The notes under the pieces are model-generated. The model searched no databases. It was given only the letters and a program-made list of their open reading frames with translations, and was not told the origin of the DNA. A stretch of 62,356 nt of DNA from Planctomycetota bacterium (lineage in GTDB: Bacteria; Planctomycetota; Phycisphaerae; Tepidisphaerales; Tepidisphaeraceae), in assembly GCA_039182125.1 (NCBI GenBank), contig JBCDCH010000018.1, forward strand, positions 1 through 62,356. The letters are read 5' to 3'. Each line of letters opens with the position of its first letter. The stretch's first letter is position 1. Shown here piece by piece: positions 1 through 62,356 of the stretch. Both the position numbers and the translations under genes were made by a program.

Positions 1-367
1 ATCTCCTTTTCGATCTATCTACAGCAGCTTAAATCACGATGTGGTTGGGCTCATCGACAGGATCGGTGCCATCGTAGCGGATATAAATAAAGGACCTCAA
101 GCGTGTCCTAGTCGCTATTCTGCCATACGCAACAGAGTCCAGTTCATCCGTTTTGGATATGGTGTCGTCTTGCGGATCGGCGAGTGTCTGCGTGTTGTTC
201 CAGTGAAAGGGGCCGCTCGCTCAGTGAAGTGTCCCATCCACATGGATGGTCGTGCAAGGAGTGTCGTTTGATTACACAACCCTGCTTAAGGCGTTCACGT
301 TGCCAACTCGATTGCTATTGTCGTCATGCGGATTGCGCGGAGATATCTGTTAAGATCGGAGGCGGCG
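1..367. other. leading intergenic stretch without a recognisable gene
   Basis: No convincing coding sequence is seen. Two short overlapping open frames (41-271 and 184-429, plus strand) encode unrelated low-information peptides without family resemblance. The stretch is more AT-rich than the genes that follow. It may contain the promoter of the gene at 368, but I cannot pick a convincing -35/-10 pair. Confidence 0.5.
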
Positions 368-832
368 ATGTACTACCAGCGGTACCTGTCGTTTTTCGTG
401 CTCGACGAGTTCGACGCGGTCGCGCGTGACACGAAACGCAACCTTCAGGTGATGTCGTTTTGCCGGCAGTACGCCGCGACCGAGGCCGACCGCAACGCGA
501 TGGAGGGGTTCCGCCCGTACTTGCTGATGATGCACTACCGCGCGATCGCGGCCGTGGCGGTGGAGCGGGGTGAGTTCAAGGAAGCGGAGCAGGCCGTGCG
601 GAAGGGCTTGCGGCGGATTCGTCAGGCGTACCACCGTGCCGGCTCGCTTGCCGACTTCGGCTCGGCCGACGAGGTCAAGGTGCTTCGGCGTGTGCTCGAC
701 GCGCTCGCCGTCGCCTCGGCGAAGGACCCGTGCGTCAGCCTCGAGCAACAACTCCGCAGCGCGATCGCCTGCGAGGACTACGAGCACGCGGCGTTTCTCC
801 GGGACGAACTCGCCAAGCTACGGCTCGCCTGA
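368..832 (+). CDS. stand-alone UVR-motif (UvrB/UvrC-type) protein
   Basis: This is a soluble protein of 154 residues. The first two thirds are mostly helical and unrecognised. The C-terminal 30 residues (CVSLEQQLRSAIACEDYEHA followed by an AxLRDELAKL segment) match the UVR motif, the short helical hairpin through which UvrB and UvrC pair and which also occurs in McsA-like and ClpC-type proteins. No nuclease or helicase domain is present, so a role as a small adaptor is inference only. The start at 368 was chosen over an upstream in-frame ATG at 326 because a GGAGG ribosome binding site lies just before it. It precedes the gene at 872 by 39 bases and may be cotranscribed. Confidence 0.7.
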   Translation: MYYQRYLSFFVLDEFDAVARDTKRNLQVMSFCRQYAATEADRNAMEGFRPYLLMMHYRAIAAVAVERGEFKEAEQAVRKGLRRIRQAYHRAGSLADFGSADEVKVLRRVLDALAVASAKDPCVSLEQQLRSAIACEDYEHAAFLRDELAKLRLA

Positions 833-871
833 GCGCGGCATTTCCCGCCGGCCGGGCTACACTGCCGACTC

Positions 872-1954
872 ATGCGAGCGATTCTCACCGGACAAGTTGG
901 CGTTGACAAAGGCCCGTACCTCGACGCGGTCCAGAACCTGGCACGCGATGCGGGCCACGACCTGCAGGTCCTGCACGTCGGGAAGATGATGTATGACGAG
1001 GCCCCGGACATCCCTGCGGGCCGCATCCTCAACCTGCCCATCACTCGGCTCAACTCGCTGCGTCGAGCGGTCTTCAACAAGATCCTCCGCATCGCCGACA
1101 AGCACGAACACGTTCTGGTCAACACGCACGCTACCTTCCGCTGGCGACACGGGCTCTTCGCCGCGTTCGACTTCGATCAGATCAAGGAGTTCAACGCCGA
1201 CCTCTACCTGACGCTGCTCGACAACGCCGAGTCGGTCCACCAACGGCTCAACCGTGACCACGACATCGACCACACGCTCAAGGACATCATGGTCTGGCGT
1301 GAGGAGGAGACGCTGGCGACCGAGATCCTCGCGAACATCACCAAAGGTCACGGCCACTTCTACATGATCAGCCGCGGGAGGGAGAAGCCGACGGTGGAGA
1401 CGACGTTCCGGCTGATGTTCAAGCCGGAGATGCAGAAGGTCTACCTCAGCTTCCCCATGTCGCACGTCATGGACCTGCCCGACACGCTGCGGGAGATCGA
1501 CGAGTTCAAGGCGAAGATCAACGAGCACTTCATCTGCTTCGACCCGGCCGACGTGGACGAGTTTGTGCTGCACATGAAGGCGGTCGAGGCGATGAAGGAA
1601 GGCGAGGACATGGTCACGCTCGACGCCGCCGAGGGGCCGGTCACGCTCAAGACCGCCGAGGTCGCTCAGATCAGCGGCGACATCATGGGCCAGATCTACG
1701 CGCGTGATTTCAAGATGGTCGATCAGGCCGACATGATCATCAGCCTCGTCCCCGAGCTCCCCAACGGCAAGCCCGGCCTCAGCAGCGGCGTCGAACGCGA
1801 ACTGCACCACGCCTTCGAGGGCGGCAAAGAGGTCTTCGTCGTTTGGGCGTGCAGCGCCCTCCCCAGCCCCTTCATCACCGAAACGGCCACCGCCGTCTTC
1901 AAGAGCACCGAAGAAGCGATCACATACTTCACGGACAAGGGCTACTTCAAGTAG
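872..1954 (+). CDS. P-loop nucleotide kinase-like protein with C-terminal nucleoside deoxyribosyltransferase-like region
   Basis: A protein of 360 residues. The N-terminus (MRAILTGQVGVDKGPYLDAV) has an adenylate-kinase-like P-loop in which the usual GKS/T is replaced by DKG. It is followed by a NTHATFRW segment and a long helical middle typical of archaeal-type nucleotide kinases. From about residue 190 (VYLSFPMSH) to the end, the spacing of YLS, ICFDPADVDEF, QADMIISLVPE, SGVERELHHA and GKEVFVVW resembles nucleoside 2-deoxyribosyltransferase-like folds, in which the Asp and Glu bind and cleave a nucleoside. The combined architecture suggests nucleotide salvage or signalling, but the substrate is unknown. 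The non-canonical P-loop leaves ATP use open. The start is the only ATG compatible with the P-loop. Confidence 0.6.
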   Translation: MRAILTGQVGVDKGPYLDAVQNLARDAGHDLQVLHVGKMMYDEAPDIPAGRILNLPITRLNSLRRAVFNKILRIADKHEHVLVNTHATFRWRHGLFAAFDFDQIKEFNADLYLTLLDNAESVHQRLNRDHDIDHTLKDIMVWREEETLATEILANITKGHGHFYMISRGREKPTVETTFRLMFKPEMQKVYLSFPMSHVMDLPDTLREIDEFKAKINEHFICFDPADVDEFVLHMKAVEAMKEGEDMVTLDAAEGPVTLKTAEVAQISGDIMGQIYARDFKMVDQADMIISLVPELPNGKPGLSSGVERELHHAFEGGKEVFVVWACSALPSPFITETATAVFKSTEEAITYFTDKGYFK

Positions 1955-2041
1955 TGAAGCAAAGCGTGTGACGCCGGTGGCCCATCGTTATCACGGTCTG
2001 CAACTTTTCGGCGTGTCTTCGGTGTTTCAATCGGAGGCCGC

Positions 2042-2419
2042 ATGGCAGAGACCGACACACTCCCGTATGCGTCGCCTGGCACGGATGCCCGCGACTACCA
2101 ACCGCCGGGAAGCGGAGCATACATCGCCGCGATCTTCCCGAGCATCCTTGGACTTTTGATCCTCCTGCTCTTCGCCATCACGAAAGGTGAAGCGTTCATC
2201 GTCATCGGGTTTCTTTGGCTCGGCGTCGGGCTGTTGCACGCCGCTTGCATGCTCGGCTACGTCGTCGCACACCTGGCCCGCAGCGCGAAAGATCGCGCCG
2301 AACCGGGTGCCAAGTTCTGGTCGGGCTTCTCGTTGCTCGCGCTGACGGCTTTGAACTTCGTTGTGGCGTACGCATGCGTGGTGGCAGGTGCGGAGATGGC
2401 GCTCACGCGGTTCGACTGA
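2042..2419 (+). CDS. small integral membrane protein, function unknown
   Basis: A protein of 125 residues. After a polar N-terminus of about 25 residues rich in Pro and Gly, three hydrophobic helices follow (roughly residues 27-47, 54-78 and 95-115), the last ending in a short charged tail. No conserved motif is recognised. The start is supported by a GGAGG site 5 bases upstream (2033-2037). It stands between the kinase-like gene and the LOG-family gene on the same strand, with short gaps, so it could be part of a loose transcription unit. Confidence 0.6.
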   Translation: MAETDTLPYASPGTDARDYQPPGSGAYIAAIFPSILGLLILLLFAITKGEAFIVIGFLWLGVGLLHAACMLGYVVAHLARSAKDRAEPGAKFWSGFSLLALTALNFVVAYACVVAGAEMALTRFD

Positions 2420-2443
2420 TCGGTCGGCTGCCTACCGTCCGAC

Positions 2444-2992
2444 GTGCCCGCGCTGACCGTCTATTGCTCATCGTCCAACCACGTTGACCTACGTTTCACC
2501 GAAACTGCCGCGGAGGTGGGGCGGGCGATCGCGGAACGTGGGTGGTCGCTCGTTTATGGCGGCAATGCGGTCGGGTGCATGGGGGCGGTTGCTGATGCTG
2601 TTCGTGGCGGTAAGGGCAAGGTCGTGGGTATCACGCCCATGCTTTTCGATGAGTCGATCCTCGACCGGGCGGCCGACGAGTTGCTCATCGCCGACAACAT
2701 GCGGCACCGCAAGCACGAACTCGAGGCCCGCGGCGATGCGTTTCTGACGCTGCCGGGCGGGCTCGGAACGTTCGAAGAATTCTTCGAAATCGCCGTCGGG
2801 CGGGTGCTCAACGCCCACGCCAAGCCGGTCGTCCTACTCAACGTCCACGACTTTTACACCCCGCTCTTGCGAACGATCGACGCCGGGATCGACGATGGCT
2901 TCATCAAGCCCGAAGCCTGGGCGAAGGTGCATGTCGCCGAAACCGTGACGGACGCATTCACGCAACTGGAGGCAGAGCTTTCGTCCGATTGA
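2444..2992 (+). CDS. LOG family (TIGR00730) phosphoribohydrolase-like protein
   Basis: A protein of 182 residues with a Rossmann fold of the Lonely Guy family, whose members release free cytokinin-type bases from nucleotide 5'-monophosphates. The two family signatures are visible: a glycine-rich turn (VYGGNAVGCMG) near residue 40 and PGGLGTFEEFFE near residue 104, which carries the active-site Glu. A conserved MRHRKHELEARGDAF stretch lies between them. The length is typical for the family. The start is a GTG at 2444 and fits the family N-terminus. In bacteria most members are annotated generically; the true substrate here is unknown. Confidence 0.85.
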   Translation: MPALTVYCSSSNHVDLRFTETAAEVGRAIAERGWSLVYGGNAVGCMGAVADAVRGGKGKVVGITPMLFDESILDRAADELLIADNMRHRKHELEARGDAFLTLPGGLGTFEEFFEIAVGRVLNAHAKPVVLLNVHDFYTPLLRTIDAGIDDGFIKPEAWAKVHVAETVTDAFTQLEAELSSD

Positions 2993-3008
2993 CCGATACG
3001 ATCAGGCG

Positions 3009-3842
3009 GTGCGACGCCGCACGTCCATCCTTCTGCCGGCCGTCGGTGCGCTCGTGATCCACGCGGGCGTCGCGGGGTCGATGTGGCTGTACGGGGTCAA
3101 CCACCAAGTCGTCCGAATCGCTCGCACGGAAAGACCGGCACCGACGCGGGTTGATCCGATCTACGTCGAAGAGCCGCAGGTGTTATTGCCCGAGATCAAA
3201 TCGATCTGGGGCGAGTCGGCCGGCCAAGGCAACGCGATCAACAGCGCGGATGGTCCGGTGCCACAGGCTGGGCCTGACGGTTTCCAGGAGCAAGCGGCCT
3301 CTTCCTCGAACAGCGGGCTCGCGCTGCCGCCGCAAGAGGAACGCATGGCCCGTCCGCCCGGTGGTGGGTTCGTCGTGCCGGACCTACCCGGTCGGCTGCC
3401 GACGTTTCCCGAGCCCAGCCCCCGTGAAGGCGAAGACTCGTCCCAAGATCAGGAACCGCAAGAAGCCCAGGAGTCTCGCCCGCAATCCGATGGCGGCGAG
3501 CCGCGCCCCCCCGGTGAGAGCGACCTGCAGGCCGCGACCACGGTGCGTGAGGCGACGTTCAACAACGGTGCGGTCGACGCCCGCTTTGGCCGGGAATTCC
3601 GACTCGCGCCGGCCCAGTACTTTCTCGCCATGCGTGACGAGATCGGCTTCGCACAGTTCCCGATCATCGTCATCATCGATGTGACGCTCGATGCCGAGGG
3701 CAACGTGCTGGACGTGTTTTTCCAAAAACGCAGTCCGAGCCCGTCGTTGGACCGCACCGTCGAACTCACCTTGTACCGGTCGTGGTTCGAGCCGGTCGAG
3801 GGCGAGCCGACGTTTCGTGCGAACTTCGTGTTTACGCGGTGA
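3009..3842 (+). CDS. TonB-like energy transducer / periplasmic-spanning protein
   Basis: A protein of 277 residues with one N-terminal membrane helix (about residues 8-28), then a long low-complexity linker rich in Pro, Glu, Gln and Ser (about 50-175). A C-terminal globular domain (about 180-277) contains VIIDVTLDAEGNVLDVFFQK and SPSPSLDRTVELTLYRSWFEPVEG broken across two strands. This is the layout of TonB/TolA-type proteins, in which the helix sits in the inner membrane, the linker crosses the periplasm and the C-terminal domain contacts an outer-membrane partner. No ExbB/ExbD lies nearby. It starts with GTG 16 bases after the LOG gene, and its stop faces the RTX-like gene across 15 bases. 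Confidence 0.65.
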   Translation: MRRRTSILLPAVGALVIHAGVAGSMWLYGVNHQVVRIARTERPAPTRVDPIYVEEPQVLLPEIKSIWGESAGQGNAINSADGPVPQAGPDGFQEQAASSSNSGLALPPQEERMARPPGGGFVVPDLPGRLPTFPEPSPREGEDSSQDQEPQEAQESRPQSDGGEPRPPGESDLQAATTVREATFNNGAVDARFGREFRLAPAQYFLAMRDEIGFAQFPIIVIIDVTLDAEGNVLDVFFQKRSPSPSLDRTVELTLYRSWFEPVEGEPTFRANFVFTR

Positions 3843-3857
3843 GTGTGCTTTGTCGCA

Positions 3858-4988
3858 TCAGAAGCGGAAGCCGAACTCGTCGATAAAGACGTCGTCCTCT
3901 CGGCCGCCGCTGAACTCATCGCGGTAGAAGTCGCCATAAAGCGTGTCCTCGCCGTTTTCGCCGAACATTTCGTCGAAGTCACCATCGACGGCGTCGAGGA
4001 TGTCATCGCCCGAGCTGCCGAACATGGTGTCGCGCCCGAAGCCGCCGATCAATTCGTCATCGCCGGCACCGGCGTCGAGCAGGTCGTTGCCGCGGCCGCC
4101 GTCGAGCGTGTCACGATCGGCCATGCCGAACAGTTCGTCGTCACCGTCTTCGCCGAACATGTCGTCCCGGCCGCCGACGCCACGGAGCGTGTCGTTGCCG
4201 CTGCCACCGAGCATGATGTCGTTCTGCGGGCCGCCCCAGAGGAAGTCGTCACCCCGCCCACCATCGAGGAAGTCGACGCCTTCCCAGCCGTAAAGCTCGT
4301 CGGTGTCGTCGCCGCCGATGAGATCGTCGTTGCCAAGACCGCCGTCGATGATGTCGTAGCCAGACTCGCCGAAAAGGTCGTCGAACCCGTCTTCGCCGAA
4401 GATGTCGTCGTCACCGGAGCCGCCGACGATGGTGTCGTCGTTGCGTCCGCCGAAGATCAGATCGGCACCGCGCGAGCCGTTGATGGCGTCGAAGCCATCA
4501 CCGCCGTCGATGGTGTCATTGCCGGATGAGCCATTGAGATCGTCGTTGCCGGCGTGGCCCCAGATGCGATCGCCGTTGGAGCCGCCGTTGATCTGGTCGT
4601 CGCCGAACTCGCCACGGAGTAGATCGTTGCCGGCGTTGCCGGCGATGGTGTCGTTGCCGAAGCCGCCGAAGACGATGTCGCGTCCGCCGCCGCCGAAGAT
4701 CAGATCGTCGCCGTCTTGGCCATAGATGCGGGTGGTGACGAACACCTCGGGCGCGATGTCGATGTCGTCGTCGCCATTGCCGGCGACGACGACGATGTTA
4801 GAGACGTCGGCGTAATCGAAGCGTCGGATGACGTCGCCACGCACAACCCGCACCCGGCTCTCGAACTCGTCCCGATCGACGGAGATGAAGTCGGCACCCC
4901 CCGTGCCCTTGATCTGCAGCGTGCCGTCGCCGAAGAGGAACACGGCGGTCAGCAGCCGACGATCTTCGAGTTTTTCGCAGTACGTCAT
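3858..4988 (-). CDS. calcium-binding RTX-type repeat protein with LEPR-XLL-like N-terminus
   Basis: A protein of 376 residues. It opens with MTYCEKLEDRRLLTAVF, a variant of the LEPR-XLL motif that planctomycetes carry at the start of many large surface and secreted proteins. From about residue 85 to 350 it consists of roughly 30 nonapeptide units of the GGxGxDxhx type (GGFGNDTIAGNAGNDLL and similar), which fold as a calcium-filled parallel beta roll. No enzymatic domain precedes the repeats, so a structural or adhesive extracellular role is inferred. It is divergent from queE, with 48 bases between the two starts. The repeats give long antisense open frames that should be ignored. Confidence 0.85.
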   Translation of the reverse strand: MTYCEKLEDRRLLTAVFLFGDGTLQIKGTGGADFISVDRDEFESRVRVVRGDVIRRFDYADVSNIVVVAGNGDDDIDIAPEVFVTTRIYGQDGDDLIFGGGGRDIVFGGFGNDTIAGNAGNDLLRGEFGDDQINGGSNGDRIWGHAGNDDLNGSSGNDTIDGGDGFDAINGSRGADLIFGGRNDDTIVGGSGDDDIFGEDGFDDLFGESGYDIIDGGLGNDDLIGGDDTDELYGWEGVDFLDGGRGDDFLWGGPQNDIMLGGSGNDTLRGVGGRDDMFGEDGDDELFGMADRDTLDGGRGNDLLDAGAGDDELIGGFGRDTMFGSSGDDILDAVDGDFDEMFGENGEDTLYGDFYRDEFSGGREDDVFIDEFGFRF

Positions 4989-5036
4989 GATGCGTTGGAC
5001 ACGCCCCGCAAAGTTGGGTTAGGCCTACGCTCGGAC

Positions 5037-5705
5037 ATGCTTGTTTCGGAGGTGTTCCACAGCATCCAGGGGGAGGGCAAACTCGCCGGCATGCCAAGCG
5101 TCTTCGTACGGCTGTCGGGGTGCAATCTGCGGTGTGCGTGGTGCGACACGCCATACGCCTCGTGGGAGCCGGAGGGCGAGCGGGACACGCCGGAGCACTT
5201 GGCCGGGCGGGTCAATGCGGTCGGTTGCGGCCATGTCGTGCTTACCGGCGGGGAACCGATGATCTGGGACAACGTCGGCGACCTGATCGACCGGCTCGCC
5301 GGCCACCTCACGATCGAAACCGCCGGGACGATCTGGCGGGACGTGCGGTGCGATTTATGGAGCATCTCGCCCAAGCTGAGCAACAGCACGCCTCCCGGCA
5401 AGCTCGCCGTCGCCCACGATGAGCGGCGGCTTCGGCCGGACGTGATCCAGCGAATGATCGACGCCGGGCCTGCCTTTCAACTCAAATTCGTCGTTGCCGA
5501 TCCGGCCGACCTGACCGAAATCCGTCATTTGCTCGGCCAACTGAAAGGCTGGGAACCGGGTGACGTCCTCCTGATGCCTGAGGGGACCGACAGTGCAACG
5601 CTGCGGGAACGTCAGGGCTGGTTGGTCGATCTGTGTCGGTCGGAAGGGTTTCGGTATTGCCCCCGGCTCCACATCGAGTTGTTTGGCAACACACGTGGGA
5701 CATGA
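5037..5705 (+). CDS. queE: 7-carboxy-7-deazaguanine synthase QueE (radical SAM)
   Basis: A protein of 222 residues of the QueE family, which contracts 6-carboxytetrahydropterin to 7-carboxy-7-deazaguanine on the way to queuosine. The N-terminus EVFHSIQGEG is the family signature. The 4Fe-4S cluster motif is CNLRCAWCDTPY (CxxxCxxC), and VVLTGGEPM near residue 66 is the SAM-binding GGE motif. The length is normal. The start at 5037 was chosen because the family begins within a few residues of EVFHSIQGEG; a much longer in-frame extension upstream overlaps the divergent RTX-like gene and is not real. The other queuosine genes are not in the window. Confidence 0.93.
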   Translation: MLVSEVFHSIQGEGKLAGMPSVFVRLSGCNLRCAWCDTPYASWEPEGERDTPEHLAGRVNAVGCGHVVLTGGEPMIWDNVGDLIDRLAGHLTIETAGTIWRDVRCDLWSISPKLSNSTPPGKLAVAHDERRLRPDVIQRMIDAGPAFQLKFVVADPADLTEIRHLLGQLKGWEPGDVLLMPEGTDSATLRERQGWLVDLCRSEGFRYCPRLHIELFGNTRGT

Positions 5706-5770
5706 TCATCGCGGCACGGACGAACCGCAGTGCCAGGTTTGAGGTATATTCAGCTTTGGAGCCCATCCAT

Positions 5771-7110
5771 ATGAAAAGTCTTTCGTATCAGTTTGGCGTC
5801 GGTGGTGTGATCGTCGTGGCCGTGGCGTCCGTTTCGGCGGGGCAGACGAGCGAGGAGAACGTCGTCGTTCTCGTCAACCAAAACAGTGCCGACAGCATCG
5901 CCATCGGCGACGCGTATCAAGCCCTGCGACCCGGTGTGACGCTGCTCAACATCGACGTCCCGAACACCGAGACGATCGACATCGCCACCTACCAAACCTC
6001 GCTTTTGCCTCAAGTGCAGGCATACCTCGGGCAGGGCGACAACGTGGCGAACACCCATGTCATCGTGACGACCAAGGGCGTGCCGTACCGGATCTCGGGT
6101 GCGAGCGGCACTGAGTTCGATATTCAAAGCAGCACGTTCAGTAGTGTGGAAAGCGAACTGACGCTGGCCGCAATCGACCTCGCCCGCCAGAACGCCGGCG
6201 CGGCGACGCTCAGCAACAGCCCCAGCGCTCTGTTCAATCCCTATCGCGCCACGACGACGATCGACCTCAACTCCGACCCGGATGTATTCGATCGGGCATC
6301 GACGTACACGCCCATCCAGCGGTTCGGCAAGTATCGCCAGATCAACGCGTCCAACGAACTCGGGTCGCTCATCCTCACGAGCCGGCTCGACGGGTTCACC
6401 GTCGACGATGTCGTCGCGTCGCTCAACCGGGCCCAGAACGTGACGGTCCCGAGGAACGCTCAGTTCATTCTCGACCGCGATACCAACTTCGACCCGCCGA
6501 TCGACAACCTGATCGAGAAACGCGACGGGGCGGACGTGCTGATCCGAGGCTTGCGTGAAGAACTTGAACAGCGTGGCGTGCAGCCCGTGGTCGACGTGAC
6601 CAGTGCGACGATCACGACGGCCAACGGGCCGGTGATAAGTTACACCGGCCTCGGCAGCAACGGAGCGTTCGACGACGCCCCGGTCGACGGGTTCAGCTAT
6701 GTCACCGAAGAGCTCGATTTCGAGTTGGCCGATGGGGCGGTGTTCATCAGCTACGAGAGTTTCAACGCGACGAGTTTCGAGTTGCAAAGCGACGGGTCAC
6801 CCGCCAACCGCGGCGGCCAGGCGCAGGTCGCCGAGTGGATCGCGATCGGCGGTACCGCCGCCGGTGGGCACGCGTGGGAACCGTTCGATCTGAGCGTTTC
6901 CAACGAGGAAGTGTTGATCCCCGCGTTGCTCGACGGACTGACGTTCGCCGAGGCCGCCTGGTTGAGCAACGAGCTGATCAGCTGGCAGAACGTGCCGGTC
7001 GGCGACCCGCTGTTGACGTGGAACTTCGAGGAGCTTCGTCGCGGAACGACCGTGCCCGAGCCGGGCATCGCGGCCATCGCGCTCGGCGGACTGCTGTTAC
7101 GTCGGCGCCG

Positions 7111-7114
<4 letters not shown>
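5771..7114 (+). CDS. TIGR03790 family protein with PEP-CTERM sorting signal
   Basis: A protein of 447 residues. It has an N-terminal signal peptide (MKSLSYQFGVGGVIVVAVAS, ending near AGQ). The body matches the TIGR03790 family seen in planctomycetes and other exosortase-bearing bacteria: VVLVNQNSADS, the THVIVTTKGVPYRISG strand, and a late TAAGHAWEPF-like segment with two conserved aromatic residues. The C-terminus VPEPGIAAIALGGLLLRRRR is a compact PEP-CTERM tail: PEP motif, hydrophobic helix and basic cluster. The protein is therefore expected to be cleaved and sorted by an exosortase to the surface or exopolysaccharide. The start at 5771 fits the signal peptide. Its end overlaps the convergent bcp gene by 4 bases. 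Biochemical function is unknown. Confidence 0.8.
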
Positions 7115-7584
<470 letters not shown>

Positions 7585-7594
7585 GGATGGGTCC

Positions 7595-8026
7595 TTAGTT
7601 CTTGAGCGCTTCGTTAAGTGCAGACTTCGCGAGCGTAGGGTCGACCCGGTCACCGTGGGCTTTCATAAATCCGCCCATCGCTCGGCCGAAATTATCGGCG
7701 GGGTTCTCCGCGAGGTAAGCATCGACGAGCGCCCGTGTCTCGGTCGCGTCGGCTTTCTTCGGAAGGTATGCCTCGACAACGGCGTACTCGGCTTCGAGCG
7801 CCGCGACACGGTCGGGGTCGTCGTACTTCTTATACTCCTCGACGCTCTTGCGGAGTTTCTTGCCGTAAGACTCGACCGCTTCCATTGGCGTGACGCCGGT
7901 CATGTCGGCGTTCTTCACATCGCTGAGCAACATGCGAATGACCTGCAGCCGGTCTTTCTCGCCGGCCTTCATGGCGGTTTTCATGTCGTCGGTCAATCGT
8001 GCCTGGATGTCGTTCTCTTGGGCCAT
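7595..8026 (-). CDS. GatB/YqeY domain protein
   Basis: A protein of 143 residues matching the stand-alone YqeY family, which shares the C-terminal helical domain of the amidotransferase subunit GatB that binds tRNA. Visible family features are DDMKTAMKAGEKDRLQVIRM at the start, the EYKKYDDPDR helix and GRAMGGFMKAHGDRVDPTLA near the end. It covers the full length of the family. A role in tRNA-dependent amidation or translation quality is inferred from the domain only. The start overlaps nothing, and a 134-base divergent region separates it from rho, which probably contains promoters for both. Confidence 0.9.
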   Translation of the reverse strand: MAQENDIQARLTDDMKTAMKAGEKDRLQVIRMLLSDVKNADMTGVTPMEAVESYGKKLRKSVEEYKKYDDPDRVAALEAEYAVVEAYLPKKADATETRALVDAYLAENPADNFGRAMGGFMKAHGDRVDPTLAKSALNEALKN

Positions 8027-8160
8027 GGTGGGGATTTGGGGTTGGTTGGCCTAGCATAGGCCCGGGACGGCGTTGACTTTCCGAAGGTCACGCGTTGCTC
8101 GGGGCCGACGCAAACTTGTCGGTACTCGTCGTCGCTCACGACACAATCTGGTGTTCCCTC

Positions 8161-9285
8161 ATGGCAGAACAAGCGGTCGAGACCGACCTAATCCGTGGCA
8201 TTCTCCACCTCCCCTCCGAGCGTGGCGACGGTGTCCTGCGCGATCCGGCCAATCTCTTGCGTGACCTGCCCGGCCGCAACGTGGTTCCGCGCAGTGTCGT
8301 TGATCGTTTCCGCCTCCGGCCCGGCGTCGAACTGCTCTGCGATCCGCCCAACAAGGAGCGTGGCAAGTCCGTCGGATTCATTCAGTCCGTCGACGGGAAA
8401 GACCCCAAGGAGTTCTCCGAGTACACCAGCATCTACGACTCCGTCGCACTCGACCCCCAGCCGCAACTCAAGCTCGAGCACGATCAAAAGGAACTGACCA
8501 CACGGATGATCGACCTGCTCACGCCGGTCGGCTTCGGGCAGCGCGGGCTGATCGTCGCGCCGCCGCGCGTCGGCAAGACCATTCTCCTCCAGAACATCGC
8601 CAAGGGCATCGGCGCGAACTATCCGGATCTCGAACTGTTTCTGTTGCTCGTCGACGAACGGCCCGAGGAAGTGACCGACATGTCACGCAACGTGCCCGGC
8701 ACCGTCTACGCCTCGAGCAACGACAACGACACCGCCAAGCACCTCGAGATCGCCACGCTCGTGATTGAACGGGCCAAGCGGAAGGTCGAGGAGGGCAAGG
8801 ACGTCGTCGTGCTGATGGACTCGCTCACACGCCTGGGCCGAGCATTCAACCGCGGCAGCAACAGCGGCCGAACCCTCTCGGGCGGCATCGACTCCAAAGC
8901 CCTCGACATCCCCAAGAAGCTCTTCGGCGCCGCCCGCAAGGTCGAGGACGGCGGTAGCCTCACCATCCTCGCCACCGCGTTGATCCAGACCAACAGCCGG
9001 ATGGACGAAGTGATCTTCGAGGAGTTCAAGGGCACCGGCAACATGGAACTCACCCTCGACCGCAAACTCGCCAACGACCGCATCTACCCCGCGATCAACA
9101 TCCAACAGTCCGGCACCCGCAAGGAGGAACTGTTGATGGAGCCCAAGGAACTCGAAGCGGCAAGAAAGATCCGCCGCCATCTCCTTGCCATGCCCCCGCA
9201 AGCCGCCATCCAGACGCTCAAGCAAGCCCTGGAAAAGCACCCCAACAACGCGAGCTTCTACAAGACGATGCTGGCGCGGATCTGA
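8161..9285 (+). CDS. rho: transcription termination factor Rho, short form
   Basis: A protein of 374 residues. It starts almost directly with the cold-shock-like RNA-binding domain ([20 protein letters not shown], about residues 8-70) and continues with the RecA-like ATPase: Walker A APPRVGKT near residue 137, [16 protein letters not shown], Walker [17 protein letters not shown], and the GGIDSKAL and [20 protein letters not shown] segments. Rho is the hexameric RNA translocase that ends transcription. The N-terminal helical Rho_N bundle found in E. coli Rho (419 residues) is absent. The start at 8161 was chosen because the 22 residues upstream in frame look unlike protein and include no family match. 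Confidence 0.93.
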
Positions 9286-9327
9286 CCAACGGTGCAACTC
9301 GTTGGCGGCTGGTCGATGCCATGGGTT

Positions 9328-10215
9328 ATGCGGCGTGGATTCACCCTCGGCGAACTCGTGGTGGCATGCGTGGCAGTGGGCTTGGTGATCATGTTTTTGA
9401 TGTCCATTGCGCCATCGCTCAGCCGAAGCGTGGAAACCGCGTGCCGCGTGAAATGCGCTAGCAACCTCCGCCAGATCAGTCTCGCGGCAACTATCTACGC
9501 GCATGAAAACGCCAACGCACTCCCTTCACTTGCCCACGACTTCTCCAAGCCACCCACCGCATTCACCGGCTGGGATACGTCCGACCCGTGGACCGGCCCG
9601 GAGTTCAACGACATCACTGCCGCGTGGTACATTCTCCTGCGTACGCAAGATATCGATCCCGGCGTCTTCCTATGCCCGTCGGAAGTCGATAACCACGCTC
9701 GCGTTCGCCCGTGGGACTTCGCAAGCAAGCCGGTGAACCAGACATCCAACTTTCCCCACAGCGGTGTCCTCAGCTACAGCTTCGCCAACCCTTACTCCGA
9801 GGCACCTGATTGGAAGTGGAATAACACAATGACGGCCGATATGCCGTTGGTCGCTGACCGAAATCCTGGCGGACAGCCGCTACTTGATCTCACTGTCGAC
9901 AGCACGTCTCAGGAGAGGAAGGCCGGTAACTCGCCGAACCATGGCGGCGACGGGCAGAACATCCTGTACGCCGACGGGCATGTGACGTTCGAGAACTCGC
10001 CGTTCGTCGGTATCCTGCGCGACAACATCTACACCACGGGCACGTTGGTCGATCCCGACGAGCCATCAAGCCGCGCTGACGAAACCACCACCGGTTTCCC
10101 CGCCGACCGCTTCGACGCGCTCTTGCTTCCCGCGGCGACCGACTTTCAGCGCCCAACGCTGCCGTTCTTCGAGCGTCGCTCCACGCACTTGCTCTTCAAC
10201 GGCTTGCCTTGGTGA
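9328..10215 (+). CDS. prepilin-type N-terminal methylation protein, DUF1559-like
   Basis: A protein of 295 residues. The N-terminus MRRGFTLGELVVACVAVGLV is a type IV prepilin signal with cleavage expected between Gly and Phe and Glu at position 5 of the mature protein. The first helix is followed by CASNLRQISLAATIYAHEN, typical of planctomycete DUF1559-like pseudopilins. The end carries NHGGDGQNILYADGHVTF, a variant of the H-X9-DG motif of this group with one extra residue between His and Asp-Gly. Such proteins are exported and processed by a prepilin peptidase; their role is unknown. It begins 42 bases after rho. A GTG overlapping its stop opens a 20-residue hydrophobic peptide (10212-10274) that I do not call a gene. 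Confidence 0.82.
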   Translation: MRRGFTLGELVVACVAVGLVIMFLMSIAPSLSRSVETACRVKCASNLRQISLAATIYAHENANALPSLAHDFSKPPTAFTGWDTSDPWTGPEFNDITAAWYILLRTQDIDPGVFLCPSEVDNHARVRPWDFASKPVNQTSNFPHSGVLSYSFANPYSEAPDWKWNNTMTADMPLVADRNPGGQPLLDLTVDSTSQERKAGNSPNHGGDGQNILYADGHVTFENSPFVGILRDNIYTTGTLVDPDEPSSRADETTTGFPADRFDALLLPAATDFQRPTLPFFERRSTHLLFNGLPW

Positions 10216-10332
10216 TTGTCGCCGTGATCGGAACGACAGGCTGGTTCCTGCGCAAGGCCGCCCGTCCCCGGTGACGATTCGCAGAGTGATTCGGGCGCTG
10301 TGTGGAGTTTGCCGAAGAGCTACGTTGTTGCG

Positions 10333-10806
10333 ATGAAGTTGCTGCTTTTCGTTTGCCTACTCGCGTTCAATTCCAGCGCGTCGTCCGACCGGCCTGCCGC
10401 GTTTGAGCCGTTCGACGGAAACTGGCGGGGGACGTTTCAGGTCTTCTCTGCTGAGGGCGAACTGCTCACCGAACTCGGCGTCGAACAGTCGTATCGCTGG
10501 GAGGGCAACGTGCAGGTGGCGGACTTTCGCGAAGTCGACACCGACGGCAACGTGACGACGGCCAAGGCGAAGAACTTCCGCAATGAAGCCGGCGAACTGA
10601 TCTGTCGCGTGGAGAAGTCGACCGGCGACGTGACCGAACACGTCGGCCGGGTGACCGACGGCAATCTTTTCTGGTACGGGCCCAACGAATGTTTCCGCGA
10701 GGAGGTCGTCACTATCAACGGCGTCCCGTCCTACACCATCGACGGCTTCGGCACTTACGGCGACACAACGCTGCTGTTCAAAGGCCGGTACCAACGCGTC
10801 GAGTGA
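10333..10806 (+). CDS. secreted protein, function unknown
   Basis: A protein of 157 residues with a clear signal peptide (MKLLLFVCLLAFNSSAS) and a mature part of about 140 residues that looks like a small beta-barrel. It starts with EPFDGNWRGTFQVFSAEGEL and has alternating short strands, and GFGTYGDTTLLFKGRYQR at the end. The pattern recalls lipocalin-like or DUF1579-like domains, but no motif is decisive. The start at 10333 follows the signal peptide; an in-frame ATG 33 bases upstream would put polar residues in front. It is followed after 17 bases by the aldo/keto reductase gene on the same strand. Confidence 0.65.
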   Translation: MKLLLFVCLLAFNSSASSDRPAAFEPFDGNWRGTFQVFSAEGELLTELGVEQSYRWEGNVQVADFREVDTDGNVTTAKAKNFRNEAGELICRVEKSTGDVTEHVGRVTDGNLFWYGPNECFREEVVTINGVPSYTIDGFGTYGDTTLLFKGRYQRVE

Positions 10807-10823
10807 GCTGCGTATCATCCATT

Positions 10824-11900
10824 ATGACCGCACGCACCTTCGGACACACCGACGTCGCCGTCTCGCCCATCTCGCTCGGCTGCTGGATCTTCGGCGTCGA
10901 TTGGTGGGGCCATCGGACGCAGGACGACTGCGATCGCATGTGCGACCTCGCGCTCGATCAGGGCATCACGTTCTTCGACAATGGTGACGCGTACGGCAAC
11001 GGTCGGGCTGAGGAACTCTTTGGCAACTGGCTCGGCAAGATCCCGGCCGACAAGAGTGAGCGCGTGCAGATTGGCGGCAAGTTCGGCTACGACTGGCATA
11101 ACGATCCCGGTGAAAAAGGCTCGCACCGCGAACGCAAGCAGGACTTCTCAACCGAGCACATCAATCGCATGCTCGACGACTCGCTGCGTCGCCTCGGCAC
11201 CGATCGGATTGACGTCTACCTCGCCCACAACATCAAGCTGCCGCACTTCCACGATGATCTGTTCGCGCAATGTGAGAAGTGGGTCGAGCAGGGGAAGATC
11301 GGCACGTGGGGCGTCTCGCTCGGCCCCGCAATCGGTTGGCGCGAGGAAGGGTTTCAAGCCATGGGCGACCACGGCGCGAAAGTCGTGCAGACCGTCTACA
11401 ACGTGCTCGAGCAACACCCCGCCCGCGAGCTGGGCGAGATGGCGACATCGTGTGGCGCGGGCATTCTCGCGCGGGTACAGGACCACTCCGGCATTCTGAA
11501 GGACGCGGTCAAGAAGGAAGCCCATCCTTCCGGCAGCGATCACCGCAAGTTCCGTGATGCGAACTGGCGCATCCACGGCCCGGCCAAGGCCGACATGCTC
11601 CGCCCGATCGCGCAAGGTCATGGCATGACGATGCATCAGTTCGCCTGCAAGTGGCTGTTCCAACAACCCGCGCTCACGAGCATCACCGCGACGCTCACGA
11701 CCGATGACGAGATACGCGAAATCGCCGCCGTGCCCGATCTACCGGACATCACGCCTGATGAGCTCAATCAGATTCAGGAGTGGTACCACGACGACTTCGG
11801 CCTCGGCGCCGACGCCCATCCGTGTGACATCAAGAGCAGCGTCGCTGAAGGCGGCAGCGAACGCAGCCAATACGCCCCCGGCCCGACGATCATCGCATGA
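10824..11900 (+). CDS. aldo/keto reductase
   Basis: A protein of 358 residues of the aldo/keto reductase superfamily, NADPH-dependent TIM-barrel oxidoreductases. The catalytic residues can be placed: Asp and Tyr in FFDNGDAYGNGRAEE (near residues 52-57), Lys in IGGKFGYDW (about residue 86) and His in YLAHNIKLP. The family start (FGHTDVAVSPISLGCWIFG) and the C-terminal cofactor region (SITATLTTDDEIREI) are intact. It resembles the plant beta-subunit/YghZ-like and planctomycete groups, whose substrates are mostly unknown. The start at 10824 was chosen because the family begins with this segment. Its stop overlaps the next start (ATGA), suggesting translational coupling. Confidence 0.88.
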   Translation: MTARTFGHTDVAVSPISLGCWIFGVDWWGHRTQDDCDRMCDLALDQGITFFDNGDAYGNGRAEELFGNWLGKIPADKSERVQIGGKFGYDWHNDPGEKGSHRERKQDFSTEHINRMLDDSLRRLGTDRIDVYLAHNIKLPHFHDDLFAQCEKWVEQGKIGTWGVSLGPAIGWREEGFQAMGDHGAKVVQTVYNVLEQHPARELGEMATSCGAGILARVQDHSGILKDAVKKEAHPSGSDHRKFRDANWRIHGPAKADMLRPIAQGHGMTMHQFACKWLFQQPALTSITATLTTDDEIREIAAVPDLPDITPDELNQIQEWYHDDFGLGADAHPCDIKSSVAEGGSERSQYAPGPTIIA

Positions 11901-12163
11901 CGCTCCGGTATGTCGTCCTCCATCACACCGGCTATGACGAGGATCACTTCGACGTGATGGTCGAACGTGAGCGAGGTGGGGTGTTGCGAACGTGGCGGTC
12001 GGCGACGTGGCCGATCAGTGGGACGGTCACGCCGATCCACGATCACCGGCGGAAGTATCTCGACTACGAGGGCCCGATCAGCGGTGGTCGTGGTGAGGTG
12101 CGGCGCGTGGCCGCCGGGACGTGCGAGTCACCGATCGATCTCGGCATCCACGAAGATGCTTAG
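11897..12163 (+). CDS. LigD N-terminal (3'-phosphoesterase)-like small protein
   Basis: A protein of 88 residues. The pattern YVVLHHTG, DHFDVMVE, GVLRTWR, KYLDYEGPISGGRGEVRRV and GTC follows the order of the LigD_N domain, which in the bacterial end-joining protein LigD trims 3' ends of DNA with the His, Asp and Arg residues seen here. It is shorter than the full domain (about 110-150 residues) and lacks the polymerase and ligase parts. It is coupled to the upstream aldo/keto reductase by a 4-base overlap. Assignment to LigD_N rests on motif order only and activity is unproven. It could be a diverged non-enzymatic relative. Confidence 0.55.
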   Translation: MTLRYVVLHHTGYDEDHFDVMVERERGGVLRTWRSATWPISGTVTPIHDHRRKYLDYEGPISGGRGEVRRVAAGTCESPIDLGIHEDA

Positions 12164-12185
12164 CTGCGTTGCTCCACAACGCGGC

Positions 12186-13430
12186 TCAAGACCGCACTTG
12201 CCCGTGGCCGGTGACGACCCACTTGTAAGTGCAGAGGTCACTCGCGCCCATCGGTCCACGGGCGTGAAGTTTGTCAGTGCTGATGCCGATCTCGGCACCT
12301 AGACCGTACTCGCCGCCATCGCTGAAGCGGGTGGAGCAGTTGACCATGACGTTGGCCGAATCGACGGCGTTAACGAACCGGTCAGCGGCGGCCATGTCGG
12401 CGGTGACGATCGCATCGGTGTGGCGTGAGCCGTGCCGGTTCACGTGGGAGATCGCCGCGTCGAGCGAGTCGACGAAGCCAACCGCGCAGTCGAGCGAGAG
12501 AAACTCAGTGTTCCAGTCGTCGTCGGTCACGGCAGTCGCTTCGGGCAGGATCGAACGCACACGCTCATCGCCCCGTACCTTCATGCCGGCGTCGGCGAGC
12601 TTGCGGAGCAGTTCGTCAGCAGCGGGGTAGTCCGCGTGGATCAACACCGTCTCGGCCGAGTTGCACACGCTGACCCGCTGCGTCGTTGCATTGGCCGCAA
12701 TGGCCTCGGCCATCGCCGGATCGGCCGACACGTCGATGTAGACGTGGCAGTTGCCGTCGAAGTGCTTGAGGACCGGCATCCGTGCGTCACGCACCACGGC
12801 CTCGATGAGCGACTTCCCGCCGCGCGGGATCACGATGTCGATCTCGTCGGAGCGTTGGAGAAAGTCCGCCACGAGTTCTCGGTCAGTCCGTTCGACGAGT
12901 TGCACGGTGTGCGGGGGCAATCCGGCATCACGGCAAGCGTCACCGACGCACTCGGCGATGGCCGTGTTGGAGTGGATCGCCTCCTTGCCGCCACGGAGGA
13001 TGACGGCGTTGCCGCTGCGAATGCAGAGTGCTGCGGCGTCGGCGGTCACGTTCGGCCGACTCTCGTAGATGAAAAACACCACACCCAGCGGCACCGAACG
13101 CTTTTCCAATCGCAAACCGTTGGGACGTACCTCACCGTGTAGCGTGCGTCCGACCGGGTCGGATTTACGGGCAATGTTTTCAACGGCGAGGGCCATTTTC
13201 TCGACCCGCCCCGGTGTAAGGCGCAGACGATCGACCATCGCGTCGGTCAGGCCGTTGGAGGTCGCGGCGTCGACGTCGTGCGCGTTGGCCGCGACGATCT
13301 TCGTTGCTCGTTCGCGCAGGAGGTCGGCGAGCCGGCTAATGGCAGCGGTGCGAGGGGAGCTGCCGATCAGCGGAAGTTTCAACGCGGCGGCACGGGCTTG
13401 TCGGGCGAGCTGCTCGGCATAGTCGGTCAT
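12186..13430 (-). CDS. proA: glutamate-5-semialdehyde dehydrogenase ProA
   Basis: A protein of 414 residues covering the whole gamma-glutamyl phosphate reductase family, the second step of proline synthesis from glutamate (NADPH-dependent reduction of glutamyl 5-phosphate). Family landmarks are VPLGVVFFIYESRPNVTADA, CIRSGNAVILRGGKEA and HVYIDVSADPAMAEAI. The catalytic Cys lies in the QRVSVCNSAETVLIH segment, and the end reads HARGPMGASDLCTYKW. The ATG at 13430 fits the family. An alternative GTG at 13451 overlaps the stop of the preceding cdaR-like gene as GTGA and would add seven residues. Either way the gene is tightly linked to that gene. proB is not in the window. Confidence 0.95.
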   Translation of the reverse strand: MTDYAEQLARQARAAALKLPLIGSSPRTAAISRLADLLRERATKIVAANAHDVDAATSNGLTDAMVDRLRLTPGRVEKMALAVENIARKSDPVGRTLHGEVRPNGLRLEKRSVPLGVVFFIYESRPNVTADAAALCIRSGNAVILRGGKEAIHSNTAIAECVGDACRDAGLPPHTVQLVERTDRELVADFLQRSDEIDIVIPRGGKSLIEAVVRDARMPVLKHFDGNCHVYIDVSADPAMAEAIAANATTQRVSVCNSAETVLIHADYPAADELLRKLADAGMKVRGDERVRSILPEATAVTDDDWNTEFLSLDCAVGFVDSLDAAISHVNRHGSRHTDAIVTADMAAADRFVNAVDSANVMVNCSTRFSDGGEYGLGAEIGISTDKLHARGPMGASDLCTYKWVVTGHGQVRS

Positions 13431-13447
13431 CGAGACACGATAGGGCG

Positions 13448-14521
13448 TCACGGCGAAACGGCGGTGACCTCGTAGTCGATTGCCGGGGGCTCATCGACAA
13501 GCCGGACGCCGTTGGGCAGTTCGATGCGCAGCGTGGCCCGTCGCTGACCGGGCAGCACGTTGCCCGGCACGTCCAACACGGCCACGCCCTGAACTTCCCC
13601 ACGTTCGAGTCTGGCGATCATCTCCGGCGGGCCGGTGACCTCAATGTTGTTGAGCACGAACGGGTCCACCTTGATCCGTAGCTGGCCCTCGACGGCCGCG
13701 GGCTTGGCGACGCGGATGATCATGGTGCGGATGACGTAGTTTTCGAGCACGGTCGCCTTGCGGCGGACCGTCGCATCGACCCGTTGCGGATCGATGGTGA
13801 GCGGGATCGCGACGTCGTCGGGAAGCACAATCGACAATTCGTCCAACAAACGCGGCTCGGTGCCCACATCGGTCAGGGCATTGTCCGGGAACTCGACGTA
13901 GAGCCGTTGGCTGGACTGTTCCAAGACCCGTTGCGGACCGACGACCGTGGCTCCGGTGGGTTCGAAAGTGATGATGAGGTTCGGGTCGATGCCGGTCTCG
14001 GCGAGTACGGGCCAGACTTGGGTGACGATCTTGTCGACGAACACGTCGGCGGTCGCCGGACTGGTCGCGACGATGCGGACGCCGTTTTCGCTGAACACGC
14101 GCTCGTCCTGCAAGGCCTGCCTCAGGTCGATCGTCGAGACCTCGCCGACCGGCAGGGCGTCGCTGACGGAAAAGACCAGGCCACCCTCGCGGGAGGTTTC
14201 GAGCAGAAACTCGTTGACGGCCGAGACGCCGACGCGCGGTCCTTCAAACGTGAGCTGGACCGAGTCGGTACTGCGGCCGGGCATGCGGATCGAGAGCGTC
14301 GTGTCTTGGCTACGCGGATCGAGGCGGACGGTGGACTCGCCGCTGACGATCTGCTCCCGCTCGGCAACGCCCCAGATCAGCAGCGTCAACGGCGCGACCC
14401 ACACGATCGTCGCCAGCAGCGTCTTCCAATAGTCCCATGTCATCCGCTGACGGATCCGCCGGGACATGCGCCACACCAAAGAGCGTCGTCCGAGGCGAAG
14501 TTTGGCGCGTTGCTTGGGCAT
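13448..14521 (-). CDS. cdaR: YbbR-domain protein, CdaR-like regulator of the diadenylate cyclase
   Basis: A protein of 357 residues. A basic N-terminus (residues 1-27) precedes one membrane helix (about 34-52), and the rest is extracytoplasmic, made of repeated YbbR-type beta domains. Typical units are VRLDPRSQDTTLSIRMPG, VTGPPEMIARLERGEVQGVA and LRIELPNGVRLVD. In many bacteria a YbbR protein follows cdaA and binds or regulates the cyclase. Here it lies 33 bases downstream of cdaA on the same strand, which is the main reason for the CdaR assignment. Sequence conservation in this family is low, so regulation of CdaA is inference from position. It is followed immediately by proA. Confidence 0.8.
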   Translation of the reverse strand: MPKQRAKLRLGRRSLVWRMSRRIRQRMTWDYWKTLLATIVWVAPLTLLIWGVAEREQIVSGESTVRLDPRSQDTTLSIRMPGRSTDSVQLTFEGPRVGVSAVNEFLLETSREGGLVFSVSDALPVGEVSTIDLRQALQDERVFSENGVRIVATSPATADVFVDKIVTQVWPVLAETGIDPNLIITFEPTGATVVGPQRVLEQSSQRLYVEFPDNALTDVGTEPRLLDELSIVLPDDVAIPLTIDPQRVDATVRRKATVLENYVIRTMIIRVAKPAAVEGQLRIKVDPFVLNNIEVTGPPEMIARLERGEVQGVAVLDVPGNVLPGQRRATLRIELPNGVRLVDEPPAIDYEVTAVSP

Positions 14522-14554
14522 GCGGTGGGTGAACGTGGTTGGCCTTGGGGCAGG

Positions 14555-15463
14555 TCAGGCGGCGGACTTGGCTTCAGGGTCGTTGGGCTTGTCTTCGCGG
14601 TTTTCGTTTTCGTCCTGTGCATCGCCAAGGCTGTCGCTGAAGCCGCCATCGTCGGGGTCAGTGCCGTCGCCGAAGAGCGCTTCCTCGAGCATGCTGCGCA
14701 GCGTGTCGGGTTTGAGCTTGCGGTTCAGTTTGCCGTATTGGGCGACGCTGATCTGGCCGGACTCTTCGGAGACGACGATCACCAGCGCGTCGGAGTCTTG
14801 GCTCATGCCAACGGCGGCGCGGTGTCGACTGCCCAGATCGCGTTCAAGCTCTCCGCTTTCGGCGAGCGGAAATTGTACGCCGGCGTACATGATCCGCCCC
14901 TTGCTGATGACCACGCCCAGGTCATGCAGCGGGCTGTTGGGCCAAAAGATGGTGTTGAGCAGACGGCTCGAGAGTTCGGCGTCGAGCTTCGTCGCGCCCT
15001 CGGCAGTCCCGGCCAGCGCGACCTCACGTTCGACGGCGATGAGCGCGCCGATCTTGCGTTTGGCGCAGAACGACGCCGCCTCGACCAGAGCTTCGACTCG
15101 TGCGTCGGCGTTGGAGCGGGCGGTGAACAGGCGTGTCTCGCCCAGGCGCATCAGCGCTCGGCGCAGCTCTGGTTGGAAAACGACAACGATCGCCGCACCG
15201 GCGAACAGCAGGAACCGGCTGTAGAGGTAGCCGAGCGTGATTAGCTCGAACGACCTGTCGAGAATGCGAACGATGATGTATCCGCTGATGAGCACCAGCA
15301 GGATGCCCTTGAGCAGACGAGCCCCGCGTGTGTCCTGGAGGAAGCGGATGACCCAGAACACGACGATGCCGATAACCAACAGTTCGAGCGCAACCTTCCA
15401 CCACGTGTAGCTCTTCAGTGCGATGAGCAGGCCGTTGATGTTGAGGACGTCGTCGAAGGGCAT
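14555..15463 (-). CDS. cdaA: diadenylate cyclase CdaA (c-di-AMP synthase)
   Basis: A protein of 302 residues with three N-terminal membrane helices (about 20-42, 52-66 and 75-96) and a cytoplasmic DisA_N domain that joins two ATP into cyclic di-AMP. Family landmarks are VVVFQPELRRALMRLG, FCAKRKIGALIAVERE and DAELSSRLLNTIFWPNSPLH. The catalytic motif normally written DGA reads DLG here (SPLHDLGVVISKG); the Asp is kept but the next two residues differ. The second motif is intact: GSRHRAAVGMSQDSDALVIV. A low-complexity acidic tail follows residue 265. It lies between folP and the cdaR-like gene on the same strand, a common planctomycete and firmicute arrangement. Confidence 0.92.
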   Translation of the reverse strand: MPFDDVLNINGLLIALKSYTWWKVALELLVIGIVVFWVIRFLQDTRGARLLKGILLVLISGYIIVRILDRSFELITLGYLYSRFLLFAGAAIVVVFQPELRRALMRLGETRLFTARSNADARVEALVEAASFCAKRKIGALIAVEREVALAGTAEGATKLDAELSSRLLNTIFWPNSPLHDLGVVISKGRIMYAGVQFPLAESGELERDLGSRHRAAVGMSQDSDALVIVVSEESGQISVAQYGKLNRKLKPDTLRSMLEEALFGDGTDPDDGGFSDSLGDAQDENENREDKPNDPEAKSAA

Positions 15464-15537
15464 CGATACTCGAAAGTCTGGTTACTTTCATTTATAGCAT
15501 CGACGCGATCGGCAACTTGTGTGCTGCGAGAGCGTTA

Positions 15538-16380
15538 TCAGTCGTTCGCATGAATGGCAGCGGCCACGTCAACGGCGTGACGGGCCGCGCGGGCATTGTG
15601 AACCCTGATGATTGCCGCCCCTTGCAGGGCAGCCCAGACGGTCGTGGCGGTCGTCGCGTGATCCCGGGCGGCGGGATCGGTTTCGCCCGTGATTTCGCCG
15701 AGGAATCGCTTGCGGCTCGTCCCGATCAGTACCGGCCCGAGTTCGGCAAAGCGGCGTAGGTCCCTGAGCAGTTGCAGATTGTGCTCGGTCGTCTTGCCGA
15801 ACCCGATGCCGGGATCGACAAGTATCTGCCCGACCCCGCACTCCCGGGCAATGTTCAACCGTTCGCCGAGGAAGTCGATGACCTCGGCTGTCACGTCGGC
15901 GTAAGTCGGGTCGGCCTGCATGGTCTTTGGCATGCCCCGCATGTGCATCAGGACGATCGGAACGGCTCGCTCGGCGGCGAGTCGGAGCATCGATGCGTCG
16001 TCCCGTCCGGCGGCGACATCGTTGAGCATGCAAGCCCCGGCATCGAGCGCGGCAGCGGCCACATCAGCCCGGGTGGTGTCGATCGAGAGGGCGATCTCGT
16101 ACTTTGCACGAACGGCCTCGATCACGGGCTTCGTCCGGCGAATCTGCTCGGCGGCGTCGACCGGATCGCTGCCAGGCCGGGTCGACTCGCCGCCGATGTC
16201 GAGCAAGTCGGCACCGTCCTCGATCAAGCGCTCCGCCTGTGCGACCGCCGACCCGATCGTGTCGAACTTGCCACCGTCGCTGAAACTGTCGGGCGTGACG
16301 TTGAGCACGCCCATCACCAACGGCTTGCTCCGGCCCGGGACAAAGTTGGTCAGCCAATGTTGGATTTGGGCCGGCGTCAT
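15538..16380 (-). CDS. folP: dihydropteroate synthase FolP
   Basis: A protein of 280 residues, the sulfonamide target that condenses p-aminobenzoate with the pterin diphosphate in folate synthesis. The family motifs are in order: GVLNVTPDSFSDGGKF, DIGGESTRPGSDPV, ALSIDTTRADVA, LNDVAAGRD, VLMHMRGMPKTMQ, DPGIGFGKT, IGTSRKRFLG, and IIRVHNARA near the end. It is full length. It is the first gene of the minus-strand series folP-cdaA-cdaR-proA, 74 bases upstream of cdaA. The 106-base region between it and the plus-strand gene at 16487 probably carries divergent promoters. Confidence 0.96.
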   Translation of the reverse strand: MTPAQIQHWLTNFVPGRSKPLVMGVLNVTPDSFSDGGKFDTIGSAVAQAERLIEDGADLLDIGGESTRPGSDPVDAAEQIRRTKPVIEAVRAKYEIALSIDTTRADVAAAALDAGACMLNDVAAGRDDASMLRLAAERAVPIVLMHMRGMPKTMQADPTYADVTAEVIDFLGERLNIARECGVGQILVDPGIGFGKTTEHNLQLLRDLRRFAELGPVLIGTSRKRFLGEITGETDPAARDHATTATTVWAALQGAAIIRVHNARAARHAVDVAAAIHAND

Positions 16381-16486
16381 CGTCTGTGGATTGAAACGGT
16401 TTGGAAAAACTGCTGCAACCTATGTTGGTGTCGGCGGTGTAGGAAGTTGACGCGGGCACGATGCCCGCAGGTGCAAAGGGAAGCTC

Positions 16487-16735
16487 ATGAAAAACGCCAA
16501 CGTCCCAGGGGTGGGGCGCGCGTCAGGAAGCGTCGCGGATCGGGTTCGCGGCCTTGCCGTCTATGTCGTGCCGCTTGTGCTCTTTGTCGGCTTGTGGGTA
16601 CTGGCCGGCCTATACAAAGTCGCCACGGCCGATCCGACGGGCCAGCCCATACCGGCGGTGACGCCGTCGTTGCTGGACCAAATGACCTTCGTCGAAACCG
16701 AGCCGACGCCGTCACGCGAAGTCGGCTTCGGTTGA
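16487..16735 (+). CDS. single-pass membrane peptide, unknown
   Basis: A protein of 82 residues with one hydrophobic helix (about residues 24-46, VYVVPLVLFVGLWVLAGLYK), a basic N-terminus (inside) and a short polar C-terminus rich in Thr, Pro and Glu. No family is recognised. It stands divergent from folP, and its last 24 bases overlap the 3' end of the convergent DoxX-like gene. Being short, it could be spurious; the in-frame helix with flanking charges is the main support. Confidence 0.45.
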   Translation: MKNANVPGVGRASGSVADRVRGLAVYVVPLVLFVGLWVLAGLYKVATADPTGQPIPAVTPSLLDQMTFVETEPTPSREVGFG

Positions 16736-17134
16736 GGTGGCCTGTTGTCTTGGCGTAAGTCCGACCCAATAGACCAAGGTGATGAACACGGCTTGGAACG
16801 GCAGCCGCACGATCAGCAACCAGTACGGCACGCTGCGGCCCATCGCGGAGCGGTCCGGGTAGATGAGGATGTCGACGTGTGCCCAGATGAAGCACACAAG
16901 CATCGCGATTAAGCCGATTGCCGCCGCCCGACGCAGTGCGGGAATGAGTAATCCGATCCCGCCCATGATCTCCGCAACGCCTGCCAACGCGTTCCAGAAA
17001 GCCGGGTTCGGCAGGATGGTCGGGATGACGTCGAGGTAGAACGCCGGGTTAACGAAGTGAAAGACGCCGGACCCGATGAAGCCGAGCGCGGTGACCCAAC
17101 GGGCGACGGTGCGAGCCTGATCGAGAAATGCCAC
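16712..17134 (-). CDS. DoxX-like family membrane protein
   Basis: A protein of 140 residues with four predicted membrane helices. The start is VAFLDQARTVARWVTALGFI, followed by GVFHFVNPAFYLDVIP, the second helix ALAGVAEIMGGIGLLIPA, the third AAAIGLIAMLVCFIWAHVDI and the fourth VRLPFQAVFITLVYWVG. This pattern, with the HF and E-x-x-GG residues, is that of DoxX/DoxX-like proteins, small quinone-associated or oxidative-stress membrane proteins of uncertain role. The GTG at 17134 was chosen because longer versions would run inside the end of ftsH. It begins 4 bases after the ftsH stop and is probably cotranscribed with it. Confidence 0.75.
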   Translation of the reverse strand: MAFLDQARTVARWVTALGFIGSGVFHFVNPAFYLDVIPTILPNPAFWNALAGVAEIMGGIGLLIPALRRAAAIGLIAMLVCFIWAHVDILIYPDRSAMGRSVPYWLLIVRLPFQAVFITLVYWVGLTPRQQATSTEADFA

Positions 17135-17138
17135 TGAT

Positions 17139-19223
17139 TTATGCCGGCTGAACACCGCCAAGATCGGTGCCGGGGTTCTCGTCCTCGCTCGGCTTGGGCT
17201 GGACGGGACCGCGACGCTTCTTTTCTTCAGCGAGCAGGTCGTTGACCGTCGGACGGGTGAGATCTTCGCCGCGCATGATTCGGTTGACGTCGTCGGTGTC
17301 AAGCGTCTCGTACTTCATCAGCGCCTTGGCGAGAGCGTCGACCTTTTCCTTGTTGTCGGTCAGGATCTGCTCGGTCTCGGCGTAGAGCTGATCGATCATG
17401 CCCTTGACCTCATGGTCGATGCGGCGAGCGGTTTCGTCGGAGTACGACGCTTTCTGACCGAGGTCCATCATGTTCGGGGAGTCGCCGTCGTCGCCGTAGT
17501 AGACGAAGCCGATCTCGTCGTTCATGCCCCATTCGGTCACCATGCGCTTGGCGATCTCGGTGACCTTCTGGATGTCGGAGAGCACGCCGGTGTTGACGTC
17601 GCCGGTGAACATCTCCTCGGCGATTCGGCCGGCAAAGAGCGTGCGCATTGTGGCGAGACACCACTTGCGGGAGTAGTTGCTGCGATCCTTTTCCGGCAGC
17701 GACATGGTCGCGCCGCCATAGGGGCCACGCGGGATGATGGTAACCTTGTGCAGCGGGTCGGCGTGTTTCTCGAGCACCTGCACCACGGCATGGCCGGCCT
17801 CGTGGTAGGCGGTGGCGAGCTTGTCCTTCTCGTCCATGACGCGCGACTTCTTGGCCCGGCCGAAGCGGACTTTGTCGCGGGCTTCTTCGAGGTCTTCCTG
17901 TTCGACGAAGTCCTTGCCGGCGAGCGTTGCGCCGAGTGCGGATTCGTTGATGATCGCCGCGAGGTCGGCACCGGAGAAGCCGGGCGTGGCCTTGGCGAGT
18001 CGGGCCAGGTCGACGTTGGGGCCGAGTTTGATCTTGCGGGCGTGGACCTTGAGGATCGCCATGCGGCCCTTGACGTCGGGCAACTGGACCTGCACCTGAC
18101 GGTCGAAGCGGCCGGGACGCGTCAGCGCCGGGTCGAGCACGTCGATGCGGTTGGTGGAGGCGATGACGATGACCTGGTCGTTGGTCTCGAAGCCGTCCAT
18201 CTCCACGAGGATGGCGTTGAGCGTCTGCTCGCGCTCGTCGTTACCGCCGGAGGAGAAGCCCCCGCCGCGCCGACGACCGACTGCGTCGATTTCGTCAAGG
18301 AAGATGATGCACGGGGCGTTGTCCTTGGCCTGCTTGAACAGGTCGCGGACGCGGGACGCACCGACGCCGACGAACATCTCGACGAAGTCGGAGCCGGAGA
18401 TCGAGAAGAACGGCACGTCCGCCTCGCCGGCGATGGCCTTGGCGAGCAGCGTCTTGCCGGTGCCGGGAGGCCCGACAAGCAGTACGCCGCGCGGGATGCG
18501 ACCGCCGAGGCGTTGGAACTTCTTCGGATTCTTGAGGAACTCGACGATCTCCTCGACCTCGTCCTTGGCTTCCTCGACGCCGGCGACGTCGTTGAAGGTG
18601 ACGTGGGTGTGCTCCTTGGAGAGCATGCGGTGCTTGGACCGGCCGAAGTTGCCGAGCATGCCGCCGGGGCCGCCAACGTTGCGGAGCTGTCGGATGAAGA
18701 AGAACCAGATCAAACCGATGAGCAGGATCCACGGAATCAACGGCACGAGGATCTGCACGAACAACGACGTCCCGCGCTCGGCACCGATCAACGGTTTGGT
18801 GTCGGCCGGCGCGGCGGCGAGGAAGGACTCCATGTTGTGCGTGGCCCAGCCCGGCGTCGTGGGGGCGGTGAACTTCGTCACCGTGACGCCTTCAGCGGTG
18901 GGGTGCTCGATCTCTTCGCGGAACTCGCCACGGGCGCGTTCGTTGCTGAAGTCGATGGTCGCGACGTTGCCTGCCGCGTTTTGTGCGAGCACGGTTCCGA
19001 GCTTCACCTCGACGCGATCATCCTGCTGGTAGGTCAGGATGTAGAGCACCATGATCGCGCCGAAGATGATGATGACCCATCCCATCAGGCCCTTGTGAAA
19101 GCGCATGCCGCCCTGGGGTGCGTCGACGCCGCGCTTGTCGCCGTCTTTGTTCGAGTTCTCGCCCCGTGGGTCGTTGCCGCGTTGGGGGTCGTTGCGGCGG
19201 GGTCGTTCGTCCTGGTCCGGCAT
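17139..19223 (-). CDS. ftsH: ATP-dependent zinc metalloprotease FtsH
   Basis: A protein of 694 residues. A charged N-terminus of about 45 residues ([19 protein letters not shown]) precedes the first membrane helix. A periplasmic segment of about 95 residues and a second helix (about 160-180) follow. The AAA domain has Walker [14 protein letters not shown] near residue 250, Walker [16 protein letters not shown] and the SRH arginines in [14 protein letters not shown]. The M41 protease has the zinc site HEAGH near residue 473. It degrades misfolded membrane proteins and regulators such as sigma-32 or LpxC in other bacteria. ATG 19223 is preferred to TTG 19229. The 212-base gap upstream separates it from the lptE-like gene. 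Confidence 0.97.
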
Positions 19224-19435
19224 GGTCAATCCTTCGTGGTGCCTCGGTCGGCCGATCTATTGGAAATACTTTCGATACAACGAGCTACGCAATCTGTTCA
19301 TCGGCTTTGCGGCTTGCCACATGGTAGCGATCGTCCAAGGGGTCGTCCGATCCAATGCACCCGCACATCCGCCGATCGTTGCGTTTTGAAACCGGCGGAC
19401 AGATGGCGAACACGGCATCACACGTGGTCGTCGAC

Positions 19436-19951
19436 TCACCAGTCCGACTGCATTTCGCTCACGATCGCCGCGGCGAGGTCCTCTACCGCGAGATAACTGC
19501 CCACCTCGTCGGTTTCGCCGAGGAAGGGATAAAACGGCGAAGACGCTTCGAAGCTGCGGCGATCGACGATGATCTTGCCATTGCGAAGGTCTTTCCAAGT
19601 GAAGTCGACGATCACGATGTAGAGCTGCTCCTGCGGGACGGCGTTGTCGAGGTTGCGGCTGATGGTTGCAAGACGGCTGTCGACGATCTTGCCCTCTAGT
19701 AGCGTGTCGGCCGTCTCGCGAGGGGCGACCTTGTAGGGGCTGCGGGTTTCGAGTTCCTGAGCGATCGCCTTGGTGAGACGAATCTCGTCGAACCGGCGGA
19801 AGCTGGACGTGTCGAATGTCGGCACCGCGACGGTCTGCACGTCCTGGCGCCAGAGTCCGGCACCGCCGTTCTGGATGTCCACGGCCTGATAGCCGCCGCA
19901 GCCGGCCAGGAGCAGGACGCACGACACGAATGTGAGCAGGACAAACTTCAT
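19436..19951 (-). CDS. LptE-like lipopolysaccharide-assembly lipoprotein
   Basis: A protein of 171 residues with a lipoprotein signal (MKFVLLTFVSCVLLLAGCGG; the Cys after LLAG would be lipidated). The mature part has the LptE-like pattern: VQTVAVPTFDTSSFRR near residue 40, LTKAIAQELETRSPYKVAP, TLLEGKIVDSR, and a late VDFTWKDLRNGKIIVDRR strand. LptE plugs the LptD barrel and helps deliver lipopolysaccharide to the outer leaflet. It overlaps the BamD-like gene upstream by 4 bases (ATGA), so outer-membrane biogenesis genes are coupled here. The family is weakly conserved, so the name rests on fold-level resemblance and context. Confidence 0.75.
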   Translation of the reverse strand: MKFVLLTFVSCVLLLAGCGGYQAVDIQNGGAGLWRQDVQTVAVPTFDTSSFRRFDEIRLTKAIAQELETRSPYKVAPRETADTLLEGKIVDSRLATISRNLDNAVPQEQLYIVIVDFTWKDLRNGKIIVDRRSFEASSPFYPFLGETDEVGSYLAVEDLAAAIVSEMQSDW

Positions 19952-21012
19952 TGGCCGATCTCCGCGCCCGGCTCGGGGAAGCTCAGATCGACCGGGCCAA
20001 GTGCTTCGAGTTTGCGGCGGGCGATCTCGGCCTGCGGGGCGAGCGGGTAGTCGTCGAGCACGGATTGGTACATCATCGCCGCCGCCCGCTTTTCACCGGT
20101 GCGGCGGTAGTAATCGCCGCTGGTCAGGCGTTTGCGAACCAGCTCGATGTCGATTTCCGTGACGACTTTTTGGAGTTCACGCTCCCGGGCCATGTCCGGC
20201 TCGGTGCCGATGAGTTCGGCCAGGTCGTTGCGTGCCTCGATCACCGGGCCGGAGTCAAACTCGGGGCCGCGGTACTGAAAAAGATTGCTGAACGCGAGCC
20301 GGAGTTTCGCCTCGGAGGCTTGCGGGCTGCGTGGGTAGGCCTCGATGTAGGCCTGGTAGTAAATCGCGGCAAAGTCGAAGTCGCGCTTGCCGTAAAAGTG
20401 ATCGGCGGCCCGAAGCACTGACTGCTCGGCCAGCGGGCTGCCCGGGGCGCGTTCCTGGATGCGGAAAAGCATCTCGATCGCTTTGTCCTGCCCATCCGCG
20501 ATGGGCAGTTTGGCGATGCGCTCCTTGTAACCTTTGAGAAACTCGTCGGCGATCGTGTACTGCAAACGCAAGGCGTCGTCGTAAAGCGGGCTTTCCGGGT
20601 AGGTATCGAGAAGCTCGTCGCAGTAAAAGAACGACTTCGCCCGATTGCCGAACTCGAACAACGCGGTGGCGGCGAGGTAAAGCCCTTGGTCGCGCATCGG
20701 ATCCGTCGGGTTGGCAAGGAGCCAGTCGACCGTCTTGTTGAACGCCCGCTTGGGATTGCGACCCAGATCATCGACGATCGGGTCGAACAGCGGGTCAATG
20801 TTGATGGGGCCGGGCGGCTCGATGGTCAGCGCGGCGTCGTTGGTCCGCGTCAGCCGGGCCGCACCGTCGCGGACATTGCCCACGCCCGCATCGGGGGGTG
20901 TTTCGGGTTGCTGTGGACGTGCGTCACGCCAGCCGCCGGGGCCGTAATCCCATTCCTTCGGTTCCGCACCCGTCATCGCAACGAGGGCGGCGCAAACCAT
21001 TGCCGTGTGCAT
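19948..21012 (-). CDS. BamD-like / tetratricopeptide outer-membrane assembly protein
   Basis: A protein of 354 residues with an N-terminal signal peptide (about residues 1-16, no lipobox Cys). TPR-like helical pairs run through residues 90-340: FFYCDELLDTYPESPLYDDA, AIEMLFRIQERAPGSPLAEQ, FAAIYYQAYIEAYPRSPQAS and AAAMMYQSVLDDYPLAPQAE. The repeated motif with YP-x-SP is typical of BamD and related YfiO lipoproteins, which help fold outer-membrane barrels. BamD is usually a lipoprotein of about 245 residues; here the lipid Cys is missing and the protein is longer, so it may be a periplasmic TPR relative instead. The ATG at 21012 gives the signal peptide, and the start was chosen for it. Confidence 0.75.
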   Translation of the reverse strand: MHTAMVCAALVAMTGAEPKEWDYGPGGWRDARPQQPETPPDAGVGNVRDGAARLTRTNDAALTIEPPGPINIDPLFDPIVDDLGRNPKRAFNKTVDWLLANPTDPMRDQGLYLAATALFEFGNRAKSFFYCDELLDTYPESPLYDDALRLQYTIADEFLKGYKERIAKLPIADGQDKAIEMLFRIQERAPGSPLAEQSVLRAADHFYGKRDFDFAAIYYQAYIEAYPRSPQASEAKLRLAFSNLFQYRGPEFDSGPVIEARNDLAELIGTEPDMARERELQKVVTEIDIELVRKRLTSGDYYRRTGEKRAAAMMYQSVLDDYPLAPQAEIARRKLEALGPVDLSFPEPGAEIGQ

Positions 21013-21068
21013 GGCCCGTAGGTTACGAAAGCGGCGCCGATGAGCAAACCGACGGCTGGCCGCTCGGG

Positions 21069-21854
21069 TCAACGGTGCATGAGCACGTCCTGCGTTTCGC
21101 CGAGCAGGAATCGCGGCACCCGCAGCCGACGCCCCTGGGCGTGTTGAACATGTCGAGCGAGCACACGATGTAAAACGTCGGCGTCTTCTTGGCTCATCCG
21201 GGGAAGCCGTTGGGGCTGGCCCGTGGCGAGGCCGGCAAGCATCCGCCGCATCGTCGTCACGCCGGCGAAAGGCAAATCCATCGCATCGAAGATTGCCACG
21301 GTGTTTTCGGGAAGGACCACGCCGCCCTTGGCCGCGGAGAAGTAGGCCGGTCCCTCGCTGACCGCTTGGCCGCTCACGGCACATCGGCCAAGCTCAGGCA
21401 CGATGCCGCTCTGTCGGAGGACTTCGAGGGTGAACGCAACGGTGACTTCTTCCCGTTGTGCGGTCGGCAGCAAGCCCAGTAGTTTCGCGAACCGATCGAA
21501 GAGCGTCGCATGAGCGTCGTGCTCCTCGAAGACCGCGCCGACCAGTTCGGCGGCGTACATGCCGAGGTAGATCGAGCGGAGTCGCCGCCGGATGCCGAGG
21601 TGGCCGTTAAGCTGGCGCCACTCGGTAAGCGTCGAGAGTTCACGCTCGGGGTGGTGCCGGAAGACCGCCTCGCCAAGGTCGAGCAAATCCAGCCCGCCGT
21701 CGAACTTGCCGTAGCCCTTGCGATCGCGTCGGAGCGAGCCCTTGGCGATCAGGCTCACAAGACCCAGTCGGCGGGAAAAAAGCGTCACCACCTGCGAGGT
21801 TTCGGAGAACCTCACGCACCGGACGACGATGGCTACGTCCCGCTGGATCGCCAC
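21069..21854 (-). CDS. recO: DNA repair protein RecO
   Basis: A protein of 261 residues matching RecO, the mediator that loads RecA onto SSB-coated single strands in the RecFOR pathway. The OB-fold start is characteristic: VAIVVRCVRFSETSQVVTLF, GLVSLIAKGSLRRDRK. The helical C-terminal half follows with YLGMYAAELVGAVFEEHDAH, LEVLRQSGIVPELGRCAVSG and AYFSAAKGGVVLPE. Only one Cys of the usual zinc-binding set is clearly present in the GRCAVSG turn, so zinc binding may be lost, as in many RecO proteins. It lies 56 bases upstream of the BamD-like gene and 54 bases from the tRNA-Lys gene on the opposite strand. Confidence 0.9.
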   Translation of the reverse strand: MAIQRDVAIVVRCVRFSETSQVVTLFSRRLGLVSLIAKGSLRRDRKGYGKFDGGLDLLDLGEAVFRHHPERELSTLTEWRQLNGHLGIRRRLRSIYLGMYAAELVGAVFEEHDAHATLFDRFAKLLGLLPTAQREEVTVAFTLEVLRQSGIVPELGRCAVSGQAVSEGPAYFSAAKGGVVLPENTVAIFDAMDLPFAGVTTMRRMLAGLATGQPQRLPRMSQEDADVLHRVLARHVQHAQGRRLRVPRFLLGETQDVLMHR

Positions 21855-21907
21855 GGCCGACGGTAGGCGATGACGTTCGTGACAGAGCGGCCTACAGTGC
21901 CGACCGC

Positions 21908-21980
21908 GAGGCCGTAGCTCAGTTGGTAGAGCATTCGACTTTTAATCGAACGGTCGTGGGTTCGAGCCCCACCGGCCTCA
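21908..21980 (+). tRNA. tRNA-Lys(TTT)
   Basis: A 73-base cloverleaf. The acceptor arm GAGGCCG (21908-21914) pairs with CGGCCTC (21973-21979), with discriminator A at 21980. The D arm starts with GCTC. The anticodon stem TTCGA/TCGAA encloses the loop CTTTTAA (21939-21945), with anticodon TTT at 21941-21943. The T arm is GTGGG/CCCAC with loop TTCGAGC. CCA is not encoded. The 3' part from 21938 onward is duplicated at 34870, showing that this gene is the integration site of the mobile element. Confidence 0.97.
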
Positions 21981-21982
21981 CT
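21938..21982 (+). repeat. attL: 45-bp direct repeat inside the tRNA-Lys gene
   Basis: It is identical to 34870-34914. It begins at the last base of the 5' anticodon stem and runs through the anticodon loop, variable region, T arm and acceptor to two bases past the discriminator. The symmetrical anticodon stem-loop (TTCGA-CTTTTAA-TCGAA) is the likely strand-exchange core, as is usual for tyrosine integrases using tRNA genes. The base before and the base after differ from the right copy, fixing the ends. Confidence 0.93.
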
Positions 21983-22053
21983 CAACGGAAGTTCAAGCCG
22001 GGGCAGCATTTGCCCACACCGCCATCCCAAGGCGAGCGGCGTCCAGCACGAAG

Positions 22054-22078
22054 AAAACCGGTCAACCTGACCGGTTTT
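22054..22078. repeat. perfect inverted repeat near attL (terminator or integrase arm site)
   Basis: AAAACCGGTCA (22054-22064), spacer ACC, TGACCGGTTTT (22068-22078). With flanking A and T runs it can act as a bidirectional intrinsic terminator behind the tRNA. Its core TGACCGG also recurs three times near attR (34726-34761), which fits arm-type binding sites for integrase or excisionase. Confidence 0.7.
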
Positions 22079-22116
22079 GCAATTCGGCTGGTGCATCGCA
22101 ACCCACGGGAGGCACC

Positions 22117-23403
22117 TTGCCCAAGCCTAAATCATCTCATCCCAAGCTCCGCGAGCACAAAGCGAGCTCGCGCGCTTACGTCGTACTCAACGGCCGCACG
22201 ATCTATCTTGGCAAGCACAACGACCCAAAGGCGCATACGGACTACTGGGCATTGATTGCAAAGTGGGAGGCGTCGGGTCGAAGCCTGGAAGGCGTTGCCA
22301 CGGCTGCCGACGATGCGGCGGGTGGGGCGTACACGTTCGCGCACCTGATTCGTGACTTCATGGAGCACGCCCGCGACTACTACGGCGAGTGCGGAGAGGC
22401 CGCGTCGTACAAGTCGGTGTGCCGGTTGCTGCGTGTGTTCCATGAGCGCGAGCCGGTCGCGTCATTCGGTCCGCTCAAGCTCCGCACTTTGCGTGAGCAC
22501 ATGGTTGCGGGAGATTGGTACTACACGCGGCGTGGTGCCGTGGTGAAAGCTCAGCCGTGGAATCGCACCAACGCCAACGCGCAGACCAACCGAATCAAAC
22601 GCATGTTTAAATGGGCGGTCGGGCGTGAGATAATCGACGCGAACACATTGCACGCATTGCAAGCGGTCGAAGCACTGCGGGCCGGGAAGACCAAGGCGAA
22701 GCCGCCACGCAAGGTCGGGCCGGTGTCCGAGGCGATGGTGAACGACGTGCTCCCGCACCTGTCCCGCCAGGTCGCGGCACTTGTGCGGGTGATGTGGTTG
22801 ACGGGCATGCGACCGTCCGAAGCGTGCGCGATGCGACCACTAGAGATTGACGCCACCGGCGACGTTTGGCTTTACAAGCCGAGCCAGCACAAGACCGAGC
22901 ATCACGGCATCGCCCGCGTGATCCCGATCGGTCCGCAGTGCGTGGAAGTGCTCAAGCCATTCATGGACCGCGACGCAGGGGCGTTCATGTTCTCGCCCAT
23001 CGAAGCCGAGCGTGAGCGACGCGCTGCGTTGACGGCGGCCCGCGTCACGCCCGCATCTTGTGGCAACCGTCCCGGCACCAATCGACGCGAGAAGCCAAAT
23101 CGCACGCCGGGCGAGAAGTACGACGCCAGCTCTCTACTCAAGGCGGTCACGCGGGCGTGTGCCAACGCATATCCGTTGCCGAAGGGCATTTGGTCAAACA
23201 GTGCCGAGGGCAAGGCATGGCGTAAACAACACGCGTTCACGCCATATCAACTGCGGCACGCTGCGGCCACGCGAACACGTCAAGCGACGGGCGGGCTTGA
23301 AGCCGTGCAAGTGATGCTCGGCCACCGCAACCAATCAACGACCGAGGTCTATGCCGAGCCGGACCTGAAAGCTGCCGTTGAAGCGGCGCGTCGTTTCGGG
23401 TGA
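22117..23403 (+). CDS. int: tyrosine recombinase / integrase
   Basis: A protein of 428 residues, next to the tRNA it targets. The N-terminus (RAYVVLNGRTIYLGKHNDPKA) is the short beta domain seen in planctomycete integrases, followed by a SAM-like core-binding region (about 70-185). The catalytic domain shows Arg in WLTGMRPSEACAM, a Lys-bearing beta hairpin (KPSQHKTEHHGIARV), PYQLRHAAATR in which the HxxR His is Tyr, and LGHRNQSTTEVYAEPD with the nucleophile Tyr. It inserts and excises the element at the tRNA-Lys. The TTG start at 22117 is supported by GGGAGG at 22107-22112; no ATG lies nearby in frame. Between residues 290 and 350 there is a long insertion rich in Arg and Asn. Confidence 0.93.
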   Translation: MPKPKSSHPKLREHKASSRAYVVLNGRTIYLGKHNDPKAHTDYWALIAKWEASGRSLEGVATAADDAAGGAYTFAHLIRDFMEHARDYYGECGEAASYKSVCRLLRVFHEREPVASFGPLKLRTLREHMVAGDWYYTRRGAVVKAQPWNRTNANAQTNRIKRMFKWAVGREIIDANTLHALQAVEALRAGKTKAKPPRKVGPVSEAMVNDVLPHLSRQVAALVRVMWLTGMRPSEACAMRPLEIDATGDVWLYKPSQHKTEHHGIARVIPIGPQCVEVLKPFMDRDAGAFMFSPIEAERERRAALTAARVTPASCGNRPGTNRREKPNRTPGEKYDASSLLKAVTRACANAYPLPKGIWSNSAEGKAWRKQHAFTPYQLRHAAATRTRQATGGLEAVQVMLGHRNQSTTEVYAEPDLKAAVEAARRFG

Positions 23404-23600
23404 GACGGACAAGTTGAACAAGCACACGACGACGCCGGCCATGACCGCTACTGCACTGCGAGTGGTTCAAGGTCTTCACGTCCGCTAGGGCGTGCTGGCG
23501 TGCGTTTTCCCTTGTGTTTCGCGGTGTTCCGTGGAAGGCGTTGCCAAGCCCGCGACGTTGTAAATCGCTGGTGCTAACGCATCCGCGCCAACGCTTTCGC

Positions 23601-23891
23601 ATGGCGATGCAATCCATGTTTCCGGCTGCGAATGACGCGGTCCTCGACGCGATGCTCACGATCTCCAAGGTCGCCAAGGTGCCCGAGCTGCGCCGCAACG
23701 GCAAGCCACTACACCCGGCCACGGTTCACCGATGGATGGCGGCGGGGCGGTTGCGTTTTGCTGTGGTCGGTGGCGTGCGGCTGTCGTGTCGCCGGTGGGT
23801 CCGCGAGATGATCGCATCCGATTCGCCTGCGCCCGCCGTGACGTATCGCGACGACGTGGACGCCGCCGAGCTTGACGCCGTGCTCGCATAG
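23601..23891 (+). CDS. helix-turn-helix protein, DUF1580/excisionase-like
   Basis: A protein of 96 residues. The central part (MLTISKVAKVPELRRNGKPL then HPATVHRWMAAGRLRFAVVGG and VRLSCRRWVREMI) resembles the DUF1580 and MerR/excisionase type of winged HTH common in planctomycete mobile elements. Position downstream of the integrase, on the same strand, suggests a recombination directionality factor or regulator. The start at 23601 was chosen to begin shortly before the HTH; ATGs at 23607 and 23616 are equally possible, and an upstream extension is Arg-rich and unlike protein. It ends just before the terminator hairpin. Confidence 0.65.
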   Translation: MAMQSMFPAANDAVLDAMLTISKVAKVPELRRNGKPLHPATVHRWMAAGRLRFAVVGGVRLSCRRWVREMIASDSPAPAVTYRDDVDAAELDAVLA

Positions 23892-23895
23892 AAAA

Positions 23896-23925
23896 GCCCC
23901 CCGCCGCGAAGTCGCGGCGGGGGGC
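23896..23925. terminator. strong intrinsic terminator between convergent element genes
   Basis: A perfect 14-base inverted repeat (GCCCCCCGCCGCGA at 23896-23909 with its complement at 23912-23925). On the minus strand the stem is followed by TTTTC, so it terminates the long structural unit that ends at 23956. It lies 5 bases after the plus-strand HTH gene, which it may also insulate. Confidence 0.88.
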
Positions 23926-23955
23926 CGGCGGGGGGTCGAGGATGTGGGGCGGGGA

Positions 23956-26883
23956 CTAGATGCCCTCGATGTTGCCGTTGATTCGTTCAACTTTGTCTAG
24001 CAGTTGACGTAGAAGGTCAGCAACTGTGTTGCCATCCCCGCCCGTCATCGGATTCATCCCGGCGTTGGCCCCGCTCACGCCAGCACCGGCAACCACACCC
24101 GCGACGCCACCGCCAGCCGACACCCCTGCAAGTGCAGCTTGGGCAATGCTCGCCGCAGCTGCGGCGCGGCTGGGCTGCTGTTGATTCAGCTCTCCCATGA
24201 TGGAATCGAGCGCGCCACCAAACGAGTTGCTGGGCCGGGGCGGGGTAACAAGGTCGAAGCTGCTGAACTGCTGTGTCGTGAATCCGCGACCGTACTCGGC
24301 ACGCGCTCCCTCCAACTGTTTGCGCGCGAGGTCCAGCACTCGGTCTGCGTCAGCGTCACGCCCGGCCTGACGAAGCTGCATCGCTTGCGATTGCAGGGGT
24401 GCGACCAACGCCCGCAAATGCGCCTCCGACGAGCGACCGCCGATGATGGAGTCGGCCTGTCGCTCGGCGACACCCATACCAAAATCGAACCGCGCGTCAC
24501 GGTCGCCGAACGCTTGCCGCTGCAATGCCGTGCGGCTGTCAAAAAGTCGATTGGTCGCTGCCGTGAGTTGATCGTCACCGAGTACGCCGCGTAACGCCTG
24601 CTGCCGCTGTAGCTCGATGCCGGCAAGCGTCGCGCCGCGATTATCTCGGCCCAACTGCATGTCGGTGATGCCCGCTGTAGCCCGCAGGTCGGACAGCGCG
24701 TAGCCGCGTTGTCGTTCGACCTGTTCAAGCCGAGCGTTGCCCTGGTCCATGATGCCTTGCCGGACCGCTGCGTATTCGTCCTCCAAGTACGGCGTTGCTT
24801 GCCGGGGAAACCGTTCCAGCCGCCGGGCGGTGTCGCGCTGGATGCCGATGCGCTGCGCCAAGAACGTGTTGCCCGACCGCAGCGCATCGGCACTTGCCCG
24901 CAAGTCGGCCGCCTGGCTCGTGAGGCTACGCCTCGTGCTGGTGATAAGCGTGTCGGTGCGACTGCGGTAATCCTCCTCCACCAATCCGGCCATCACCGGA
25001 TCATCGCCCGCTGCTGCCAAACCCGCCGCCGCATCGGTGTCAAGCTGCGCGAACGCCGCTTCAATGTCTCTGCCGGCGGCTGCCGGGATTCTGCCTGCAA
25101 ACCCTGTGCGTGCGGCTTGCACTTGGCGTTGACGTTGCCGCTGGAATCGTGCATCCGCGAGCCGTTGACGTTGCTCGGCTTGGGGCAGCAACGTGTTTCG
25201 TATCGCCGAGGCCTCAACCGCCATCTGGTTCCGCAAACCCGGATCGCTCACGACGAACTGATTGAGTTCGTACTCGCGGTCAATGTCTTCTTGGCTGCGC
25301 GTTGAAAACCACTCGGCCACGCCCGTCCGCAAGCCTTCACCGAAGCTGATGCCGTTGCGCTCGCCAAGGCTGCTGTCGAGCGACGAGAGACGACGCCGCA
25401 GGTCGCCGATGTCCCGCGACATCGTTTGCTGCTGCTCCATGTTCGCCGCGAACGCGTTGCCCCTTGTGCTGCGTGCCTGTGCTAAACGCGTGGCATCGCG
25501 TGATTCGCCGAGGGTCGAGCGCAACTGGTCCAGTCGGGCCGCCCGTTCAATCTCAATCCGGCCCCGTCGAATCTCGCCGCCGAAACTCGGAATACCCGTG
25601 GCCATGCCCACCGAGTCACCGACGAAACGGAGCGTGCCGCCGAGGATGCCGCCGGTGCCGCCTTCAAGCCCTTGGATGCGTGCGTCTAGAGCTGTGGGCA
25701 TGTCCGGTGCCAGCATCGCCTGCGTGTCGGCTTCCTGGCTCGCACTCAATGCCGCGTTGAGTTCCCACGCACCGAAGACGGCTGCGTAGTAACCGCCTGT
25801 CGAAAAGCCGCCGCCACTACTACCGCCGCCCGTGCGCCCACCGCTACCGCGACCGCCACCCGGCCCGCCCGCAGCGCTGCCCGACATCCCGTAGATTCGA
25901 CCACCGCCACCGCCACCACCACGACCACCGCCACCGAGCATGATGTCGAGCGGTCGGTGCCGGTCCAGCGGGTTACGCTGCCGTCGTCGGTTCTCATCGC
26001 CACCAGCCGAGGTGAACTCGGCATCCACGATGTCACCGCCACCACCACCGCCGGCACCCGGCAACGCACGCCGGTTGCGATCGCCGTTACGCGGGTACGG
26101 CATATCTACGGGGCGGTCGAAGTCGTAGCCGTAGGCGCGCAGCGAATCCGGCATGTCGCCCTGAAACAGTGACCGATGACGGCCCCCAGAAACCCGATTT
26201 TGCGCGTTGTATGGTGCGGGTCCGTGAGTATCGCCTACCCGCCCCCAATCGTCCGAGGATGGAAGGTAGGGGGGTGCCATCCGCTGGGCGGTGAGGTTGG
26301 CGAGTGCTGCGGCCTGGGCGGCTTGGATGCCGGCCCGCTCGGCTCGCATGGAGTTGGTCACGGGTGAGGTGATGCCGTCGCCGCCGCCGATGTTGATGGG
26401 CTTGGAGGCATGCTCCCGCATGCGTTCGATGGCTGCGGTGATGCGGTCGATGTCGCGTACCGCCGCGTCCGCGTTGACAGTGACGCCGCCAGCGATCGAG
26501 CGGGCGGGCGTGTCACCCATGAGTGATGGCAGGCGTGCGGCACGTTCGACGGTGCGGCGTGCTTCCTCGCGGGCAAGGCCGAACTCGTTGCCGAGGGACG
26601 TAAGCACGTCACGGCGTCCGGTGTCCATCGCAAAGCGGGCGTGAGCAACGTCCGGCGGTAGGCCTGTCGTGCCCGCGAGAAGTCGTCCGCCGGTGCTCGT
26701 TGACTGCCAGACGCGGGACACCTGCTCATGCGCGGCTGCCATGGACTGCGCGGCACGCTCAAGCGATGCGATCGTCTGGTGCATGCGATTTTCGGATAGG
26801 CCACGGTCGGGCGTGTCGCCGAAGCCGTCGAGCAGGTCAGTGTCAACGCGGAGCGTGACGCCGGGTACCTTCATGTCCATCAT
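23956..26883 (-). CDS. phage tape-measure-like protein
   Basis: The largest gene of the element, a protein of 975 residues. Residues 30-220 and 430-830 are long Ala/Arg/Gln-rich helices of coiled-coil type (for example ARLDQLRSTLGESRDATRLA and RQRLADARFQRQRQRQ). Residues about 275-365 are extremely Gly-rich (runs of GGGGRGGGGGGG), a flexible hinge. The C-terminus is Ala/Gly-rich and ends in a short helix, VADLLRQLLDKVERINGNIE. Great length, helicity and a place downstream of small tail-type genes are typical of tape-measure proteins, which set siphophage tail length. No membrane-spanning or lysozyme domain is seen. It overlaps the upstream gene by 4 bases (26880-26883). A scaffold-like role is possible if no tail is made. 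Confidence 0.65.
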   Translation of the reverse strand: MMDMKVPGVTLRVDTDLLDGFGDTPDRGLSENRMHQTIASLERAAQSMAAAHEQVSRVWQSTSTGGRLLAGTTGLPPDVAHARFAMDTGRRDVLTSLGNEFGLAREEARRTVERAARLPSLMGDTPARSIAGGVTVNADAAVRDIDRITAAIERMREHASKPINIGGGDGITSPVTNSMRAERAGIQAAQAAALANLTAQRMAPPYLPSSDDWGRVGDTHGPAPYNAQNRVSGGRHRSLFQGDMPDSLRAYGYDFDRPVDMPYPRNGDRNRRALPGAGGGGGGDIVDAEFTSAGGDENRRRQRNPLDRHRPLDIMLGGGGRGGGGGGGRIYGMSGSAAGGPGGGRGSGGRTGGGSSGGGFSTGGYYAAVFGAWELNAALSASQEADTQAMLAPDMPTALDARIQGLEGGTGGILGGTLRFVGDSVGMATGIPSFGGEIRRGRIEIERAARLDQLRSTLGESRDATRLAQARSTRGNAFAANMEQQQTMSRDIGDLRRRLSSLDSSLGERNGISFGEGLRTGVAEWFSTRSQEDIDREYELNQFVVSDPGLRNQMAVEASAIRNTLLPQAEQRQRLADARFQRQRQRQVQAARTGFAGRIPAAAGRDIEAAFAQLDTDAAAGLAAAGDDPVMAGLVEEDYRSRTDTLITSTRRSLTSQAADLRASADALRSGNTFLAQRIGIQRDTARRLERFPRQATPYLEDEYAAVRQGIMDQGNARLEQVERQRGYALSDLRATAGITDMQLGRDNRGATLAGIELQRQQALRGVLGDDQLTAATNRLFDSRTALQRQAFGDRDARFDFGMGVAERQADSIIGGRSSEAHLRALVAPLQSQAMQLRQAGRDADADRVLDLARKQLEGARAEYGRGFTTQQFSSFDLVTPPRPSNSFGGALDSIMGELNQQQPSRAAAAASIAQAALAGVSAGGGVAGVVAGAGVSGANAGMNPMTGGDGNTVADLLRQLLDKVERINGNIEGI

Positions 26884-27266
26884 CGAACTCCGATCGTTTG
26901 TTTGAGTCGGCGGTTGCCGTCCTGCTTAAGTCGTTGGCGGACACCGCGGAGAATCGGACGATTCATCTCGAACTCCAGGCGGATCGCGGCGAGCGGATCG
27001 TCGTCGGGTTCGGCGGGCGGGCGTGACACGCGGAAGGTCGCGGTGGGCATGCCGCGAGCGTCGGTGCCGAGTTCGATCGTGGTGCCCCGCAGCAACTGGC
27101 CGTCCTCACGGCGCGGCTCCTCGCCTTCCACCGAGCGGATAACGCGGTCGCCCAGGCGTTGCACTGGCTTGGACATGCGGTCGCGGAGCTCTCGATACTC
27201 CTCCAACATCAGCGCGTTGAACGCACGCACTACGCGGCGCTTCTGTCGGCGTGTAAGTTTGGCCAT
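26880..27266 (-). CDS. small phage structural protein, HK97-gp10-like
   Basis: A protein of 128 residues, basic N-terminus (MAKLTRRQKRRVVRAFNAL), mixed charged middle and RRLKQTIGVR end. The size, basic character and position between the small 101-residue gene and the tape-measure-like gene match gp10/tail-completion proteins of siphophages. There is no specific motif, so this rests on synteny. It starts inside the preceding stop (TGATG overlap), meaning the two are translationally coupled, and its own stop overlaps the tape-measure start. Confidence 0.5.
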   Translation of the reverse strand: MAKLTRRQKRRVVRAFNALMLEEYRELRDRMSKPVQRLGDRVIRSVEGEEPRREDGQLLRGTTIELGTDARGMPTATFRVSRPPAEPDDDPLAAIRLEFEMNRPILRGVRQRLKQDGNRRLKQTIGVR

Positions 27267-27571
27267 CAGTGCGAGGTGTCTGTAGCCGTCATCATCGACT
27301 CAAGGGCTGCGCGGTTGACGCGTGCCCGGTCGGCAGCTTGCGCGAGGTCCACGGCAACCATTTCCATGATCGATGCCATCCGTCCCACCTGCGCGCGGTC
27401 AAGTTGCACGTCGCCGACGTTGGTAAGGAAGTACTCGCACGCTTCGTTGAGCCAGGCGGCATCGCACGCGACAAACGCCAACAGCGCGTGTACGTGTGCC
27501 GGTAGTTCGGCCGCGTCAATCATTCGTCCGGCCTCGCGTAGTCGCTCCGCTCGTTCGTCTGAATCTGTCAT
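27266..27571 (-). CDS. small element protein upstream of the gp10-like gene
   Basis: A protein of 101 residues starting MTDSDERAERLREAGRMIDA. It is acidic and almost all helical, with AHVHALLAFVACDAAWLNEA and MASIMEMVAVDLAQAADRAR segments. No family is recognised. It is coupled to the gp10-like gene by a TGATG overlap. Tail-assembly chaperones occupy this position before the tape measure in many siphophages, so that is one possibility. The start at 27571 was chosen because further upstream in frame the sequence is unlike protein. Confidence 0.5.
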   Translation of the reverse strand: MTDSDERAERLREAGRMIDAAELPAHVHALLAFVACDAAWLNEACEYFLTNVGDVQLDRAQVGRMASIMEMVAVDLAQAADRARVNRAALESMMTATDTSH

Positions 27572-27689
27572 CGTCGTCAAAACCGCCGCCGACCCGTCAA
27601 GGCCGACGACGGCCATCCAAAGAACAACCGCGCACCCCTGCGCGGACAAACCGCACGCCACGGGGTCAGCCGTGACGGCGGGTGAAGGG

Positions 27690-28142
27690 TTAGTACCGCA
27701 GCACTTGGTCAAAGCCTTGATCGGCTGCGGTGCTCGGGCACTCGTCGGCGCGAAACAACACGGCGAACGCGGACAAGTACGTGCCGGTCGAGCCGTTGCC
27801 CGCGATGGCGACAAGGTCGAGATAACGGCCCACCTTGGCCGGATCAATGTCGAACGCGAATAGCGCATTGTCATTGACAGATTGCGGCGTCGTCGAAAAG
27901 TCACCATCGGTGTTTATTGCCGTGCCGTACGTCAGTGCCGACACGTCGGACAGGCTGCCGCTGGTGTCGCCGGCTTCCACTTTCAACGCAGCCATCCCTA
28001 CGTCGGTTGCACCGAGCTGCACGACGATGAGCACGCGGTTGTAGCCGAGCGTGTCGATCTCGGTTGTGGCAAACGACGCGTTGTCAACGCGCGCGCCCGG
28101 GGGCGTGATCGGGACGATCTTCAAGTCTTGGGAAGGAATCAT
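27690..28142 (-). CDS. phage head-associated protein (decoration/fibre-like), unknown
   Basis: A protein of 150 residues, rich in beta strands with many Asp, Thr and Gly: ASFATTEIDTLGYNRVLIVV, MAALKVEAGDTSGSLSDVS, FAFDIDPAKVGRYLDLVAIA. It follows the capsid gene after a 128-base gap and precedes the 101-residue gene. The pattern resembles a beta-sandwich subunit such as a capsid decoration or head-fibre protein, inferred from its place next to the capsid gene. No homology claim is possible from sequence alone. Two GC-rich hairpins (CCGCGCA/TGCGCGG around 27630-27647 and others) lie downstream. Confidence 0.5.
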   Translation of the reverse strand: MIPSQDLKIVPITPPGARVDNASFATTEIDTLGYNRVLIVVQLGATDVGMAALKVEAGDTSGSLSDVSALTYGTAINTDGDFSTTPQSVNDNALFAFDIDPAKVGRYLDLVAIAGNGSTGTYLSAFAVLFRADECPSTAADQGFDQVLRY

Positions 28143-28270
28143 GTTGGTTGTCTTTCAGTGAGTGTCCCGCGAGTGCCCGCCGCCGGCGTTGAGTCCAGCG
28201 ACGGGCGGGCGGGAAAGGTGTATCAACACCGATCGCGCAGCCATTGGCGTACGCGGCCGGCTGCCGGGGT

Positions 28271-29746
28271 TTAGGACGCGGCCAGTTGCAGACCGACGAT
28301 CGGGCCAGCTTCGGTGGTGCTGCCAACGTCGTGGACGTTGATGTCCCACCGCGTAGTGCCGCGTATGGCGATTTCGTCTTGCTGGAAGCTGTTTTCACCG
28401 TCGATCATGGCCGACTCACTGAACGCCAGCGACGTACCGCGACGGTCGCCGAACGACGCACCGAGCCGGAAGTCGCCATACAGCACCGCGAGCTGGTCAT
28501 TCGCGGCGGTCTTCGGCATGACCTGCGAGATGATGACCGGATCGCCCAAGAAGCGACGAACACCGCCCGCTGCAACCTCGGCCGCTGGTACACCGCCGCT
28601 GGCGAGCATGAGCTTCTGCATCACATTGAAGTAGAATGGCCGCGAAACCACCCAAGCGGGGCTGCGCTCGGCGTACTCGGGCAGCGCACCTTGGACGGCG
28701 TGGAAGTCGTCGAGCGTCAGTTCGCTGTAGGCGTTGCCACTGCCCACGATGATGCCGCCGGCGCTCGTGCCGCTGGGATTCCCCGCAGCGGTCTGCAACG
28801 CCTGGCGGACGCCAACGATGCCGTGGTAGTCCCCGCCGCCATCGCCGTTGAATGCGCAGTCGTCTTCCTTCTGCGAGAACGCGTAGGCGATCTCTTCCGC
28901 GAGGTCGTCCGCGAGGCTGATGACGGCGTCCTCGTTAAGTTCGGCCGACATTTTGCTCAAAACCATCCACTTTCGCGCGGTCAGGCGAACGCGGTCCCAT
29001 GTTTTCGTGGACTTAGTGCCGGCCTGTGATTCGCCCACTGCATACGCGGTGAGGCCGCCGGTGCGTCGCGGGTCGGTGCGGGTGTCGCTTGCCATCGGAC
29101 GAACCTTGAACAACTGCCGCGCAACACCGAATTGCTCGCGCAGGTCGATGAGGTCTGACTGAAACTCATCGGGCACCAAGTAGCCGCCGAGCGGGTTGGC
29201 GTTCTCGATGTGACCCTTGGTATGGAAGCCCGCATCCGCCGCGAAACTGGCGGCCTTGGGGAAGTCATAGCGACCGGGCAAGCAGCGTTGTGCAAGGTCG
29301 AGCGCATACATGCCGAAGCGATAAGCGCGCTCCTCGGCACCGATGGTGCGTTCTCCAGCGTCCTCGGTGTAAACGGTGCGTTCGCCGGTGAAGTTCTTGA
29401 GGGTGCCGCGCAGGGCGGTCGATGGAATAGTGGTCTTGGTCATGTTGTCGGCCTTGGTCATGGCCTTGTGAGCGGTGTTGATTGAACCCGGGTTAAACCG
29501 GGTCGCGTTGGTCTTGTACTTGGCGAGGTGTTGGTCGATTGCGTCGTCGACGGCGCGTTGGAGTTCGGCGGCCGTGGCTTTCGCCTTGGCTTGGTCGCGC
29601 TTCGATGTGATGCCCTCGAACTTGACATCGACGGGCTCGCCGTCGTCGTCGGTGGCCTGGACATCGCTAAGCGCTTTCGCCGCACCATCGAAGCCGATCT
29701 CATCCGCGAGTTCGCGGAAGCGTTTGGTAAGTTTTTCGATGTGCAT
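28271..29746 (-). CDS. HK97-fold major capsid protein
   Basis: A protein of 491 residues. Residues 1-110 are helical and charged (MHIEKLTKRFRELADEIGFD, KAKATAAELQRAVDDAIDQH), like the delta scaffold domain of HK97-type capsids. From about residue 185 the HK97 fold begins: NPLGGYLVPDEFQSDLIDLR, with LFKVRPMASDT, VLSKMSAELNEDAV and LADDLAEEIAYAFSQKEDDC. The end carries PAWVVSRPFYFNVMQKLML, FLGDPVIISQVMP and LYGDFRLGASFGDRRGTSL, which are hallmark capsid segments. No prohead protease is present in the element, so maturation is unclear. The start at 29746 was chosen because the in-frame residues upstream are Arg-rich and unlike protein. It is followed after a 128-base gap by the decoration-like gene. 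Confidence 0.85.
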   Translation of the reverse strand: MHIEKLTKRFRELADEIGFDGAAKALSDVQATDDDGEPVDVKFEGITSKRDQAKAKATAAELQRAVDDAIDQHLAKYKTNATRFNPGSINTAHKAMTKADNMTKTTIPSTALRGTLKNFTGERTVYTEDAGERTIGAEERAYRFGMYALDLAQRCLPGRYDFPKAASFAADAGFHTKGHIENANPLGGYLVPDEFQSDLIDLREQFGVARQLFKVRPMASDTRTDPRRTGGLTAYAVGESQAGTKSTKTWDRVRLTARKWMVLSKMSAELNEDAVISLADDLAEEIAYAFSQKEDDCAFNGDGGGDYHGIVGVRQALQTAAGNPSGTSAGGIIVGSGNAYSELTLDDFHAVQGALPEYAERSPAWVVSRPFYFNVMQKLMLASGGVPAAEVAAGGVRRFLGDPVIISQVMPKTAANDQLAVLYGDFRLGASFGDRRGTSLAFSESAMIDGENSFQQDEIAIRGTTRWDINVHDVGSTTEAGPIVGLQLAAS

Positions 29747-29882
29747 GTGTGTGGTTGTTGAAGTGCGCGCACACGCAAAGCCACCCGCTCGGCCACTGCC
29801 ATCGGTCCGGCGACACGTCCGCCATCCGTTCGGCCGCACACGCGGTCACCGGCTCGGCGGTTGGTGCAAAGTTGTGGTTGCC

Positions 29883-30281
29883 CTAACCCGCCGCGAGGGC
29901 GAGTATCTCCCGTAGATGGAGCTGCTGCTCCTCGTTTAGCCGAGTCATGTCAAATCGCGGTTGTACCCCGTCGGACTCAAACTTTGCCAAGAACTCCAAG
30001 CTGCTAGAAGGGCGTCCCACCGAGCGATCCAGCAGTTCCCGCGCAGCGGCCATCCGAACGCGCTTGTTCTCGTCGGTCATGCCATCACGTAGCACTTGGA
30101 TAGCCGCGTCGATGTCGTCGTCGGTGAGCGTTGCGGCTAGCTTGGCCCTCAGCCTGTTGCTCGCGGCTAACAACGGATTTCCGCCACCGCAAGCGGCGCG
30201 GTTGCCGGGCACGAACTGCCCGCGTCGGTCGCGGTTTGGGTCAGCCCGCGTGGCATCGACTTGCTCGATTGCGTCACTCAC
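29883..30281 (-). CDS. small terminase-like or DNA-binding phage protein
   Basis: A protein of 132 residues. Residues 18-30 (DRRGQFVPGNRAA) carry the GxFxPGN pattern that opens many small phage packaging or DUF5681-like proteins. A helical core with AAIQVLRDGMTDENKRVRMA and ARELLDRSVGRPSSSLEF follows. The segment resembles small terminase subunits, which recognise packaging sites. The expected large terminase is absent from the element. It overlaps the end of the upstream small gene by 8 bases. Alternative: a general DNA-binding protein of the element. Confidence 0.5.
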   Translation of the reverse strand: MSDAIEQVDATRADPNRDRRGQFVPGNRAACGGGNPLLAASNRLRAKLAATLTDDDIDAAIQVLRDGMTDENKRVRMAAARELLDRSVGRPSSSLEFLAKFESDGVQPRFDMTRLNEEQQLHLREILALAAG

Positions 30282-30564
30282 TAGCCACCCCGCGAAGTAA
30301 CGCGATGATCTCGGCAGTTGCCCGCGGCGCTATCGGCTGCCCGCGTCGGTCGAGTCGGTCGGTCGTAGCACGTAACGCCAGCCGCGCAGCATCGCGACGC
30401 GTTGCACTCTCCATGTCTGCCGCTGCCGCGTGCAAGCGTTGCCGGGCAGCTCCGCGATTGCCGCGCATCGCCACACCGCCGGTGCTGTCGAGGTATACGC
30501 CCAACGCGTGCAAGTGGGCCGCGAGTGCGTCGCATCGCGCGTTATCTGCTTTTGTGTCAATCAT
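30274..30564 (-). CDS. small element protein A, paralog of its upstream neighbour
   Basis: A protein of 96 residues: MIDTKADNARCDALAAHLHA at the start, RRDAARLALRATTDRLDRRG in the middle and AEIIALLRGVASE at the end. It aligns with the next upstream gene over its whole length (LA..L..LG, G....G, R.AARL.LRA, I..LLRG), so the two are tandem duplicates. All helical, no known domain. The start at 30564 was chosen by that alignment. It overlaps the upstream gene by 8 bases and the downstream one by 8 bases, so all three are translationally linked. Confidence 0.6.
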   Translation of the reverse strand: MIDTKADNARCDALAAHLHALGVYLDSTGGVAMRGNRGAARQRLHAAAADMESATRRDAARLALRATTDRLDRRGQPIAPRATAEIIALLRGVASE

Positions 30565-30820
30565 CGTTAGAGCCGCGCAGGATGTTGGCGATTGCTTTGC
30601 GGGTGGTGTCCCGTACCAACGACCCGTCAAAGTTGGCTGCGGTACTCATTGCCCGCAGGATCAGCCGCGCAGCCTCACGCATGGTCGGGCACTCCGACTC
30701 GCTCGCTTGCTCGTACACCCGATCAAGCGTCGGGCCAGGGCGGCCGTGGATGCGTAGCTCACCGTCGTCGTTGATGAACGCACCTAACTCACGCAGGCGT
30801 TGGGCGAGGGTCGAGGGCAT
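30557..30820 (-). CDS. small element protein B, paralog of its downstream neighbour
   Basis: A protein of 87 residues: MPSTLAQRLRELGAFINDDG, TMREAARLILRAMSTAANFD and IANILRGSNDD. It shares spacing and conserved residues with protein A at 30274-30564. No domain is recognised. A possible upstream in-frame start would add 16 polar residues; ATG 30820 matches the paralog start. It follows the primase gene after 90 bases on the same strand and is coupled to protein A by an 8-base overlap. A role in replication or early control is only suggested by position. Confidence 0.55.
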   Translation of the reverse strand: MPSTLAQRLRELGAFINDDGELRIHGRPGPTLDRVYEQASESECPTMREAARLILRAMSTAANFDGSLVRDTTRKAIANILRGSNDD

Positions 30821-30910
30821 GGTCGGTTTGCCGTTTTGAGACGGATTCAGTGTCCAACTTCGCAGCATATAGGGGGGGTCTCCCTGCTGCCTCTCTGGGA
30901 CGCCGATGGG

Positions 30911-32164
30911 TTATGCGGACAGTCGGCGTAGGTCAGTAGCGATGGCACCACGGCTTGGTGGCTTGGGGCCGGCCCAATGCTCACGCACCCACGCATGGAC
31001 GGCTCGGATGCTCATGGACCGATCACGCTCGATGGCTTGACGTACAAGCTGCTCACGGGCTGCGGCGATCTCACTGCGGCTCGCCTTCTCGGGCGAGGCG
31101 AGTCCGACCGCTTCGGCCTCTAGCGGCGTGACGTACAGCTCCGCGACGATCCTCTCGTTACGCCACTTGAGCGGCTGCTCGCGATTGATCTGGGATTTGA
31201 CGACGGACTCGGCCTTGGCGACCGGGAAGCTCGGCCGGCAATGAGCGGCAAGCCGATGAACCTTGCGGGCGACTTCGTGTCGCGGCGTCTCGGCTGTCAT
31301 GAGCGCAGACGCATAGATGAGTAGGGCGGAGTTGCGACAGCCTTCGGGGAAACCACCTCGCATCTCGGACAGCATCTCCAGTTGCTCGGCTCGACACTTG
31401 CCGAGTCCGAGTCGGCCAAGCTTGCCTTGCTTGCGACGTGCGGGATCAACGGCTTCGGTACTTGCTCGCCGCCGCTGCCTGGGCGGCTTCACGCCAAGGC
31501 GGTCGGCGATGTCTTGAAGTCCGTAGGTGGCTGCGTTTCCGTGCGAGTCGGTGCTGATCCAGTAGCGGGCGGGTAGCTTGGCCTTGGTGTTGATCGAGCC
31601 GGGCACACGCGACACGCGCGATGCGTCGTACGCCTGGGCGTCTGCTCCAAGCTTGGCGAGTCGCTTGTTGAGTGTCGCTTGGATGCGGTCCCATAGCTCG
31701 ACCTTCTCCGGCCATGCTCGCACGGGCGATTGGTCGTTGCCTTCGGCGAGAAGCCAGAACGCCCAGAGGCCGCGACCCGACTCGGCGTACATGCTCACCT
31801 GCGGCAGTTCGCCCGCGAGCTGGAGTTGGTCGAGCCGGTACCGCAGGTCGATCGGCTCAACACCGAGCCTGTAGCAATCGAGGTCGGCGAAGCAGGACGT
31901 GAGCCAGCGGATGTGCTGCTTGCCACGCTGGCCGCGCACAAACCCGTTGAGTGAGAAGTAGGCGTCACCGTCAAGCCGTCCACCCCATCGGTCGTTGATT
32001 GCAGCAAGGTTCACGCTCATGGCTTTGGTAGCAGTCTCTGCCCAATCGTCGCCCTCGCCTCCACCAAAGACGACATATCCGTCATGTCGGCGGTGCAATA
32101 TGTCGATCGTAGCGGAGTCTAAGTTGACTTGTCGGTCGGTATCTGTTAGGATCACGCCACACAC
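30911..32164 (-). CDS. AEP-type replication primase / RepB-like protein
   Basis: A protein of 417 residues with the archaeo-eukaryotic primase signatures: the hhhDhD motif in CFADLDCYRLG near residue 95, a YAESGRGLWAFWLL turn (the sxH position reads SGRGL) and DASRVSRVPGSINTK near residue 205. A PriCT-like region (GGFPEGCRNSALLIYASALM, about 270-330) follows. The C-terminus (SIRAVHAWVREHWAGPKPPS) looks like an HTH. Such proteins start replication of plasmids and mobile elements; no helicase domain is present. GTG 32164 is preceded by AGGA and fits a conserved N-terminus (YFSLNGFVRG). It is separated from the HTH gene upstream by hairpin S1. Confidence 0.8.
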   Translation of the reverse strand: MCGVILTDTDRQVNLDSATIDILHRRHDGYVVFGGGEGDDWAETATKAMSVNLAAINDRWGGRLDGDAYFSLNGFVRGQRGKQHIRWLTSCFADLDCYRLGVEPIDLRYRLDQLQLAGELPQVSMYAESGRGLWAFWLLAEGNDQSPVRAWPEKVELWDRIQATLNKRLAKLGADAQAYDASRVSRVPGSINTKAKLPARYWISTDSHGNAATYGLQDIADRLGVKPPRQRRRASTEAVDPARRKQGKLGRLGLGKCRAEQLEMLSEMRGGFPEGCRNSALLIYASALMTAETPRHEVARKVHRLAAHCRPSFPVAKAESVVKSQINREQPLKWRNERIVAELYVTPLEAEAVGLASPEKASRSEIAAAREQLVRQAIERDRSMSIRAVHAWVREHWAGPKPPSRGAIATDLRRLSA

Positions 32165-32172
32165 CTTGTCCT

Positions 32173-32220
32173 ACACCGCCTCGGTAGTCGCCAAGCTACG
32201 CCGGGGCGGTGTTTTGTTTG
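32173..32220. repeat. hairpin S1 followed by TTTTGTTTG (first of three related units)
   Basis: Stem ACACCGCC (32173-32180) with GGCGGTGT (32205-32212), continued inward by a T-G pair and CGG/CCG. It is followed on the plus strand by TTTTGTTTG. Because the neighbouring genes are on the minus strand, it would stop antisense transcription, or act as a structured leader with 5' CAAACAAAAC on the minus strand. The same architecture recurs at 33103-33147 and, less closely, at 32549-32586. Confidence 0.7.
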
Positions 32221-32224
32221 TTGC

Positions 32225-32431
32225 TTACGCTGTCGCCGACTGCCGCCGCTTGGCCGCTATGCGTGCTGCGGTCGCCCTGATCTGCTCGACCGCCGCTTGG
32301 TCGAAAAGCCGCGTCCCGGCTACACGAGTCACGGGCCGGGCTCCGCTCTTGTCGATGGCGTACTTGGTCTGGTGGGGTGGCAAGCCGAGGTCGTCGGCGA
32401 TCTGGCCAAAGGTCTTGAGGTCCAAGGTCAT
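32225..32431 (-). CDS. small helix-turn-helix protein of the element
   Basis: A protein of 68 residues: MTLDLKTFGQIADDLGLPPH then QTKYAIDKSGARPVTRVAGT and RLFDQAAVEQIRATAARIA. The FGQIADDLGLPPHQTKY helix pair and the wing RVAGTRLFDQAAVEQI follow the AlpA/MerR-type excisionase pattern. It is the second gene of the minus-strand unit, upstream of the primase. An in-frame extension upstream would overlap the terminator-like hairpin and has no protein character, so the start at 32431 is used. A regulator of the element's own genes is likely. Confidence 0.6.
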   Translation of the reverse strand: MTLDLKTFGQIADDLGLPPHQTKYAIDKSGARPVTRVAGTRLFDQAAVEQIRATAARIAAKRRQSATA

Positions 32432-32548
32432 GTCGTACTCCTGTGCCCGCCCGCTATAGAAAGGGACGCCGCCATACAAAAAAGTTTCACCGTCGGCGAG
32501 ACAGGGAAGTAGTGTACCACGTACCTCCATGTCGGCGGCTATAAAACC

Positions 32549-32586
32549 CCTGCCCGGCGGTCATGCCGAGCAAGGCGGTTTGTTTG
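32549..32586. terminator. hairpin S2, terminator-like in both directions
   Basis: Stem CCTGCCCGGC (32549-32558) with GCCGAGCAAGG (32565-32575), followed on the plus strand by GTTTGTTTG and on the minus strand by GGGGTTTTAT. It starts 3 bases beyond the stop of the minus-strand gene at 32589-33083, so it probably ends that transcript. It is the second of three related hairpin units. Confidence 0.7.
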
Positions 32587-32588
32587 GG

Positions 32589-33083
32589 CTACAAGCGGAA
32601 GCCGAGCGCGGGCACGTCGGGCAAGTCGGCGTCGAGCAGGAAGCTATCGACGGCCATCACGACCGCATCCTCAACGCTTGTGCGGCGATCGGTAGACCAC
32701 TCGCCGCTGTAACTGCCAGACTCGATGCGATACGTCGCATCGCCTACACGCTGACCGTCCACGTGTGACGCGATGCCAACGGTGACGGAGACCGTGAGCA
32801 ACGCGGCAAGGTCGGGGCGGTTGAGCCTGCCGAGCAACGCACGGACTCCCGACTCAATCCTTCCGCGCTGCTCATTGGCGTACCGAATAGCAGCGAGGGC
32901 GTCGGCCGCGTCGTCGTCGAGCACCGGCTCATGACGGGCGAGGTGTGAGGCGTACTCGGCGAGGTCGTCGTCCGTCGGCTCGACGCTCGCGAGCAAGGAT
33001 TGTGCGTTTTCGGCGTTGTCGGCGGTGATGAACGCGTCGGCGGCGACGTTGTGCGCGCCCGTTGGGATAGAATGAGTCTGCAT
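32589..33083 (-). CDS. element protein of unknown function (first gene of the minus-strand unit)
   Basis: A protein of 164 residues, strongly acidic. It has helical segments (DDLAEYASHLARHEPVLDDD, ADALAAIRYANEQRGRIESG) and a beta-rich second half (AALLTVSVTVGIASHVDGQR, ATYRIESGSYSGEWSTDRRT). No family is recognised. It is transcribed first from the divergent switch region: a GGAG site precedes ATG 33083 and a good minus-strand promoter (33190-33218) lies upstream. Such a position is often held by early regulators or anti-repressors. A terminator-like hairpin follows the stop. Confidence 0.55.
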   Translation of the reverse strand: MQTHSIPTGAHNVAADAFITADNAENAQSLLASVEPTDDDLAEYASHLARHEPVLDDDAADALAAIRYANEQRGRIESGVRALLGRLNRPDLAALLTVSVTVGIASHVDGQRVGDATYRIESGSYSGEWSTDRRTSVEDAVVMAVDSFLLDADLPDVPALGFRL

Positions 33084-33102
33084 CGGCTAACTCCGGTGCT
33101 GT

Positions 33103-33147
33103 GCCCCTCGGAGGTTCCTACGCCAATCCGGGGGGCCGTTTTGTTTG
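33103..33147. repeat. hairpin S3 followed by TTTTGTTTG
   Basis: Stem GCCCC (33103-33107) with GGGGC (33132-33136), continuing through a T-G pair into CGGA (33109-33112) with TCCG (33127-33130), ten pairs in all. It is followed on the plus strand by TTTTGTTTG. It lies in the 5' leader of the minus-strand gene starting at 33083. Its layout matches S1 at 32173-32220. Confidence 0.65.
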
Positions 33148-33189
33148 CGGGCGAATGCCCGGTCGCGGCGAAGTGCCGACGACGCGTTT

Positions 33190-33218
33190 ACGGTATCGAC
33201 TGCCCGCCAGCGTGTCAA
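33190..33218 (-). promoter_or_regulatory. minus-strand promoter of the element's long unit
   Basis: Reading the minus strand: -35 TTGACA (33213-33218), a 17-base spacer and -10 TACCGT (33190-33195). The -35 is a perfect sigma-70-type match and the -10 is weaker. It lies upstream of the gene starting at 33083, and its -35 overlaps the left operator half-site. Confidence 0.6.
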
Positions 33219-33245
33219 TAGCGTACGTTCTATTTTGTCGCTATT
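33217..33245. promoter_or_regulatory. inverted-repeat operator between divergent promoters
   Basis: AATAGCG (33217-33223) and CGCTATT (33239-33245) with a 15-base spacer. The left half overlaps the minus-strand -35 and the right half abuts the plus-strand -35, so one bound repressor dimer could control both. The likely binder is the XRE protein encoded at 33283. Confidence 0.6.
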
Positions 33246-33248
33246 CGT

Positions 33249-33276
33249 TTGATATTTGAGATTTCGTTGGTATTCT
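33249..33276 (+). promoter_or_regulatory. plus-strand promoter of the XRE repressor gene
   Basis: -35 TTGATA (33249-33254), a 16-base spacer and -10 TATTCT (33271-33276). The expected transcription start (about 33282-33283) falls on the GTG start of the XRE gene, predicting a leaderless mRNA. Confidence 0.6.
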
Positions 33277-33282
33277 GTTGAG

Positions 33283-33492
33283 GTGCCCATCCACGTCAAC
33301 ACGATTCGCACGCTGCGGCTTCGGCTCGGCATCACGCAAGCGGAGGCGGCCCGCCGTGCGGGGATGAAGTACGCGAGCCAATGGAGCGAAGTCGAGCGGG
33401 GGGACAAACCCGACCCGCAGCTCAGCACCGCTGAACGCATCGCCGAAGTTCTCGGTGTGACGGTGGACGCGTTGACACAAAAGGCAGAGTGA
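33283..33492 (+). CDS. XRE-family repressor of the element
   Basis: A protein of 69 residues: VPIHVNTIRTLRLRLGITQAEAARRAGMKYASQWSEVERGDKPDPQLSTAERIAEVLG broken here for reference into the core ITQAEAARRAGMKYASQWSE and STAERIAEVLGVTVDALTQK. This is a bare Cro/C1-type HTH with no protease or dimer domain. It is transcribed away from the minus-strand unit and is the natural repressor of the switch. The GTG start is preferred to a TTG at 33256 because the promoter -10 element lies between them, and a leaderless start at the GTG fits the predicted +1. Its stop faces the nuclease gene across 7 bases. Confidence 0.85.
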   Translation: MPIHVNTIRTLRLRLGITQAEAARRAGMKYASQWSEVERGDKPDPQLSTAERIAEVLGVTVDALTQKAE

Positions 33493-33499
33493 TTGCCTG

Positions 33500-34462
33500 T
33501 CAGTTGCGGCGAGGGAACATTGAATGCTCGCCACGCAGGAGCATCGCCAAGCCGTCGCGGTCAATCCATGCGACTCGGTTCCGCTGGGCAAGCATTACTG
33601 CACCCTCGCTCAGGTAACTATTCGTCACAACCACGGCGTACTCGCAGTTGTACATGGCAATGCCGGCAAACGCTTCTTGCACTGCGGTGTTTGGGACGAC
33701 CCCGCTATACCGCTTCGCCTGAACGACACACCAGCCAAAGTCTGCCTCGACGACGAGGTCAACGCCGTGGTCTCCTGGTCCGCCGACATGACGAACGTTG
33801 TACCCCAGCCAGCGAAACACGTACTCCAAGAAATACTCGAACTCGTCACCGGTTAGATCATCCACATGGGTGTGCTCACGCCCCCACGCCGGGTGGAAGT
33901 ATGTGCCATCAGGTTTGGGGCGCGAGCGAACGTGACTGCGCCAAGCATCGTGGTCAACTTGAAACACGGCTTCTTGGTCGTTTGCCCGATCTGGGCTCCG
34001 TGAATCTGTGTGAGAACGACGCTCTCGCTCGCGTTTCCGGATTTCAGTTGCCAGCTTTGCCGACTGTTCCGCGAGCTCGGTCGCCCGCACCTTCGCGGCG
34101 AGCTTACGTTCTCGATGTTCCCTTGCCCGAACGATCCATGTTTCGGGTAAGTCGACACGATCTTCGGGCGATAGGGAGAAGAAGAAGCCGATGGCTAAGG
34201 CGATACCGACGATGATCGGAACGCCGCCCGCCAAGGCAGTGGCGAGCATGTTCAGGGACACCATTCCAATGGGCAGAGAGAGTGCAACTGAAATTGCTGC
34301 ACTAGCAATGATAATCGAGGCCTCGAGTGGCAACGGTAGCAGGGTGTGAAGACGTGCTCGTAGTCGGGCATGCCGTTCCCGGCGGTGCTCGGCGTTGGCT
34401 TGCAATGTCGCAAGTTTGGCCTTTTCTTCGAGCTTTTGTTGATCGCGCCAGTCCCCGGACAC
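33500..34462 (-). CDS. membrane-anchored Mrr-like restriction endonuclease
   Basis: A protein of 320 residues. Two membrane helices lie near the N-terminus (about 47-68, ASIIIASAAISVALSLPIGM, and 74-95). A charged coiled-coil linker follows (about 110-160, ERKLAAKVRATELAEQSAKL). The C-terminal Mrr_cat domain spans about 200-310, with LTGDEFEYFLEYVFRWLGY, GGPGDHGVDLVVEADFGWCV then VVQAKRYSGVVPNTAVQEAF, that is the Asp plus the QxK nuclease motif. Mrr-type enzymes cut modified or stressed DNA. A membrane-anchored form next to attR, convergent with the repressor, looks like cargo for anti-phage or superinfection defence, or an abortive system; this is inference. Confidence 0.8.
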   Translation of the reverse strand: MSGDWRDQQKLEEKAKLATLQANAEHRRERHARLRARLHTLLPLPLEASIIIASAAISVALSLPIGMVSLNMLATALAGGVPIIVGIALAIGFFFSLSPEDRVDLPETWIVRAREHRERKLAAKVRATELAEQSAKLATEIRKRERERRSHTDSRSPDRANDQEAVFQVDHDAWRSHVRSRPKPDGTYFHPAWGREHTHVDDLTGDEFEYFLEYVFRWLGYNVRHVGGPGDHGVDLVVEADFGWCVVQAKRYSGVVPNTAVQEAFAGIAMYNCEYAVVVTNSYLSEGAVMLAQRNRVAWIDRDGLAMLLRGEHSMFPRRN

Positions 34463-34605
34463 GACGGCAACGCTACCGAAACCGATATCGTAACGCTACC
34501 AGCTGGATATGGCTGAAAGGGTCTGCCATACCTCAACGCCCGTCACTTCTCAACCTAGACACGCACCGCCAGCACGTGGCCAGCGGGGCGAATCGGTGCC
34601 GACTC

Positions 34606-34645
34606 TGTAAACGTTTACAAGCCCAGTCGTCTGCAAACGTTTACA
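34606..34645. promoter_or_regulatory. two LacI/GalR-type CG-centred palindromes
   Basis: TGTAAACGTTTACA (34606-34619) is a perfect 14-base palindrome. A second copy TGCAAACGTTTACA (34632-34645) differs at one base and lies exactly 26 bases later, with the following AAGCC also repeated. The form is that of LacI-family operators. No LacI-type gene is in the window, so the binder is unknown; an integrase or excisionase accessory site is an alternative. Confidence 0.5.
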
Positions 34646-34725
34646 AGCCTACCCCACTACCTCCCCCTCTACGACCGTCTCACCCGGCAACGCCCCGCCC
34701 TGGCACTTGGCCAGCAGCCGCAAGA

Positions 34726-34761
34726 TTGACCGGTTTGACCGGTTTGGCTCCGATTGACCGC
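34726..34761. repeat. direct repeats TTGACCGGT near attR
   Basis: TTGACCGGT occurs twice in tandem (34726-34734 and 34735-34743) and TTGACCGC once more (34754-34761). The core TGACCGG matches the arms of the inverted repeat near attL (22054-22078), so these are candidate arm-type binding sites of the integrase. Confidence 0.6.
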
Positions 34762-34869
34762 TTGAGTTGTCACTGTGTGCAATACTTGCAATCCCCGCTG
34801 GCGTCGGTATTGTGCCCAAAACGCCGTTTTCGCCCTGATATGTGACATGTTGGGGGTGCGATAGCAAGA

Positions 34870-34914
34870 ACTTTTAATCGAACGGTCGTGGGTTCGAGCC
34901 CCACCGGCCTCACT
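34870..34914 (+). repeat. attR: 45-bp copy of the tRNA-Lys 3' part
   Basis: It is identical to 21938-21982. The 5' half of a tRNA is missing here (the bases before it do not continue the cloverleaf), so this is the displaced original 3' end of the host gene and not a second tRNA gene. It lies 16 bases from the stop of the chromosomal substrate-binding protein gene. Confidence 0.93.
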
Positions 34915-34930
34915 TCGCCTCATACATCGC

Positions 34931-35869
34931 TTACTCCACGAATGCACCGTCGACCACGGATGTGTCCTGCAATGCCCCTACGGACACGAGCTGCTCGGCG
35001 AGTGATTGCCATCGCTCGGCCGACATCGCCCCGAGTGGCTCTGCTTCGATCAACGGCTTCTGTGCTTCGGCACTGGCGATAAATGCGTCGGCGGTCATCG
35101 TCGGGTTCAGCTCGCGCATGATTGCGTTGGCCGAGGTGGGGTCGGCGAGATACGACTCCCATCCGGCGCGTACCGCTTGGATCATGCGGGCACAGACGTC
35201 GGGGTTGGCTTCGAGAAACTCACGCTTGCAGATCAGCACGGTTGCGTAGGGGTTGTAGCCGCCGTCCGCGATGAGGAATGTTTTGACGTCGAGGCCCTCC
35301 CGCCGTGCGGTGATCGGTTCGCTTGTGACGAACACCTGCATCGCATACTCGTCGGCCATGCGAAACTCGGTCAGGTCGCCGAACGGGCTGGGGTACTCCG
35401 CCTCGAAGTTGTCGCCGAGGTTTTGTTTGAGATAGGTCGCGTAGGGCAGTCCCGACTGCCATGCGATCAAACCGCCACGCTCGAAGAGCGCTCCGATCGA
35501 GTCGGCCGGATCGTCGGCCTTGAGCATCAAACCCTGGGGGTTGGTTTGATAGGCGGCGAACAGGGCGACGACGTCGTTGCCCTTGCTGCGTGCGATGAGA
35601 AGCTCGTCGGCCGCGCAGATGCCGAAGGTCGCACCGCCACCGCCGACGATCTGAACCGGCGATAGGTCGGGTCCGCCGGGCGAGATGTCGACCGTGAGTC
35701 GTCGGTCCGTGAACGCGCCGATCCGCTCGGCTTCGTAGAACCCGCCGAACTGAGGTTCGGGCAGCCAGTTGAGTTGCAACGTCACCTCGGCCGACCCGTC
35801 CTCGGCAACGGAATCATCCGAACAGGCCACGCCAACGAGCAAAAGGGTCAACACCAAACACCATCTCAT
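34931..35869 (-). CDS. ABC transporter substrate-binding protein, NMT1/ThiY-like
   Basis: A protein of 312 residues with an export signal and a possible lipobox (MRWCLVLTLLLVGVACSDDS). The opening VTLQLNWLPEPQFGGFYEAE matches the NMT1/THI5-like group that binds pyrimidine precursors of thiamine, or related riboflavin, nitrate and sulfonate ligands. VQIVGGGGATFGICAADELL, FAAYQTNPQGLM and the KTFLIADGGYNPYATVLICK region complete the fold. It is the third gene of a minus-strand importer operon with a permease (10 bases upstream) and an ATPase. The ligand is not decided by sequence; thiamine precursor uptake is the best guess. The CCCFC motif of yeast THI5 is absent. Confidence 0.85.
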   Translation of the reverse strand: MRWCLVLTLLLVGVACSDDSVAEDGSAEVTLQLNWLPEPQFGGFYEAERIGAFTDRRLTVDISPGGPDLSPVQIVGGGGATFGICAADELLIARSKGNDVVALFAAYQTNPQGLMLKADDPADSIGALFERGGLIAWQSGLPYATYLKQNLGDNFEAEYPSPFGDLTEFRMADEYAMQVFVTSEPITARREGLDVKTFLIADGGYNPYATVLICKREFLEANPDVCARMIQAVRAGWESYLADPTSANAIMRELNPTMTADAFIASAEAQKPLIEAEPLGAMSAERWQSLAEQLVSVGALQDTSVVDGAFVE

Positions 35870-35878
35870 GGTTGAACG

Positions 35879-36619
35879 TTACGCATTGCGCCAGTGCCGC
35901 AACAACAGCCCGCCGATCAGGTCAACACTTCCGAAAAGCACCAGCCCCAGCACCGACGAGAGGATCAGTGCGGCGAATACCTTGGGGTAGTCGCTCTGCG
36001 TCCTGGCGATCGTGAGAATTCCGCCCAAGCCCAGACCCGTGATGAACTCGCCGACGACCGCACCGATCGCCGCCAGGGCCGCGGCAATTCGCAATCCGAC
36101 GAACAACTTCGGCAACGCCGACGGCAAGCGCAGCTTGAAGAACGTCTGCCACAACGAAGCGCGGTGCAGGCGGAACAGGTCCAACAGCGCCGGGTCGGCC
36201 GACCGGAAGCCCGCGAAGCCTGCCGCGATCACGGGAAAGACGCTCGCGATCCCCGCAGCCCATGCGGTCGTCTGTACACCCCTACCGAACCAAACCACCA
36301 GCAGCGGGGCGATCGCCACCAGCGGCACCGTCTGGAAGAACACCGCGTAAGGGTAAAACGCACGCCGCATCCAGACGTTGGCCGAAAGAACAGCCGCGAG
36401 CATCGTGCCGATGAGCGCACTACAGGCAAAGCCAACGCCCGCACCAAGAGCCGTCTGCCCGAGCGCGGTCCAAAGGTCGCCTTGTGACGTGAGCGAGCGG
36501 AACGTGGCGGTCGGCGGCGGCACGAGGAACGCCGGCACGATCCCAACGCGCACAATTCCTTCGAGCAGGGCGATGGCAGCAACGGCCACGACGATCGGGG
36601 GGAGCACGCTTCGGATCAC
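35879..36619 (-). CDS. ABC transporter permease (SsuC/ThiX-like)
   Basis: A protein of 246 residues with about six membrane helices, from VLPPIVVAVAAIALLEGIVR at the start to VFAALILSSVLGLVLFGSVD near the end. The EAA-type loop that contacts the ATPase lies in EFITGLGLGGILTIARTQSD. The sequence VGFACSALIGTMLAAVLSAN and the PYAVFFQTVPLVAIAPLLVV stretch are typical of the BPD_transp_1 family for taurine, nitrate and thiamine-precursor importers. It overlaps the ATPase gene by 4 bases (36616-36619) and precedes the binding-protein gene by 10 bases. Role: the membrane channel of this importer. Confidence 0.9.
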   Translation of the reverse strand: MIRSVLPPIVVAVAAIALLEGIVRVGIVPAFLVPPPTATFRSLTSQGDLWTALGQTALGAGVGFACSALIGTMLAAVLSANVWMRRAFYPYAVFFQTVPLVAIAPLLVVWFGRGVQTTAWAAGIASVFPVIAAGFAGFRSADPALLDLFRLHRASLWQTFFKLRLPSALPKLFVGLRIAAALAAIGAVVGEFITGLGLGGILTIARTQSDYPKVFAALILSSVLGLVLFGSVDLIGGLLLRHWRNA

Positions 36620-37380
36620 CGGGCCACCGCCTCGCCCGGAACATCGGATCGGAGTGCCTCGAACAACAGCGCCGTCTGACGCGCGAACTCGGCGGTTCCA
36701 CGGAGGGAAGCGTCGCGCTGGGCCGGCAGTTCGATCGGTACGTCGAGGACGACCCGGCCCGGCCGCGGCGAAAGCACCACCGCGCGTTCCGACAGGTACG
36801 CCGCTTCCGCGACACTGTGCGTGACGAACACCGTCGTCATCGCGTGTTCGACTGACAGCCGGCGGAGCATGTCGTCCAGTTCCTGCCGCGTGATCTCGTC
36901 GAGCGCGGCGAACGGTTCGTCGAGCAGTAACAACTCCGGCGTCGTCACCAGCGCCCGCGCCAGCGATACCCGCATCCGCATGCCGCCGCTCAGTTCGTTC
37001 GGATATGCACCGGCAAAATCCGAAAGCCCGACCTCTTTGAGCAGGTCGCGAGCATGTTCGGTGGCGTCGTTGCCTTCCAGTTCCGCGGGTAGGCGAACGT
37101 TGTCGAGCACCGTGCGCCAGGGCAAAAGGTGAGAATCCTGAAACACGAACCCGGTCCGCCGGTTGTCTGTTTCAACGGCCCCGTCCGTGGGCGAGAGGAG
37201 GCCGGCGATGAGTCGCAGGAGTGTCGATTTACCACAGCCACTGGGGCCGAGGATCGCGAGGAACTGCCCGCTCGGCACGGCAAGATCAATCGGCCCGATC
37301 GCACGGAGGTTGGCGAATGAATGGCTCAATCCCTCGATGTCTATCGCGTTGTAGGGCGCTGCCGCCAAATGCCGATCCAC
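36616..37380 (-). CDS. ABC transporter ATP-binding protein (SsuB/ThiZ-like)
   Basis: A protein of 254 residues with all ABC ATPase motifs: Walker A ILGPSGCGKSTLLRLI near residue 45, Q-loop GFVFQDSHLLPWRT, signature LSGGMRMRVSLARAL, Walker B LLLLDEPFAALDEITR and the H-loop VFVTHSVAEAAYL. It powers the importer whose permease overlaps it by 4 bases. It is the first gene of the operon. The 59-base gap to the divergent DUF1800 gene leaves no room for a TPP riboswitch, which sometimes precedes thiamine-precursor importers. Confidence 0.93.
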   Translation of the reverse strand: MDRHLAAAPYNAIDIEGLSHSFANLRAIGPIDLAVPSGQFLAILGPSGCGKSTLLRLIAGLLSPTDGAVETDNRRTGFVFQDSHLLPWRTVLDNVRLPAELEGNDATEHARDLLKEVGLSDFAGAYPNELSGGMRMRVSLARALVTTPELLLLDEPFAALDEITRQELDDMLRRLSVEHAMTTVFVTHSVAEAAYLSERAVVLSPRPGRVVLDVPIELPAQRDASLRGTAEFARQTALLFEALRSDVPGEAVAR

Positions 37381-37439
37381 ATGAAGATCGTAGTGAACTA
37401 AACAGCGACATTTGGTAGATTACCACGGAGGAATTCGAA

Positions 37440-38846
37440 ATGCCTGAAAATCAGACCAGCATGGATGCCTTCGGTACCCGTCCGTTCGACGTGTTCGAGC
37501 CGACCGACGGCGACCCGTGGGACGTACACAAGGCCGGGCATCTGATACGACGGTGCGCGTTTGGTGCGACCCCCGACGAGCTCAACACCGCCGTCGCCGA
37601 TGGAACCACGAAGACCATCGATGCGTTGTTCAACTTTGATCCTGAAGACGATCCGCACAACCACTTGCTCGAAGAAATGGGCGAGGTTTTCCGCCTCGAT
37701 AATCATCGCCGGGTTCAGGAATGGTGGGTCTTCCGCATGCTCCGCACGGATCGGCCGCTGCAGGAACGCATCGCGCTGTTCTGGCACAACCATTTCGCGA
37801 CCGGCGGCTCCAAGGTCAACCAGCAACGGATGCACAAGCAGATCGAACTGTTCCGGCGTAAGGGGCTGGGCAGTTTCCGTGAACTTCTCGTCGAGGTCGG
37901 CCGCGATCCGGCGATGCTACTCTGGCTCGACGGCAACAACGCCGCCAAGGGCAAGCCTAACGAGAACTACGCCCGTGAGATCATGGAGCTGTTCACCCTC
38001 GGCGTCGATAACGGCTACACCGAAGCCGACATCAAGGAACTCTCCCGCTGTTTCACCGGCTGGCGCGTGCAAGGCAACAACGCCCGGTTCTTCAAGGACC
38101 GTTTCGACGACGGCGAAAAGACGATCCTCGGTAAAACCGGAAACTTCAACGACGAAGGGGCGGTCGATCTGCTGCTCGCGACCGAGCAGGCGCCGAAGTT
38201 CATCGCTGAGAAGCTGCTTACGCACTTCCTCACGCCAACGCCGCCGCAGCCGATGATCGATCATTTCGCCGGTCGGCTCACCGCTAACGACTGGCACATC
38301 GGCACCGTGCTCAAGGAGATGTTCCGCTGCCGTGCGTTCTACAGCGACGGGGCGTATCGCTCGCTCATCAAGGACCCCGCGACGCTCTGCATCGGTGCGG
38401 GCCGCGCACTCGGCGGTACGCTCAAGGCCGAGTTCGTCCGCGAGTTCATGGGCAAGATGGGCATGCGGCTGTTGTTTCCGCCGGACGTCTCCGGCTGGAC
38501 CGGCGGCGAGGCGTGGGTCAATGCCGCGACCATTCTCGTACGCTACCGCTTCGCCCTCGAAGTCGCCCGTCAAGAAGGTCGTTGGTACGCCAAGAGTCAC
38601 CGCCTCGAGCATTTCCTCCCGAACAACAACCTCGACTCGGCCGACAGTCTCGTCGACCACTACGCGGACCTGCTCCTCGACGGCAACTTACCCGGCGAGG
38701 TTCGTAGCAAACTCGTCGACTATTTCATGCGAAACGACAAGAACGAGCCGATCGAAGAGTTCAAGCTCAACGGCAACACCGTTCGCAAGAAGGTCAAGGG
38801 CACCTTGCACCTGATGATGACCACCCCGTACTTCCAGCTCGCATAG
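37440..38846 (+). CDS. DUF1800 family protein
   Basis: A protein of 468 residues. The DUF1800 signatures are seen: HLIRRCAFGATPDELNTAVA near the start, WWVFRMLRTDRPLQERIALF, FWHNHFATGGSKVNQQRMHK, NENYAREIMELFTLGVDNGY, SRCFTGWRVQ, and PPDVSGWTGGEAWVNAATIL near the end. DUF1800 proteins are encoded with DUF1501 proteins in planctomycetes and other bacteria, probably forming an exported pair of unknown function. It has no signal peptide of its own, so export with its partner or a cytoplasmic location is open. GGAGG lies 7 bases before the ATG. The DUF1501 gene follows after 23 bases. Confidence 0.92.
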   Translation: MPENQTSMDAFGTRPFDVFEPTDGDPWDVHKAGHLIRRCAFGATPDELNTAVADGTTKTIDALFNFDPEDDPHNHLLEEMGEVFRLDNHRRVQEWWVFRMLRTDRPLQERIALFWHNHFATGGSKVNQQRMHKQIELFRRKGLGSFRELLVEVGRDPAMLLWLDGNNAAKGKPNENYAREIMELFTLGVDNGYTEADIKELSRCFTGWRVQGNNARFFKDRFDDGEKTILGKTGNFNDEGAVDLLLATEQAPKFIAEKLLTHFLTPTPPQPMIDHFAGRLTANDWHIGTVLKEMFRCRAFYSDGAYRSLIKDPATLCIGAGRALGGTLKAEFVREFMGKMGMRLLFPPDVSGWTGGEAWVNAATILVRYRFALEVARQEGRWYAKSHRLEHFLPNNNLDSADSLVDHYADLLLDGNLPGEVRSKLVDYFMRNDKNEPIEEFKLNGNTVRKKVKGTLHLMMTTPYFQLA

Positions 38847-38869
38847 GGCCTAGATTCAAGGAATTTTCC

Positions 38870-40117
38870 ATGGCAAATCAGTCACGACGTGAATTCATGA
38901 AGGTCGGCCTCGGCGGGCTGGGCATGCTGTCGCTCGGCGGGGCGACGCCGTTGTTCGTGCCCAAGTTCGCGCACGCCGACCAAGCCGCCGGCACCGCCAT
39001 TGCCAATGACAACGTGCTCGTGGTCGTTCAGCTCTCGGGCGGCAACGACGGGCTCAACACCGTCATTCCGGTCGGCAACGACGACTACAAGAAATCCCGG
39101 CCGAAGATCGCGCTCTCCGACGGGCTTCACAAGGTTTCCGACGAGTTTGCGCTCAACCCCGGCATGGGTGCGTTCAAGGCGATGTATGACGAGGGCATGC
39201 TCGCCATCGTCAACGGTTGTGGATACCCCCAGCAGAACCGCTCGCACTTCGAGTCGATGGCCATTTGGCAATCGGCCGACCCGTCGCTCAACGACACCAA
39301 GGGCTGGCTGGGTCATTACCTCGATCACCTCTCGCGCGGTACCCAGTCCGAAGCCCTCTCGGCGGTCAACATCGGCGACGAACTCCCGCAGGCGCTCGTC
39401 ACCGAGGGCGCGCCGATCCCATCCATCAACAACCTCAACGACTTCTCCATCGTCCTCGATAACCGCACCGGCTTCGACAAGGACCTGGAGCGGCAGTTGA
39501 TCGAGGAGTTCGCACAGTCCGAGTATGACAACCCGCGTGCTGCGTTTTTCGCCAAGCAGGCCAACAACGCCATCGTCAGCGCCGACGAGATCCGCCGTGT
39601 CGCCAGTGCTTACGAGGCCGACGCGGACTACCCCGGCAATCTCGGTAATCGCCTCAAACTCATCGCCCGGCTCATCGCCGGCAACTTCGGCACCCGCGTC
39701 TTCTATTGCCAGATCGGCGGTTTCGATACGCACGCCAACCAGATCCAGCAGCACGAGAACCTGCTCCGCAACGTCACCGAATCCATCCGAGCGTTTTACA
39801 AGGACCTCGGTGCCAAGCAGCTCGACTCGAAGGTCACGACGATGGTCTTCAGCGAGTTCGGCCGACGCGTGCGGCAGAACGACTCGCAGGGCACCGACCA
39901 TGGCGCGGCCGGCCCGATGTTCGTCGTCGGTCCGAAAATAAAAGCCGGCCTGCACGGCGGCTCGCTTTCGTTGGCCAAGGACGATCTGGACAACGGCGAC
40001 GTGAAGTTCACCACCGACTTCCGCCGGGTTTATGCCAGCATGCTCCGTGACTGGCTCAACGTGGATCCCGCCGAGGTATTGCAAGGCGACCACGAAGCGT
40101 TGAAGCTGTTTTCGTAG
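38870..40117 (+). CDS. DUF1501 family protein with Tat signal
   Basis: A protein of 415 residues. The N-terminus has a twin-arginine signal (SRREFMKVGLGGLGMLSLGG), so it is exported folded. The DUF1501 core follows: VLVVVQLSGGNDGLNTVIPV, GYPQQNRSHFESMAIWQSAD, FYCQIGGFDTHANQIQQHEN, MVFSEFGRRVRQNDSQGTDH, then GAAGPMFVVGPKIKAGLHGG. The alkaline-phosphatase-like fold and the conserved Asp, His and Glu suggest a metal-dependent hydrolase-like exported protein of unknown substrate. It is cotranscribed with DUF1800 just upstream. Its stop codon lies inside a palindromic repeat (40114-40179). Confidence 0.92.
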   Translation: MANQSRREFMKVGLGGLGMLSLGGATPLFVPKFAHADQAAGTAIANDNVLVVVQLSGGNDGLNTVIPVGNDDYKKSRPKIALSDGLHKVSDEFALNPGMGAFKAMYDEGMLAIVNGCGYPQQNRSHFESMAIWQSADPSLNDTKGWLGHYLDHLSRGTQSEALSAVNIGDELPQALVTEGAPIPSINNLNDFSIVLDNRTGFDKDLERQLIEEFAQSEYDNPRAAFFAKQANNAIVSADEIRRVASAYEADADYPGNLGNRLKLIARLIAGNFGTRVFYCQIGGFDTHANQIQQHENLLRNVTESIRAFYKDLGAKQLDSKVTTMVFSEFGRRVRQNDSQGTDHGAAGPMFVVGPKIKAGLHGGSLSLAKDDLDNGDVKFTTDFRRVYASMLRDWLNVDPAEVLQGDHEALKLFS

Positions 40118-40179
40118 GGCGGGCGCACTGCCTGCCACGCATCGAGCGCGATCGGATTGGCAGGCGGTGCCTGCCCTAC
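40114..40179. repeat. REP-like palindromic repeat
   Basis: Arms 40114-40137 and 40158-40179 pair almost fully (GTAGGGC...GCCTGCCA with TGGCAGGC...GCCCTAC) around a 20-base spacer. It overlaps the DUF1501 stop and separates it from the sulfotransferase gene. The form suggests an interspersed repeat used as a hairpin or terminator. Confidence 0.65.
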
Positions 40180-40187
40180 GGTGAGCC

Positions 40188-41159
40188 ATGTCCCCCCGCG
40201 TGATCGCGTTCGTCGTCGGTACCTCTCGCGGGGGGACGACGTGGCTGTCGAAAGTGCTCAACTGTCATCCGCGGATAGCCTGCTTTGGCGAGAGCGGCTT
40301 CTTCGGTCGGCACTGGTTCGAGCCTGACGCCGATGGTCGGCTCAGCGGCACGCAGGTGCGAGAAAAGTTCGACGGCGCGATTGCGGGGACGTGGGGTCCG
40401 CACACCGGTGATGTTGGTACGCTGCGCCGTGCGAACACCCCTGAACTCCACGCGGCTCTGCGGGAACGTCTCGAACCGATGACCGCCGCAGGCGGCACGG
40501 TCGCCGAAGTGTTCGACGCCTACGCCGGTGCGTTCGGTGTTGCCGAGGGCAAGCCGTTGGTGATCGAAAAGACGCCGCATCACGTGAATCATGTCGATCG
40601 CATTCTCGACGCCGTGCCCGATGCGAAGTTCATCGTGACGTTGCGCGATCCGTACTCGTTCATGCGCAGCTATAAGTTTCAGGGTCAGCAGTACGACGCC
40701 GAACGGCGTGCCCATGCGGAGCGGGTGTATCACCCGATCACGTGTGCGCTGATTTGGCGACGATACTTTCGCTCCGTGTTTGAACTCGAGACCACCCACG
40801 CGGACCGTGTTTTCCGGTTCGATATCGGCGCGCTGGCCGATCGTGAGGAGGCCGTGCTTGACGACTTACAGGACTTTCTCAGCGTCGAGCGCGCGCCGCT
40901 TGCCGGGCAGGTACCACGAGACAACAGCAGCTTCCCTAGCGGCCAACGCGAAGAGCTTGGCGCGGGGGACGTGTGGTGGATGAACCGCATCGCCGGCCCG
41001 GAGATCGACGCGGGGGGTTGGCCCCGGCGATCGGCGGGCGGGATGGTCGGCCTGCTGCCCGCGCTGACACTGCCCATCTGGGCGGTGCGTAACTTCGGCC
41101 ATCTGCGCCGCACGGTCCGCAACCCGGCCCGCTACGCGGCGTCTCTGTTTCGTCGCTGA
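40188..41159 (+). CDS. sulfotransferase family protein
   Basis: A protein of 323 residues. The PAPS-binding 5'-phosphosulfate loop is VGTSRGGTTWLSKVLNCHP near residue 10. The catalytic His region ACFGESGFFGRHWFEPDADG, the 3'-phosphate site with KFIVTLRDPYSFMRSYKFQG near residue 146, and VFRFDIGALADREE follow the order of the sulfotransferase fold. It moves sulfate from PAPS to a carbohydrate or other acceptor, which is unknown. Planctomycetes often have many such genes, linked with sulfated polysaccharide use. It stands alone on the plus strand after the DUF1501 gene and faces the GH5 gene. Confidence 0.85.
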   Translation: MSPRVIAFVVGTSRGGTTWLSKVLNCHPRIACFGESGFFGRHWFEPDADGRLSGTQVREKFDGAIAGTWGPHTGDVGTLRRANTPELHAALRERLEPMTAAGGTVAEVFDAYAGAFGVAEGKPLVIEKTPHHVNHVDRILDAVPDAKFIVTLRDPYSFMRSYKFQGQQYDAERRAHAERVYHPITCALIWRRYFRSVFELETTHADRVFRFDIGALADREEAVLDDLQDFLSVERAPLAGQVPRDNSSFPSGQREELGAGDVWWMNRIAGPEIDAGGWPRRSAGGMVGLLPALTLPIWAVRNFGHLRRTVRNPARYAASLFRR

Positions 41160-41192
41160 TTAGGTGCTTTTGACCGATTGAGATTGTTGTGC

Positions 41193-43058
41193 TTACTCGC
41201 CTCGGTCCAGGCCACCTTCGAACGTGACGACCGCGTGATGACCGGGCATGTTGCTGTTGACCGCGAAGCCGATCAGTGACTCGTCGGTGAACGAAACGTC
41301 GGCCGGCGAGGTGGTCCACTGCCACGGTTCATCGCCGCGCGCCCAGCCGAGGCGCACGTCTTCACCGTCACGCTCGATCGCCAGCCGCAGGGGCAGGGGG
41401 CCCGGCTCTTCGTAGTCGAGATGGCGCTCGACCACCGCAGCGCCGGACGCCGAGCGTGCGGCCACCGTGATCCGGCCATTGGAGAACGCATGAACAAAAA
41501 CGAAAGCCGCGTCCTCGGCGCTGCTTTCTCGCAGCATGATGCCCGCCTTCGACCACTGCCCCGAGCCGGCGTACTCGATCAGCGTGGTCTTGAAGTGTTC
41601 GCTGTCCCCGGCCGGCCGCGCGAGGTACACGAATGCGTCCTTGTCGGCCCAGATGTCGTTGCCCCGGCCGGCGAGCGCGAAGGCCTTTTCGTTGATCGAA
41701 CCGTCAACGATTCCACCGCCGGACCCATCACCGATCGTGTGCGTTTGCCAGCCGGCAGGAGGATCGGTTAGTTCGACTTCCCTGATGCCGAGCTGTGGGT
41801 CGGGCAGTTCGATGTTCACCCCTTCCTCGGCAATCAACGCGTCGCGCAGTTCCACGTCCATCGCATACTCGATCGTGCCAAGCCGTCGAAACGCCGCGGC
41901 GATGTCGTCGTAGCTGTCGCTGCGTAGCTGGACCGACCACGGCTCGGCGTTGGTCACGAAGTACCAGTTGTCCGGGTGGACGCCGGGCCGATCCTTGACC
42001 AGCTTCCACGACCAGAGCACCGGTGCCCAACCCATGTCGTTGTACTTGTCGAAGTACCAGCGCGTGAGTGTCGGCTGGTCGAGGCGGTCCCAGACGATCT
42101 GCATTTCGCCGATGACAAGCGGCACGCCCCAGGCGCGGGTCTGTTCGAGTTTCGGTTCCAGCAGTGCGACGTGTCGGGCGTGGCTCAAAAGCGTTGGCTC
42201 GCTACCGAAAAGGCCAGGGTAGTAGTGATCGGTGACCGCGACGCCGGTCCAGCCGTTATCCGGGGCGGCGTCGAGATAGCGGCGGAGCGGCTCGAAGTTT
42301 CCGCCGATGAGTGGGGCAACGAGGATCGGCGTCGCGGGGTCGGCTTCACGAACGGCCTTGACGGCGCGATCGATCAACGGCCCGTACACCGGACCGTGTG
42401 CGTCGTTGAACTCGCCCCACGGCTCGTTGACCAGGTCATACGCCGCGACGTTCGGTGCGTTTTTGAAGCGGGCCGCGATCTCGCCCCAGAGCGAGACGAA
42501 ACGGTCCTGGGCTTGCTCGTCGGTCCAAAGCCGGTTGTAGCCGATCCTGCCAGAGGGGCCGTCGACACTTTGGTGTCCCGGTGCCGCGTGCATGTCGAGG
42601 ATGACGTACAAGTCGTGAGCAGTCGCCCACTTCACGGCCAGGTCGAGGTAGTGAAAGTCCTCCACCGTGCCCAACGCGTCGGGGTCTTCGATGACGTGAT
42701 AATGAAACGGCACACGCACCGTGTTGAAGCCGGACTCGGCGATCAGTCTGAAGTCCCGCTCGGTGATGTAGTTGTCCCGCCAAATCCGCTTAAGTTCGGC
42801 GTGTTTCTCCTCGCCGAATCGTTCGATCAGCACTTGATCGAAGCCATATTCGGCCCGGAGGTCTTCGTCGGCAACGGCGAGCATCCACGGCTCGATGAGC
42901 AGCCAGTTGCCGACGTTGACGCTGCGCAAATCGACACGTTCGCTGTCGTCGGTTTCGAACTGTCTGTCGCCGACCAAGACCTTGGGCAACTCGGCGAGGG
43001 TTGGCAGCGCGGTGAACAGGATCGCCGCGATAGCGGCGAATGAAATCCGTTGATACAT
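41193..43058 (-). CDS. secreted glycoside hydrolase family 5-like enzyme with C-terminal beta domain
   Basis: A protein of 621 residues with a signal peptide (MYQRISFAAIAAILFTALPT, cleaved after TLA). The GH5-type TIM barrel spans about 40-400: ESGFNTVRVPFHYHVIEDPD, VILDMHAAPGHQS, NVAAYDLVNEPWGEFNDAHG with the acid/base Glu, VTDHYYPGLFG, and the nucleophile Glu in VPLVIGEMQIVWDRLDQPTL. A C-terminal DUF1349/laminin-G-like beta sandwich (about 450-615, with AGIMLRESSAEDAAFVFVHA) probably binds glycans. GH5 enzymes cleave cellulose, mannan or related beta-glycans. It is downstream of the YihY gene on the same strand, with 65 bases between. Confidence 0.85.
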   Translation of the reverse strand: MYQRISFAAIAAILFTALPTLAELPKVLVGDRQFETDDSERVDLRSVNVGNWLLIEPWMLAVADEDLRAEYGFDQVLIERFGEEKHAELKRIWRDNYITERDFRLIAESGFNTVRVPFHYHVIEDPDALGTVEDFHYLDLAVKWATAHDLYVILDMHAAPGHQSVDGPSGRIGYNRLWTDEQAQDRFVSLWGEIAARFKNAPNVAAYDLVNEPWGEFNDAHGPVYGPLIDRAVKAVREADPATPILVAPLIGGNFEPLRRYLDAAPDNGWTGVAVTDHYYPGLFGSEPTLLSHARHVALLEPKLEQTRAWGVPLVIGEMQIVWDRLDQPTLTRWYFDKYNDMGWAPVLWSWKLVKDRPGVHPDNWYFVTNAEPWSVQLRSDSYDDIAAAFRRLGTIEYAMDVELRDALIAEEGVNIELPDPQLGIREVELTDPPAGWQTHTIGDGSGGGIVDGSINEKAFALAGRGNDIWADKDAFVYLARPAGDSEHFKTTLIEYAGSGQWSKAGIMLRESSAEDAAFVFVHAFSNGRITVAARSASGAAVVERHLDYEEPGPLPLRLAIERDGEDVRLGWARGDEPWQWTTSPADVSFTDESLIGFAVNSNMPGHHAVVTFEGGLDRGE

Positions 43059-43123
43059 GAGACACCTCCGCGGGAGAGCGTACAGAAATCCCGTCCAGCC
43101 ACCCAGCGATCGTGACCGTCGAG

Positions 43124-44461
43124 TTACGACTTCGACGGCGGATCGCCTGGTGTGTCCTCGACAGGTGGCGTACTCCCGGGCGGTTCTTCCGGATCGGGCG
43201 TGCCTTCGACCGCTTCCTTCAACTCTTGACGAAGTTCACGCTCTTCCTCGTCGAGATCGCTCTCGGGGATCTTGGCGGCTTCGACTTCCTCCGGGTGTTC
43301 GTCGCCCTTGCGTGGGATGCCAAGAAGTGCGAAGTCGATTTCGCTGTTGATCTCCGCACCGATCATCAGCACGAGCGCGTCGACGTAGAATAGCAGCAGG
43401 AGAATCACGATGCCGCCGACGGCGCCGTAAGTCTTCGCGTAGTTCTCGGTCCCGCCGAAGCCTTCGACATAGGTCCGCATCGCCAGGCCCGTGAGTAGCC
43501 ACATGGCAATGGTGAACACCGCGCCGGGCGTGATCAGGTGGAAGCGGCGCTTGAGCGACGGGCCAAAGTGATACACCAGCCCCAGGATCATCACCAGCAG
43601 CGTGATGCCGAATGTGTAACGGACGACGTTGATCAGGAGCGACACCCACCAGGCCGTTTCGATCTCGATGCCGAACCAGTTGGCGAACAACCCGCCGGTG
43701 AGGAACTGCAGGATCAGCGACGAAATGGGCAGCAGCACCAGCACGAGAATCACCAGCGTGCCGACTACGACGGTGAGGGCGATGGCGATGAGCCGCTGTT
43801 TCCAAAAAGGGCGCGGCTTCTTGATGTCGTAGCAGCGGTCCAGCGCGGACATCGTCATGTTCATCCCGCCCGACGCGGTGAACAGGGTCAGCAGCAAACC
43901 GATCGACAGGATCCCGCGAAGGCCTTCGATGGGAACCGCCGAAACGGTCACCTGCGACTCGGTGCCGAGTTCGACTTCGGACAGTTCCTCGGCCTCGAAG
44001 CGGAGCGTCCGCTCGACACCCTCGAGTCGAAACCTGAGCGAATCGGGTATCTGACTGTCTTCGGTCGCGGTCCAATCCTGCGGTTCGAGTTCGACGATGT
44101 CGCCGAGCAGTTGGCTACCGTTGGCAAGGCGAATCACGTCCGCGGTGCTCGTCGTGACCGCCGTCTCGCCAAGCAGCGGGAGCAGCGTCTGCCGCACCGT
44201 GTCGCCGGCGGGACCGGGCAGTTGTTCCTCGACGAACGACTCGACGCGATCGACGATCGGGCCACGCACCGACCCGGGCAACAGCGGTACCAGCGTCAGC
44301 AGAAAAATCAGGAACGGAAACAGCGCGAAGAGCCACGAATATGCCATTGCCGCGGCCCAGGTCAACAGGTTGTCGTCACCGATCTGGTGGGCGATGCGGC
44401 GGGCGAAGCTGATGGGCCCGACGTGCTTGATCACGCGCGGGACGTCGGAGAGACGAGCCAT
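43124..44461 (-). CDS. YihY/BrkB-family membrane protein with inserted extracytoplasmic domain
   Basis: A protein of 445 residues of the YihY group, inner-membrane proteins of uncertain transport role. The usual helices are present: AMAYSWLFALFPFLIFLLTL near residue 40, LLLTLFTASGGMNMTMSALD, LVILVLVLLPISSLILQFLT, VVRYTFGITLLVMILGLVYH and AVGGIVILLLLFYVDALVLM. Between the first helix pair and the GILSIG helix, about residues 108-185 form an unusual insert. It contains ADVIRLANGSQLLGDIVELE and LRFRLEGVERTLRFEAEELS, like a small LSm/SHD1-type beta domain. The C-terminus is Pro- and Glu-rich. The length is larger than the typical 290-residue YihY. Confidence 0.8.
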   Translation of the reverse strand: MARLSDVPRVIKHVGPISFARRIAHQIGDDNLLTWAAAMAYSWLFALFPFLIFLLTLVPLLPGSVRGPIVDRVESFVEEQLPGPAGDTVRQTLLPLLGETAVTTSTADVIRLANGSQLLGDIVELEPQDWTATEDSQIPDSLRFRLEGVERTLRFEAEELSEVELGTESQVTVSAVPIEGLRGILSIGLLLTLFTASGGMNMTMSALDRCYDIKKPRPFWKQRLIAIALTVVVGTLVILVLVLLPISSLILQFLTGGLFANWFGIEIETAWWVSLLINVVRYTFGITLLVMILGLVYHFGPSLKRRFHLITPGAVFTIAMWLLTGLAMRTYVEGFGGTENYAKTYGAVGGIVILLLLFYVDALVLMIGAEINSEIDFALLGIPRKGDEHPEEVEAAKIPESDLDEEERELRQELKEAVEGTPDPEEPPGSTPPVEDTPGDPPSKS

Positions 44462-44549
44462 GGGGGCATCGTAGCGGGGCGGCGGGGCGGCCGTCCGTCG
44501 GCAAAAGTTGGCCGGTCCGACGCTGAATCGCCGATGCGTTTATCGGACC

Positions 44550-47141
44550 ATGCGCCTCTTCGCCGCAATCGTCGTTCTGCTATGCGCCGCCACCGTCCAC
44601 GGATCGGGCAGGGTGCTGCACGTGTTCGACTTCGAGGAGCGATCGCTGGGCAACACCGAAGAGGTGCCGATGGGTTGGCGTCGCATCGTCGGTCCCGGCT
44701 ATCCGCACTACGTCCGCGGAAAGCTGGAGCGCTCCACGGCCGAAGCCCCCGCGTTTGCCGGCGATTGGTCGTTCCACATGAAGCTCGACGGCGGCAGCGT
44801 CGCCTACCGCCTCACCCCGCACACCATTCCCGTCACCCCAGGCGTCCGCTACCGCGTCGAGGCTGCCCTGCGCACGCTCGGCAACAGGCACGCCGCGGCG
44901 ACGGTCGAGGCGTACTTCGCGGACAAGGCCGGCCGCATGATCGACGGGACTCGAACCACTTCGGACATCCATCGCGGCAACTGGGAGCGCCGCGCCGTTG
45001 AACTGGTCGCTCCGACCGACGCCGACGGCGGCTCGTTGGTTTTGCAGATAGGTCTGTATCAGCCGACCGAACTCGACGCGGTCGAGGACTACCGTGACAT
45101 CGGTGGCGACCTCGGCAAGGCGCTGCGGTTGGACGTGCGTGGCTCGGCGTGGGTCGACGACATCGTGGTCACGCGCGTGCCGACCCTCGTGTTTGATACG
45201 CCGACGCCGTTGCAGGTGTTTCCTCCCGGCGAGCGGCCGTCTTTACGGCTCGCCGTGGTCGACGAGCGGACCGATGACCTGACCGCCACGATCGCCGTGA
45301 CCGATTTGCATGGCAACGAAGTCTTTCGACGCAGCGGCCCGATGCCGACACTTGCGGGCGACGGACCGACGCTGGTCGCGCTGCCACCGCTGCCGGCCGG
45401 GTACTACGAAGCACGCATGCTGGTCAGTGCCGCCGAACACGGTCAGTTGCTCCTGCGTCGCCGGCTTTCTTTCGTCGTGTGTCCCGACGAGACCGATGCG
45501 ATGACGGCGCGACGGGGATACGGCGATGCACGCTTCGGGTTCGACTTGACCCGACTGTCGGCCGACGCAATCAAGCACTCCAAGGACGTGCTCCCGGTAT
45601 TCGGTGTGGGGTCGGTCGTGTTGCCGCTCTGGTCGGAGACCGGCTTCAACGACGAGCGTGATCTCTCCGCGTTGCTGAGCGAGCTTCAGATCCTGGGCAT
45701 CGATGCGTCGGCATGCCTGATCAAACCGCCCACCGCCGAGGACTGGTCTGACGCCGGTGGGGACGAGCGGTGGCACGATCCGATCGGCGGCATCGCCGCC
45801 CGTCACGCGACACTCATGCGGCGCTGGCAGATCGGCGACATCGAAACGGCCGAACTCTGGCCCGAAGATGCGAAACGTAAACACGCTTACCGCCGGGCCC
45901 AGGCGATCCTCCGCCCGTTGCTCGGTAGCGATCGCGTGTCGATGCCTTGGCCGATCTGGTACGAACCGATGGACATCCCCGGGAACGAACCGGCGCTGAC
46001 CCTGCGCGTGCCGACCGGCGTGTTGCCCAAGCAAGTGCCGTTGTACGTCGACGACCTGCGCCGGTATTCGGTGCCACGCGAGGTAACGCTGAGCCTTGAC
46101 CCGCTGGCGTCCGAGCCGTTCGGCATGCCGCAGCAGTGGCGCGATCTGGCACTGCGGATCGGCTACGCGGTGTCTGCCGACGCCGACCGTGTGATGCTCC
46201 GCATGCCGATGACCAAGCGCGACGGCATCCAACAGCCCACGCCGCTGGCCTTACCAATGCGGACGATCTTCCGAACGCTCGGTCACACGACGTTTGTCGG
46301 GGAGGTGCCGGTCTCGCCACTCACGCGCGGCTTCATCTATGAAGACATCGACGGCACCGGTGTGATGATGGTCTGGGCCGAAGAGCATCACGAAGATGTC
46401 GAACTGGACGTGGCCGTCGGCGGTGCACCGGTGCTGGTCGACATGCTCGGCAACCGCATGCCGCTCGAGGTCATCGACGGACGCGTCCGCTTCACCGCCA
46501 CGCAGGTGCCGAGCTTCATCGTCGGGGTCGATCCCAACCTCGCGAAACTCCGACTTTCCACCACGCTGGATAACCCGCTCGTCGAGGCGAGCTTCGGCGA
46601 ACACCAGCGGACACTCTCGTTCACCAATCCGTATAAGTATCACCTGACCGGCACGTTCAGTGTCACCGGCCCCGACGGTTGGGAGATTGAGCCGCTGCAG
46701 CGGCGGTTCCAACTTGGACCGGGCGAGACGGCTCAGGTGCCGGTGCGGATTCGCTTTCCGTTCAACTCACCGGCCGGCGATCAGCCGACGACGGTGCGGT
46801 TCCGATTTGATTCGAGCGACCTGGAAGTACTCGACGTGCCGATCGACCTGCGGCTGGGACTTTCGGACGTGAGTATTTCGAGCATGGCCTTCCTCGATCG
46901 CGGCACGCTCGTGGTCCAGCAGGTCATCACCAACTACGGCGAGGGACCGATCAACTACAACAGCTTCGTCGTCGCGCCCGGGTACGCCCGGCAAGAGCGG
47001 TTGGTCATCGACCTCGCGCCTGGAAGCAGCACGATCAAGCGGTACCGATTCCCGTCATTCGTGGGGCCGGCCGACCTGCGTAGCGGGCTGTACGAGATCG
47101 ACGGCGACCGTGTTCTCAACGAGCGCTTGCGTGTCGAGTGA
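44550..47141 (+). CDS. large secreted protein with carbohydrate-binding-like and GH-like regions, unknown
   Basis: A protein of 863 residues with a signal peptide (MRLFAAIVVLLCAATVHGSG). Residues about 20-205 form a beta sandwich like carbohydrate-binding modules (WSFHMKLDGGSVAYRLTPHT, GGSLVLQIGLYQP, WVDDIVVTRVPTLVFDTP). Residues 320-600 resemble a TIM-barrel of clan GH-A, starting with YGDARFGFDLTRLSADAIKH, but no clear Glu pair for catalysis is found. Beta domains near 600-860 (LSFTNPYKYHLTGTFSVTGP) follow. It could be a degenerate or novel glycosidase or a glycan-binding surface protein. The start at 44550 is set by the signal peptide. It is convergent with hemL. Confidence 0.6.
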   Translation: MRLFAAIVVLLCAATVHGSGRVLHVFDFEERSLGNTEEVPMGWRRIVGPGYPHYVRGKLERSTAEAPAFAGDWSFHMKLDGGSVAYRLTPHTIPVTPGVRYRVEAALRTLGNRHAAATVEAYFADKAGRMIDGTRTTSDIHRGNWERRAVELVAPTDADGGSLVLQIGLYQPTELDAVEDYRDIGGDLGKALRLDVRGSAWVDDIVVTRVPTLVFDTPTPLQVFPPGERPSLRLAVVDERTDDLTATIAVTDLHGNEVFRRSGPMPTLAGDGPTLVALPPLPAGYYEARMLVSAAEHGQLLLRRRLSFVVCPDETDAMTARRGYGDARFGFDLTRLSADAIKHSKDVLPVFGVGSVVLPLWSETGFNDERDLSALLSELQILGIDASACLIKPPTAEDWSDAGGDERWHDPIGGIAARHATLMRRWQIGDIETAELWPEDAKRKHAYRRAQAILRPLLGSDRVSMPWPIWYEPMDIPGNEPALTLRVPTGVLPKQVPLYVDDLRRYSVPREVTLSLDPLASEPFGMPQQWRDLALRIGYAVSADADRVMLRMPMTKRDGIQQPTPLALPMRTIFRTLGHTTFVGEVPVSPLTRGFIYEDIDGTGVMMVWAEEHHEDVELDVAVGGAPVLVDMLGNRMPLEVIDGRVRFTATQVPSFIVGVDPNLAKLRLSTTLDNPLVEASFGEHQRTLSFTNPYKYHLTGTFSVTGPDGWEIEPLQRRFQLGPGETAQVPVRIRFPFNSPAGDQPTTVRFRFDSSDLEVLDVPIDLRLGLSDVSISSMAFLDRGTLVVQQVITNYGEGPINYNSFVVAPGYARQERLVIDLAPGSSTIKRYRFPSFVGPADLRSGLYEIDGDRVLNERLRVE

Positions 47142-47142
47142 T

Positions 47143-48450
47143 TCAAATGTCGGTGCGTTTGACCGCGGCGAACGCGATCTCGGAGGCGGCAACGGTCTGT
47201 TCGATCGCTTCCTCGTCGTGGGCCAGCGATACGAAAAGCGCTTCGAATCGTGAGGGTGCAAGCAGCACGCCGGCCTCGCGCATCGCGTGGAAGAACGTCG
47301 CGAATCGGTCGGCACTCGTTGCTGTCGCGTCGGCAAAGTTCTCCACCGTGTCGCCTTCGGCGTCGACGAGGTAGAGTCCGACCATCGAGCCAACGCGGTT
47401 GACGCAGACCGGCACGCCGGCGTCTTTTGCGGCCGTTTCCAAGCCGTTTTGCAACTGGGCACTGCGCGTTTCGAGTGTGTCGTAAGCGCCGGGTTCCTGG
47501 AGGATCTCGAGCGTCGTGATGCCGGCGGCGGTGGCGAGCGGGTTGCCGCTGAGTGTGCCGGCCTGGTACATCGGACCGGCGGGCGAGACCTGCTCCATGA
47601 TGTGTTTGGGGCCGGCATACGCCGCAAGCGGCAGGCCACCGCCGATGACCTTGCCGAAGCACGAAAGGTCCGGGCGGATGTTGTAACGCACCTGCGCACC
47701 GCCCCAGGCGACGCGGAACCCGGTCATGACTTCGTCGAAGAGGAGCATCGCTCCGTGCTTGTCACAGAGTTCACGCAAGCCGGCGAGGTAACCCGGCGCG
47801 GGCGGGACCAATCCCATGTTCCCCGCGATCGGCTCCACGGCGAAGCAGGCGATATCGTCTCCGTGGAGTTCAAAGACTTTTGCCGCGGCGTCGAGATCGT
47901 TGTACGGAACGGTCAGCGTGTTGGCCGCGACGGACTTCGGTACGCCGGGCGAGGACGGCGTGCCGAGCGTCAATGCACCGCTGCCGGCTTCGACGAGCAA
48001 CCCGTCGACGTGGCCGTGGTAACAGCCGGCGCACTTGACGATCTTGTTGCGTCCGGTGGCGGCGCGGGCCAGCCGGATCGCGCTCATCGCCGCCTCGGTG
48101 CCGCTGTTGACGAGCCGAACCATGTCGACGCTCGGCAGGGCTGATGCGATGGTGTCGCAAAGCGTCGTCTCGGCCATGGTCGGCATGCCAAAGCTCGTGC
48201 CATGGCCGGCTTGCTTGCAGATCGCCGCCATGACGCGGTCGTTGGCGTGCCCGGCGATCAACGGGCCGTAGCTCATCACGTAGTCGATATAGCGATTACC
48301 ATCGACGTCGGTGACGCGACACCCTTCACCATCGGCAACGAACACCGGCGTCCCACCGACCCCTTGAAAAGCCCGTACCGGCGACGACACGCCTCCGGGC
48401 ATTACCAAAGAGGACTCGGCGAAGGCGACCTGAGATTTCTCAATACTCAT
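47143..48450 (-). CDS. hemL: glutamate-1-semialdehyde 2,1-aminomutase HemL
   Basis: A protein of 435 residues of the PLP-dependent HemL family, the second step of the C5 route to tetrapyrroles. The landmarks are VMPGGVSSPVRAFQGVGGTP, DYVMSYGPLIAGHANDRVMA, RLVNSGTEAAMSAIRLARAA, CAGCYHGHVDGLLVEAGSGA, LLFDEVMTGFRVAWGGAQVR, CFGKVIGGGLPLAAYAG (PLP Lys) and MYQAGTLSGNPLATAAGI. It is full length. The start at 48450 fits the family; in-frame residues upstream overlap the preceding phosphatase gene and are not conserved. The 3' end is one base from the end of the convergent secreted protein gene. Confidence 0.96.
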   Translation of the reverse strand: MSIEKSQVAFAESSLVMPGGVSSPVRAFQGVGGTPVFVADGEGCRVTDVDGNRYIDYVMSYGPLIAGHANDRVMAAICKQAGHGTSFGMPTMAETTLCDTIASALPSVDMVRLVNSGTEAAMSAIRLARAATGRNKIVKCAGCYHGHVDGLLVEAGSGALTLGTPSSPGVPKSVAANTLTVPYNDLDAAAKVFELHGDDIACFAVEPIAGNMGLVPPAPGYLAGLRELCDKHGAMLLFDEVMTGFRVAWGGAQVRYNIRPDLSCFGKVIGGGLPLAAYAGPKHIMEQVSPAGPMYQAGTLSGNPLATAAGITTLEILQEPGAYDTLETRSAQLQNGLETAAKDAGVPVCVNRVGSMVGLYLVDAEGDTVENFADATATSADRFATFFHAMREAGVLLAPSRFEALFVSLAHDEEAIEQTVAASEIAFAAVKRTDI

Positions 48451-48469
48451 GCGCGGATCGTAGTGCGGG

Positions 48470-50533
48470 CTAATCCACTCGCAGTGCCGCTGCATGATCG
48501 GTTTCACGTGAAAGTTGCTCTGCTTCGTCAAGCTTTACGACGACCATTGTGACATCATCGTGGGGAGCGGCGTCGCCGGCCCATTTGTTGACGGCTTCAT
48601 GGATGGCGCCGGCGATCTCGTCGGCGGTGCCGCGGCGGTGGGCGCGGATGAGGTTTTGCAGGCGGTCCTTGCCGTAGAGTTCTTGTTGCGCGTTCTGGGT
48701 TTCCCAGATGCCGTCGGTGCCGAGCAGGATGATCGCGCCGGGCGGTAGCGGGCCGACGGCGTACTCGTCGTAAGCGACCGAGCCGACCACGCCGAGGGGA
48801 ACGTCGCCGCCTTCGGGCTCGTCGAACGTGTCGGTTTCCGGGCTGTAGATCATGGGCGCGTCATGCCCGGCGCTCGCCCAACGCATCGTTCGGTGCGTCG
48901 GGTCGAGCACTGCCAGAACCATGGTCATGAATCGCAGCCCGCCGGTGTCGGGTACCAGAAGTTCGTTGACATGCGTGAGCAGATCGGCGAGCGAGCCGGA
49001 GTCGCGTGCCCGGCTGCGCAGTGAGGCGCGGGCGGTGGTCATGAGCAGCGCGGCCGCAACGCCGTGACCCATCACGTCGCCCAACGCGAGCACGAGTTGA
49101 TTCTCGTCGCTCGTCGACAACACGTCGATGAAGTCGAAGTAGTCGCCGCCGGTTTCGTCGCAGTAAGCGCTGCGCCCCGCGATATCGAGGCCCGGTAGGC
49201 TTGGCGGACGGTTGGGCAGAAGCGATTGCTGCACCTCCATCGCCAAAGCCAAGCTCGATCGCAGCCGAAGGCGATCCTTGAGGTGGTCCTGCATCTCGTT
49301 GACCTCGTCGGCGACGTCGCGGAGTTCGGAAGCCACATCGAGCCGCAGGCGGGTGTCGAGGTCGCCGGTGCCCATTTGCTTGAGGTGGCCGGCGAGTTTG
49401 ATGATCGGGTGGGCGAGCTGGCGGGCGGCAATCACGCCGAGTAGCAGGGCCGCGAGCGTAGCCCCGATACCGGCGAACAACGACCAACGCCGCGCTTCGT
49501 AAACGCCGGCCATGAAGTCGATGTCCGGCACCACGGTGACGATGACCCACGGTAACTCGTGATCGGAACGAAACGGGAACGCGCTGACCCTGGCGCGTCT
49601 GCCGTTGACATCGATATCCAGTTGAGTCCCGTCCGGGGAGAGGGTCGCGTAGTCGCCGACCTGCCCACGCAGCGCCGCGGCGGCGACCCGGACGCTGGGG
49701 TCTTGTGCCTGCGCGCCGCGGATGCGATTGCCCTGGTCGTCGACGGTCGCCTGATTGACGCTGGTGCCGACGAGATGGCCCTCGTGGTTGATGACGAACG
49801 CCACGCCCGACTCGGCGATACGCAGGGATTGCAGAAAGGTGGTGATGTCGCCGAGCGTGACTTCGGTGTCCATGACGCCGATGAACTCGCCGGTTTCGTC
49901 GCGGACTTCCTGGGCGAAGCCGAGCCCGAGCACGCCACCTTCCCCGTCGGCGGCATTGGCGCGGACGTAGGAATAGACGTCGGTGAACGCCCCGTCGGGA
50001 TTGGCCACGCCCGTCTGATACCAGGGTCGCTGCGTCGGGTCATAGGCGTAACTGCCCGACAGCTTGGGCATGATCTCCCCGCTGCGCGAGAGCGGGTACT
50101 CCTCGATGTTCGGCCCGGTGAGTTCGTCCTTGATCGCGAACTCGTACTCGTCGCCGTAGCGGATGAGCCAAACGGTGTGGCCGTCGGGCGTCCCGAAGCA
50201 GAGACTCGAGATGCCGTCGACTTCGCGAAGTTGGGAGTTGAAGGAATCGGCCCAGCCACGCAGGTCGTTCGGGTTGAGCCGACCGGTCGCGATCAGGTGG
50301 GTGTTGAGCCCGTTGACGTTGGCGGCGATGTCCAGGAAATCATTCAGCCGGCCCTCAATGCGGCCGCCGACTTGGTCAACGATTTGGCTCGAAAGCTCAT
50401 CGACGGTGCGTCGTCCCTGGAGATACGACAGGCCGCCGAGCAACACCACCGCGAGCAACACCGGCACGGCCATGAGCAAGGGCGCGCTCAGGGCGATCGA
50501 AACGTTGGCAAGGAGGTGCCGCAGACGACGCAT
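48470..50533 (-). CDS. membrane sensor protein with dCache, HAMP and SpoIIE-type PP2C phosphatase domains
   Basis: A protein of 687 residues. The first membrane helix (about 14-38) is followed by a dCache-like sensor (about 50-320, with PDGHTVWLIRYGDEYEFAIK, RPWYQTGVANPDGAFTDVYS and GVMDTEVTLGDITTFLQSLR). A second helix (about 335-355) and a HAMP domain (RQLAHPIIKLAGHLKQMGTG) follow. The C-terminal SpoIIE/RsbU phosphatase (about 430-670) has LALGDVMGHGVAAALLMTTA, LLGTDGIWETQNA and HDDVTMVVVKLD, the metal-binding Asp residues. Such proteins dephosphorylate anti-anti-sigma factors in response to extracellular signals. The start at 50533 was chosen just before the first helix. rsfS is 69 bases upstream. 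Confidence 0.9.
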   Translation of the reverse strand: MRRLRHLLANVSIALSAPLLMAVPVLLAVVLLGGLSYLQGRRTVDELSSQIVDQVGGRIEGRLNDFLDIAANVNGLNTHLIATGRLNPNDLRGWADSFNSQLREVDGISSLCFGTPDGHTVWLIRYGDEYEFAIKDELTGPNIEEYPLSRSGEIMPKLSGSYAYDPTQRPWYQTGVANPDGAFTDVYSYVRANAADGEGGVLGLGFAQEVRDETGEFIGVMDTEVTLGDITTFLQSLRIAESGVAFVINHEGHLVGTSVNQATVDDQGNRIRGAQAQDPSVRVAAAALRGQVGDYATLSPDGTQLDIDVNGRRARVSAFPFRSDHELPWVIVTVVPDIDFMAGVYEARRWSLFAGIGATLAALLLGVIAARQLAHPIIKLAGHLKQMGTGDLDTRLRLDVASELRDVADEVNEMQDHLKDRLRLRSSLALAMEVQQSLLPNRPPSLPGLDIAGRSAYCDETGGDYFDFIDVLSTSDENQLVLALGDVMGHGVAAALLMTTARASLRSRARDSGSLADLLTHVNELLVPDTGGLRFMTMVLAVLDPTHRTMRWASAGHDAPMIYSPETDTFDEPEGGDVPLGVVGSVAYDEYAVGPLPPGAIILLGTDGIWETQNAQQELYGKDRLQNLIRAHRRGTADEIAGAIHEAVNKWAGDAAPHDDVTMVVVKLDEAEQLSRETDHAAALRVD

Positions 50534-50602
50534 CCGTGCAGGGTAAATCCCGATGCCCAAATCCCCAATCCCCGCGTGGAAGTTGCCTCGCAAAACGTCG
50601 CT

Positions 50603-51001
50603 TTAGCCGTCGCTGGAGCTGGGTATCTCTTCCCACGCAACGTCTTTCGCGTCGCCGTACAGATTGTCGAGGTCATAGAACTCGCGGGCGTCGGGGTCGA
50701 AGACGTGGGTGACAACGTCGATGAAATCGAGCGCGACCCAGTTCGAGGACTGGCCCGCCGAATCGCGGCGATGTCCGCCCATGTGGTCGAAGCCCGTTTC
50801 CTCGGCGACCTCGAACAGGCTCTTGACCACGGTCCGCATCTGCCGTTCGCTCGTGCCGGTACCCAGCACGATGAAGTCACAAATACTCGTCAGCCCGACG
50901 ACATCGAGAACACGCACGTTGGAGCAGCGATCATCCTTCATCGCTCGGGCCGCGGCGATGGCGAACGCGCGGGCTTGGTCGAGTTGTTCAGGAGAGCGCA
51001 T
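50603..51001 (-). CDS. rsfS: ribosome silencing factor RsfS
   Basis: A protein of 132 residues of the RsfS/Iojap family, which binds ribosomal protein uL14 and blocks subunit joining in starvation. Family features are [60 protein letters not shown] and [20 protein letters not shown], ending with [11 protein letters not shown]. The length is normal. It stands upstream of the SpoIIE-type phosphatase gene on the same strand and downstream of the hppA terminator. nadD, a usual neighbour elsewhere, is not present. Confidence 0.94.
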
Positions 51002-51047
51002 GCACGAGTGTAGGAAATCCCGGTAACCAAATCCCGAACCGCAAACG

Positions 51048-51080
51048 CGGAACCCGCCACGACAATCGTGGCGGGTTCCG
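51048..51080 (-). terminator. intrinsic terminator after hppA
   Basis: A 15-base stem, CGGAACCCGCCACGA (51048-51062) with TCGTGGCGGGTTCCG (51066-51080), loop CAA. It starts 28 bases past the hppA stop in the direction of transcription. The following bases on the minus strand are only mildly T-rich. Confidence 0.8.
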
Positions 51081-51107
51081 AAACTGCGCGAAGATCAGGC
51101 TTTCGGC

Positions 51108-53309
<2,202 letters not shown>

Positions 53310-53487
53310 GCGTGGGTTCTCCTCGGATTGTCGGCGTGAATGGTCGCCCGAAAAGCCAACAACGGCGACCGATGGCCGCCGTCGGGGGTTCCGTTGGGAT
53401 TCAAGGTTATATCACCGTGACACGCGTCCGCCAAACCACCGCACCCGCAAACCGCGACCCGACGCCACGGTTGAAGTCGGCGGTTAG

Positions 53488-55095
53488 TCAGACTTGATCG
53501 AGCAGTTCGAGCCGACGACCGATGCGCTCGAGGTAAGCGCCGAACTCCTGAGCTTCGGATGTGAACTCGTACCCGAACGGGTCGCGCTCGGCCGCGATGC
53601 GGCTACGACGGACAACATCCAGCGCGACATCCGCCGGCACCTGACCGGCGTCGAACCGGCCCGGCTCAAGGCCGACCGTGGTGAGAATGAACGGCTCGGT
53701 GTGGTACCGCGTAAGATACTGAGCGAGTTTTACGCTGGCGATCGCGTAAGACTCTCGGGCTTGCCGGGCCAACGCCGACCGCTCGGCCGGGTCCGTGGAT
53801 TGGGTGAGACGCAGGTATGCCGCATCCGCGACCGCATACGCCCGCAGCGCCGACATCCACGTCAGGTCGTCGAGATACACCAGACGATCGCCGGGGAAAC
53901 GATCGATGTGCTCGGCGAAGCGTTCGCTGGACGCGTCGAGTAGTTCGATGACCCGCTCGGTCTGCCAGAGTGTTTCGTCGAACAAAGCGGTCCGCAGTAA
54001 GCCGGTCGGAGGGATTTCGGCGGTGAAGGTTTCACGTTGCTCGGACGTCTCCGGCTCCGGTGCATTGACGTACTCCAACTCCGCCACCCGGGCCTGCTCG
54101 AACGCACCCTCGGCCCACTCACGTAATGCTAACGCCGGCCGCGCACTGATCACGCGTGGCGATAGCTGCGCATGCTTTTGCTCCTGTTCGATCTGCAGCA
54201 TGAGCGCTTGGCTGAAGTAGTCGTAGGCGAACGCATGGGCCGGGACGCCGTAGGGAAACGGCCCGAACGGGCGGAGGTGGGCGAGATCACGGCCGTTGGG
54301 CAACTGCCCGGCGGGCAGGAGTTGTCCGTCGGCGTCGAGCACCGAGGCATGCCGGTCGTCGGTACCCATCTGGCGTGTCTCGCGTTCAACACCGGGCCCG
54401 TCGAACGTGTCTCCGATGAGTTCGGCATCGCTTCGACGCAACGTGACTGCTTGACGGTCGCCTTGGACGGCCCGGAAGGAAAGGGCGATCGTGCTCACGC
54501 CGGCCGCCCGGGCGGTCTGGCGAAACTCATCGAGGCGATCGGTCGGAAACGTGAACCGCACGAGTTCTTCGGTCGCCTTGGTCTCCTTGCGCAGCCGCTG
54601 GTCGTAGAACACACGGTTGTTGTCGAGGCCGAGCTTCTGGAAGTAGACCTGACCGATGATCTCCTTGATGTCGACATCCGGCCGACGTTCGGCGTCGACG
54701 TCCTGGGCGTAGTCGATCGCGTCGAGGATGATCGCGTACTTGGTCGGCAGCGACGCGACCTGTGCCGACTGGTTGTACGCCTTGTTCCAGGATTGGTAGA
54801 TGTGCACCGAGTCGAACTGCGGCTGGAGCATGCGGATCAACTCGAGCTTGGTGTCGAAGTCGGCCAAGTCGCGTGCGGTCTTTTGGTTTTCCGTCGACGT
54901 CCAGAGCATCATCGTCAAAGGTCCCCGGAAGCCGCCCAGCAGCAGGCCCAGCGCGAACGAATCGAGCCGAGCCAGCGTCTGGCCGGCGGTCACGTCAGCG
55001 CGACGGTGGTTGATGTGGGAACGGACCAGCCCCGACGCGAGCAAGCTCAACACCAGCACGGCCACCAACAGAGGCAAGGGGAGCGACTTTCTCAT
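53488..55095 (-). CDS. membrane-anchored protein partner of the ABC-2 permease, unknown
   Basis: A protein of 535 residues with one N-terminal membrane helix (about 6-24, LPLPLLVAVLVLSLLASGLV). The rest is extracytoplasmic and mostly helical, including DFDTKLELIRMLQPQFDSVH, YNQSAQVASLPTKYAIILDA and YAVADAAYLRLTQSTDPAER. TPR-like spacing is visible but no domain is certain. It overlaps the upstream permease gene by 4 bases (ATGA, 55092-55095), so the two products work together. The start at 55095 is the ATG of this overlap; a longer frame upstream lies within the permease gene. Confidence 0.7.
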   Translation of the reverse strand: MRKSLPLPLLVAVLVLSLLASGLVRSHINHRRADVTAGQTLARLDSFALGLLLGGFRGPLTMMLWTSTENQKTARDLADFDTKLELIRMLQPQFDSVHIYQSWNKAYNQSAQVASLPTKYAIILDAIDYAQDVDAERRPDVDIKEIIGQVYFQKLGLDNNRVFYDQRLRKETKATEELVRFTFPTDRLDEFRQTARAAGVSTIALSFRAVQGDRQAVTLRRSDAELIGDTFDGPGVERETRQMGTDDRHASVLDADGQLLPAGQLPNGRDLAHLRPFGPFPYGVPAHAFAYDYFSQALMLQIEQEQKHAQLSPRVISARPALALREWAEGAFEQARVAELEYVNAPEPETSEQRETFTAEIPPTGLLRTALFDETLWQTERVIELLDASSERFAEHIDRFPGDRLVYLDDLTWMSALRAYAVADAAYLRLTQSTDPAERSALARQARESYAIASVKLAQYLTRYHTEPFILTTVGLEPGRFDAGQVPADVALDVVRRSRIAAERDPFGYEFTSEAQEFGAYLERIGRRLELLDQV

Positions 55096-57137
55096 ACCGC
55101 GACCTCCTTGGTCCGCAGCCGAACATACGCGACCACCAACAACGGCAACGCGAACACCAGCACGACCAGCATCGACTCGCTCAGGACGGAAAGCGGAACC
55201 GACTGGCCTGCCTCGATCCACGTCGCCGCGTCAAACTTGCTCAAGTCCGGCAGTAGTGACGCGAAGCCGACGGTCAGTCGGTTGAGCCACTCCGCCGCGT
55301 TCTCGGCGACGGCCGCTTCGGCACCGGCGCCGTCGGAGAACAGATCGCCGGCGACCTTCTGACCGAAGCCAGGCTGCATGATGTCGCCGAGTTGATCGAC
55401 CGCCCACCGGCTCAGCAACACGCACAACGACACCACGATCGCGATCGGCCAGCTCACGAACGTGCTCGCAAACACCCCGACCGTCGTGACGAGGATGCTC
55501 ATCAGCCAGAGCGCGACGAAGCCCTTGAAAAGGTTGAACAAGTACGGCTGTCGATCCGTGATGGCGGCCACGGAGAAGTCGCCGAACTCGACGATGTTGC
55601 CCGGCGTGCGGTTCTCGAGAATCAGATCGAACTGTCCGCCGGCAACAGCTTCGCCGGGTGCCGAGAAGAAGAGTGGTTGGTTGGTCTCGGGGTAAACGAG
55701 AATCGGCTCGCTGACGAAGCCGGTATCGCGGTTGCGAAACCGGGCGGCCATCACGGTCAAGGCTGACGATTCCTGAACCTCGCCGCTGCGTTGAACGCCG
55801 GCACGCATTTCGATCGGCAAGCCACCGTCGATCAGGGTCGGCTCGTCGACGTTCTGAAACCGGAACACGGCAACGAACTCGCCGGCGTCGGTCGCCACGA
55901 GCTGCTGCCCGAGTCGGCCGGGCCGGCCGCGGACCAGCGGCCCCAGCGGGCGAAACTGCTCAAGGTTCGGGCTGGGTTGTTCGTTTTCCGAACGGACCAA
56001 GTGAGCGTCGAGGTCCTGGCCCTCCGGGACTTCGCCGGCTTGCGGAATGAAGAACTGCAACGCGTCGGGCGGCAGCACGATCCGGTAGCCCCCGCCGCCG
56101 TCGATCTTCGCGAAGAACGGCATGCCCGCTGGCAATGCAACCAGCTTGGCGATGTCGTCGGCCGAGAGGCGGTGGAACACCCGTTCCTGCCCCCGGGCAT
56201 CGGCGAGTTGGACCCGGCCGTTGCGCGTCAGGCGATTTGGAGCGATGAGTGTGAACCCGTCGGCGTCGAGGAAGGACACCGTCAGGGAAGGGGCGGTTTC
56301 CACGTCCCCGACGATCGACTCCCACCCGGCACGAAGTCCCACGAACACGCCGGTCGAACCGGGCTCGGAGTCCGGCGCGTCGGGCGGCGTCCAGTCGGCG
56401 GGGTCATAGATGAAAGGCACGATCGCGTCGCTCTCGCCGCCACGCATCGCCCGGGGTGCCGACGCATCGAGTGGCGGCACCTGCGCGTAAAACTGCAAGT
56501 CCTCCGGCACGGCCAGCGACCGTGACGCCAACAGCCCGACACTCGCGTAGTGCTCCAGCACCGCCTGCCGGGCAACGTCCGGGCCGGCTTCGATCTCGGC
56601 CGCGATCGACCGTTGATACAGCCCGCTGGAGATCGACACGAACGCCAGCGTGAACGCGAGCATGATCAGCAACATCGCCGCGGTCGTTAGGCTGAAGCCG
56701 ACGATTTTGCCGAGCAGAATCTCCAGCCGCGTCGCGGGTTTGGTCACGACGGTGAAGATGACCTTGCTCTCCATGTCGCGGGGCAGGTTCGTGCAGCTGA
56801 GCACGATCGCGGTGAGCATGACGGTGACGCCGGTGGCGAAGTAGCAGAACTTGTTGAGTTGGCGGATCGCGTCGGCCGGGTCGACGGCCTGGATGATGAG
56901 CGAGAGTCCGAGGATGCTGAGCATCGCGACCGGCGTGATCCACAGCACCTTGCGGCGGATCGATTCCTTGAATGCCACGTCCGCCACGGCGAAAACGCAC
57001 CGCAACGAGAACCGCTTCAGATCGCGAAAGCCGTAGACGCCCAGCCCGAGCACGACGATCAGCCCGCCGACCCACCACGCGAGGTGATCGCCGACGATCG
57101 GCGGCAGGAAGCTCAATGCCAACAGGGGGGGAACCAT
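55092..57137 (-). CDS. ABC-2 type transporter permease with large extracytoplasmic insert
   Basis: A protein of 681 residues. Two helices lie near the start (about 3-40). The ABC-2 type core follows with CVFAVADVAFKESIRRKVLW, TPVAMLSILGLSLIIQAVDP and SKVIFTVVTKPATRLEILLG near residue 140, which is the hallmark of this permease group. A soluble insert of about 320 residues (about 190-510) with beta-rich sequence precedes the last helices (LWLMSILVTTVGVFASTFVS, AIVVSLCVLLSRWAVDQLGD, LVVLVFALPLLVVAYVRLRT). No ATPase gene is next to it in the window. It overlaps the downstream partner gene by 4 bases. The substrate is unknown. Confidence 0.8.
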   Translation of the reverse strand: MVPPLLALSFLPPIVGDHLAWWVGGLIVVLGLGVYGFRDLKRFSLRCVFAVADVAFKESIRRKVLWITPVAMLSILGLSLIIQAVDPADAIRQLNKFCYFATGVTVMLTAIVLSCTNLPRDMESKVIFTVVTKPATRLEILLGKIVGFSLTTAAMLLIMLAFTLAFVSISSGLYQRSIAAEIEAGPDVARQAVLEHYASVGLLASRSLAVPEDLQFYAQVPPLDASAPRAMRGGESDAIVPFIYDPADWTPPDAPDSEPGSTGVFVGLRAGWESIVGDVETAPSLTVSFLDADGFTLIAPNRLTRNGRVQLADARGQERVFHRLSADDIAKLVALPAGMPFFAKIDGGGGYRIVLPPDALQFFIPQAGEVPEGQDLDAHLVRSENEQPSPNLEQFRPLGPLVRGRPGRLGQQLVATDAGEFVAVFRFQNVDEPTLIDGGLPIEMRAGVQRSGEVQESSALTVMAARFRNRDTGFVSEPILVYPETNQPLFFSAPGEAVAGGQFDLILENRTPGNIVEFGDFSVAAITDRQPYLFNLFKGFVALWLMSILVTTVGVFASTFVSWPIAIVVSLCVLLSRWAVDQLGDIMQPGFGQKVAGDLFSDGAGAEAAVAENAAEWLNRLTVGFASLLPDLSKFDAATWIEAGQSVPLSVLSESMLVVLVFALPLLVVAYVRLRTKEVAV

Positions 57138-57191
57138 GGGGCGATCATGTTAGGGGTTGTCCGCCCGCGATGGCGTGCCGAGGATGCGTCC

Positions 57192-57920
57192 ATGACACGC
57201 ATGCTTGCCCTGATGGTGTTTTCGGTGCTCGGCTGTGCCACTGAGTCGCCCGAGCGCTTCTCGGTCGATTCGGTGACGGCGGAGCAGCGGATCGCCGAGC
57301 TGCGCGAGATGCCGGTCAAGCTCGAGCGACCCGTCGTGATCCTCGACGGCTTTCTCGATCCGGGCGTCGGGTCGCTCGCCTACCGCAAGGAGATTCGCGA
57401 GATCACCGGCGACGACCGGGTGCTGCGGGTTGCGTTCTTTACGGCCGGCTCGCTTGCCGAGTGCCGGGACAAGGCGCTGGCCGCGATCGAGGAGGCGTTC
57501 CCCGGCGAGCCGGTCGACATCATCGGCATCTCCATGGGCGGGGCGGTCGCGTTCTTCGTCGCCGACACCGACGACGTGGAGGTCGAGCGGATCTTCACGC
57601 TCAGCAGCCCGCTGCGTGGGGCATCGCTGGCGAACCTGCCGACGTGGATGACGCTGCAAAAGGAGATGCGACCCGGCTCGGACGCGATGAACCTGTTAGC
57701 CGAGATGATCGAACGCTTCGACGGCCAACGCGTTCACTACGCCGGCGTCTCTGACAAGACGGTGAAGCAGGAGGAAGCCGCCCCCGCCGGCGAGTCGGCG
57801 TACGTCCTCCCGAACGACGGCCCGGCCCGCTTCGGCCACACCGGCGTCATCCGCGACCCTCGTGTCCGGCTCGACATTTTCCTGCGTCTACGCGACGCCG
57901 AGCCGATCACGAAGGAGTGA
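57192..57920 (+). CDS. lipoprotein alpha/beta hydrolase
   Basis: A protein of 242 residues. The N-terminus MTRMLALMVFSVLGCATESP contains a lipobox (VLGC). The body reads as an alpha/beta hydrolase: PVVILDGFLDPGVGSLAYRK, VDIIGISMGGAVAFFVADTD with the nucleophile Ser in GISMG, SSPLRGASLANLP and a late GPARFGHTGVIRDPRVRLDI with the probable catalytic His. Substrate unknown; lipases and esterases are possible. The start at 57192 was chosen because the lipobox follows it, and the upstream in-frame extension overlaps the divergent permease gene. The permease start is 54 bases away. Confidence 0.8.
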   Translation: MTRMLALMVFSVLGCATESPERFSVDSVTAEQRIAELREMPVKLERPVVILDGFLDPGVGSLAYRKEIREITGDDRVLRVAFFTAGSLAECRDKALAAIEEAFPGEPVDIIGISMGGAVAFFVADTDDVEVERIFTLSSPLRGASLANLPTWMTLQKEMRPGSDAMNLLAEMIERFDGQRVHYAGVSDKTVKQEEAAPAGESAYVLPNDGPARFGHTGVIRDPRVRLDIFLRLRDAEPITKE

Positions 57921-57987
57921 GAATTTCGGGGGTTCTCGCGATCGGTGTCGCTGCGTACTTTGACGAGCATCTAACCAAGGAACACCC

Positions 57988-58572
57988 ATGACGCTTCTAT
58001 CCCGCACTTTCGTGATCGCTTCGATTTCCACCTGCCTGCTCTTCGTCGCCGCGGCGGCGCAGCAAGCGCGGTCCTACGTCATCGACCCGGTCCACTCGGC
58101 GGTCGTGTTCAAGATTGAGTGGGGCGGTCTTTCGCCATTCTACGGCACCTTCGACAGCATGTCCGGCAGTGTTCAGTACGCCGGCACGCCCGAGTCGCTC
58201 GTGGTCGAGATGACCCTGCCGGTGGCGAGCATCGACAGCGCCAACGAGCAACGCGACCAGCACCTCAAGAGCGCCGACTACTTCAACGCCCGCGAGTTCC
58301 CGGAGATCACCTTCGTCTCCACCGGCGTGACCGCCAACGACGACGGCACCCACACCCTCGCCGGTGACCTCACCTTGCTGGGCGTGACCAAGCCGATCGA
58401 GGCGACCATCCACTCGCTCAAGGCCGGCCCGCGGCGCGGCGGTGACGGCGTCGGCGGCGACATCACCTTCACCATCAACCGCTCCGAGTTCGGCATGACC
58501 GAGGGCATCGAAGCCGGCGCCCTCGGCGACGAAGTCACCATCATGGTCGGTCTCCAGAGCGTGGCTCAATAA
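57988..58572 (+). CDS. YceI family periplasmic protein
   Basis: A protein of 194 residues with a signal peptide (ISTCLLFVAAAAQQA). The lipocalin-like YceI domain shows YVIDPVHSAVVFKIEWGGLS at the start, GTFDSMSGSVQYAG, RDQHLKSADYFNAREFPEIT near residue 90, HTLAGDLTLLGVTKPIEATI, and FTINRSEFGMTEGIEAGALG at the end. YceI proteins bind polyisoprenoid or amphiphilic molecules in the periplasm. AAGGA precedes the ATG. It is followed after 9 bases by a membrane protein gene on the same strand, with which it may be cotranscribed. Confidence 0.93.
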   Translation: MTLLSRTFVIASISTCLLFVAAAAQQARSYVIDPVHSAVVFKIEWGGLSPFYGTFDSMSGSVQYAGTPESLVVEMTLPVASIDSANEQRDQHLKSADYFNAREFPEITFVSTGVTANDDGTHTLAGDLTLLGVTKPIEATIHSLKAGPRRGGDGVGGDITFTINRSEFGMTEGIEAGALGDEVTIMVGLQSVAQ

Positions 58573-58581
58573 CTCGCCGAC

Positions 58582-59481
58582 GTGACCGACGCCGACCTGA
58601 TCATCAAGGGACTCAACGCGACATGGCCGGCACTCGTGCTGGCCGTGTTGCTCGGCGCTTCGGCGTTGAAGTTCCCGCGTGTCGGACCGTGGGCGGCCGC
58701 AACGGCTGCGGCGGGGGGCATGCTCATCTCGCTGCGGTGGTTCGGGGGCGAGCGGTTCGACCGTTGGATGTGGGTGGTGCCGACGATGATCGCTTGGTCG
58801 GTCGCGGCGGCGATGCTAACGTTGCTCGCCGACGATGATGAGGCGATCGACGAACCGCCGAGATACCCGGCGGTGAAGATCGTCACTTCGTTGGTGTTCG
58901 CCCTGGTCGCGATGACGTTGGCGTCGTTCACGCTCTACGACGGCGACGGGCCGGACCGCGCGGTGCCGGTGTTGCTGGTGCCAATCGTGCTGGCGGCGGT
59001 GGCGGGTTCACCGAAGGTGGCTCATCGCATGGACGCGATCGGCGTCGCGGCCGCACTCGGCTGCGGGGCGTTGTGCATCCTGCTCGTCGGCAACGACACG
59101 TTTTTCCACACGTTCCTCGCGCTGCCCACGGTCGCGGGCGTCTTCGCCTTGCTCGCGGTGTTCAAGCCCAAGCTCGCCCGGGCTTCGTGGGTGCTGCTGC
59201 CGGGGCTGGCCATCGCGGTCGCGGTGGCGTGGAACTCGAACATCGACGTGCCGGATCACATCGTGATTGCATTGCTGGTGATCGGTTACTGCCCCGTGCT
59301 GCTCGCGTTGGCACCGCCGCCGGCGTCGGCCTGGCTGCCGGGCGTGCTCGTCTCGGTCATCGCGGTGTCGGCGCTCGGCTACGCTCTGCTCAACACCGAC
59401 CTCTCCGGCTACGGCATCGGCTCGCCACCACCGGCCGACACGACCGATATCACCGACCCCAACTTCGACTGGGGTTACTGA
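58582..59481 (+). CDS. multi-pass membrane protein, unknown
   Basis: A protein of 299 residues with about eight to nine hydrophobic helices, from PALVLAVLLGASALKFPRVG near residue 16 to LPGVLVSVIAVSALGYALLN near residue 265. No motif or family is recognised. Charged residues are few, mostly at loops (RWFGGERFDRWMW, DDDEAIDEPPRYPAVK). It begins with GTG 9 bases after the YceI gene. The end is followed by a long palindromic hairpin (59489-59568). Confidence 0.65.
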   Translation: MTDADLIIKGLNATWPALVLAVLLGASALKFPRVGPWAAATAAAGGMLISLRWFGGERFDRWMWVVPTMIAWSVAAAMLTLLADDDEAIDEPPRYPAVKIVTSLVFALVAMTLASFTLYDGDGPDRAVPVLLVPIVLAAVAGSPKVAHRMDAIGVAAALGCGALCILLVGNDTFFHTFLALPTVAGVFALLAVFKPKLARASWVLLPGLAIAVAVAWNSNIDVPDHIVIALLVIGYCPVLLALAPPPASAWLPGVLVSVIAVSALGYALLNTDLSGYGIGSPPPADTTDITDPNFDWGY

Positions 59482-59488
59482 ACCTTCT

Positions 59489-59568
59489 CCATTTTGCGGT
59501 CGCAGTGCAGCCGCACGTTGGGTGACGTGCGAAGCCCAACAGGCGGCTGCGCCGCGGCCGCAAAATGG
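59489..59568. repeat. long palindromic hairpin between convergent genes
   Basis: Arms 59489-59522 and 59535-59568 pair nearly perfectly (CCATTTTGCGG...GCAGCCGC...GTTGGG with CCCAAC...GCGGCTGC...CCGCAAAATGG), with three mismatches in the outer 26 bases. The loop is about 12 bases. It lies between the 58582-59481 gene and the convergent MoxR-type gene. It may be a bidirectional terminator or an interspersed palindrome. Confidence 0.75.
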
Positions 59569-59572
59569 ATGA

Positions 59573-60991
59573 TCACCGCTTGAAGAACGTCTGCCCGCGG
59601 CCGCTGAACTTGCTCAGGCGGTTGTTCACGTACAAGCCCTCCAGGATGAACTCGCCGACGCTGGCGAGAATGCCGGGGTCGGTCGGGTCGAGTTCGAGCC
59701 CACGGGCAAGATCTTCGGCCACGCTCGGCAACGTCGCGATGTTCTTCATGTTCGCGACAAACTCCTCGGCACCGCTCTCGTCACTCACCGCGAACCGCAC
59801 GTTGCCGGCAAACTCCTCGACGATCTCCTCGTACTCCTCTTCCTCGGCGACGGTCGCGAAAACGTTTTTCACCGCTTCGCCGATGAGCGACTGGAGCAGC
59901 TTGTCCTCGGCGGCGTCGTCCTCGGCGAGGGTCATCTCGACCTTGCCGCGTGACGAAGCGACGAGGTGCTGCAGGTCGCCGGGTCGAACGACGACGCGGC
60001 TTTCACCGGTGAGGATGCCGCGCCGTTCGGCGTTGGAAACGACGACCTCCATGTTCGCGATCGACGTGCGGACTGAGACGCCCGACGCCTGGGAGACATG
60101 CGGCGAGTTGCGGGCCAGGCGGACGACCTCCTCAACGATCGTTGCCATGAACGGCGGCACCATGATCTCGACGCCGCTGTCACGCTGCAAATACGCGTTG
60201 GCGTTGACGATCATGAGGCCTTCCTCGATCGTCGCGGGGTAGTGCGTGCGGATGACGGTGCCGATGCGGTCCTTGAGGGGCGTGACGATGCGGCCGCGGT
60301 TGGTGTAGTCCTCGGGGTTGGCGCTGAATGTGAGGCACACGTCGATGTCGAGCCGAACGGGGTAGCCGCGAATCTGCACGTCGCGTTCCTCGAGCACGTT
60401 GAACAAACCGACCTGGATGCGCGGGGCAAGGTCCGGCAGTTCGTTGACCGCGAAGATGCCGCGATTGGCGCGCGGGATCAGGCCAAAGTGCATTGTGCTC
60501 TCGTCGGAGAGGTAACGCCCCTCGGCGTGCTTGACCAAGTCGACCTCGCCGATGAGGTCCGCGATCGTCACATCGGGCGTCGCGAGTTTTTCCTGGTAAC
60601 GCTGGCGGCGATGCACCCACTCGATCGGCGTGTCGTCGCCGTGCTCGGCGATGAGCCGCTTGCCGGTCTGGGTCATCGGCACCAGCGGATCGTCGTTGAT
60701 CTCCAACCCGCTGAGCACCGGCAGCCACTCGTCGAGCAGGTCCGGGAGCATGCGGAGGATGCGTGTCTTCGCCTGGCCACGCAGACCGAGGAAGAGCAGG
60801 TCGTGCTTGGCGAGGATGCCGTTGATGATCTGCGGGATGACGCTCTCGCGATAACCGACGATGCCGGGGAAGAGTTCTTCCGCGGCTCGCAGTTTCGCGA
60901 TCAGGTTGTGCCGCATCTCGTCCTTGACGCTGCGGAAGGTGTAGTCCGTTTGCTTCAACTGCCCAAGCGTGGCGGCGTTCGGATGCGACAT
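59573..60991 (-). CDS. MoxR/magnesium-chelatase-type AAA+ ATPase
   Basis: A protein of 472 residues. The AAA+ core (about 50-330) includes FPGIVGYRESVIPQIINGIL, Walker A LGLRGQAKTRILR near residue 70, GLIPRANRGIFAVNELPDLA, with a Walker B in which the usual Asp-Glu reads Asn-Glu, and RIQVGLFNVLEERDVQIRGY. The sensor CLTFSANPEDYTNRGRIVTP and the arginine finger LKDRIGTVIRTHYP follow. The C-terminal part has the MoxR lid. Such ATPases work as chaperones with VWA-domain partners, none of which is in the window. The start at 60991 is set by the gene upstream ending 35 bases away; in-frame residues before it are unlike protein. Confidence 0.85.
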   Translation of the reverse strand: MSHPNAATLGQLKQTDYTFRSVKDEMRHNLIAKLRAAEELFPGIVGYRESVIPQIINGILAKHDLLFLGLRGQAKTRILRMLPDLLDEWLPVLSGLEINDDPLVPMTQTGKRLIAEHGDDTPIEWVHRRQRYQEKLATPDVTIADLIGEVDLVKHAEGRYLSDESTMHFGLIPRANRGIFAVNELPDLAPRIQVGLFNVLEERDVQIRGYPVRLDIDVCLTFSANPEDYTNRGRIVTPLKDRIGTVIRTHYPATIEEGLMIVNANAYLQRDSGVEIMVPPFMATIVEEVVRLARNSPHVSQASGVSVRTSIANMEVVVSNAERRGILTGESRVVVRPGDLQHLVASSRGKVEMTLAEDDAAEDKLLQSLIGEAVKNVFATVAEEEEYEEIVEEFAGNVRFAVSDESGAEEFVANMKNIATLPSVAEDLARGLELDPTDPGILASVGEFILEGLYVNNRLSKFSGRGQTFFKR

Positions 60992-61026
60992 GCGCCATCC
61001 TAGCGCCGCCGGCCGTCGGACTGTTT

Positions 61027-62356
61027 TCAGATTGATTCGAGCCAGCGACCGATCGCGACCGGGTCGGCCCACTTGTCGCGCTCGACGACCTCGCCGTCGG
61101 TGTTGATCAAGACGGCACCGCTCGGAAACGTGTCTAGCTCATCCGCGATGGATGCGTCCATCGCCTCGACGCTCAACACACCGCCGAGGTTGGCTTCATT
61201 GCTCAGACGCTCGGCCAGCGCGATACGGTCGGCGAGCGTGATGTGCTGACGAACGCTCAGGCCGACGGCGTCGTTGCGGCGGACGTTCGCGCCGGTCGGG
61301 TGGGCCTCGCGGGTGTAGGCCCAGATCCAGTTGACCTTGCGCTCGGCCCCGTCGCGGATCACATCGAGGGCTTGTGCGTAGTCACGGAAATGCGGACAGG
61401 TGATCGAGCCGAAGACGACGACCGTCGGCCGATCGGCGAGGTCGTCAAGGGAAATCGGATGTCCCTCAAGCGCGACGAGCTTGAGATCGGTCACGTCGGG
61501 CGTCTCGATTGTCGCGAAGACGCCCGCATCGTCAGGCGCGGTGAGGACAGGCCGCTCTTGCCCGGCGACGTCGGCACCCAAGCGGAGACGGTCGCTGAAC
61601 GGGTTTTCGCGTTGGGCCCGTGGCCGTTCGCCTGCGGCACCGCGAAGTTCACGCATCTTCTCACGCAGGGCCTGCTTTTGCTCGTCGTCGAGGATTGCCA
61701 TGACCCGTTGACGGGCGGACATGACCGCGTCACGCACGGCTTCACGATCGCCGTCATTGGCTTCGAGGGTTTCCCGGAGTTCTTCGCCGATCGCGGTGAT
61801 CTCGGTGCGCTGTTCACGCTCGAGTTCGAGTTGCATGGTCGCCTCGAAGAACGTGCGAATGCCGGCACCTCGGCCGCCGCGCTGGCCGCGATCACGGGCC
61901 TGCGGGGTGTCGGCCGGCTCGTCCGCTTCAACCTCGCCGTCCTTCGCCGCCGGACGCTGCTGACGCTGGCCGCCACGGTTGAAGGCTTGGCGTAGTTTCT
62001 GCCGTTGTTCGTCGTCGAGGACCGCTCCGATCCGCTCCATCATCAGTGCGCCGAACGCACGCATCTCTTCGCGGCGTTGCTCCGGCGACATGTCCGCGAG
62101 CGCTTCGCGCTTCTCGGCCATCGTGGTGCGGGCTTCGTCGAGGATTGCCCGGACCTGGGTTTGCTGTTCTTCGGTCAGGTCCAGCTGGCGGAGCACTTGT
62201 TGGATGCGTTGCAGTTGCCGGCCTCCGCCGCGCTGACCACGCTGCCGTTCAGGTCGTTCCGGGCGGTCGGTTTGTTGCCGGTCGCCGCGCTCACCACGCG
62301 GCTTGTCGCCCGGCTCGGCCCATGCGGGAATGGTCAGGGCGGCGGCGAGGACGGCG
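61027..62356 (-). CDS. Spy/LTXXQ-like plus deiodinase-like (thioredoxin-fold) protein, 5' end outside the window
   Basis: At least 443 residues are visible; the frame stays open to the window edge and the start codon lies beyond it. The visible N-terminus ends a signal peptide (AVLAAALTIPAWAEPGDKP). Next is a basic linker, then two LTXXQ-like helical units (QLDLTEEQQTQVRAILDEAR, LELEREQRTEITAIGEELRE), and a thioredoxin-like domain from about residue 290: TVVVFGSITCPHFRDYAQAL, IWAYTREAHPTGANVRRNDA and HITLADRIALAERL. The FGSxTCPxF and EAHP motifs are those of iodothyronine deiodinase-like proteins with Cys for Sec. It may be a periplasmic redox or metal-sensing protein. It is upstream of the MoxR-type gene on the same strand. 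Confidence 0.75.
   Translation of the reverse strand, partial: AVLAAALTIPAWAEPGDKPRGERGDRQQTDRPERPERQRGQRGGGRQLQRIQQVLRQLDLTEEQQTQVRAILDEARTTMAEKREALADMSPEQRREEMRAFGALMMERIGAVLDDEQRQKLRQAFNRGGQRQQRPAAKDGEVEADEPADTPQARDRGQRGGRGAGIRTFFEATMQLELEREQRTEITAIGEELRETLEANDGDREAVRDAVMSARQRVMAILDDEQKQALREKMRELRGAAGERPRAQRENPFSDRLRLGADVAGQERPVLTAPDDAGVFATIETPDVTDLKLVALEGHPISLDDLADRPTVVVFGSITCPHFRDYAQALDVIRDGAERKVNWIWAYTREAHPTGANVRRNDAVGLSVRQHITLADRIALAERLSNEANLGGVLSVEAMDASIADELDTFPSGAVLINTDGEVVERDKWADPVAIGRWLESI

Follow-up and report, generated by a model that had tools for sequence, protein, structure and literature searches.

Capsid and tail-type genes that stand in a bacterial chromosome without a recognisable packaging motor raise the question of whether they belong to a decayed prophage or to an element that parasitises a phage. 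Such a locus lies in the window analysed here (the whole stretch of 62,356 nt), where the initial annotation singled out a block at 23956-33083 as a possible phage satellite. The block is real, being an intact minus-strand operon, but it is only part of a larger unit. The complete element, including an integrase, measures 12,977 bp (21938-34914) and is bounded by perfect 45-nt repeats of the end of a tRNA-Lys gene. Its features are the following:

21908..21981, plus strand: tRNA-Lys (TTT), detected with ARAGORN; integration targets its 3' end
21938..21982, plus strand: attL, a 45-nt perfect direct repeat
22117..23403, plus strand: tyrosine integrase, intact (PF00589, 2.4e-15; phrog_1, 4e-32)
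23601..23891, plus strand: small HTH protein, possible excisionase (weak HTH_17 match, 0.015, in a longer frame)
23895..23926, minus strand: terminator-like hairpin of 14 pairs, behind the late operon
23956..26883, minus strand: 975-aa long-helical protein, tape-measure-like, last gene of the operon
26880..27266, minus strand: 128-aa protein without match, earlier called gp10-like
27266..27523, minus strand: 85-aa protein (gene call; no PHROG match)
27690..28142, minus strand: decoration-like protein (phrog_5707, 2.3e-6, function unknown)
28271..29746, minus strand: HK97-fold major capsid protein, 491 aa (PF05065, 1.3e-36; phrog_10, 3e-33)
29883..30281, minus strand: probable small terminase, 132 aa, assigned from the context of a homolog
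30274..30564, minus strand: 96-aa protein, paralog of the adjoining 87-aa protein
30557..30820, minus strand: 87-aa protein, paralog of the adjoining 96-aa protein
30911..32164, minus strand: primase-like replication protein (phrog_2478, 1e-11; phrog_9432, 4.8e-8)
32225..32530, minus strand: HTH regulator, MerR/excisionase-like (weak PF13411 match, 0.2), kept in a sister element (3e-8)
32589..33083, minus strand: 164-aa protein that opens the operon, kept in the sister element (5e-44, 57% identity over 129 aa)
33256..33492, plus strand: Cro/CI-type repressor, divergent from the operon (PF13560, 9.9e-12)
33500..34462, minus strand: Mrr-type restriction nuclease at the attR end (PF04471, 4.3e-23; ZorD/type IV restriction-like according to PADLOC)
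34870..34914, plus strand: attR, the second perfect 45-nt copy

The integrase adjoins attL, and the weak HTH_17 match of the small protein next to it, together with this position, makes it a possible excisionase. The eleven genes of the operon are read as a single unit from 33083 to 23956, closed by the strong terminator-like hairpin, and are tightly arranged, with neighbouring genes either overlapping or 58-166 nt apart. The Mrr-type nuclease outside the operon is likely defence cargo.

The virion-related genes can be identified with unequal firmness. Judged by its profile matches, the capsid gene is certain, as first annotated. The label of the decoration-like gene was also a fair one, as its homologs directly adjoin the capsid gene in two full phages (L004 and L005). 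The initial annotation further proposed a small terminase, and the 132-aa protein is probably one: in a full prophage (G086:C70), its homolog overlaps the start of the large terminase (phrog_2, 1.6e-43), which is followed by the portal. Further homologs sit outside phage contexts, the protein has no profile match in Pfam or PHROGs and no match in the phage-record search, and its single-sequence structure prediction (pLDDT 47) is too low for use. The gp10-like label of the 128-aa protein, on the other hand, is unsupported: neither Pfam and PHROGs nor a set of 50,697 phage records yields a match. For the longer frame at 30274..30564, a sub-threshold match to Tail_completion_gp17 is obtained (2.9e-4).

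The tape-measure label of the 975-aa protein is plausible at most. In its favour, the single-sequence model consists mostly of long helices (at low confidence, pLDDT 45), the gene is the last of the operon, its C-terminal ~150 aa are homologous to an 868-aa protein at the same position in the sister element (blastp, 2e-9), and the protein is similar in length to the resident prophage's tape measure (1015 aa). Against it, the protein has no match in Pfam, PHROGs, phage records or the PDB, no profile link to known tape measures, and no match in a viral-contig scan. The 85-aa protein has a 94-aa gene at the equivalent place of the sister element, although homology between the two is not significant.

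The absence of a large terminase, portal and prohead protease, central to the first description of the locus, is borne out. Pfam and PHROGs profiles reveal none of them in the element at E<=1, and 17 portal, large-terminase and protease queries taken from related phages likewise detect nothing there by tblastn, not even relics, whereas the same query set recovers the portal and terminase of the resident prophage. A hidden portal, terminase or protease, one of the reservations attached to the original suggestion, is rejected by these profile and homology searches. No recognisable tail tube, lysis or fibre gene is found within the element either, in keeping with what had been reported for the latter two. 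All frames of at least 250 aa are assigned (integrase, capsid, primase and nuclease), except that of the 975-aa protein. A gene transfer agent was also considered and rejected: the integrase and att repeats are present, and the element is without large terminase or portal.

Two other contigs of the same genome bear on the interpretation. One of them (C55) holds the sister element, which has the backbone in common and neither capsid nor motor. It retains homologs of the repressor (7e-11) and the small-terminase-like protein (8e-12), while its primase differs from that of the element, as does its integrase, whose frame appears broken. As the common backbone is motor-less, the capsid/decoration pair has the look of a module that one element acquired or the other lost, to judge from the gene content. 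A search of other genomes (298 in total) yielded no clear homolog of the 164-aa marker gene, and the viral-contig scan yielded none; the immediate family is, therefore, known so far from the source genome only. No closely related intact copy of the element was found in another genome, and a scan of genome contigs with its capsid as query gave no match. The other contig (C13) carries a near-complete siphophage-type prophage with large terminase (1e-127), portal (1e-87), protease, capsid, adaptor and major tail protein, and with the 1015-aa tape-measure frame, at which the contig terminates. This resident prophage is a possible helper on the strength of its gene set. Shared DNA between it and the element, sought as evidence of cos or pac sites, amounts to short matches only and provides no link.

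Taken together, an own capsid without packaging motor, along with the recurrence of this arrangement in related bacteria (see below), most likely denotes a parasite of a virus. The general marks of a satellite are present: site-specific integration, an integrase, a size far below that of a helper phage, and the absence of essential virion genes. It is probable that the element is a capsid-bearing integrative phage satellite, which would use the motor, portal and tail of a helper. The satellite reading given in the initial annotation is supported by the att repeats of this motor-less element, by its motor-less sister and by the same missing set recurring in the class.

In this proposed cycle, induction of the helper phage, or infection by it, would relieve the repressor, and the element would excise and replicate by means of its own primase. 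The element's capsid protein, possibly aided by the decoration-like protein, would form satellite shells on the helper portal; its small terminase would steer the helper large terminase onto satellite DNA, and helper tails would attach to the filled shells. The 975-aa protein may serve as the satellite's own tape measure, or as some other virion protein. The maturation protease and lysis would also come from the helper.

The best surviving alternative, albeit an unlikely one, is a deletion form of a prophage, i.e., a full phage of the tRNA-Lys site that lost its large terminase, portal, protease and most tail genes, and is now a non-mobile or decaying remnant. It draws on the capsid/decoration module, whose nearest relatives are modules of full phages (L004, L005 and L025) in which portal and protease precede the capsid. 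Relatives with motor genes in place, named at the outset as the sign of a deletion form, do exist for this module, but for this module only; the sister backbone is also motor-less, which makes a single recent deletion in a phage less likely. Moreover, a deletion form would require no fewer than two separate, clean losses, every frame is intact and tightly packed, and the same set is missing from many independent elements. A defective prophage was rejected as a candidate, as neither broken genes nor remnants of portal, terminase or protease were seen.

Alternatively, the capsid homolog could mainly distort or poison the assembly of helper capsids instead of forming the main shell of a satellite. 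The precedent is Ccm of SaPIbov5, a capsid-protein homolog that redirects helper particles and capsid shape (PMC8569155). The likeness lies in a satellite whose capsid-protein homolog works with the particle machinery of a helper (PMC8569155), as is proposed for the element. SaPIbov5, however, is without TerS and targets a closely homologous helper capsid, whereas the element has a probable small terminase, and its capsid and the resident prophage's are far apart. The two capsids fall in different, well-supported parts of the capsid tree, which makes co-assembly with the resident prophage unlikely; the true helper may nevertheless be another phage with a closer capsid. On balance, interference as the main role is quite improbable. 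Least credible of all, with hardly any probability left to it, is a shell domesticated for a cellular or defence role (nanocompartment-like) on a genomic island, for which the Mrr-type nuclease and the precedent of encapsulins, which are exapted HK97 capsids, can be cited, but which sits poorly with the small terminases that several siblings (and probably the element) carry along with their capsid, the tape measures of siblings, and the repressor and primase of phage type.

If the element is a satellite, it resembles the known systems only in part. To our knowledge, known satellites take the whole particle from a helper or, in the case of cf-PICIs, make their own head and motor and borrow tails alone. 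The latter additionally have genes for terminase, portal, protease and connectors. The element has its own major capsid (PF05065, 1.3e-36) and no large terminase, portal or protease of its own, and for this reason is not filed as a cf-PICI. Common to both are integration as a satellite, an own capsid, and a similar size, cf-PICIs averaging ~14 kb (PMC10803314, PMC11389934); helper tails would be needed in both. They differ in the missing motor, portal and protease, and in the long tape-measure-like protein of the element. From its gene content, the element is related to cf-PICIs but stands outside them, and may work partly like one; the initial remark that its missing set is unlike theirs was right in substance.

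PICIs have an integrase, a regulator (AlpA-type), a primase and a small terminase of their own, use the helper large terminase, and resize helper capsids without a full capsid gene of their own. The element shares with them the integrase and primase, and may also share a small terminase, assigned from the position of a homolog; its HTH matches are weak. Tycheposons and VEIMEs are tRNA-targeted tyrosine-recombinase elements, some of which carry capsid and small-terminase genes, and tycheposons are a possible precedent for the combination of the two. In SaPI-type PICIs, the small terminase is TerS (PMC8569155). In the Mulch/Flayer satellite-helper systems of Streptomyces, the satellites are reported to have their own encapsidation machinery and to depend on helper replication machinery (PMC10690885). 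The element differs from them by having a primase and no motor. A literature search for phage satellites of Planctomycetes, to which the source genome probably belongs by its gene content, returned no paper, and in the titles and abstract openings of seven papers that name both phage satellites and tape measures, no satellite carrying a tape measure is apparent.

The arrangement can be followed through the class of the host. In a search of 397 genomes, which are draft assemblies, 89 capsid places were found in 76 genomes. A portal (PF04860) lies within 15 kb at 31 of them, and the portal-less count is inflated because many contigs are short, portals of other families exist and one family (f5) contains a dispersed system, so that loci were assessed individually and portal-less loci were not all taken as satellites. 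Family f5 itself looks like a dispersed GTA-like system. Eight further integrase-borne capsid elements without large terminase or portal were found in the class. Six of them (L026, L043, L044, L046, L055 and L060) are tRNA-bounded by exact repeats of 20-48 nt, and combine integrase, replication gene and capsid; two (L052 and L053) are similar, with no repeat established. Small terminases are confirmed in L043, L046 and L060 (Pfam and PHROG), and in L052 and L053 (PHROG). Unmistakable tape measures (phrog_9483) are present in L052 (2.7e-50) and L053 (2.1e-67), and L046 has an integrase homologous to the element's own. Viral-contig scans with the capsids of L046, L044 and L053 gave no match.

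Two other sets lack motor and portal as well. One is a set of ~7 kb made of a repressor, protease, capsid, usually a decoration-like gene, a tape measure and small genes, and occupies differing chromosomal sites in three families (f8, f20 and f22); a fourth, f16, holds partial copies. The other is transposition-borne, adding MuA- and MuB-type genes to protease, capsid and tape measure.

A capsid tree with 40 rows, some of them marked uncertain (e.g., L052) and afterwards classed as motor-less, shows full phages and motor-less elements intermixed, and its well-supported branches force at least eight changes between phage and satellite labels. The capsid of the element clusters with a phage contig (L004) and a truncated locus. 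This intermixing implies that motor-less capsid elements arose, or captured capsids, repeatedly. Tentatively, and with rather less assurance than for the element itself, a class-wide, repeatedly evolved kind of satellite can be proposed, which would carry capsid and tape measure (plus small terminase or protease), be motor- and portal-less, and move by tRNA integrases or Mu-type genes, or be devoid of recognisable mobility genes. If true, such satellites would set the head and tail length of a hybrid particle with a borrowed motor, dividing the work differently from known capsid-forming satellites. A shell (with a tape measure in the confirmed siblings) without motor or portal would demonstrate that, in the evolution of satellites, the motor can be uncoupled from head building. 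With these elements, the assembly of a foreign capsid on a helper portal could also be put to the test, and their recurrence in the class offers a choice of hosts and helpers for experiments.

The ~7-kb set forms one branch of the tree, of about ten rows with no motor found in any, beside two phages (L027 and L029). At least one motor-less capsid lineage has, on this topology, persisted and diversified. The closest viral-contig relatives of the ~7-kb set (capsid identity ~55-68%) are likewise without portal and terminase, and two of these relatives each contain a tandem pair of such units; the remoter relatives are phage modules.

Among solved capsids, the one nearest in sequence to the element's HK97-fold major capsid protein (window 28271-29746, minus strand) comes from the Rhodobacter gene transfer agent (6tba, 1.5e-8). 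In a published study, the capsid of a capsid-forming satellite (cf-PICI) shares a branch with the capsid of this agent (PMC12846349).

In one family (f5) of the host's class, a single capsid gene and a single portal gene are present in each of about 20 genomes, both within a narrow score range and located on separate contigs or widely spaced (e.g., genomes G029, G038 (C76:18452 and 65961), G061, G073, G099, and G118). The pairs look like a dispersed, vertically inherited gene-transfer-agent-like system.

Two different integrase-borne capsid elements at tRNAs, L046 and L055, encode homologous proteins of 130-137 aa directly upstream of the capsid, which are possible candidates for a satellite-specific assembly factor:

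L046:4038-4451, minus strand, 130-137-aa protein, homologous to that of L055
L055:5015-5407, minus strand, 130-137-aa protein, homologous to that of L046

The IMG/VR viral contigs L124 and L126 (~17.8 kb) each harbor two related capsid units in tandem:

First unit: repressor-protease-capsid-decoration-MuA-MuB
Second unit: repressor-protease-capsid-tape measure

Two loci have no capsid. A sister element in the same genome (G000:C55:12703-25844; L107/L092) combines a small-terminase-like gene with a long terminal protein, and its integrase frame is apparently broken, near the contig end. The other locus, in genome G006 (G006:C128:1-7300; L098/L108), has a PICI-like layout, with an integrase, a small HTH protein, a homolog of the small-terminase-like gene, and a primase.

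Just inside attR, a 20-nt repeat occurs twice (window 34604-34649, spacing 26 nt), containing the palindrome TGTAAACGTTTACA, with 1 mismatch in one of the two copies. These repeats may be regulator, excision, or replication sites.
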